Source of the DNA: a virus
DNA: 27,438 bases
IMG/VR virus record: IMGVR_UViG_3300031841_001960
Location: 1 to 27,438 of that record
Strand: one strand, 5' to 3'
In this document: positions 1-27,438 of the stretch, one piece after another
How the letters are laid out: the number at the start of each line of letters is the position of its first letter
How positions within the stretch are numbered: position 1 is the first letter of the stretch
Notes under the pieces: generated by a model
The model's input: the letters and a program-made list of their open reading frames with translations, nothing else
Database searches by the model: none
Told to the model about the DNA's origin: nothing
Made by a program: the position numbers and the translations under genes

Positions 1-475
1 GCTCTGGCCGTCGCTCTGCCGTCGCTCTGGCAATCGCTCTGGCAATCGCTCTGCCGTCGCTCTGGCCGTCGCTCTGCCGTCGCTCTGGCAATCGCTCTGC
101 CGTCGCTCTGCCGTCGCTCTGGCCGTCGCTCTGCCGTCGCTCTGCCGTCGCTCTGGCAATCGATGACGCGAATCGGCCAAAGATGACCAAATTGGCAATC
201 GATGACGCGAATCGGCCAAAGATGACCAAATTGGCAATCGATGACGCGAATCGGCCAGAATTGACCAATTCGGCAATATTTGACGCAAGTCTGCCAGTCG
301 CAGGTCTGCCATCGATGACCAAATTGGCAATGTTTGACGCAAGTCTGCCATCGATGACGCAAGTCTGCCAGTCGCAAGTCTGCCATCGATGACGCAAGTC
401 TGCCATTGGTGACGCAGGTCTGCCATCGATGACGTGGATCGGTCAAAAATGACGCGGATCGGCCAAAACCCCCCA
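1..475. repeat. Tandem repeat array of two related unit sizes
   Basis: Bases 1-161 are 14 head-to-tail units in three flavours: GCTCTGGCCGTC, GCTCTGCCGTC and GCTCTGGCAATC. From 162 the unit grows to 20/19 bases, GATGACGCGAATCGGCCAAA alternating with GATGACCAAATTGGCAATC, giving a 39-base higher-order period. From about 278 it drifts to TCGATGACGCAAGTCTGCCA-like 20-mers with 15-base partial copies, and it decays near 475. Each unit ends in a TGCCA, GGCCA or GGCAA core, so the short and long units look related. The array begins at base 1, so its left limit is unknown. It lies just upstream of the terminase genes. A packaging recognition site, iteron-like binding array, intergenic host repeat or assembly edge are all possible; the sequence does not decide. 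Confidence 0.95.
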
Positions 476-611
476 AATTACCCAGCCTGCCCCGTAGGTT
501 GGCGTCCAGAAAATTTCAAACATACCTCGCGTGAAGGGGGGTGTACTTCTGAACCGCGTCCAAAAAAATCTGATCTTGCCGCCCATTAGCGACCTGTGCC
601 ATGCTGAAAGC
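476..611. other. Non-coding leader between repeats and first gene
   Basis: This stretch contains no convincing gene. A GTG at 531 opens the frame used by the next gene, but it has no clear ribosome site. A weak sigma70-like pair (TTGGCG at 499-504 and ATACCT at 522-527, 17-base spacing) is the only promoter candidate and is poor. The stretch ends in the inverted repeat at 600-614. Confidence 0.4.
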
Positions 612-614
612 ATG
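600..614. promoter_or_regulatory. Inverted repeat containing the start codon of the first gene
   Basis: CATGCT, a 3-base loop GAA, then AGCATG form a perfect 6-base inverted repeat whose right arm contains the ATG at 612. It could be a small operator or an RNA hairpin that hides the start codon. The short stem also makes chance possible. Confidence 0.35.
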
Positions 615-902
615 AACGCAATGGAAAAGCGGATTCTGCTTGCAGGTCTCAGGACCACGATCAGCTCAGGCTTCGCCCGCTCGATCCCGGACTGGGCCAA
701 AGCAAGCTGGGCTGGCTGGGAAGAGGAGCGGCGAAAACTCGTATTCTGGGTTATCCTTGACATGCTGTTTCGTGGCGATGTCGAAGGGGACTGCTGGGTC
801 GAGTTCGTCCACTGGGCCAAAGACAACGTAACGCCGGACAGTCTCAAGTGGATCAACAAATCGTTGCGTCATTTCAACGCGGAGAAGCTATGGGAGTTGT
901 GA
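612..902 (+). CDS. Hypothetical protein upstream of the small terminase
   Basis: A 96-residue protein starting MNAMEKRILL. No family is recognised. It is rich in Trp (WAKASWAGWEEE, the VEFVHWAK segment), appears mostly helical and is soluble, with no signal peptide. The start is uncertain: ATG 612 lies inside an inverted repeat, ATG 621 is three codons later, and the frame is open back to a GTG at 531. The end overlaps the small terminase start by 13 bases (ATG 890, stop TGA 900-902), which suggests translational coupling. Its position is where phages often carry small packaging-associated or HNH proteins, but no HNH or DNA-binding motif is visible. Confidence 0.6.
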   Translation: MNAMEKRILLAGLRTTISSGFARSIPDWAKASWAGWEEERRKLVFWVILDMLFRGDVEGDCWVEFVHWAKDNVTPDSLKWINKSLRHFNAEKLWEL

Positions 903-1612
903 CCAAGAAGGACTATCGGGACAAGTACATCAAGACGACCGTTTTTGATGACGGTGCCAAAGGTCTCGCGCTGGACATGTTCGCCAAGACTGGGCGAGTG
1001 ACCGATGCCGCGATGGTCGCAGGGGTCACAACGAGCACGATCAAGAATCACCTTGAGCGTGACCCGGACTTCGCGCAGGCGTGGGAAATAGCTCGGCAGG
1101 AGTATGCCGACTACGTCACAAGTCTGATCGAGGAGCGTGCCTTCAAGGGGATCGAGGAGCCGATCATCGGCGGCAAGTTCCGCGATCAGGTGGTTGCTCA
1201 CAAACGAGTATTCAGCGACTCGCTGGCGATGATGCACGCCAAACGGTACGTCGAGGAGTACCGTGACAAGCAGCAACTGGACGTGAGTGTTGCAGGCGGT
1301 GTGCTTGCCGTGGCATCCCCGATGCCCAACACTCCTCGCGGCATTCACGAGTGGAAAAACACTTACGGCGGACATTACACGCCGGGCAGCATACTGCCCG
1401 AACCTCCGCCACGATTACCGGAGAATCGAGATGAGCGATCTGTTGAAGGGGCCGGAGAACAGCCAACTGGAAGTGGGTCCGCCGTGCCGGGTGAACGTCC
1501 GGCTGATGCAGAACCGGGATGGGGTTCAGTGGGCCAACGTGCAAGTGCATTCGAGACGGAAGCCGGATCTCTGTCGGCAGGGCAACGTGAGGCTGAGCGG
1601 GACGACTACTGA
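890..1612 (+). CDS. terS: Terminase small subunit
   Basis: A 240-residue protein that would recognise phage DNA and deliver it to the large terminase. Residues about 20-60 form a helix-turn-helix: GRVTDAAMVAGVTTSTIKNH fits the DNA-binding fold of small terminases (a region poor in identity but with a typical 'learn-by-position' AxxAGVSxxTIxxH pattern). A helical oligomerisation part follows (about 65-130, including FKGIEEPIIGGKFRD). The start at ATG 890 is chosen over the GTG at 848 because GGAG at 881-884 sits 5 bases before it. The last 60 residues are low-complexity, rich in Gly, Glu, Ser and Pro, and overlap the next gene in another frame, so this tail is probably a by-product of that overlap. 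The large terminase follows at 1747. Confidence 0.85.
   Translation: MGVVTKKDYRDKYIKTTVFDDGAKGLALDMFAKTGRVTDAAMVAGVTTSTIKNHLERDPDFAQAWEIARQEYADYVTSLIEERAFKGIEEPIIGGKFRDQVVAHKRVFSDSLAMMHAKRYVEEYRDKQQLDVSVAGGVLAVASPMPNTPRGIHEWKNTYGGHYTPGSILPEPPPRLPENRDERSVEGAGEQPTGSGSAVPGERPADAEPGWGSVGQRASAFETEAGSLSAGQREAERDDY
1383..1400 (+). other. Hairpin ahead of the overprinted gene
   Basis: CGGGCAG, loop CATA, CTGCCCG form a perfect 7-base GC-rich stem inside terS, 30 bases before the ATG of the overlapping gene at 1431. There is no T run, so it is not an intrinsic terminator. It might pause ribosomes or affect initiation at 1431, but it may also be chance. Confidence 0.4.
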
Positions 1613-1754
1613 GATGTGCCAGAAGGTAGGCTGGCTGGCCGGTGCGATCGCAGAGACGTTGTGTGCTGATTATGGCGACCAGGTGGAGCCGAGCGAGATC
1701 GCGAATCTGGCGGTCGAGTGCTACATGGACTGTTGGAAGGAAGTGCATGGCTGA
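1431..1754 (+). CDS. Small unknown protein overprinted on the terS tail
   Basis: A 107-residue protein (MSDLLKGPEN...) of no recognised family. The ATG at 1431 has GGAG at 1420-1423, 7 bases upstream. Its first 182 bases overlap the end of terS in another frame. Hand counting over the shared 60 codons gives 47 codons ending in G or C in this frame against 27 in the terS frame; the phage's other genes strongly favour G/C there, so this frame looks like the selected one. The C-terminal half (KVGWLAGAIAETLC, then a VEPSEIANLAVECYMDC segment) reads as an ordinary folded helical domain. Its end overlaps the terL start by 8 bases (ATGGCTGA). A role in packaging is only suggested by position. Confidence 0.7.
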   Translation: MSDLLKGPENSQLEVGPPCRVNVRLMQNRDGVQWANVQVHSRRKPDLCRQGNVRLSGTTTEMCQKVGWLAGAIAETLCADYGDQVEPSEIANLAVECYMDCWKEVHG

Positions 1755-4269
1755 CATCATTCCGGTGGACCGGAAGGTGTACTGGGAGCCTCGCGAAGAG
1801 GGCCTACGACCGGTCACCTACAACCGCAAGAGCGGAGAATACGAGGACGTAGTCTGGACGCCGCTTGGTGGGTCACAGGATGCGTTTCTCCGGTGTGGGC
1901 TTCTTGAGGTGTTGTTTGAGGGTACTCGTGGGCCGGGCAAGACCGATGCGTTGCTGATGGATTTCGGTCAGTTTGTGGGGAAGGGGTATGGGCCGGACTG
2001 GCGTGGGATTCTGTTTCGCCGGACGTACCCTGAGCTGGGCGACGTGATTGCGAAGTCGAGGAAGTGGTTCCCGCAGATATTTCCGGGAGCGAAGTACAAT
2101 GCTGGGGAGCATTACTGGACGTTCCCGGAAGGTGAGACGTTGTTGTTTCGGCACTTCAAGCAGCCGGACGACTACTGGAACTATCACGGCCATGCTTATC
2201 CGTGGATTGGGTGGGAGGAGTTGACGACATGGCCCACGCCCGAGTGTTACACGTCGATGTTCAGTTGTGCTCGTAGTGCGAATCCGACGATACCGATTCG
2301 GGTAAGGAGCACGACGAATCCGTATGGTTGTGTGCCGTATGGGGACGTGTTGACCGTAGGCCGTGGGTGGGTGCGGATTGAGGATGTTGAGGAAGGGGAG
2401 AGGGTGTGGAGCGTGGGCCGTGATGGTGGTCTGGTGAGTGCGGAGGTCGGCGCGGTTATTCGGAAGCGTTGGTCTGGGCGAATGGTGTCGCGGAAGGGGA
2501 GGGGTCTGGAGATGGTCTTTACTGAGGACCATCGTTTTCCGGTGATGTGTGGGTCTCGCGAGCGTGGTCATCGGCTGGAGCGGTTCGATGAGATGGCTGG
2601 GTGCGTGTCGGTTCGGAGGACGTGTCGTCCGGCGGCGGGTGGTCGGTCGGATGGTCCGCAGTATTTCTATCCGACTGATCCGAGTTTGAGTGAGGGTCAG
2701 CGGCAGCCGGTCTTTCGGTTGACGGCGTTGCAGTATGCGAGGCTGATGGGGTGGGCGATTTCTGAGGGGTACGCGACACGTCGGAAGACGTTTCGGATTT
2801 GCCAGCAGAAGGAAGAGAATCGTCCGCAGATCGAGGCGTTGCTGGATGATTGCGGGTTCCTGTGGAACTACAACGGGCGGGAGTACGACATCAGTGAGGC
2901 TGCGTGGGCGGCTGAGGTCGAGCGTCTGGGCTACAGTCATCAGAAGCGGATACCACGGGAGCTGCTGGAGTGTGGGACGGACGTGTTGCGGGAGTTGCTG
3001 GATGCGTTGTTCTTCGGTGACGGGAGCCGCAACGTGTACTACACGTCGAGCGAGGGGCTGGCGAACGACGTGGCCGAGGTGGGCATTCGGCTGGGCTATT
3101 CGGTGTATATGACGGAGCGGCACAGCGGCTGGGAGGTGATGTTGTCACATCGCGACGTGGTGCAGTTGCGGACGGGGAATCGGATCAGGGCTGGGGAGAA
3201 TCGGGACAAGTCGGTGAACTGCACGTTCGAGGAGTTCGAGGGTCAGGTGTATTGCCTGTCGGTGCCGGAGACGGAGACGTTTTTCATACGGCAGGGCGGG
3301 TGCGTGTGGTTGAGTGGGAACAGTGGTCACAGTTGGGTGAAGCATCGGTGGCGGTTGCCCGTGGGGCGGGATCGGATGTTTGGCGAGGTGATCACGGACT
3401 CGCTGGACAAGAACGGTGACGTTGAGCCGCCGCGTGTGGCGGTGCATGGGCACATTCAGGAGAACCACGTTCTGCTGTATGCCGACCCCGGTTACATCGC
3501 GCGGATCAGGAGTGCGGCGCGGAACCATGCGGAGCTTGAGGCGTGGTTGAACGGCTCGTGGGACATTGTGGCTGGGGGGATGTTCGACGACGTGTGGGAC
3601 CGGAACGTGCATGTGATGCCGGACATTCCGCTGGGGATGATTCCCGAGGGGTGGCGGATTGATCGAAGCTACGACCACGGGCAGAGTCGGCCATTCAGTG
3701 TGGGCTGGTGGGCCGAGAGCAATGGTGAGCCGATCAAGGTCAACAATCGGTTGTATGGGGCAGTGCGTGGCGATCTGTTTCGGATTGCCGAGTGGTATGG
3801 CTGGACGGGCGAGCCGAACACGGGTGCCCGGTTGCTGTCGAGTGAGATCGCGAAAGGGATACTTGAGCGTGAGGAGCAGTGGGGTATTCGTGGCCGGGTG
3901 AAGATTGGCGTAGCGGACGGATCAATCTTCGACCATTATGAGCCGGGTCTGAGTGTTGTTGGCGAGATGCGTAAGCAGGGACTCGACTGGTATGCGGCGG
4001 ACAAGAGTTCGGGAAGCCGCAAGCAGGGCTGGCAGCAGATCAGAGAGCGGATGAAGGCGAGCTTCCCCGGCGAAGAGGGGGTGCGGGAAGAGGCCGGGTT
4101 GTTTATTCTTGAGTCGTGCGATCAGTTTCTGCGGACGGTGCCGGTGTTGCCACGGTCGGATCGCGACCTTGACGACGTGGATACTGATGCTGAGGATCAC
4201 ATTGCGGACGAGGTGCGATACCGGGTTCGTTTCAAGACCAGACGGATTCGTCGAGGTAGTTGGAAATGA
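1747..4269 (+). CDS. terL: Terminase large subunit, intein-containing
   Basis: An 840-residue precursor; removal of the 331-residue intein leaves about 509 residues, the normal size for TerL. It is the ATP-driven DNA packaging motor and headful/cos nuclease, docking on the portal. Seen: Walker A GTRGPGKT at residues 59-66, Walker B YPWIGWEE at 151-158, coupling motif TTNPYG at 189-194, then the intein (195-525), then extein SGHSWVKHRW. The RNase H-like nuclease half carries acidic positions in DRSYDHG, VKIGVADGS and DTDAEDHIADE. ATG 1747 is chosen over upstream starts because GGAAGGAAG lies just before it and the residues before it are out-of-family. Stop and portal start share ATGA. The family is the Terminase_6 type, by motif; strong G-ending codon use is seen throughout. 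Confidence 0.95.
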   Translation: MADIIPVDRKVYWEPREEGLRPVTYNRKSGEYEDVVWTPLGGSQDAFLRCGLLEVLFEGTRGPGKTDALLMDFGQFVGKGYGPDWRGILFRRTYPELGDVIAKSRKWFPQIFPGAKYNAGEHYWTFPEGETLLFRHFKQPDDYWNYHGHAYPWIGWEELTTWPTPECYTSMFSCARSANPTIPIRVRSTTNPYGCVPYGDVLTVGRGWVRIEDVEEGERVWSVGRDGGLVSAEVGAVIRKRWSGRMVSRKGRGLEMVFTEDHRFPVMCGSRERGHRLERFDEMAGCVSVRRTCRPAAGGRSDGPQYFYPTDPSLSEGQRQPVFRLTALQYARLMGWAISEGYATRRKTFRICQQKEENRPQIEALLDDCGFLWNYNGREYDISEAAWAAEVERLGYSHQKRIPRELLECGTDVLRELLDALFFGDGSRNVYYTSSEGLANDVAEVGIRLGYSVYMTERHSGWEVMLSHRDVVQLRTGNRIRAGENRDKSVNCTFEEFEGQVYCLSVPETETFFIRQGGCVWLSGNSGHSWVKHRWRLPVGRDRMFGEVITDSLDKNGDVEPPRVAVHGHIQENHVLLYADPGYIARIRSAARNHAELEAWLNGSWDIVAGGMFDDVWDRNVHVMPDIPLGMIPEGWRIDRSYDHGQSRPFSVGWWAESNGEPIKVNNRLYGAVRGDLFRIAEWYGWTGEPNTGARLLSSEIAKGILEREEQWGIRGRVKIGVADGSIFDHYEPGLSVVGEMRKQGLDWYAADKSSGSRKQGWQQIRERMKASFPGEEGVREEAGLFILESCDQFLRTVPVLPRSDRDLDDVDTDAEDHIADEVRYRVRFKTRRIRRGSWK
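2329..3321 (+). mobile_element. Intein with LAGLIDADG homing endonuclease in terL
   Basis: A 331-residue in-frame insertion that should excise itself and ligate ...TTNPYG to SGHSWVK. Seen, in intein numbering: Cys1 (CVPYGDVLT, block A); TEDH at 65-68 (block B T-x-x-H); LMGWAISEGYA at 139 and LLDALFFGDGSR near 224, the two LAGLIDADG motifs, with acidic E146 and D231 kept; block F VYCLSVPETETFF; block G ending SGN followed by Ser+1. The usual block F His is Glu here, and the penultimate His is Gly; block F position 4 is Cys rather than Asp. The insertion lies in the conserved coupling motif of the ATPase, a classic intein niche. The endonuclease looks intact, so homing may still occur. The boundaries are firm because the flanks rejoin to a typical TerL sequence. 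Confidence 0.93.
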
Positions 4270-5681
4270 AGAAGGCCGGACCTGACACGGTATCGTCGGC
4301 GTACTCACACATGGCCCCGCTGTGGGACAAGATCAGCTCGGTGCTTGGCGGCACGGAGACGATGCGTGCATCGGGGACGATGTATCTGCCGCAGCACGAT
4401 CGTGAGAGCAACGCGGCCTACGACGAACGGCTCAATCGGACCATTCTGATCAACACAACGGAGCAGACCCTGAACGGCTGGGTGGGCAGACCATTCAGCA
4501 AGCCGATGCAGGTGAACGCGAACATTCCCGACGAGCTGGCGATGTTGCTGGAGGACGTGGACCGTCAGGGGAACGACCTCGACGTGTTCTGCCGCAACTG
4601 GTTTCGGGACGGTCTGGCGAAGGGTTTCAGTCATGTGCTGGTGGACTTCCCGGCATTGCAGGGCGATGGCCCGAGGACGCTGGCGGATGACCGGGCTGCC
4701 GGGCTGCGTCCGTACTTTGTGCATTTGCCGCCGGAGAATGTGATTGCGGCCCATGCGGAGATGGTGAACGGTGTCGAGACGCTGACTCACGTTCGGGTGC
4801 ATGAGCAGGAAGTAGTGCGGGACGGGTTTGAGGAAATGGTGGTCGACCGGATTCGGGTTTACGAGCCGGGGCTGGTCGAGGTGTACGAGAAGCGTGGGAC
4901 GAAGGGCCGCGAGGAGTGGGTGGTTGTCGAGAGTTACAACTACGACCTGCCGTACATTCCGATCGTGACGTTCTACGCCCAGCGTGACGGCTTCATGGTG
5001 AGCAAGCCGCCGCTGCTTGATCTCGTGAACATGAACATTGCCCACTGGCAGAGTCAGTCGGATCAGACGGCGGTGTTGACGGTCGCGCGGTTTCCGATGC
5101 TGGCGTCGTCGGGGATGATGGACGACGACGAGGTGGTGGTTGGTCCGAACCAGTGGCTGGCGACCCGCGATCCGCAGGGCCGGGTCTATTACGTCGAGCA
5201 CAGCGGCAAGGCGATCAACAGTGGGCGGATGGACCTGCTGGACCTTGAAGAGAAGATGGCGAAGTACGGGGCGGAGTTCCTGACGAAGAAGCCTGGGCGT
5301 CAGACGGCGACGGCGAGGGCACTTGATTCGGCGGAAGCGATCAGCCCATTGCAGGACATGACGCATCGGTTCGTCGACTCGGTCAATCTGGCGATGCAGT
5401 ATGCGTCGGACTGGCTCGGCATCGAGTCGGGCGGAACGGTGGACCTGCACACGGACTTTGGGCTGAGCAGTTCTGACGCAGGAGCCTTGACGGCATTGAC
5501 CGAAGCGAGGAGAAGTCGGGACATCTCACGCGAGACATACCTGCGTGAGTTGCAGCGATACAACGTGTTGGACAGGTCGTTCGACATTGACGTTGATGGT
5601 GAATCTCTGCGTGACGAGCAGTCGTACGCTGGGCTTTCGACACAGATTCTGGTCGAGGAGGATGACGATGAAGGTGTTTGA
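4266..5681 (+). CDS. Portal protein (DUF4055-like)
   Basis: A 471-residue protein expected to form the dodecameric ring at one capsid vertex, through which DNA passes and to which TerL and the neck bind. The N-terminal pattern (HMAPLWDKISSVLGG, then MYLPQHDRES..AYDERLNR, then TEQTLNGWVGRPFSKP) matches the DUF4055 group of phage portals. The central part has a beta-rich wing and the C-terminal third is helical with LTEARRSRDISRETYLREL typical of portal stems. The start is ATG 4266, sharing ATGA with terL, preceded by GAGGTAG; a TTG two codons earlier is less likely. The next gene begins inside its last 14 bases. Identification rests on family pattern and position directly after terL. Confidence 0.9.
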   Translation: MKKAGPDTVSSAYSHMAPLWDKISSVLGGTETMRASGTMYLPQHDRESNAAYDERLNRTILINTTEQTLNGWVGRPFSKPMQVNANIPDELAMLLEDVDRQGNDLDVFCRNWFRDGLAKGFSHVLVDFPALQGDGPRTLADDRAAGLRPYFVHLPPENVIAAHAEMVNGVETLTHVRVHEQEVVRDGFEEMVVDRIRVYEPGLVEVYEKRGTKGREEWVVVESYNYDLPYIPIVTFYAQRDGFMVSKPPLLDLVNMNIAHWQSQSDQTAVLTVARFPMLASSGMMDDDEVVVGPNQWLATRDPQGRVYYVEHSGKAINSGRMDLLDLEEKMAKYGAEFLTKKPGRQTATARALDSAEAISPLQDMTHRFVDSVNLAMQYASDWLGIESGGTVDLHTDFGLSSSDAGALTALTEARRSRDISRETYLRELQRYNVLDRSFDIDVDGESLRDEQSYAGLSTQILVEEDDDEGV

Positions 5682-6006
5682 GAACGGTGTGTATCCCGGC
5701 CAGCGGCACGCATATGTCGAAGGCTCGGCCAACGCAACAACAACGCTGACGATCACGGCTGATGCGAGTCATTTCTGGACTCTGGAGCAAGTGACGTTTT
5801 CAGCGGACACTGACCCGGACTCCGGCGTTACGCTGACGATCACGATCGGCTCAACGGTCGTGTTCAAGCATTTCATCACGAAGAGTGGCCCAGGTCCGAT
5901 CCCGTTGAGCGGGCTGGCTCGCGGCGTGAAGAACGAAGCTGTTACGATCACCGCCTCGGCGGCGGGGACCGGCAAGAAGGTCAATCTGAGTGCTGTCTAC
6001 AGGTAA
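5668..6006 (+). CDS. Small beta-rich protein, possible virion component
   Basis: A 112-residue protein (MKVFENGVYPGQRH...) rich in Thr, Ser and Val with alternating hydrophobic strands (NATTTLTITADASHFWTLEQ; GVTLTITIGSTVVFKHF; EAVTITASAAGTGKKVNLSA), consistent with a small beta-sandwich or jelly roll. GAGGAGG at 5655-5661 is 6 bases before ATG 5668; an in-frame ATG at 5662 would be too close to it. The first 14 bases overlap the portal end. Its place between portal and the glycosyltransferase suggests a capsid decoration or other virion protein, possibly the target of the downstream enzymes, but no family is recognised and this is inference. Confidence 0.8.
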   Translation: MKVFENGVYPGQRHAYVEGSANATTTLTITADASHFWTLEQVTFSADTDPDSGVTLTITIGSTVVFKHFITKSGPGPIPLSGLARGVKNEAVTITASAAGTGKKVNLSAVYR

Positions 6007-6014
6007 GGTGCAAA

Positions 6015-6884
6015 ATGCCATACGAGGATACTGCGTTGGGCGGCAACTCAGGGACGAGTGGCCTGGTGGCGAATCACGATGATTCGCTGGTGTCTGTGCA
6101 GAAGGAAGTAGGCGGCAGGCGGAAGAAGTATGCGGTGGTCTGTCCGCACGCCGGGAAGACATTCTGCTTCCCGGAGTTTCGGAAGACGCTGTATCAGCTT
6201 CCGTTGAACGAGTGCCATGTCGTGCTTTACGACAACTCTCAGTCGAAGAAGCACAGTGCGAAGCTGAACACGCTGAGCCGGGCGTTGCCGTCGTTCACGC
6301 TGATCAAGGACGATAACAAGCCGGAGTCGATCGAAAGCAGCATGGACTTTCGCGTGATCGTCGCACGTTGCAGTGCGGTGTATCAGCACATCTACGAGAA
6401 CCATCTGCCGAAGAAGTCGGACTACGTCATCAATCTTGAGGACGACGTGCTCGCCCCGCCGGGCGGATTCAATCGCCTCAAGGGAGTTCTCGACACTTAC
6501 GACGACGTGGGCACGGTGGTCGGCAACTGCCGTGATCGTCGCGTGAAGGTGATGAACGGCGAGGCACAGCCGATCGCCGTGAACTTCAGAAAGACGCAGA
6601 AGATCGGCGGAACGGGAGAGGTTCAATACGAAGTGCTGGGCGTCCACGAGAAGGAGTTCGGCGTTGAGTGGATCGGCGCGGCTCACATGGGGCTGTGGCT
6701 GGCTCGACGTGAGTGTGTTGATCTGGTCGGAATGCAGACTCTTCCCGAGGGGCAGGGGATGCCCATCGGGCATGACATTCAGTACGGCCTACGGCTTAAC
6801 GAATCCGGGTGGAAGTTCGCTGTGGACTGGTCCGTAAAGCTGGACCACTACTACATGCAGAACGGCGAGGTCTTGAGCGTTTGA
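6015..6884 (+). CDS. Glycosyltransferase, GT-A (family 2-like)
   Basis: A 289-residue enzyme expected to move a sugar from a nucleotide-sugar to an acceptor in the cytoplasm. Seen: a Rossmann-like opening (YAVVCPHAGKTFC; NECHVVLYDNSQ), an acidic DxD-type metal site YVINLEDDVLAPPG with EDD at 142-144, an acceptor-side GHDIQYGLRLNESGW at 252-266, and a late metal-ligand-like His in KLDHYY at 278. This is the GT-A layout. AAGG at 6005-6008 precedes ATG 6015. The stop TGA shares its A with the ATG of the methyltransferase (TGATG). The enzyme sits between portal and head morphogenesis genes. Virion protein glycosylation is the simplest hypothesis; surface-sugar or DNA modification are alternatives. 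Confidence 0.85.
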   Translation: MPYEDTALGGNSGTSGLVANHDDSLVSVQKEVGGRRKKYAVVCPHAGKTFCFPEFRKTLYQLPLNECHVVLYDNSQSKKHSAKLNTLSRALPSFTLIKDDNKPESIESSMDFRVIVARCSAVYQHIYENHLPKKSDYVINLEDDVLAPPGGFNRLKGVLDTYDDVGTVVGNCRDRRVKVMNGEAQPIAVNFRKTQKIGGTGEVQYEVLGVHEKEFGVEWIGAAHMGLWLARRECVDLVGMQTLPEGQGMPIGHDIQYGLRLNESGWKFAVDWSVKLDHYYMQNGEVLSV

Positions 6885-7798
6885 TGCGATATCAAACCTT
6901 CGATGAATCTGATCGCGGATCGTCTGACTCTCAGGGCAAGTTTACTGCTCTGCGAATGGATCGCTCTGTTTTCAAAGACGCCCGTGTGCTGGACCTCGGT
7001 TGCAACGAGGGCTACTTCTGCGGCAAGGCGTTGGAATACGGGGCGAAGCGTGTAGTCGGGATTGATCTGAGTCCCGATTTGATCGCATCAGCGAAGACAC
7101 GTTTTCCGGCGGCAGAGTTTCTGCACCAGAGCTGGGACCACGGCTGGCCTGCGGGCAAGTGGGACGTGATCCTGATGCTGTCGGCGTTTCATTATGTGGA
7201 GTCGCCGGATGCACTGCTGTGCCGGATTCGGAACAGTCTTTCTGACAAGGGCGTGTTCATTCTTGAGTGCGGCGTTGTCGGGATGGATGGTCCCGGCTGG
7301 CAACGGGTAACTCGGGGCGATGGAAGCACGGTCGGCTACACGAGCAGCCGTGGCCTGCGGCAGCTTCTGAACCGGAACGGCCTGACCTGTCGCGACCTGG
7401 GCGAGTCCGTGAAACAGCAAGGCGATCCGATCCCTCGGCGGGTGATTCGTTGCAGCCTGAAACGGCGAACGATTGTTCTGGTTGCTGGCGACAGCATGGA
7501 CGGCAAGACCTCGCTGTGCGAGGAGATGGGCCTGCCGTACTTTTCGGTCGATGCGTTTTCTCGTCGTTCGATCTGGTTCGACAGGGCGAAGTGGACGAAG
7601 GAGGCACAGGGGCCGAACCTGTCGCCATTCTACGAGAAGATGTCTGGCCGTGAGGACTTTCTGGAATCGTTGTTCCTGAGTCTGCCGAACGACCCCGTTG
7701 TTGTTGTTGACATCATTGAGCCGCTGGCCAGTCAGTTTTCGCAATACATCAAAGACCGCACCTCGGACATCGTCTGGGAGCTGAAAAAAAGTGCCTGA
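6884..7798 (+). CDS. Class I methyltransferase fused to a P-loop domain
   Basis: A 304-residue two-domain protein. Residues about 1-190 are a class I SAM-dependent methyltransferase: motif I VLDLGCNEGYF at 35-45, VVGIDLSPDLI at 57-67 with the acidic ribose-binding Asp61, WDVILMLSAFHYVES at 93-107, and the GVFILECGV strand at 123-131. Residues about 195-304 start with TIVLVAGDSMDGKTS, a perfect Walker A (GxxxxGKT, 202-209), and end with VVVVDIIEP at 272-280, resembling a small-molecule or nucleoside kinase. The start is ATG 6884, coupled to the glycosyltransferase stop. The substrate is not visible. An alternative reading is that the second domain is a degenerate ATPase. It overlaps the next gene by 8 bases and ends in an A7 run. 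Confidence 0.85.
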   Translation: MRYQTFDESDRGSSDSQGKFTALRMDRSVFKDARVLDLGCNEGYFCGKALEYGAKRVVGIDLSPDLIASAKTRFPAAEFLHQSWDHGWPAGKWDVILMLSAFHYVESPDALLCRIRNSLSDKGVFILECGVVGMDGPGWQRVTRGDGSTVGYTSSRGLRQLLNRNGLTCRDLGESVKQQGDPIPRRVIRCSLKRRTIVLVAGDSMDGKTSLCEEMGLPYFSVDAFSRRSIWFDRAKWTKEAQGPNLSPFYEKMSGREDFLESLFLSLPNDPVVVVDIIEPLASQFSQYIKDRTSDIVWELKKSA

Positions 7799-9020
7799 CG
7801 CCAATCAGGAATATCTGGACCTTCAGATACGGTATCAGCACCGGCTACGTCGTCTGGCGAGCCGCATTCTGGGCCGTTCGATAGAACTGGTGTCGCTGTC
7901 TGATCGTCAGCTACTTCAGAGGATTCGTCGCAAGCTGCCGCCGACTCGGCGTGGCAAGTTTGATTTTGCGTCGAAGCGATATCTGGAGCTGATGGAAGAG
8001 TTGCGGCGGTTGCGTGAGCGGCAGTTGCGGGAAGCGTGGGAAGCGTCCCGCAAGGAGATGAAAGAGCTGGCCTACGCTACTCAGGATACGGAAGAGGAGC
8101 GGACGCTTTTCGTTCTGCCTGTGAAGATACCGATCGCGAGGGTTCCGCCGACGATCGTGCTGTCGGTGTTTGAGGAACCATTCGCGGGTGGTCCTGTCGA
8201 GGCCCGGACGTTTCCTCAGTGGCTGGCTTCGATTCAGGCGGCGGACTTCGACCGGATTCAGGCTACGGTACAGAGTGGTCTGCTTGAGGGTGTTGCGGTT
8301 GCCGAGATCGTTCGTCGTCTGGCGGGGACGAAATCGCAGGGGTATTCAGATGGCGTTCTGGCGGGGACGCGGCGTAACTTTCAGGCGGTGTTGACTGCTG
8401 GAATCACTCACGTTCACAACAGTGTTTCGGAGAAGCTGTGGACGAAGAACCCGGATGTGTACCGCTTTCTGCAATGGGTGAGTGTTCTGGATGGGCGAAC
8501 TTCTGCGATATGCCGTGCGAGGGATGGCAAGTTTGCTCCGATCGGTGGAAACAAGCTCCCGGCAGGCGTGCCGCCGTTGATTCCGCCGAGCGTACGACCG
8601 CCAGCTCATCCGAACTGTCGGTCGATGGTTGTTCCGGTCTTCGATGCACGGGGACTGGCTGCGATTGTTGGTGAGCGTCCTTTCGTTCGCGAAACGTCGA
8701 AAGACGAATACAAGAAGATCAATTTCAGGCAGCGTGCCAAAGATTCCATAGGTGGCCGTGTCTGGGGCGGTATGTCTGCCGAGGATCGGCAGCGTGCCGT
8801 GGATGCGGTTCGTGACAAATGGCTTAGGGATCGGATCGGAACGGTTCCGTCCGACCTTACCTACGACGGATGGCTGCGTCGCCAGCCCGTCGAATTCCAG
8901 AACGAGGTTCTGGGCCGCGCGAAGGCGGTGTTGTTTCGTAAGGGACTGAAGATTGATCGGTTCGTCGATCGAGGCGGTCGAGAGCTTTCAGTTCCTGAAC
9001 TCAGAAAGCTGTTGGAGTAG
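7791..9020 (+). CDS. Minor head/head morphogenesis protein (Mu gpF-like)
   Basis: A 409-residue minor capsid protein of the Mu gpF / SPP1 gp7 group, which joins the head interior and assists assembly or DNA ejection. The N-terminal third is helical, highly charged and Arg-rich. The family core lies about 229-280: WVSVLDGRTSAICRARDGK and RPPAHPNCRS with the paired Cys/His. The C-terminal part has SAEDRQRAVDAVRDKW and the TYDGWLRRQPVEFQ...LG segment seen at the end of many gpF-like proteins. The start is GTG 7791 with GGGAG at 7776-7780 ten bases before it, overlapping the previous stop by 8 bases. Its position before the scaffold is normal. Confidence 0.9.
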   Translation: MPDANQEYLDLQIRYQHRLRRLASRILGRSIELVSLSDRQLLQRIRRKLPPTRRGKFDFASKRYLELMEELRRLRERQLREAWEASRKEMKELAYATQDTEEERTLFVLPVKIPIARVPPTIVLSVFEEPFAGGPVEARTFPQWLASIQAADFDRIQATVQSGLLEGVAVAEIVRRLAGTKSQGYSDGVLAGTRRNFQAVLTAGITHVHNSVSEKLWTKNPDVYRFLQWVSVLDGRTSAICRARDGKFAPIGGNKLPAGVPPLIPPSVRPPAHPNCRSMVVPVFDARGLAAIVGERPFVRETSKDEYKKINFRQRAKDSIGGRVWGGMSAEDRQRAVDAVRDKWLRDRIGTVPSDLTYDGWLRRQPVEFQNEVLGRAKAVLFRKGLKIDRFVDRGGRELSVPELRKLLE

Positions 9021-9023
9021 CAT

Positions 9024-9821
9024 ATGTTTGAGTTCTCGCAGAACACGGAGATGGAGAGTCTGGATTCGGTGCCGGAGAACTTCCGGGTTTTCTACAAGCA
9101 GAGCGATTCTGGTGAGGGATATCGGCTGAATTCTGATGACCCGGCCACGTCTGCGGCGGTGTCCACGATCACCGGACTGGCAAAGAGCCTGAAGGCGGCA
9201 CGAGCGGATGCGGACAGCTACCGAAAGCAGCGTACTGACCTGAGTGCGTTGTCCGAGTATGGTGATTCGCCGGAAGCGATTGCCGAAGCGTTTCGAGGCA
9301 AGCTGGGCGAGCTTGAAAAACAGATCAGTGAAGGATCACAGGCAAAGGTTGATATCGAGAGGATTCGTGAAGACCTGAGCAAGTCCCACAGCAAGGAGCT
9401 GGAAAAGCGGGACACCCTTGTGCAATCACTGAAGGACCAGCTCTACTCCAACCTTGTTCTTTCTGAGGCGACGACTGCGATCGCGGCTCAGAAGGGCGTT
9501 GCCGAACTGCTGATGCCGTTCGTGCGTGAACGAGTGCGTGCCGTCGAGGAAGACGGCAACCTTCGAGTCTACGTCGTCGACAACGAAGGCAATCGACGCT
9601 ACTCGGGCACGACCGGCGAGGCGATGAGCATTCAGGAGCTTGTCTCCGAGATGAAGGGCAACGCTCAGTTCGGTCGTCTTTTTGAGTCAGAGGCTCCGTC
9701 AGGAACTGGAACGAATCCGGCTCCGCAGCGGCGATCGGTGACTCCGGCGGCTGAGATGACATCTGTTGACAAGATTGCGGCAGGTCTGCGGAAAGGACAG
9801 TTCAGCCGACCTGGGCAATAA
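9024..9821 (+). CDS. Capsid scaffolding protein
   Basis: A 265-residue protein with a long helical, charged coiled-coil centre (about 45-145: SLKAARADADSYRKQR; KLGELEKQISEGSQAKVDI; KSHSKELEKRDTLVQSLKDQ) and a flexible Ser/Pro/Gly-rich C-terminal tail. This build and its place right before the capsid gene fit a scaffold that directs procapsid assembly and is later lost. No separate prohead protease lies in the window, so removal would be by exit or by an enzyme encoded elsewhere. GGAG at 9014-9017 precedes ATG 9024, and the stop is TAA at 9819-9821. No specific scaffold family is claimed with certainty; the N-terminal 40 residues resemble GP20-type scaffolds. Confidence 0.82.
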   Translation: MFEFSQNTEMESLDSVPENFRVFYKQSDSGEGYRLNSDDPATSAAVSTITGLAKSLKAARADADSYRKQRTDLSALSEYGDSPEAIAEAFRGKLGELEKQISEGSQAKVDIERIREDLSKSHSKELEKRDTLVQSLKDQLYSNLVLSEATTAIAAQKGVAELLMPFVRERVRAVEEDGNLRVYVVDNEGNRRYSGTTGEAMSIQELVSEMKGNAQFGRLFESEAPSGTGTNPAPQRRSVTPAAEMTSVDKIAAGLRKGQFSRPGQ

Positions 9822-9825
9822 CATG

Positions 9826-9854
9826 TTGACGAATTTTGCGGCTGACTCTAATTT
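9826..9854 (+). promoter_or_regulatory. Sigma70-like promoter for the capsid gene
   Basis: TTGACG (9826-9831) and TAATTT (9849-9854) are separated by 17 bases, near-consensus for a housekeeping promoter. It lies in the 134-base gap before the capsid gene, the only such gap in an otherwise overlapping gene cluster. Together with the terminator after the capsid gene it makes a single-gene transcription unit on top of the long read-through transcript. Confidence 0.6.
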
Positions 9855-9942
9855 GTTGGCTGACTTCGTTCGGGAGCGACTTCCGAGCGTGACACTGCCA
9901 GAGCGATTCTGGTCTCACCAAGATCGGTTTCTTCACTTTGGC

Positions 9943-9950
9943 AGGAGGTG
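9943..9950 (+). promoter_or_regulatory. Strong ribosome binding site of the capsid gene
   Basis: AGGAGGTG five bases before ATG 9956 is the fullest Shine-Dalgarno match in the window, consistent with the need for hundreds of capsid copies per virion. It fixes the capsid start. Confidence 0.85.
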
Positions 9951-9955
9951 CTTAA

Positions 9956-10876
9956 ATGGCATCGGTTACGCTTACGGAATCGGCCAAGCTGGCCCAGAAC
10001 GAACTCGTCGCGGGGATCATCGAAAACATCATCACCGTCAACCGGATGTACGAAGTGCTTCCGTTCGACGGCATCGACGGCAACGCTCTGGCGTACAACC
10101 GGGAGAACGCTCTCGGTAACGTCGACGTTTACGACGTTGGTGACACGATCGCCGCGAAGGCTGCTGCGACCTTCACTCAGGTCACCAGCACCCTGACGAG
10201 CATCATCGGTGATGCGGAAGTCAACGGCCTGATTCAGCAGACTCGTTCCGGTTTCGGCAACGATCAGACTGCTGTTCAGATCGCCTCGAAGGCCAAGTCG
10301 GCTGGTCGCAAGTACCAGGACATGCTGGTCAACGGAACTGGAGCATCGAATGAGTTCAGCGGCCTGCTGACTCTGCTCGATGGTGGCCAGACCGTCTCGG
10401 CTGGTGACAACGGTGCTGCTCTGTCGCTGACGGACATGGACGAAATGCTCGATCTGGTCGTCGACAAGGACGGTCAGGTTGACTACATCACCATGAACGC
10501 TCGTCCGCTGCGGTCCTACATGGCCCTGCTGCGTGCTCTGGGCGGTGCTTCGATCAGCGAAGTCATCACTCTGCCTAGCGGCAATCAGGTTCCCGCATAT
10601 CGCGGCGTTCCGATTTTCCGCAACGACTACCTGCCGATCGACCAGACGAAAGGCACGGAAACGGCTGCTACGACAATCCTCGCCGGTACGCTGGACGATG
10701 GTTCTCGTCAGCACGGCGTTGCCGGTCTGACCGCAGCCAACATGGCTGGCATTCAGGTCGTCGACGTGGGTGAATCGGAAACGAAGGACGAGCACATCTG
10801 GCGTATCAAGTGGTACTCCGGCCTCGCGTGCTTCAGCCTGAAGGGTCTCGCTGGCCTCAACGGCGTCAACAACTAG
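9956..10876 (+). CDS. Major capsid protein (HK97 fold)
   Basis: A 306-residue main shell protein. It opens with MASVTLTESAKLAQNELVAG and contains the usual parts of this compact group: an N-arm (about 1-40), the extended loop region (about 45-75, with ALAYNRENALG), a spine helix (SKAKSAGRKYQDMLVNG), and C-terminal beta strands (VPAYRGVPIFRNDYLPI; DEHIWRIKWYSGLACFS). Length and layout match small unprocessed HK97-like capsid proteins, and no delta domain is visible, matching a separate scaffold. Codons are mostly C- or G-ending with CGT and CTG preferred, unlike the G-ending style of terL, as expected for a highly expressed gene. It has its own promoter and terminator. Confidence 0.92.
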   Translation: MASVTLTESAKLAQNELVAGIIENIITVNRMYEVLPFDGIDGNALAYNRENALGNVDVYDVGDTIAAKAAATFTQVTSTLTSIIGDAEVNGLIQQTRSGFGNDQTAVQIASKAKSAGRKYQDMLVNGTGASNEFSGLLTLLDGGQTVSAGDNGAALSLTDMDEMLDLVVDKDGQVDYITMNARPLRSYMALLRALGGASISEVITLPSGNQVPAYRGVPIFRNDYLPIDQTKGTETAATTILAGTLDDGSRQHGVAGLTAANMAGIQVVDVGESETKDEHIWRIKWYSGLACFSLKGLAGLNGVNN

Positions 10877-10887
10877 GTTCCCGCCCC

Positions 10888-10937
10888 CAGGCGGCTGCTG
10901 GTGAACTGGTCTCGTCCCGGCAGCCGCCTGTTTTTTT
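10888..10937 (+). terminator. Rho-independent terminator after the capsid gene
   Basis: CAGGCGGCTG (10888-10897) pairs perfectly with CAGCCGCCTG (10921-10930), extended by a C-G pair and a wobble pair, and is followed at once by seven T. This is a textbook intrinsic terminator. It would limit read-through from the capsid gene into the connector and tail genes and so set their dosage. Confidence 0.95.
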
Positions 10938-10948
10938 GAGGTCTCACG

Positions 10949-11512
10949 ATGAAGCTATATCTGGCCGGTCCCGGTGCCGGAAAAGATAAGGTGATCAAGG
11001 GCATTCATTTCGTCAGCGGCATTGCCGAAGTGCGACCAGAGCAGGAAGGTCTGATCCACTACCTGTCGAAATACTACCAGGCGTTTCCAGAAGGCTCGAA
11101 TGAGCTGGCGGATGCTCTGGAGCAGTTTGGGGGCAAGGAGATTTACTATGGCCGAAGTAGTGTTCCGCAAGAGCGGCCAGGGGATGTCGCTGCACTTCAA
11201 TCGGATGGGGAGTCGGCTTCCGAGGAAGCCGCAGTTGAACAGCATGAAGATGCTGCAACCGATTCCGGGACCGGAGGGAGTGTGGCCGAAGGGGGTGGAT
11301 CGGAAGACGCCGGGCTGGATCTCAAAGAAGTGATCGAGCAGGCGTGTCTTCTGATCCCACTCGATGATCGAACATGCTGGACACCGGGCGGTGTGCCGAA
11401 GCTGGTGGCGGTTGTCAATGCCGCTCGCGGCAATCGGGACATCACTCGGGCAGACGTTCAGAAGTACGGCTTGTCGAAGAAGCAGGTGGCAGATCGTCTC
11501 GGCAAGGGGTAG
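10949..11512 (+). CDS. Unknown protein after the capsid, two parts and a linker
   Basis: A 187-residue protein, no family recognised. It has an N-terminal part (1-66: LSKYYQAFPEGSNELADALE), a low-complexity linker (about 67-127) rich in Glu, Gly, Ala and Ser, and a helical C-terminal part (128-187: VAVVNAARGNRDITRADVQK, then YGLSKKQVADRLG). GAGGTC lies 6 bases before ATG 10949. The linker coincides with a nested gene in another frame (11148-11333), so it may be unstructured because it carries a second message. A GTG at 11330 in this frame also overlaps the nested gene's stop (GTGA), so the C-terminal part could be made separately. The place between capsid and head-tail adaptor suggests a head or neck role. 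The early GPGAGKDK is not a credible P-loop. Confidence 0.7.
   Translation: MKLYLAGPGAGKDKVIKGIHFVSGIAEVRPEQEGLIHYLSKYYQAFPEGSNELADALEQFGGKEIYYGRSSVPQERPGDVAALQSDGESASEEAAVEQHEDAATDSGTGGSVAEGGGSEDAGLDLKEVIEQACLLIPLDDRTCWTPGGVPKLVAVVNAARGNRDITRADVQKYGLSKKQVADRLGKG
11148..11333 (+). CDS. Nested small gene inside the post-capsid gene
   Basis: A 61-residue basic protein (MAEVVFRKSGQGMS...) read in another frame within 10949-11512. AAGGAG at 11135-11140 is 7 bases before the ATG. Hand count of third positions: 50 of 61 codons end in G or C here, against 28 of 60 in the enclosing frame over the same bases, so this frame carries the phage's codon signature. It is rich in Lys, Arg, Pro and Gly (SRLPRKPQLNS; GVWPKGVDRKTPGW) and has no recognised family. 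Its stop overlaps a GTG of the enclosing frame. It could be a small neck or nucleic-acid-associated protein; function unknown. Confidence 0.6.
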   Translation: MAEVVFRKSGQGMSLHFNRMGSRLPRKPQLNSMKMLQPIPGPEGVWPKGVDRKTPGWISKK

Positions 11513-11516
11513 GTAG

Positions 11517-12143
11517 ATGGCATTCACGTTCACAGTTGAAGACGGCAGCGGACTGGAGAACTCCAATTCGTATGTGAGCGTGTCGTATGCTGACGACTAC
11601 CACGAAGGCCGAAACAACACCGCATGGACTGATGGCTCAGTGACCACGGCATCCAAGCAGGCTGCTCTGGTCCGGGCCACGGACTACGTCGAGAAGCGAT
11701 TCGGTCGCAAGTTCCGTGGCTGGAAGGAGAGCAGTTCTCAGGCGCTTCAGTGGCCCAGAATCGACGCCGAGGACAACTCTGGGTATCTGCTCCAGGACAT
11801 TCCAGACAAGCTCAAGCAGGCCGTTTCTGAATACGCCCTGCGATCGCTCTCACTGCATGAACTGACGCCCGATCCGATCTCTCCGGTGCCGTCGCAGTCG
11901 CATTTGTTTGGGTCCACCCGTGACCTGACGGCGACTGGCGAAGTGTCGAAGAAGACGGAGAAGGTCGGCCCGATCGAGGAGTCGGTCGAGTACCGCTTTG
12001 GTGATTCGACTGTAACTGCCGCGAGCCTGTCGACGAAGTCGGCACTGGTCAGTGATTACAACATTCCCGAGTACCCGGCAGCGGACATGCTGTTGGAAGA
12101 GTTGCTGGTTCATGTCAGCACCCGTCGAATTGTTCGGGGGTAG
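11517..12143 (+). CDS. Head-tail adaptor (DnaT_2-like connector)
   Basis: A 208-residue protein. The N-terminal NSYVSVSYADDYHEGRNN, then KQAALVRATDYVEKRFGRKF and the WKESSSQALQWPR segment match the putative DnaT-like family now known as a neck adaptor that binds under the portal. DIPDKLKQAVSEYALRSL continues the helical bundle, followed by a tail with strands and EEYPAAD-like end (ADMLLEELLVHV). AAGGGGTAGGT precedes ATG 11517, five bases after the previous stop. The name 'DnaT' is historic, and replication is not implied. Position after the capsid and before the closure protein supports the adaptor role. Confidence 0.8.
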   Translation: MAFTFTVEDGSGLENSNSYVSVSYADDYHEGRNNTAWTDGSVTTASKQAALVRATDYVEKRFGRKFRGWKESSSQALQWPRIDAEDNSGYLLQDIPDKLKQAVSEYALRSLSLHELTPDPISPVPSQSHLFGSTRDLTATGEVSKKTEKVGPIEESVEYRFGDSTVTAASLSTKSALVSDYNIPEYPAADMLLEELLVHVSTRRIVRG

Positions 12144-12145
12144 GC

Positions 12146-12535
12146 ATGGCCAAAGACTACACGGGGGCACAGAGCAAGGCGACGACGCTGATCCAGAAGT
12201 TCGGCAGGACGGTAGACCTGTTGAAAGAATCTCGTGTGTCGGCTGATCCTGGTGCTCCGTGGGAAGGCACGACGACATCCGAGACGCGAGTTGAGGACGT
12301 GTATGCCGTTTTCGTTCCGCTCTATGGTGAAACGGCGGTCATGGAGACTGTCGCAGCACTGGGCGGAACAGTGAACCGCTCAAAGAACTGCTTTCTGATT
12401 GCGAACGTGGCTGGGCAGGATGTTCGCACCTTTCAGAAAGTAGTTGATGGATCAAAAGTCTGGCGGATCACTCAGGTGAACGTGATTCAGCCGGGCGGAA
12501 CAGTTTTGATGTACGAGGTCGAAGTCGATGGCTAG
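12146..12535 (+). CDS. Probable head-closure/neck protein
   Basis: A 129-residue beta-rich protein (about 50-129: VEDVYAVFVPLYGETAVMET; NCFLIANVAGQDVRTFQK; KVWRITQVNVIQPGGTVLMY). This is the pattern of small neck proteins that close the head beneath the adaptor. GGGGGTAGG precedes ATG 12146, and its last 8 bases overlap the next gene (ATGGCTAG). No family name is certain; the call rests on fold pattern, size and position between the adaptor and the tail terminator. Confidence 0.65.
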   Translation: MAKDYTGAQSKATTLIQKFGRTVDLLKESRVSADPGAPWEGTTTSETRVEDVYAVFVPLYGETAVMETVAALGGTVNRSKNCFLIANVAGQDVRTFQKVVDGSKVWRITQVNVIQPGGTVLMYEVEVDG

Positions 12536-12977
12536 TCCGGCACAGGCCCGTAACGACATCTACTCAGCCGTGAAAACGGCGTGGGATGCCGGTGCGGCCA
12601 CGTCGGGCAAGACGTTGATTTATGACAACGTAACTGCCGACATCCCACAGGCGGAGTCCGGGTCGACCGGCGACCCTGATCTGTGGGGTGCGGTTCGTGT
12701 TGAGAACAACATTTCCAGTGTGCGGTCGCTTCGAGGCGACGGTGGCGTGCAGCGGTTCCGCCGCGTGGGCATCGTCGTAGTAGAGGTATTCACGCCTGCG
12801 GGGAATGGGCTATCATCGGCAGATGCAGTCGTCAAGGTCGTCCTTGATGGGCTTGAGGGAAAGACGACAGCGAATGGCGTCATTTTCCGCAACGCACAGG
12901 TACGGGAGGAGGGGGTCTCCGGCCCGTGGTTCCTGACCGTTATCACGGTCGACTTTGAATACGACGAGGTGAAGTAG
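12528..12977 (+). CDS. Tail terminator protein
   Basis: A 149-residue protein expected to cap the tail tube and join it to the head (role of lambda gpU). It has an N-terminal helix (SPAQARNDIYSAVKTAWDAG) and alternating strands (LIYDNVTADIPQ; WGAVRVENNISSVRS; RRVGIVVVEVFTPAG; GPWFLTVITVDFEYDEV) with the helix SSADAVVKVVLDGLEG, as in the DUF4128/tail terminator group. It overlaps the previous gene by 8 bases and is followed directly by the tail tube gene, the usual neighbour. Confidence 0.75.
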   Translation: MASPAQARNDIYSAVKTAWDAGAATSGKTLIYDNVTADIPQAESGSTGDPDLWGAVRVENNISSVRSLRGDGGVQRFRRVGIVVVEVFTPAGNGLSSADAVVKVVLDGLEGKTTANGVIFRNAQVREEGVSGPWFLTVITVDFEYDEVK

Positions 12978-12979
12978 CT

Positions 12980-14560
12980 ATGGCAACTGTCAACAAGATT
13001 GATTCCAACGTCACTGGTCTCCGCGTTGCAAAAGAGGCTTCCTACGGCACTCTGCCGGGAACCCCGATCTGGTATCCACTGGAACCCAACAGCTACGGGG
13101 ACTTTGGTGGCAACGTCACGACGACCGCTCGTGAAACGATCAACGATTCTCGTTCACGTCTGAAGGGCGTAACGACCGACGTGGAGTCCACCGGCAACTT
13201 CGAGGCCGACCTGACTCAGAGCAGCCTGGCTGAACTGCTGGAAGGTTTGTTCTACGCGGCATACGCCAAGAAAGCCGAACGGTTCAACAATCACACGGCA
13301 GACAGTGTGATTACTGATGTTGCGACCCTGTCGGACACCTACACGTTCACCACGGGAACTGCATTTGCTTCCGGTGACCTTGTCTTCGCAAGCGGCTTCA
13401 CCAACGCTGGAAATAACGGTCTGAAGACCGCTACTTCTGGCTCAGGTGCAACAAGCCTTGTTGTTCTGGAGAATCTGGTCGACGAAGCTGCTCCGCCCGC
13501 ACTTGCGAAACTGGTTACCGTTGGTTTCGAGTTCGCTACTGGCGATGCCACCATTGACGCTGACGGCGGCACAGGTGGTCTTCCTGCCCTGAAGACGACC
13601 ACGAAAGACCTGACGCAGCTTGGTCTGACGCCCGGTGAGTTCATCTACATCGGCGGCGACGATGCCACCGAAGCATTCTTCACCACGGCCAACAACGGAT
13701 GGGCACGGGTCAAGGATGTTGCAGCCAACGTCATCACGCTCGACAAGACATCGGCCACGATGACGGACGATGATGGCACGGATGACAATGCCGGCGGAAC
13801 CGGCCAGACGATCCGAATCTTCTTCGGTCGCACGGTCCAGAACAAAACCGGCTCGGACATTGTCCGCACAAGCTACCAGCTCGAACGCAAGCTGGGTGCT
13901 CCTGACGACGCCTCGCCTGCTCAGATTCAGTCTGAGTACATCACAGGTGCGATTCTCAACGAGTTCACGCTGAATCTGCCGACTGCCGACAAGGTCACCA
14001 CGGAAATGACCTTCCTGGGCAAGGACACAGAGCAGCGTAGTGGTGCCACTGGCGTCAAGAGCGGCACACGTCCAACGCTGGTTGCCGCTGATGCCTTCAA
14101 CGGCAGCTCGCACGTCACACGATTCCGACTGGCTCCTGTCAGCTCATCGAATTCGTATCCGACTGCGACATTCGCATTCGTCATGGAAGGCTCGCTGACC
14201 GTGAACAACAACAACTCGCGGAATCAGGCGATCGGCACCCTCGGTGCGTTCGACTGCTCCGCCGGTACGTTCGAGGTCAGTGCCGAAGTTACGGCCTACT
14301 TCCAAAGCATCTCTGTCCTTCAATCCATCCGCAACAACGACGACGTGTCGCTGGACGTTGCGATGGTTCAGGACAACGCCGGTATCGTGATCGACCTGCC
14401 GCTGCTGACCCTTTCGGGTGGGCTTGCTCAGGTTGAGTTGAACGAGCCGGTCAAGCTCCCGCTGACTGTCGATGCTGCACAGGCAACGACAGTGGATACA
14501 GCGTATACGCACACGGCGAAAATCTGTGTGTTTGACTATCTCCCAGATGCAGCAGAATAG
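12980..14560 (+). CDS. Major tail tube protein, enlarged
   Basis: A 526-residue tail tube subunit whose hexamers stack to form the tail channel. The opening VTGLRVAKEASYGTLPGTPI and the following WYPLEPNSYGDF strand match phage tail tube proteins of the Phage_tube_2 kind; VESTGNFEADLTQSSLAELL, TEMTFLGKD and QNKTGSDIVRTSYQLERK support this. It is longer than the usual 150-350 residues of simple tubes. The middle (about 120-290) is Asp/Gly/Thr-rich and may be an inserted surface domain. GAGGTGAAG precedes ATG 12980. Codon use is C-rich like the capsid gene, fitting high expression. Its neighbours, tail terminator and chaperones, agree. Confidence 0.87.
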   Translation: MATVNKIDSNVTGLRVAKEASYGTLPGTPIWYPLEPNSYGDFGGNVTTTARETINDSRSRLKGVTTDVESTGNFEADLTQSSLAELLEGLFYAAYAKKAERFNNHTADSVITDVATLSDTYTFTTGTAFASGDLVFASGFTNAGNNGLKTATSGSGATSLVVLENLVDEAAPPALAKLVTVGFEFATGDATIDADGGTGGLPALKTTTKDLTQLGLTPGEFIYIGGDDATEAFFTTANNGWARVKDVAANVITLDKTSATMTDDDGTDDNAGGTGQTIRIFFGRTVQNKTGSDIVRTSYQLERKLGAPDDASPAQIQSEYITGAILNEFTLNLPTADKVTTEMTFLGKDTEQRSGATGVKSGTRPTLVAADAFNGSSHVTRFRLAPVSSSNSYPTATFAFVMEGSLTVNNNNSRNQAIGTLGAFDCSAGTFEVSAEVTAYFQSISVLQSIRNNDDVSLDVAMVQDNAGIVIDLPLLTLSGGLAQVELNEPVKLPLTVDAAQATTVDTAYTHTAKICVFDYLPDAAE

Positions 14561-14568
14561 GATGAAAG

Positions 14569-14997
14569 ATGAGTCTGTACTCAGACTTCAAGACCAGCAA
14601 GACGCTGGAGGTGGACGGCGTACGTTTCGTGAATGGAACGTACGCTTACACCCTTGCCCGTAGTGGTGGTGCGAACAAGAAGTTCAAGAAGCTCTTTGAG
14701 CGACTGGCTCGTCCGCATCGTCGTCAGCTTGACAACGGCACATTGGACAATGCTGTTGCTGAACGCCTCATGCGTGAGGTGTTTGCCAAGACCGTTGTTC
14801 TGAAGTGGGAAACACTTCGGGACGGCGAGTGGGTCGAGGGTATCGAGCTTGAGGACGGTTCCATTGTTCCGGCCACTCCCGAAACGCTGATCAAGGTGTT
14901 CGAGGAACTCGAAGACCTGTTCACGCAGCTTTCCGAAGATGCGAAGAATATCGCATACTTTCGTCAGGCTGGCATGGAGGAAGACGCGGGAAACTGA
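14569..14997 (+). CDS. Tail assembly chaperone, gpG-like
   Basis: A 142-residue chaperone that binds the tape measure and helps polymerise the tube. It starts MSLYSDFKTSKTLEVDG, with an N-terminal strand region, a basic middle (GANKKFKKLFERLARPHRRQ) and an acidic C-terminus (FEELEDLFTQLSEDAKN). AGGATGAAAG precedes ATG 14569. The last codons GGA AAC TGA carry a GGGAAAC slippery site, so some ribosomes continue as the GT fusion. This place, between tail tube and tape measure, and the frameshift signal identify it despite weak sequence identity. Confidence 0.88.
   Translation: MSLYSDFKTSKTLEVDGVRFVNGTYAYTLARSGGANKKFKKLFERLARPHRRQLDNGTLDNAVAERLMREVFAKTVVLKWETLRDGEWVEGIELEDGSIVPATPETLIKVFEELEDLFTQLSEDAKNIAYFRQAGMEEDAGN
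14988..14994 (+). promoter_or_regulatory. -1 ribosomal frameshift slippery site GGGAAAC
   Basis: The heptamer reads G GGA AAC in the G frame and fits X XXY YYZ. The lambda G/T site is the close relative GGGAAAG. It sits immediately before the TGA of G (14995-14997), which should make slippage more likely. After a -1 shift the ribosome reads CTG from 14994 and stays open for 108 codons. No clear downstream pseudoknot was resolved by eye. Confidence 0.92.
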
Positions 14998-15320
14998 TCG
15001 AGTTCCTGCGATACCAGCTTGAGCAGGGACGTTACGAGCAGAAGATCATCGAGACATGCGAGCGGACGGGCGAGCCTCTTCCCGAGAAGATACTCAACCG
15101 TCCGGCTCTGCATCCCGGTCTCGATTTCTATCTGTCTGCTTGGCACGAGCTGGGCTATGATAGGCCGGTGGGGTTTGGCGTCGGTCCGATCCCCTCGGCC
15201 TCTTTTCGTTCATACGCCCGCGATCTGGGGATGGACGACGATGAAGCGGAGCGATTCCAGTTCATTGTTCGAGAGATGGACAACTTCTACGTTGAACACG
15301 CGAACAAAAAGGACAAGTAA
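14994..15320 (+). CDS. T half of the G-T tail chaperone fusion
   Basis: A 108-codon extension (LIEFLRYQLEQGRYEQKIIE..., ending VEHANKKDK) in the -1 frame of the G gene. It has no start codon or ribosome site near its beginning and is made only by frameshifting, giving a fusion of about 250 residues that would hold the tape measure and recruit tube subunits. Codon use and the ordinary helical sequence (GMDDDEAERFQFIVREMDN) show real coding. Its TAA overlaps the next ATG (TAATG). Because of the missing start it would escape a simple start-to-stop search. Confidence 0.9.
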   Translation: MIEFLRYQLEQGRYEQKIIETCERTGEPLPEKILNRPALHPGLDFYLSAWHELGYDRPVGFGVGPIPSASFRSYARDLGMDDDEAERFQFIVREMDNFYVEHANKKDK

Positions 15321-15832
15321 TGGCTGGAAACTCGGCACAGCAATTCGCAAACCGAATGCGAATTAAAGCAAGGGGGCTTGGTGAGGCCAGCAATGCTATG
15401 GGCGCGAGAGCCGCGTTTCAGGCTGGCAAGTACCTTGTGAAATATACGCCGATCGACACTGGACAGGCTAAGTCCAACTGGCAGGCGTCACGTGTCAGCC
15501 CGCGTACACGAACTCGACCCGCTTATGCGAAGGGCCGTTACGACAGTACCGAGGCCCAGAACGAGGCGGCGGCGATCTCTCAGATTTTGCATGAGTGTCT
15601 GGCACGGACAAAGAATCAGCAGATGTTCCTGACAAACAATCTGCCGTACATATCGAAGCTGGAGAGTTCCTACGACACCATAAAGCGGAAGAGGCCCGTT
15701 CCGCAGTCGAAGTATCGCAGTGGGTTCTTTCGCAAGGCCGTTCAGATCGCACAGCATGTTCTTCGTGACTCGCGAATGTTTCGTGATGCTCTGAAGGGCA
15801 AGAAGATCTCTGTCAGTGTGGAGCAGTTCTGA
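15320..15832 (+). CDS. HK97 gp10-like/tail completion protein
   Basis: A 170-residue basic protein. GKYLVKYTPIDTGQAKSNWQ and NNLPYISKLES are the hallmark pieces of the gp10-like/minor tail Z-like group, which finish the head-proximal tail end. A cluster of Lys/Arg (AYAKGRYDS; KRKRPVPQSKYRSGFFRK) lies after the core. The start is ATG 15320 (TAATG overlap) and the end shares TGATG with the tape measure. This family usually sits before the tail terminator; here it lies between chaperones and tape measure, so its exact role is less sure. Confidence 0.75.
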   Translation: MAGNSAQQFANRMRIKARGLGEASNAMGARAAFQAGKYLVKYTPIDTGQAKSNWQASRVSPRTRTRPAYAKGRYDSTEAQNEAAAISQILHECLARTKNQQMFLTNNLPYISKLESSYDTIKRKRPVPQSKYRSGFFRKAVQIAQHVLRDSRMFRDALKGKKISVSVEQF

Positions 15833-18800
15833 TGGCACAAGAGCGTCTAGAGCTTGTCATATCGACAAAGGGCGGTCGAACTGTCGAACGCCAGTTTGAT
15901 GCGATTGGCAAAGGTGCTCAGCGAGCTGGCGATCAAGCCACTCGTATGGGCGATCGAGTCGATCGCGCAGGTGCTCGCGGGGAACGCTCAATGCGTCGAT
16001 ACCGCGACGAGATGCGACGAACTGGAAATGCTGCAACGAATCTGGCGGGTCGTGCTGCGTCGATGAATCGCGCATTTACGATTCCCAGTGCTGCGGCAGC
16101 ATCAATGCGAAACATGCAGCGGGGGCTTCGTGGGCTGGCCGGTGCATTTGCTGGCTTTTATGCAGGCCGTTATCTGCTTCAAGCATATGACGATGGCGTC
16201 AAGCTGGAGAACACCCTGCGGGGGTTTGGAGTTTCTGTCGGTTCTGTGGACAGAGTGTCTACGGCTCTGACGAAAATGGCAAATGCCGCCAGAGTCTCCA
16301 GCCGTGAAGCCGCGACTCTCTTTGGCCGACTGAGGCTTGCAACTAAGGGGATGGGACTGACCGAAGATGAGCTGTTGAGCATGACCGGAACGCTCAATAA
16401 GGCACTTCGACTTTCGGGGTCTTCTGGCCTTGAGGCCAGTCAGTCTATACGGCAGCTCTCTCAGGCATTCAACAAGGGCAAACTTGATGGTGACGAATTC
16501 CGGTCTGTGCTGGAGAACGCGCCGATCCTGACCAAGCTGCTCACTGACGAACTGAGGATATCAAAGACGGAGCTGTACGACTGGGCTGCGGCAGGCAAGA
16601 TCAGCACACGCATCCTGACAAGGGCTGTTCAGAATGGTGCGAAGGACATTGATCGGGAGTTTGCCAAGATTCAGCCCACGTTGGGTGATGCGTTTATCGA
16701 GTTTTACAACAACCTTGTTAATTTCATTCGCACAACTCCAGCGGCTGGATCGGCAGCGGCTCAGTTGGCCAACGCGATCAAGTTTTTGGGAGAGAATCTC
16801 GATCTCGTACTTGGTGTGATCAAGGTCTACGCAGCAGGTTTTCTGCTGGGCAAGGTGATTGAGCTGTTCACGCGACTCAAGGTCGCCGTGGAAGGAGCGA
16901 CGGCGGCATATGTGGCGTTCAACGCCGCTCAGGCCGCCAGTGGCGTTGCGAGAGGTGCGGGAGCAGTGGGAGCAGCGGGAGCAGCGGGTGCGGGACGTGC
17001 CACAACTGCGGCAGCAGCGGCGGGAGCACAGGCTGGTTTCCCCGCCCCGTTGGGCGGTCCTGTTGCTGCTGCTACTGTTGCCACAGTGGCGACTGAGTCT
17101 AAGAAGGTCCAGTCTATCTGGAAGCGAATTGGCTCCGTTGCGGTCAGGCCGTTCTCGGCATTGCGTGGTATCTTTGGGTATTTGCTGCAAGCAGTTCGTT
17201 TCATGCTTACCCCCTGGGGGGCGATTCTGGCCATTGTGACCACCCTGACCGCGTATTTTACTGGAGGGTTCCTGAAAGGACTGAAAGGTTCCACAGGTGA
17301 AGTCAGTAAGATGGGCGGCCTGTTAAAGACCATGAAGGCAACCTTTGGACTGATAGGTCGATACATCAACTTACTTTTTGGGACGATTGCCAAGAAGTTT
17401 GAGGGCGTTGGAACGTCGCTATCGAAGTTCATAATGAAGGCGATCAACTACACAATCGCGGGCATCCGAGCTGCTCTTTTTGCAGGATTGGTTGGAATTC
17501 AGGAGTTGGTCCACGCAGCGTTGGTCGCCCCACTTGAGCTTGCGTTAAACATGCTCCTTAAATTCATTGATTTTGCAAAAAAGCGTCCCCTTCTGTTCCC
17601 TGGCCTTGCTGAGCACATTGATGGTGCCAGAGAGGCAGTTCGTAGTCTTCAGCATGAGGTGGAAACATTTGGGGCCACGGTAAGGTCTCCCGCCGAGGCG
17701 ATGTTTGGCATTAAGCAGGGTCGGGCAGAGAATATGCTTCAGTATGTGACGAGGGGCATTAAAGAGATATTTGAGAAGGCCAGCTCGTCGACTGAAAACG
17801 CACTTAGCGAGTTTTTTGGCGGCGCGGGTGAGGCGTTTGGCCACTGGACATCTGAGGTACTTAAGGGCCAGATGGCCATCATGGACTACCAAGAGACCGT
17901 TAAGAGTGATCTGAACCCAGCCCTTGATGAACTCAAGAGCAAACTTCAGGACGCAGGTAAGCAGTTCAACTTTGTTGATGACGCAAAGCTCAAGGAACAG
18001 ATTGCCCAGATTGATCAACTGAAGGAAAGATTCGATCCAAAGAAGTTGGACGCCGTGGCCTTGAGCGAGACTGGAGCACAGGGCGTTGAGGATGCCCGTG
18101 CCGCGAGCATCAAGATCGCTGAATATATTCGGACGGTCACTGATGCACTCGATGCCTTCAAGGTGTCCGCCGAGGCAGCGGGTGCTGATCGTGACGCTCT
18201 CAAGAAAGCAGTCAATGATCTGGAGACGACGTTCAAAGAAGGTGCGGAAAAACTACCACCAGAATTCAGGGAGGCTGCTACCGAGGCAGCGAACCAGCTC
18301 ATCAGCGAGATGACTCCTCTGATCGACACCGGCTTCACCACCCTGGGCACGAACGCCAGAACTGCATTTCTCAACGGCCTCGGGCTGGGCGGTATTCTCT
18401 CAGCACTTCGGCCCACGGCAGTGGGGGCTGGTCCGGGGGAACCAGCCTATGACGAAGATGTCGAGCTGCCCACTCTGGGTTCGGGCTTTACGTTCCCTGA
18501 CATCGTGCCTGAAATCAATGAGGCGATTGATGCCAATAATCGCCTCGGGGATTCGTTTCAAAGGGGTGCGCAAAAACTTCAGGAGTTCGCAGCGCAGGGA
18601 CCAGAAGCGTTCAAAAAGATCGGGTCGGGTGCGCAATCAACAGCCAACGAAATCCAGAACTTCTTCGAGAGTGCCTTTGGCACACTGGAAGATGCCCTCG
18701 TTGAGTTCGTGACGACTGGCGAGTTCGATTTCAAGAAGTTCATCAACGCGATCATCGCCGACCTTGCACGTCTTGTGATCCGAATGCTGATCATCAAGCC

Positions 18801-19260
18801 GCTGATGAACTTCTTCGGCGGACTCTTCGGGTTCGGATTTGCTCACGGCGGCCTTGTCCCCGGAGCATTCGGGACGCCCGGCGGCACGATCAAGAAGCTC
18901 GCGACAGGCTCCGGCGTCATCGGCGGCTACGGCGGAACGACAAGTGACCGATACCTCGCTGCGGTCAGCCCCGGCGAGTTCGTTGTCAACGCTTCTGCCA
19001 CACGTCGCAACTATGCCGACCTGCTCCGCATGAACAATGGCGGAACGGCCCGTGGCAAGCAGAAGGCCGCCGGTGGGCAGACAACGATCAACTATGCTCC
19101 ACAGATCACTGTCGTCAACGAAGGCGGCGGTGCTGGCGACGGCCAACAGCAGGGCGAGCAGATCGGAACGATGGTGCGTCAGAGCTTCACCGAACTACTG
19201 ATGCGTGAAACCCGTCCGGGCGGGATGCTTGAGTCACTGAATCGCAGGGAGTTCCTGTAA
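15832..19260 (+). CDS. Tape measure protein
   Basis: A 1142-residue protein that fixes tail length and enters or crosses the host envelope at ejection. Seen: Arg-rich helical N-terminus (about 15-95); the conserved tape measure domain at about 115-290 (LRLSGSSGLEASQSIRQLSQ; AFNKGKLDGDEFRSVLENAP); an Ala/Gly stretch at 370-403; a hydrophobic segment near 463-477 (GAILAIVTTLTAYF), possibly membrane-active; long helices at 680-830; and a lambda gpH-like C-terminus (FAHGGLVPGAFG near 1003, then YLAAVSPGEFVVNASATRRN). At about 0.15 nm per residue it suggests a tail near 170 nm. GGAG at 15820-15823 precedes ATG 15832. The stop overlaps gpM's ATG. Confidence 0.95.
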   Translation: MAQERLELVISTKGGRTVERQFDAIGKGAQRAGDQATRMGDRVDRAGARGERSMRRYRDEMRRTGNAATNLAGRAASMNRAFTIPSAAAASMRNMQRGLRGLAGAFAGFYAGRYLLQAYDDGVKLENTLRGFGVSVGSVDRVSTALTKMANAARVSSREAATLFGRLRLATKGMGLTEDELLSMTGTLNKALRLSGSSGLEASQSIRQLSQAFNKGKLDGDEFRSVLENAPILTKLLTDELRISKTELYDWAAAGKISTRILTRAVQNGAKDIDREFAKIQPTLGDAFIEFYNNLVNFIRTTPAAGSAAAQLANAIKFLGENLDLVLGVIKVYAAGFLLGKVIELFTRLKVAVEGATAAYVAFNAAQAASGVARGAGAVGAAGAAGAGRATTAAAAAGAQAGFPAPLGGPVAAATVATVATESKKVQSIWKRIGSVAVRPFSALRGIFGYLLQAVRFMLTPWGAILAIVTTLTAYFTGGFLKGLKGSTGEVSKMGGLLKTMKATFGLIGRYINLLFGTIAKKFEGVGTSLSKFIMKAINYTIAGIRAALFAGLVGIQELVHAALVAPLELALNMLLKFIDFAKKRPLLFPGLAEHIDGAREAVRSLQHEVETFGATVRSPAEAMFGIKQGRAENMLQYVTRGIKEIFEKASSSTENALSEFFGGAGEAFGHWTSEVLKGQMAIMDYQETVKSDLNPALDELKSKLQDAGKQFNFVDDAKLKEQIAQIDQLKERFDPKKLDAVALSETGAQGVEDARAASIKIAEYIRTVTDALDAFKVSAEAAGADRDALKKAVNDLETTFKEGAEKLPPEFREAATEAANQLISEMTPLIDTGFTTLGTNARTAFLNGLGLGGILSALRPTAVGAGPGEPAYDEDVELPTLGSGFTFPDIVPEINEAIDANNRLGDSFQRGAQKLQEFAAQGPEAFKKIGSGAQSTANEIQNFFESAFGTLEDALVEFVTTGEFDFKKFINAIIADLARLVIRMLIIKPLMNFFGGLFGFGFAHGGLVPGAFGTPGGTIKKLATGSGVIGGYGGTTSDRYLAAVSPGEFVVNASATRRNYADLLRMNNGGTARGKQKAAGGQTTINYAPQITVVNEGGGAGDGQQQGEQIGTMVRQSFTELLMRETRPGGMLESLNRREFL

Positions 19261-19673
19261 TGGCGTACCCCACGTTTCCTACGGTTTACACTGAGGCGTA
19301 CTTCTCGGAACTCACCGCCGGGTCGCCGTACTACGGGACGCAGATTCTGCCGGACGTTTCGTCCGGCGGATTCACCCGGAAGTTCAACAACATCGTCAAC
19401 ACGTTTGGCGACGGCTTCGTTCAGGTTGTCCCGAGAGGAATCAACATTGAGATGGACGAGTGGGACTTGAAGTTCGTCCTGCCACAGCCGGTAGCCGCTG
19501 CGATCGCATCCTTCCTGACCGATCGTCAGGCGGCTGAGCCGTTCTACTGGACTCCCCAGAATCACCCGCAGGATTTGTTCCGCTGCGGCCTCGACTTCAA
19601 GCGTGGCGATCTGAAGGGCGACAGCGAAACGATCACCTGTAAGTTCATAAGATGGTACGGAGCTGCGGCATGA
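19260..19673 (+). CDS. Minor tail protein M
   Basis: A 137-residue tail-tip protein of the lambda gpM family (Phage_min_tail), part of the hub that joins the tube to the tip. The middle and end fit well: FNNIVNTFGDGFVQVVPRGI, then WDLKFVLP, FLTDRQAAEPFYWTPQ and FRCGLDFKRGD. AGGGAG lies just before ATG 19260, which overlaps the tape measure stop (TAATG). Its end overlaps L by ATGA. The M-L-K-I-J order that follows confirms the call. Confidence 0.88.
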   Translation: MAYPTFPTVYTEAYFSELTAGSPYYGTQILPDVSSGGFTRKFNNIVNTFGDGFVQVVPRGINIEMDEWDLKFVLPQPVAAAIASFLTDRQAAEPFYWTPQNHPQDLFRCGLDFKRGDLKGDSETITCKFIRWYGAAA

Positions 19674-20407
19674 CGCGATACGAGGATCAGCAGAGCCTGC
19701 TGCCTGGGCGAATCGTCGAACTTTTTGATTTCGACCTGACTCCGATTCGTGGCGAATCGCAGGTGTACCGTTGGTGTTCTTCGTTTCAAGAGTCTGGTGA
19801 CGTTACATGGAGAGGCAATGTTTACGCACCGCTGCCGATCGAGGCGTCGGGCTTTGAGCGAAGCGGAAAGGGCCAGTTGCCGACGCCGTCAGTGAAGATC
19901 GCAAATGCGAAGCTGATTCCCAGTGCGATCATCGCCGAGCTGGGCGATCCGCTGGGGGCAGTCCTGACCCGCTGGAAGGTGCATGAGAAGTACCTCGACG
20001 GCAACGAGCTTGCGAACCCGAACGAGCACTATCCGATCGAACGATTCACTGTCGAGCAGAAGAAGATTGAAACGGGGTCGTTCGTGGAGTTCGTGCTCAG
20101 TTCGGTTCTGGACAAGGAAGGTGTGCAGTTACCTAATCGGGTGGTTCTCAGGAATGCCTGCCTGCAACGCTACCGTGTCTACGATCCAACGACCGGCGGC
20201 TTTGATTATGATAAAGCGACCTGCCCGTGGGCCGGATCAGACGGCGTCGAGGGCGGGACGGAAGGGCCGTACTTCGATGAACTGGACAACTCTGTAGACG
20301 ATCCATCGAAGGATCGTTGCGGAAAGCGATTGAGCAGTTGTGTGGCTCGATTTGGTGACAGCCCGTTGCCGGGATGGTTCTTTCCAGGAGTCGGAAGGGT
20401 GAGATAG
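19670..20407 (+). CDS. Minor tail protein L, Fe-S cysteines present
   Basis: A 245-residue tail-tip hub protein of the lambda gpL family. Two beta-rich domains are suggested: an N-terminal one (LPGRIVELFDFDLTPI; WRGNVYAPLPIEASGF; VKIANAKLIPSAIIAEL) and a C-terminal one with four cysteines at 164, 185, 217 and 224, in ACLQ, ATCPW, DRCGK and SSCVARFG. These match the four cysteines that hold an iron-sulfur cluster in lambda gpL. The start is ATG 19670, sharing ATGA with M; an upstream in-frame ATG at 19652 would cut deeper into M and is less likely. K follows directly at 20408. Confidence 0.92.
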   Translation: MTRYEDQQSLLPGRIVELFDFDLTPIRGESQVYRWCSSFQESGDVTWRGNVYAPLPIEASGFERSGKGQLPTPSVKIANAKLIPSAIIAELGDPLGAVLTRWKVHEKYLDGNELANPNEHYPIERFTVEQKKIETGSFVEFVLSSVLDKEGVQLPNRVVLRNACLQRYRVYDPTTGGFDYDKATCPWAGSDGVEGGTEGPYFDELDNSVDDPSKDRCGKRLSSCVARFGDSPLPGWFFPGVGRVR

Positions 20408-21151
20408 GTGCAGTTCTATATCGACGAAACAGAAAAAGCCGTCCGCTGTAACGCCAAACTGGAACACGAGATTCGACAGTACGCATGGGAATGTTTCCCG
20501 GCGGAAGCTGTTGGCTGCATAGTCGACGGTCGGTTCCTGCCGTTAAAGAATGTGGCGGAAGACCCGTCGAAGCAGTTCCGTGTTGCCGACTACCCGGACA
20601 ACATCGAGGCTCTCGTACACAGCCATCCCAACATGCAGCCCTGTCCGTCTGCTGCCGACATGACACAGCAGCAGGCAATGGCGATTCCGTGGGGCATCCT
20701 CGGCGTCGACGGTCCCAGTGGACGGACAACGCAAATCGAGTGGTTCGGAGATCAGTGTCCGATCCCCCCGCTGATTGGCCGGACGTTCCTGTCGGGCGTT
20801 CGAGACTGCTGGTGTCTCGTTCGAGACTGGTACAGGCTGTACCACCCCGAAATTGGAACCGCGATGCCCCAGCTTCCTCGCGATTTTGACTGGTATCGGC
20901 ATGGTCAGAATCTGCTAAGTCGCGAGAATATCGAGGCCGCAGGATTCGAGCAGATCGACAACCGAGGTGATCTCCGCGTTGGCGACATCGTGATGGGCAG
21001 GATATCGTCGCGTGTTGTGAATCACTGTGGGATACTGGTCGCAGGTGGTCTGGCGATCTCACACACGGAAGGAAGACTGTCCCGCAAGGAAGTTGTCAGG
21101 CCGTGGGTTCGTCGAGCTGAGTATGTCATACGCCACAGGAGCCTCTGGTGA
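20408..21151 (+). CDS. Tail protein K: JAMM plus NlpC/P60 hydrolase
   Basis: A 247-residue two-domain enzyme of the lambda gpK family. The N-terminal half is an MPN/JAMM metalloprotease: Glu in CFPAEAVGC and the zinc motif HSHPNMQPCPSAAD (H-x-H-x(8)-S-x-x-D) near 72-85. The C-terminal half is an NlpC/P60 peptidase: catalytic Cys in GVRDCWCLVRDWY near 136 and His in VVNHCGILV near 204. It probably cleaves peptidoglycan peptides or a tail protein during assembly or entry; both active sites look intact. The start is GTG 20408, right after the L stop, with GGAAGGGTGAG upstream. The end overlaps I by GTGA. Confidence 0.92.
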   Translation: MQFYIDETEKAVRCNAKLEHEIRQYAWECFPAEAVGCIVDGRFLPLKNVAEDPSKQFRVADYPDNIEALVHSHPNMQPCPSAADMTQQQAMAIPWGILGVDGPSGRTTQIEWFGDQCPIPPLIGRTFLSGVRDCWCLVRDWYRLYHPEIGTAMPQLPRDFDWYRHGQNLLSRENIEAAGFEQIDNRGDLRVGDIVMGRISSRVVNHCGILVAGGLAISHTEGRLSRKEVVRPWVRRAEYVIRHRSLW

Positions 21152-21870
21152 AAAAGCTGATCCTACATGGTGCATTAGCCGAGGAATTCGGCCCTGAGTT
21201 CACGATGTCCGTCAGGAGCGTGGCTGCCGCCATTCGGCTGATGGAAGCCAATTTCAATGGCCGTTTCTCGAAGGCTCTGGAAACCGGCTGGTTCGTGATC
21301 AGCACGCCAATTCGGCCACAGGGCATGTGCGAAGACGAGCTTCAGATGCTGACCAGTGCCGACGAGATTCACATTCGTCCGGTGGCGGCAGGCGAACTGA
21401 AGGGCTTTCTGGGACTGCTTGGCGGAGCTGGGGCCGGTGGCTTTCTGGGTGGTATATTTGCTCCGTTCGGGATCGGTGCCGGAGTTGCTGGAGCGGGTGC
21501 AACTGGCGGCTTTCTTGGCCTGGGTGCTGGCGGTGCGTTGGGCGGCTTTGGGTCGATTATTCTCGGCCTCGGCTTCCTGGGCATTCTCATGCTGATCTCT
21601 TCGGCACTGGCTCCGAAGAACGAAGAGAAGGGCGAGCCTGCCGAGCGGCCCAGCTTTCTGTTTGATGGGCCGGTCAACACGAACGAGCAGGGCGTTGCCG
21701 TGCCGATCGTTTACGGCAGGATGCGAACCGGCTCCGTGATCATCTACGGCGGACTGGCATCAGAGCGAATCATCCGCACTGGCGATACTGCTACTGATGC
21801 GGACGGTGCCAAGTTCTCGCTGTTGACCAAACCAGCCCTCAAAACATCCTTCGGTGCGGTAGTTGTATGA
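21148..21870 (+). CDS. Tail assembly protein I
   Basis: A 240-residue protein of the lambda gpI family, needed for tip assembly but usually not kept in the final tail. The N-terminal ubiquitin-like part (about 1-80: MKKLILHGALAEEFGPEF; VRSVAAAIRLMEANF; ADEIHIRPVAAG) precedes a long Gly/Ala-rich hydrophobic stretch (about 85-150: GAGAGGFLGGIFAPFGIGAG; ILGLGFLGILMLIS), and then a C-terminal part with GVAVPIVYGRMRTGSVII. The start is GTG 21148 with AGGAG upstream. The stop shares ATGA with J. The family call is supported by both sequence and position. Confidence 0.92.
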   Translation: MKKLILHGALAEEFGPEFTMSVRSVAAAIRLMEANFNGRFSKALETGWFVISTPIRPQGMCEDELQMLTSADEIHIRPVAAGELKGFLGLLGGAGAGGFLGGIFAPFGIGAGVAGAGATGGFLGLGAGGALGGFGSIILGLGFLGILMLISSALAPKNEEKGEPAERPSFLFDGPVNTNEQGVAVPIVYGRMRTGSVIIYGGLASERIIRTGDTATDADGAKFSLLTKPALKTSFGAVVV

Positions 21871-24800
21871 GCAAGCCCATCATCTCGGGTGCGGGCAAGG
21901 GCGGAAGCCAGCGTACGCCGAAAGAGCATCCGAATACGCTTCAGGCCCGCAGTGTCGCGAAGATCATTGATCTGATCAGCGAAGGTCCGATCTACGGACT
22001 GGCACGAACTGCCGACGATCCGCTTCGTTCGATCTTCATGGACGACACGCCGGTCAAGAATGCGGACGGGTCGCTCAACTATGAGGGCGTCGATGTCTAC
22101 GAGCGATTCGGCACTGAGGATCAGGGATCAATGCCGGGCTTTGCTCAGGTGGAGACTGAGCAGTCTGTCAACGTAACGCTCACTAAACAGAATCCCGTTC
22201 TGTTTACGATCGACAATTCCAACGTCAAGCAGATTCGTCTCAAGGTTCGTCTGAACTCACTCTACAAACAGAACACGAAAAACGGCGACGTTGAACCGAC
22301 CTCGGTGAAGATCAAGATAGAACTGGGGTCCAGCGGTGATTCCGGGGCGTCTTCCGTTGACGATATACCGCTCACCGCAGGCGTTGACACCGTAACTGTG
22401 ACAGAGCAGGGAGAGGGCTACACGACAGCACCGACCGTCAACTTCGTCGGCGGGGATGGCTCGGGAGCCGCAGCTACGGCAACGATTACGGACGGGAAGG
22501 TCACGTCGATCACCGTCACCAGCCCCGGCTCGGGCTACACAGAACCACCAAGAATCTCGTTTTCGATGCCCAGTGGGGCGTACGACAAGGAAGCAACTGC
22601 GGAATGCACGCTGCTGCCCACCGGCGGCTCCGGTTACACGGCAGCAACGACAGTTACGCTCACAGGTGGAAGCCCCGACGTGGTGGCCACGGCAGTGCCT
22701 GAGATCGAGGACGGCGTCATCAAGAACATCTGGCTTACGACCGGCGTGGCCAGCATTCGCATCGACGATCCGGGCATGGGCTACGATCCGGCCACTGTGG
22801 CAATCTCTCTTTCCGGTGGCGGCGGTACGGGAGCAGCAGCATCGCTTACTCTGGACGATCTCGGATCGGTCGAGTCGATCACAGTCACTAATTCAGGAAG
22901 TGGCTACACAGAGGCCCCTACTGTTGACATCACGGGGCATCTGGGTGAGGAGAATCCTCGTGCGCAGTTTATTCATTTTATCTCAGGAATCCGCAATGCT
23001 GAGGCAACGGCCATCGGCAAACTGGCTGGCGGCTCCGGGTACACGTCGGCTCCAACGGTCGTGATCAGTGACTCCGGCGGCGGCACTGGGGCGACGGCGA
23101 TCGCCAAAGTCAGCCCATATCACATCTATGGCGGCGAGATCACGATCAGCGGCAAGACGGTCGGTGCATACGAGGAATCCTACTTCATTGATCTGGAAGA
23201 ATTCTCAAACCGCCTTGTCGAGGCTGGGCTTCCCGCAGCCGCGTATCCAATCACGGTCAGGGTGAGCCGACTAACCGAAGACAGTGAGTCGGCCACGGTT
23301 CAGGACACGCTCGCAGTTTCGACCTACACTGAGATCCAGCCCTACAACCTGAGATACCCAGACAGTGCTCTGATTGGGCTTATCGTCGATGCTCAGAAGT
23401 TTGGCGGAAACGTCCCACGTCGAAGTTTTGACGTTCTCGGAAAGCTGGTCGACGTTCCAACTGGCTATGAGGCAGAAAACACTGAGGGAGAGCGTCGGTA
23501 TCCCGACTTCTGGGACGGCACCTTTGAGCAGAGGTGGAGCAACAACCCGGCGTGGGTCATGCTGGACCTGCTGACCAATGAACGGTATGGACTTGGGCTT
23601 GATCGGGACACGGACATTGACGTGTACTCGCTCTACTCGATCGCAAAATACTGCGACGAGCTTGTCCCGGTCGTAACGATCGACGCTGCGGGAGTGAAGC
23701 AGGAATCGTACGAGTACCGTTACGTCTGCAACACAACGATCAATTCACGCAGGGAAGCGTATCAGGTACTTCAGGCGATCGCGTCATGCTTCCGTGGCAT
23801 GGTCTACGCATCAACTTCGGGAGTCGCGTTCAGTCAGGACCGTCCCAAAGACCCGGTGCGGCTGGTCGCTCCGGCTGACGTGATCGACGGCAACTTCACC
23901 TACAGCTCCACGTCACGCAAGGCACGGCATTCCGTGGCCCTGATCACATGGAATGATCCCGACGACAACTACAAGCAGGCGGTCGAGGTCTACGAAGACC
24001 TCGATCTGATTGACCGCTACGGGTACAACCCGATTGAGGTCGTGGCCTACGGCACAACCTCTCAGTCGCAAGCCCGCCGCATGGGCAAGTGGATTCTGGA
24101 CTCCGAGAAGCACGAAACCGACACGGTTACGTTTCAGGGCGGTCTGGACTTCATCGACCTGATGCCGGGCGACATCATTGCTGTCGCTGATCCGATGAAG
24201 CAGAACAGTCGGCTCGGCGGCAGAATTATGAACTACTCGTTCGAGTCACTGACTCCATCGGGCACTGTTACGTCAACGACGACATCCGGCTCCGCGATCG
24301 GCAGTCTGGACTACACGACGAATGCAGTCTTCGAGTGCGTGGTCAAGATCGACCCGAACGTGCAGCCGACTGGCTGCATCTGGGAAGTTGGCAACAGCAC
24401 TACCGGAGCCTATCTCGGGTTCGACACCGCTGGTGGGCTGGTCCTGCGTGCGGGCTACGGCGGATCGGACTTCGAGGGTAATCCAAACGACATTGCCCGG
24501 TTGGTTATTCCGTATGCGAAGCTGGCCGTGGGCCGTCAACTGACTCTGTTGGCACACATTGATCCGGCTGGCCGAGTCCGTCTGTGGGGCAACAGCCAGT
24601 TCCTCGGTGAAGCGTCCACGGCTGACGGCTCATCGTTCGGCGGAACGTGGGCAGCATCCAGTGGTGCGAAGTACGGTGGATCGTCCGGCGACATCGTTGC
24701 TGGCGAAGTGGCAACAGACACGAACATCACTCTGGTCAGCGACCTGAGCTACTGGGACGGCGGCGTTGTCCGAACGGTCATTCAGACATTCACGCTGGAC

Positions 24801-27438
24801 CAGCAGTTTGTCGACGGCGATACGATCACGACGACAGAGATTCCGCTGCTCGATCGTGGTGCTGACGCCACGTTTGAGTGCTCGTTCAAGACGCCCGCAA
24901 GCGGGACGACGCCCACCGGGCTGATCGCTGAGCTGGGCAATGGGTCGAGCAGTGCGACCGAAGGCATGTATGTCGGCTTCGACGCCGAGGGCAATCTCGT
25001 CATTCATGCGGGAGAGGGCGTTTCGGTTATTTCGGATGGTGCCGCCTGTCGCGTGACGGTTCCGGCGGCGTTCTTTGCGGCGGACGCTCAGTATCACCTG
25101 TTGTGGTCGATCTCACCGACTACAGGTCGGCTGCTTGTCTGGGTCGATTGGGAATTCTACGCCTCGTCGAACTCACCAGGCGGTCTCAAGAATCAACGGT
25201 TCGCGGATGCTGAGGATGGTGGCTACGGAGTCCTGTCCTCGAACACGGTTGTCGATCAGGTCACGACGGCATTCAACGGCACACTGCTGACTCCGTTGCG
25301 ATATTACGGTGGAGAGGCCGCGAGCTACGAACAGGCTCCGTATGGGACGATCACGCTGGACGCACCGTACTCAGTGCAGGACGGCGACAAGATCATGTTT
25401 ATGACCCGCGAGATGCTGATCGACACGGTCGATCTCAAGGCGGGAACAACAACTGCCGTGGTCAAGCTCGGAAAACGCCCAACCGGCGAGCCGATCACCG
25501 ACGCGATGTACGTCATTCAGGCGGCTGCTGCCAATGCCAAAGAGTACCGTGTGCTGAGTCTGCGTGAGGTCGAGCAGGCCAAGTACGAAGTCACGGCACT
25601 GGAGTACGACAAGACGAAGTTCGCCAGAATCGAGCAGGACATTCTTGTCGATCGGCCCTCGACCGACCTGTTCCCGAAAGGTGCCGTTACTCCGCCTACG
25701 GAACTCAGCTACATCGAGTCGCTGTATCGAACTGCAAGTGACGTTGCGACACGAATCGACCTGAGCTGTCTTCCGTCAACCGATCCGCGTGTAACGGCGT
25801 ACCAGTGGGACGTGAGCGGTCCTCTGCAACGTGCTGCCGATGGGACTCAGGAATATCTGCCGCTGATCACACACTCGTCGCCATTCGCGACGGTGCTGGA
25901 TGCGGTCCCCGGAATATGGAAGTTCCGGGTGACTGCTCTGGCTGGCGGAACGAAGTCGGTCATCTCGCCGCCGCTGGAGCTGTCTAATGTAACGATCTAC
26001 GGCAAGCAGTTGCCGCCGGAAGACGTGACTGGGCTTCTTGCCCTGCGAGGCTTCTCGAAGATCCGATTGAAGTGGAATCCTGTCACCGACCTCGACCTGC
26101 GTGACTATGTCATCATTCAGGACACGTCCTGGCCTGACGACCTTTCGACGGCATCCCCGGTCTACAGCAATTCAACTGACATCACGATCGACGTTGATAC
26201 GACTGCCGACATCACGTTTCTGGTCAAGGCCCGCGACACGAGTGGCAACCTCAGTTCGACGGCGGCTTCGATCACTGCTCAGGTACTGAGCCTCGGGGCA
26301 GTGACGAACCTCACTGCTCACGGCGTCTACAGCAGCCAGTCGTACTATTCGGCGGACGCAAGGTTGTCGTGGGAGCCACTCAGCATTCGCAACGAAGTCG
26401 TGTCCTACGAAGTCCGGGCCACTGACGAACTGGAAGACTCTCTGCCCGGCGGCGCGTGGGATGATCTCCAGACGCGGCTTGAGACGACTGATCCGCAGGG
26501 CTTGATCAAGGTTACTCTTGAGGACGCTACGGCGACGACGTATGAGTTCAAGGTCCGTCCGTTTGTAAGTCTTGCCAACGGCTCACGAAATTACGGGACT
26601 GAGAGTTCGGTCCAGCGGTTGATGAATCCCGGTAACGGGGCATCTCACAAGATTCAGGACGAGCATACGACATGGTCCTACCTGCCCAGCAATGAGGCGC
26701 AGGCATTTATTGAGTGCGGCGTCGGCGCAGACCAGTCAACGCCGCAGGACGGTCTCGTCTATGCCGCGTACGGAGCAGGCTGGCGATCTGGTGACATCAC
26801 CGGCACGGACGAGTTTGACCGACGATCCAGCGGCGTCTGGGCCGTCACGATTCAGGTCGCCAACTGGAGCACTGTCCGTGGCTGCCTGTTCGAGATGGGT
26901 AACTCAAACAAGGGCTGCTACCTCGGATTTGACGGCGGCGGGAATCTGGTCTGGCGTGCGGGCGCGAACAATTCAACGCCCACAGATTACGCCCGGTCCA
27001 CGATCACGAACGCGACTCTATCTGCGGCGATTTCGACGGGAACAGACTTCACGATTGTCTGCGACGTGCGAAACGACGGCACGAACTCAGGCCGTGCCCG
27101 CCTGTGGGTCATTCACGCAGGCGGTGTGATCACTGCGACTCCCGGAGAGACGAGTGATGCTTCGGCGTTCGCGAACCAGACGTGGGCCACTAATCGCGAC
27201 GGGAAAGTGAATGGCTACTTCGAGTCGATCATAAGTGGGGAATCTGCCGGGTATGCCTACACGCCGACCAGTTACGGTGTGACCTATTCATCCGAAGTCG
27301 AATACTGGCACGACGTACTCGTGCAGTCTCCGTTGTCAGTCAGCAGCGGAAAGCTGCTGATGGCCGAAGGCATCACGTTCGCCAAGTACACCTACGACTT
27401 CGATCTGAACAACGTCCACAGCGGCGAGGTCAACTACC
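21867..27438 (+). CDS. Tail tip attachment protein J (partial, runs off edge)
   Basis: At least 1857 codons, open to the window's last base. It is the central fibre that recognises the host receptor. Seen: J-type opening (about 1-165: QARSVAKIIDLISEGPIYGL); six GYT repeats (about 172-410); the conserved core at 488-791 (YTEIQPYNLRYPDSALIGL; WDGTFEQRWSNNPAW; QDRPKDP; LMPGDIIAVADP); two LamG-like modules (about 810-1150); fibronectin III-like domains (about 1275-1590: RGFSKIRLKWNPVTDLDLRD); and a third LamG-like module (about 1653-1815). Lambda J is 1132 residues, so this one is much larger. ATG 21867 shares ATGA with I and has only a weak ribosome site, suggesting coupling. The C-terminal receptor-binding end lies beyond the window. 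Confidence 0.95.
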   Translation, partial: MSKPIISGAGKGGSQRTPKEHPNTLQARSVAKIIDLISEGPIYGLARTADDPLRSIFMDDTPVKNADGSLNYEGVDVYERFGTEDQGSMPGFAQVETEQSVNVTLTKQNPVLFTIDNSNVKQIRLKVRLNSLYKQNTKNGDVEPTSVKIKIELGSSGDSGASSVDDIPLTAGVDTVTVTEQGEGYTTAPTVNFVGGDGSGAAATATITDGKVTSITVTSPGSGYTEPPRISFSMPSGAYDKEATAECTLLPTGGSGYTAATTVTLTGGSPDVVATAVPEIEDGVIKNIWLTTGVASIRIDDPGMGYDPATVAISLSGGGGTGAAASLTLDDLGSVESITVTNSGSGYTEAPTVDITGHLGEENPRAQFIHFISGIRNAEATAIGKLAGGSGYTSAPTVVISDSGGGTGATAIAKVSPYHIYGGEITISGKTVGAYEESYFIDLEEFSNRLVEAGLPAAAYPITVRVSRLTEDSESATVQDTLAVSTYTEIQPYNLRYPDSALIGLIVDAQKFGGNVPRRSFDVLGKLVDVPTGYEAENTEGERRYPDFWDGTFEQRWSNNPAWVMLDLLTNERYGLGLDRDTDIDVYSLYSIAKYCDELVPVVTIDAAGVKQESYEYRYVCNTTINSRREAYQVLQAIASCFRGMVYASTSGVAFSQDRPKDPVRLVAPADVIDGNFTYSSTSRKARHSVALITWNDPDDNYKQAVEVYEDLDLIDRYGYNPIEVVAYGTTSQSQARRMGKWILDSEKHETDTVTFQGGLDFIDLMPGDIIAVADPMKQNSRLGGRIMNYSFESLTPSGTVTSTTTSGSAIGSLDYTTNAVFECVVKIDPNVQPTGCIWEVGNSTTGAYLGFDTAGGLVLRAGYGGSDFEGNPNDIARLVIPYAKLAVGRQLTLLAHIDPAGRVRLWGNSQFLGEASTADGSSFGGTWAASSGAKYGGSSGDIVAGEVATDTNITLVSDLSYWDGGVVRTVIQTFTLDQQFVDGDTITTTEIPLLDRGADATFECSFKTPASGTTPTGLIAELGNGSSSATEGMYVGFDAEGNLVIHAGEGVSVISDGAACRVTVPAAFFAADAQYHLLWSISPTTGRLLVWVDWEFYASSNSPGGLKNQRFADAEDGGYGVLSSNTVVDQVTTAFNGTLLTPLRYYGGEAASYEQAPYGTITLDAPYSVQDGDKIMFMTREMLIDTVDLKAGTTTAVVKLGKRPTGEPITDAMYVIQAAAANAKEYRVLSLREVEQAKYEVTALEYDKTKFARIEQDILVDRPSTDLFPKGAVTPPTELSYIESLYRTASDVATRIDLSCLPSTDPRVTAYQWDVSGPLQRAADGTQEYLPLITHSSPFATVLDAVPGIWKFRVTALAGGTKSVISPPLELSNVTIYGKQLPPEDVTGLLALRGFSKIRLKWNPVTDLDLRDYVIIQDTSWPDDLSTASPVYSNSTDITIDVDTTADITFLVKARDTSGNLSSTAASITAQVLSLGAVTNLTAHGVYSSQSYYSADARLSWEPLSIRNEVVSYEVRATDELEDSLPGGAWDDLQTRLETTDPQGLIKVTLEDATATTYEFKVRPFVSLANGSRNYGTESSVQRLMNPGNGASHKIQDEHTTWSYLPSNEAQAFIECGVGADQSTPQDGLVYAAYGAGWRSGDITGTDEFDRRSSGVWAVTIQVANWSTVRGCLFEMGNSNKGCYLGFDGGGNLVWRAGANNSTPTDYARSTITNATLSAAISTGTDFTIVCDVRNDGTNSGRARLWVIHAGGVITATPGETSDASAFANQTWATNRDGKVNGYFESIISGESAGYAYTPTSYGVTYSSEVEYWHDVLVQSPLSVSSGKLLMAEGITFAKYTYDFDLNNVHSGEVNY
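22380..23105 (+). repeat. Six GYT-type repeats inserted in J
   Basis: The pattern G-x-GYT/D-x-A/P-P/T...TV recurs as GEGYTTAP, GSGYTEPP, GSGYTAAT, GMGYDPAT, GSGYTEAP and GSGYTSAP, each with a following Gly-rich loop such as GGGGTGAAA. The block interrupts a region that in lambda J is continuous: it follows VKIKIELGSS and precedes YGGEITISGKTVGAYEESYF. Repeats of this kind are common in phage structural proteins as small beta modules. Confidence 0.88.
24294..25315 (+). repeat. Tandem pair of LamG-like modules in J
   Basis: Two modules of about 155 residues share a core: IWEVGNSTTGAYLGFDTAGG followed by LVLRAG in the first, and LIAELGN...GMYVGFDAEGNLVIHAG in the second, each preceded by a strand with FECVVKI or FECSFKT and ending in a SYWDGG or YYGGEA segment. 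The pattern is that of concanavalin/LamG jelly rolls, which often bind sugars. They sit directly after GGRIMNYSF, the point where lambda J continues with its own short strand region. Confidence 0.75.
26815..27320 (+). repeat. Third LamG-like module in J
   Basis: This module repeats the core of the earlier pair: CLFEMGNSNKGCYLGFDGGG then LVWRAG, preceded by GVWAVTIQVANW and ending in a VEYWHD segment. It follows the fibronectin-like domains rather than the conserved J core, so the same module has been used at two separate sites of one protein. Confidence 0.75.

Follow-up and report, generated by a model that had tools for sequence, protein, structure and literature searches.

Described systems and the head module of the window

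To our knowledge, few systems of virion glycosylation have been demonstrated in phages, mainly in mycobacteriophages. The locus described here is best compared with that of Corndogvirus (cluster O: Corndog, Catdawg, Firecracker, and Dylan), the virions of Corndog being glycosylated (PMC4351075, PMC12363180). Between its portal and capsid protease genes, Catdawg harbors an O-methyltransferase gene together with three glycosyltransferase (GT) genes, while Firecracker and Dylan carry, in the same interval, an O-methyltransferase gene followed by GT genes; the products of this block have been put forward as candidates for decorating the capsid with methyl and glycan groups (PMC4351075). Corndog gp38, encoded within the portal-protease block, is reported to be essential for capsid glycosylation in the passage of PMC12363180 which cites Freeman et al. 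2023. In A064R of the chlorovirus PBCV-1, a viral GT-A enzyme is likewise joined with a methyltransferase; the capsid glycan of this virus is thought to be capped by methylation, and variation gives rise to antigenic types (PMC5408694).

The window analyzed here (W) is the whole of the 27,438-base virus record IMGVR_UViG_3300031841_001960, a 27-kb fragment; a near-identical phage (L001; 99.7 to 99.8%) is present in IMGVR_UViG_3300032086_001397. Its left part encodes TerS (848-1612), TerL (1642-4269; with an intein-like insertion), and, on the plus strand, a portal protein (DUF4055; phrog_145, E 8.5e-131; 4260..5681), a small beta-rich protein of 112 amino acids (5668..6006), a GT of 289 amino acids (6015..6884), a methyltransferase/P-loop fusion protein of 304 amino acids (6884..7798), and a MuF-type head morphogenesis protein (phrog_241, E 3.2e-82; 7791..9020), followed by the scaffold (9024-9821) and the major capsid protein (MCP; 9956-10876). 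The homologous TerL, portal, MuF, scaffold, and MCP genes occur in the same order in the Mesyanzhinovviridae, the nearest named relatives, of which Yuavirus MP1412 and Vojvodinavirus CN2 share 54% (portal), approximately 71% (MCP), 44 to 46% (scaffold), and approximately 35% (MuF) identity with W. The slot between portal and MuF in these two phages is occupied only by a short open reading frame (ORF) or a homing endonuclease gene, whereas in W it holds the enzyme cassette; likewise, their terminase lacks the intein-like insertion of the W TerL.

This insertion spans TerL residues ~229 to 562 (~334 amino acids), begins with a Cys, and ends with an Asn preceding a Ser. Homologues (34 to 77%) were found in contigs L009 to L015 and L017, while no match was obtained in L006, L007, L016 (in which TerL is partial), L025, or L115. 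At the left end of the window, positions 1 to 468 adjoin the terminus with GC-rich tandem repeats built of 11-, 20-, and 35- to 39-base units, the arrangement of which is shifted in L001. At the right end, a single frame remains open for ~1,880 codons (~21870-27438) and probably encodes a large tail protein truncated where the record stops.

The genes of the cassette are tightly packed, in that the start of the small beta-rich gene lies within the portal gene, the GT and fusion genes share a TGATG, and the fusion and MuF genes overlap by 8 bases. Contig L018 likewise keeps a one-base GT/fusion stop/start overlap (TAATG) and an 8-base overlap before MuF. Judged from the DNA, such overlapping starts and stops resemble those of a translationally coupled operon. 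A preliminary description of this DNA had placed two coupled modification enzymes between the portal and the head morphogenesis genes, an assignment which is confirmed here with one correction. Both ORF 6015-6884 and ORF 6809-7798 are present in W, and position 6809, from which the second gene had been read, falls within the GT gene; the second gene most likely begins at the ATG at 6884, a start which L018 shares.

Predicted structure of the glycosyltransferase

No Pfam family matched the GT above threshold, the best being Glyco_tranf_2_3 at E 0.24, which is below the cut-off. A structure was therefore sought by modeling: the AlphaFold2 model built from 11 relatives had a pLDDT of 70 and a pTM of 0.75, with low confidence across residues 174 to 223 and very low confidence across the first 18 residues, a tail which is thus probably flexible. 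Foldseek returned COLGALT1 as the best match (E 5.5e-7), and VIA-align gave Z scores of 16.3 to Mnn9, 16.2 to PcManGT, and 15.6 to SpsA; across GT-A enzymes, Z scores of 14 to 16 extended over ~175 to 225 residues. The fold is thus the same as that of GT2 (SpsA) and of the COLGALT1 and LH3 GT-A domains, at an identity of ~10 to 12%, with no CAZy family being assignable. A DxD-like acidic motif, EDD (E142-D143-D144; 6438..6446), presumed to form the metal/nucleotide-sugar site, is invariant in 11 GT sequences. The product of 6015-6884, as modeled, is a protein of GT-A fold, which bears out the class that had been assigned to it at the outset.

The first 27 codons (6015..6095) comprise a flexible G-x-S-G tail and an HD(D/E)xLVSV segment, a region in which the upstream exchange joint described below is located; a GxSGxSG tail precedes even the unrelated N-terminal GT of contig L015. 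Neither the GT nor the fusion protein contains a strongly hydrophobic segment, which fits the expectation for cytoplasmic enzymes.

Scans of IMG/VR with the portal and GT sequences retrieved 11 viral contigs bearing this GT family. Isolated phages yielded no match and plasmids a single weak partial match, while a search with the GT alignment of 84,980 bacterial and archaeal genomes, by a pattern scan which can miss distant relatives, found none. L002 and L003, which had been returned by the first GT scan, were discarded, the matches being chance similarities of 22 residues in contigs with no GT gene.

The methyltransferase/P-loop fusion protein

The N-terminal part of the second enzyme is clearly a class I S-adenosylmethionine (SAM) methyltransferase domain (approximately residues 20 to 190), as indicated by a Methyltransf_23 profile match above the cut-off (E 2.3e-15), the SAM-binding motif DLGCNEGY (6992..7015), and a fold match with a Z score of 11.5. 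The C-terminal domain (7463..7798) contains a Walker A motif, GDSMDGKTS (residues 202 to 210; 7487-7513), as well as FSVD and VVVVD motifs, of which the Walker A and the hhhhD-type VVVVD motifs are kept in L018 and L021. No family was recovered for this domain by sequence, profile, or PDB searches or from the whole-protein model, for which the fold matches listed all fall in the methyltransferase part; on its motifs, it may be described as kinase-like. The fusion initially proposed is firm in its methyltransferase half by Pfam and by fold, while its P-loop half is recognizable by motifs and belongs to no assignable family. Streptococcus phage proteins were rejected as relatives of the fusion protein since the matches span the N-terminal methyltransferase half only.

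Comparative anatomy of the portal-MuF site

A survey of the gene neighborhood, as had been suggested in the preliminary description, recovered the same gene set elsewhere and revealed an exchange locus among the relatives. Following the portal gene, W and L018 harbor the small beta-rich gene, the GT gene, and the fusion gene, an order repeated with a different GT allele in L021, a contig which begins within the beta-rich gene and extends to MuF; the fusion gene is thus paired with two GT types. Contigs L010, L011, and L013 carry the beta-rich and GT genes between portal and MuF without the fusion gene, while in L009 the same two genes follow the portal gene before the contig ends inside the GT gene, leaving the downstream part unseen. 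In L012, likewise between portal and MuF, the beta-rich and GT genes are followed by a sulfotransferase-like ORF, and in L015 the beta-rich gene is followed by a double GT, the downstream half of which is homologous to the GT described here (hhalign E 1.6e-7) and the upstream half of which belongs to a Pfam family 2 GT (Glycos_transf_2, 5e-30), L015 being the sole relative to match that family. The enzymes are present in 9 of the 11 clade contigs covering the site; in the remaining two, L016 and L115, MuF lies directly 3′ of the portal gene, with neither the beta-rich gene nor enzymes. L115 is an 8,995-bp contig in a Planctomycetaceae bin and represents the nearest match in cellular genomes; it may itself be mis-binned phage DNA.

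Outside this clade, L025 (1-6009) harbors a unit of beta-rich, GT, and sulfotransferase-like genes upstream of the terminase large subunit gene, a sign that the module has changed its place among related packaging regions. Two other phages, L020 and L023, carry the GT gene after small structural-looking genes, such that the context of the GT in these three other backbones is one of packaging, head, or head-tail functions. Neither the GT gene nor the beta-rich gene was found in ~70 more distant portal loci, several of which have a homing endonuclease gene at the site.

The tailoring gene of L012 and L025 encodes AKTGT and VRHP motifs, has no Pfam or NCBIfam match, and gave a single weak match to an annotated sulfotransferase (E 0.07); on the motifs and this match, the product is referred to as a putative sulfotransferase-like protein. 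Separately, prophage CBW1004C-Prop1 (L120; MZ188970.1) has among its head genes one (7025-7555) whose annotation is sulfotransferase family 2; it lies downstream of the terminase genes and of two hypothetical ones, and may provide another case of sulfation within a virion module. A further observation concerns MuF itself, the frame of which stays open for ~1,050 to 1,300 codons in L044, L058, L061, L069, L071, L077, L080, L083, L086, and L087, MuF thus being fused to a large C-terminal part in these relatives.

Exchange of glycosyltransferase alleles

Pairwise comparisons showed the GT to depart from its flanks in identity. L018 and L009 share 99% identity in the portal and 93% in the beta-rich protein, yet 45% in the GT; conversely, L010 and L013 share 76% in the portal and 70% in MuF, while the GTs are 92% identical. 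Between W and L010, identity amounts to 90% (portal), 71% (beta-rich protein), 46% (GT), and 80% (MuF). Sliding identity between L018 and L009 falls from >80% to ~50% near GT codons 30 to 40, and that between L010 and L013 rises near GT codons 26 to 30 and declines again just inside MuF. Evolution of the locus proceeds through the exchange of entire GT alleles; the joints lie near GT codons 26 to 40 and at the start of MuF, and the 27-residue N-terminal segment is kept across the main alleles while the catalytic body is exchanged. Closely related phages would, as a consequence, differ in the glycan made.

In the reliable comparisons, dN/dS of the cassette genes was ~0.09 to 0.25, values for W and L018 being 0.18 (beta-rich gene), 0.23 (GT), and 0.16 (fusion), as expected of coding sequences which are under purifying selection; values for the L021 scaffold, read in a wrong frame, were left aside. 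The cassette ratios, and the fact that independent contigs have the ORFs at this very position, identify them as real genes.

The small beta-rich protein

Seven relatives of the beta-rich protein were identified (59 to 71% identity); searches of PHROG, Pfam, and PDB gave no match, and the protein matches no known decoration protein. Its gene is present in every enzyme-bearing clade contig, is missing from both enzyme-free ones, and has a homologue beside the GT gene in the different backbone of L025, in agreement with the link between the enzymes and the protein encoded at 5668 that had been suspected from W. The small protein of L020 shows weak end-to-end similarity to it (E 4e-4, probability 34%), while those of L023 were considered and found to be unrelated. 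As the constant member of the cassette, lost with the enzymes and accompanying them into another backbone, it is most plausibly the acceptor, for which we regard it as the best candidate; L016 and L115 may both go back to a single loss or to a single ancestral absence, so that the association with the enzymes rests on few independent events.

Proposed function and alternative explanations

We propose, with a probability of approximately 0.6, that the cassette glycosylates a virion protein and caps the resulting glycan. As regards substrate, sugar, capping chemistry, and function, we infer that the GT-A enzyme would transfer a sugar from a host nucleotide-sugar to a virion protein in the cytoplasm during head assembly, the acceptor being most plausibly the co-encoded 112-amino-acid protein, which is a candidate for a decoration protein or one of the head surface, or otherwise the capsid or a different structural protein. 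The fusion protein would then cap the glycan, its SAM domain by methylation and its P-loop domain perhaps by phosphorylation; in the relatives, the position of the fusion gene is taken by the sulfotransferase-like gene or is empty. A multistep sugar modification, as envisaged in the preliminary description, fits the finding that the tailoring gene varies, being of the methyltransferase/P-loop kind, sulfotransferase-like, or absent, and the Corndog group has the same arrangement. The data lend no support to the phosphorylation then suggested, nor to a glycan sited on the capsid or on the beta-rich protein. The antibody evasion once considered is similarly unsupported and makes little ecological sense with a Planctomycetaceae bin as the nearest cellular match.

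As in Corndogvirus, W has overlapping methyltransferase and GT genes in the interval from the portal gene to the following gene of head assembly. The Corndogvirus block differs in that a TylF-type O-methyltransferase gene precedes three GT genes, whereas W has one GT gene followed by a Methyltransf_23/P-loop fusion gene; no small beta-rich gene is annotated in that block, and its head is of the prohead protease type as opposed to the MuF/scaffold type of W. Homology between the enzymes of W and those of the Corndog group was not detected by hhalign (E 0.0076 to 0.32, probability ~5% or less), so that the resemblance is one of position and logic. A064R of PBCV-1 differs from the W enzymes in being a single three-domain protein of an algal virus with an unrelated backbone and host.

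Modification of the phage genome, in which the GT and the methyltransferase/P-loop protein would act on a hydroxymethylated base, has a precedent within the Mesyanzhinovviridae, where thymidine hypermodification involves a dUMP hydroxymethyltransferase and a 5hmdU kinase (PMC11946847); some viral GTs glycosylate DNA, according to Pyle et al. 2024 as cited in PMC12619734, and the P-loop domain might act as a base kinase. We consider this unlikely, because the cassette adjoins head genes and is tied to the small beta-rich protein and because the rapid exchange of GT alleles fits a surface epitope better than a base modification. In addition, L020/G001, the sole long record with the GT (63 kb), has neither a thymidylate-synthase-like nor an HMUDK match (W and its closest relatives being fragments), whereas the cassette-free relative L038/G009 has both. 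Phage GTs which mediate O-antigen conversion are common, and allele exchange looks like serotype switching, such that the enzymes might instead alter a host glycan, for instance in superinfection exclusion by serotype conversion, their late-operon position being accidental. This is unlikely given the late head-gene position, the co-occurrence with the small beta-rich gene, the lack of membrane-like hydrophobic segments in either protein, and the absence from W of a flippase or GtrB-like gene adjoining the GT and fusion genes.

Genes within a head operon can also be unrelated cargo, as illustrated by the homing endonuclease gene which fills the same slot in Yuavirus MP1412 and related contigs, and two clade members lack the cassette altogether. 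That the cassette is a selfish element which entered a permissive portal-MuF junction and serves no function in the virion is nevertheless improbable in view of the purifying selection, the gene overlaps, the persistence of the cassette across most of the clade, and the fact that replacements are repeatedly other sugar-modifying enzymes as opposed to random genes. Compatible with virion glycosylation, and a sub-case of it, is the possibility that the acceptor is another virion protein, such as MCP, the tail tube, or the GxSGxSG tail of the GT itself, the beta-rich gene then being no more than a linked structural gene. Mycobacteriophage glycans are carried on the C termini of capsid and tail tube proteins (PMC12619734), and the flexible G/S/T-rich tail is kept across exchanged GT alleles, while the beta-rich gene stays constant as the enzymes around it change, being lost with them and moving with them to another backbone; an acceptor other than the beta-rich protein is accordingly possible yet somewhat doubtful.

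Implications for phage particle decoration

Returning to virion glycosylation as the preferred reading, the most likely role of the cassette would be to change the surface of the particle, in relation to attachment, grazing, or defense, and the changing tailoring gene suggests a sugar capped by methyl, perhaps phosphate, or by sulfate. The new element is the exchange locus, with its changing tailoring enzymes and small partner protein. We tentatively suggest that it may operate as a switch of glycan type, in which a small dedicated acceptor is held constant, the catalytic body of the GT is replaced while the N-terminal tail before it is conserved, and capping is interchangeable (methyl/phospho, sulfo, or none), such that the particle surfaces of related phages would differ in a serotype-like manner.

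Sulfotransferase-like or kinase-like capping would be new for phage particles in the literature searched. The natural allele swaps between near-identical flanks, along with the cassette-free relatives, render the role of the glycan directly testable, and the occurrence of unrelated enzymes at the same genomic position in an unrelated lineage points to convergent evolution of particle decoration.
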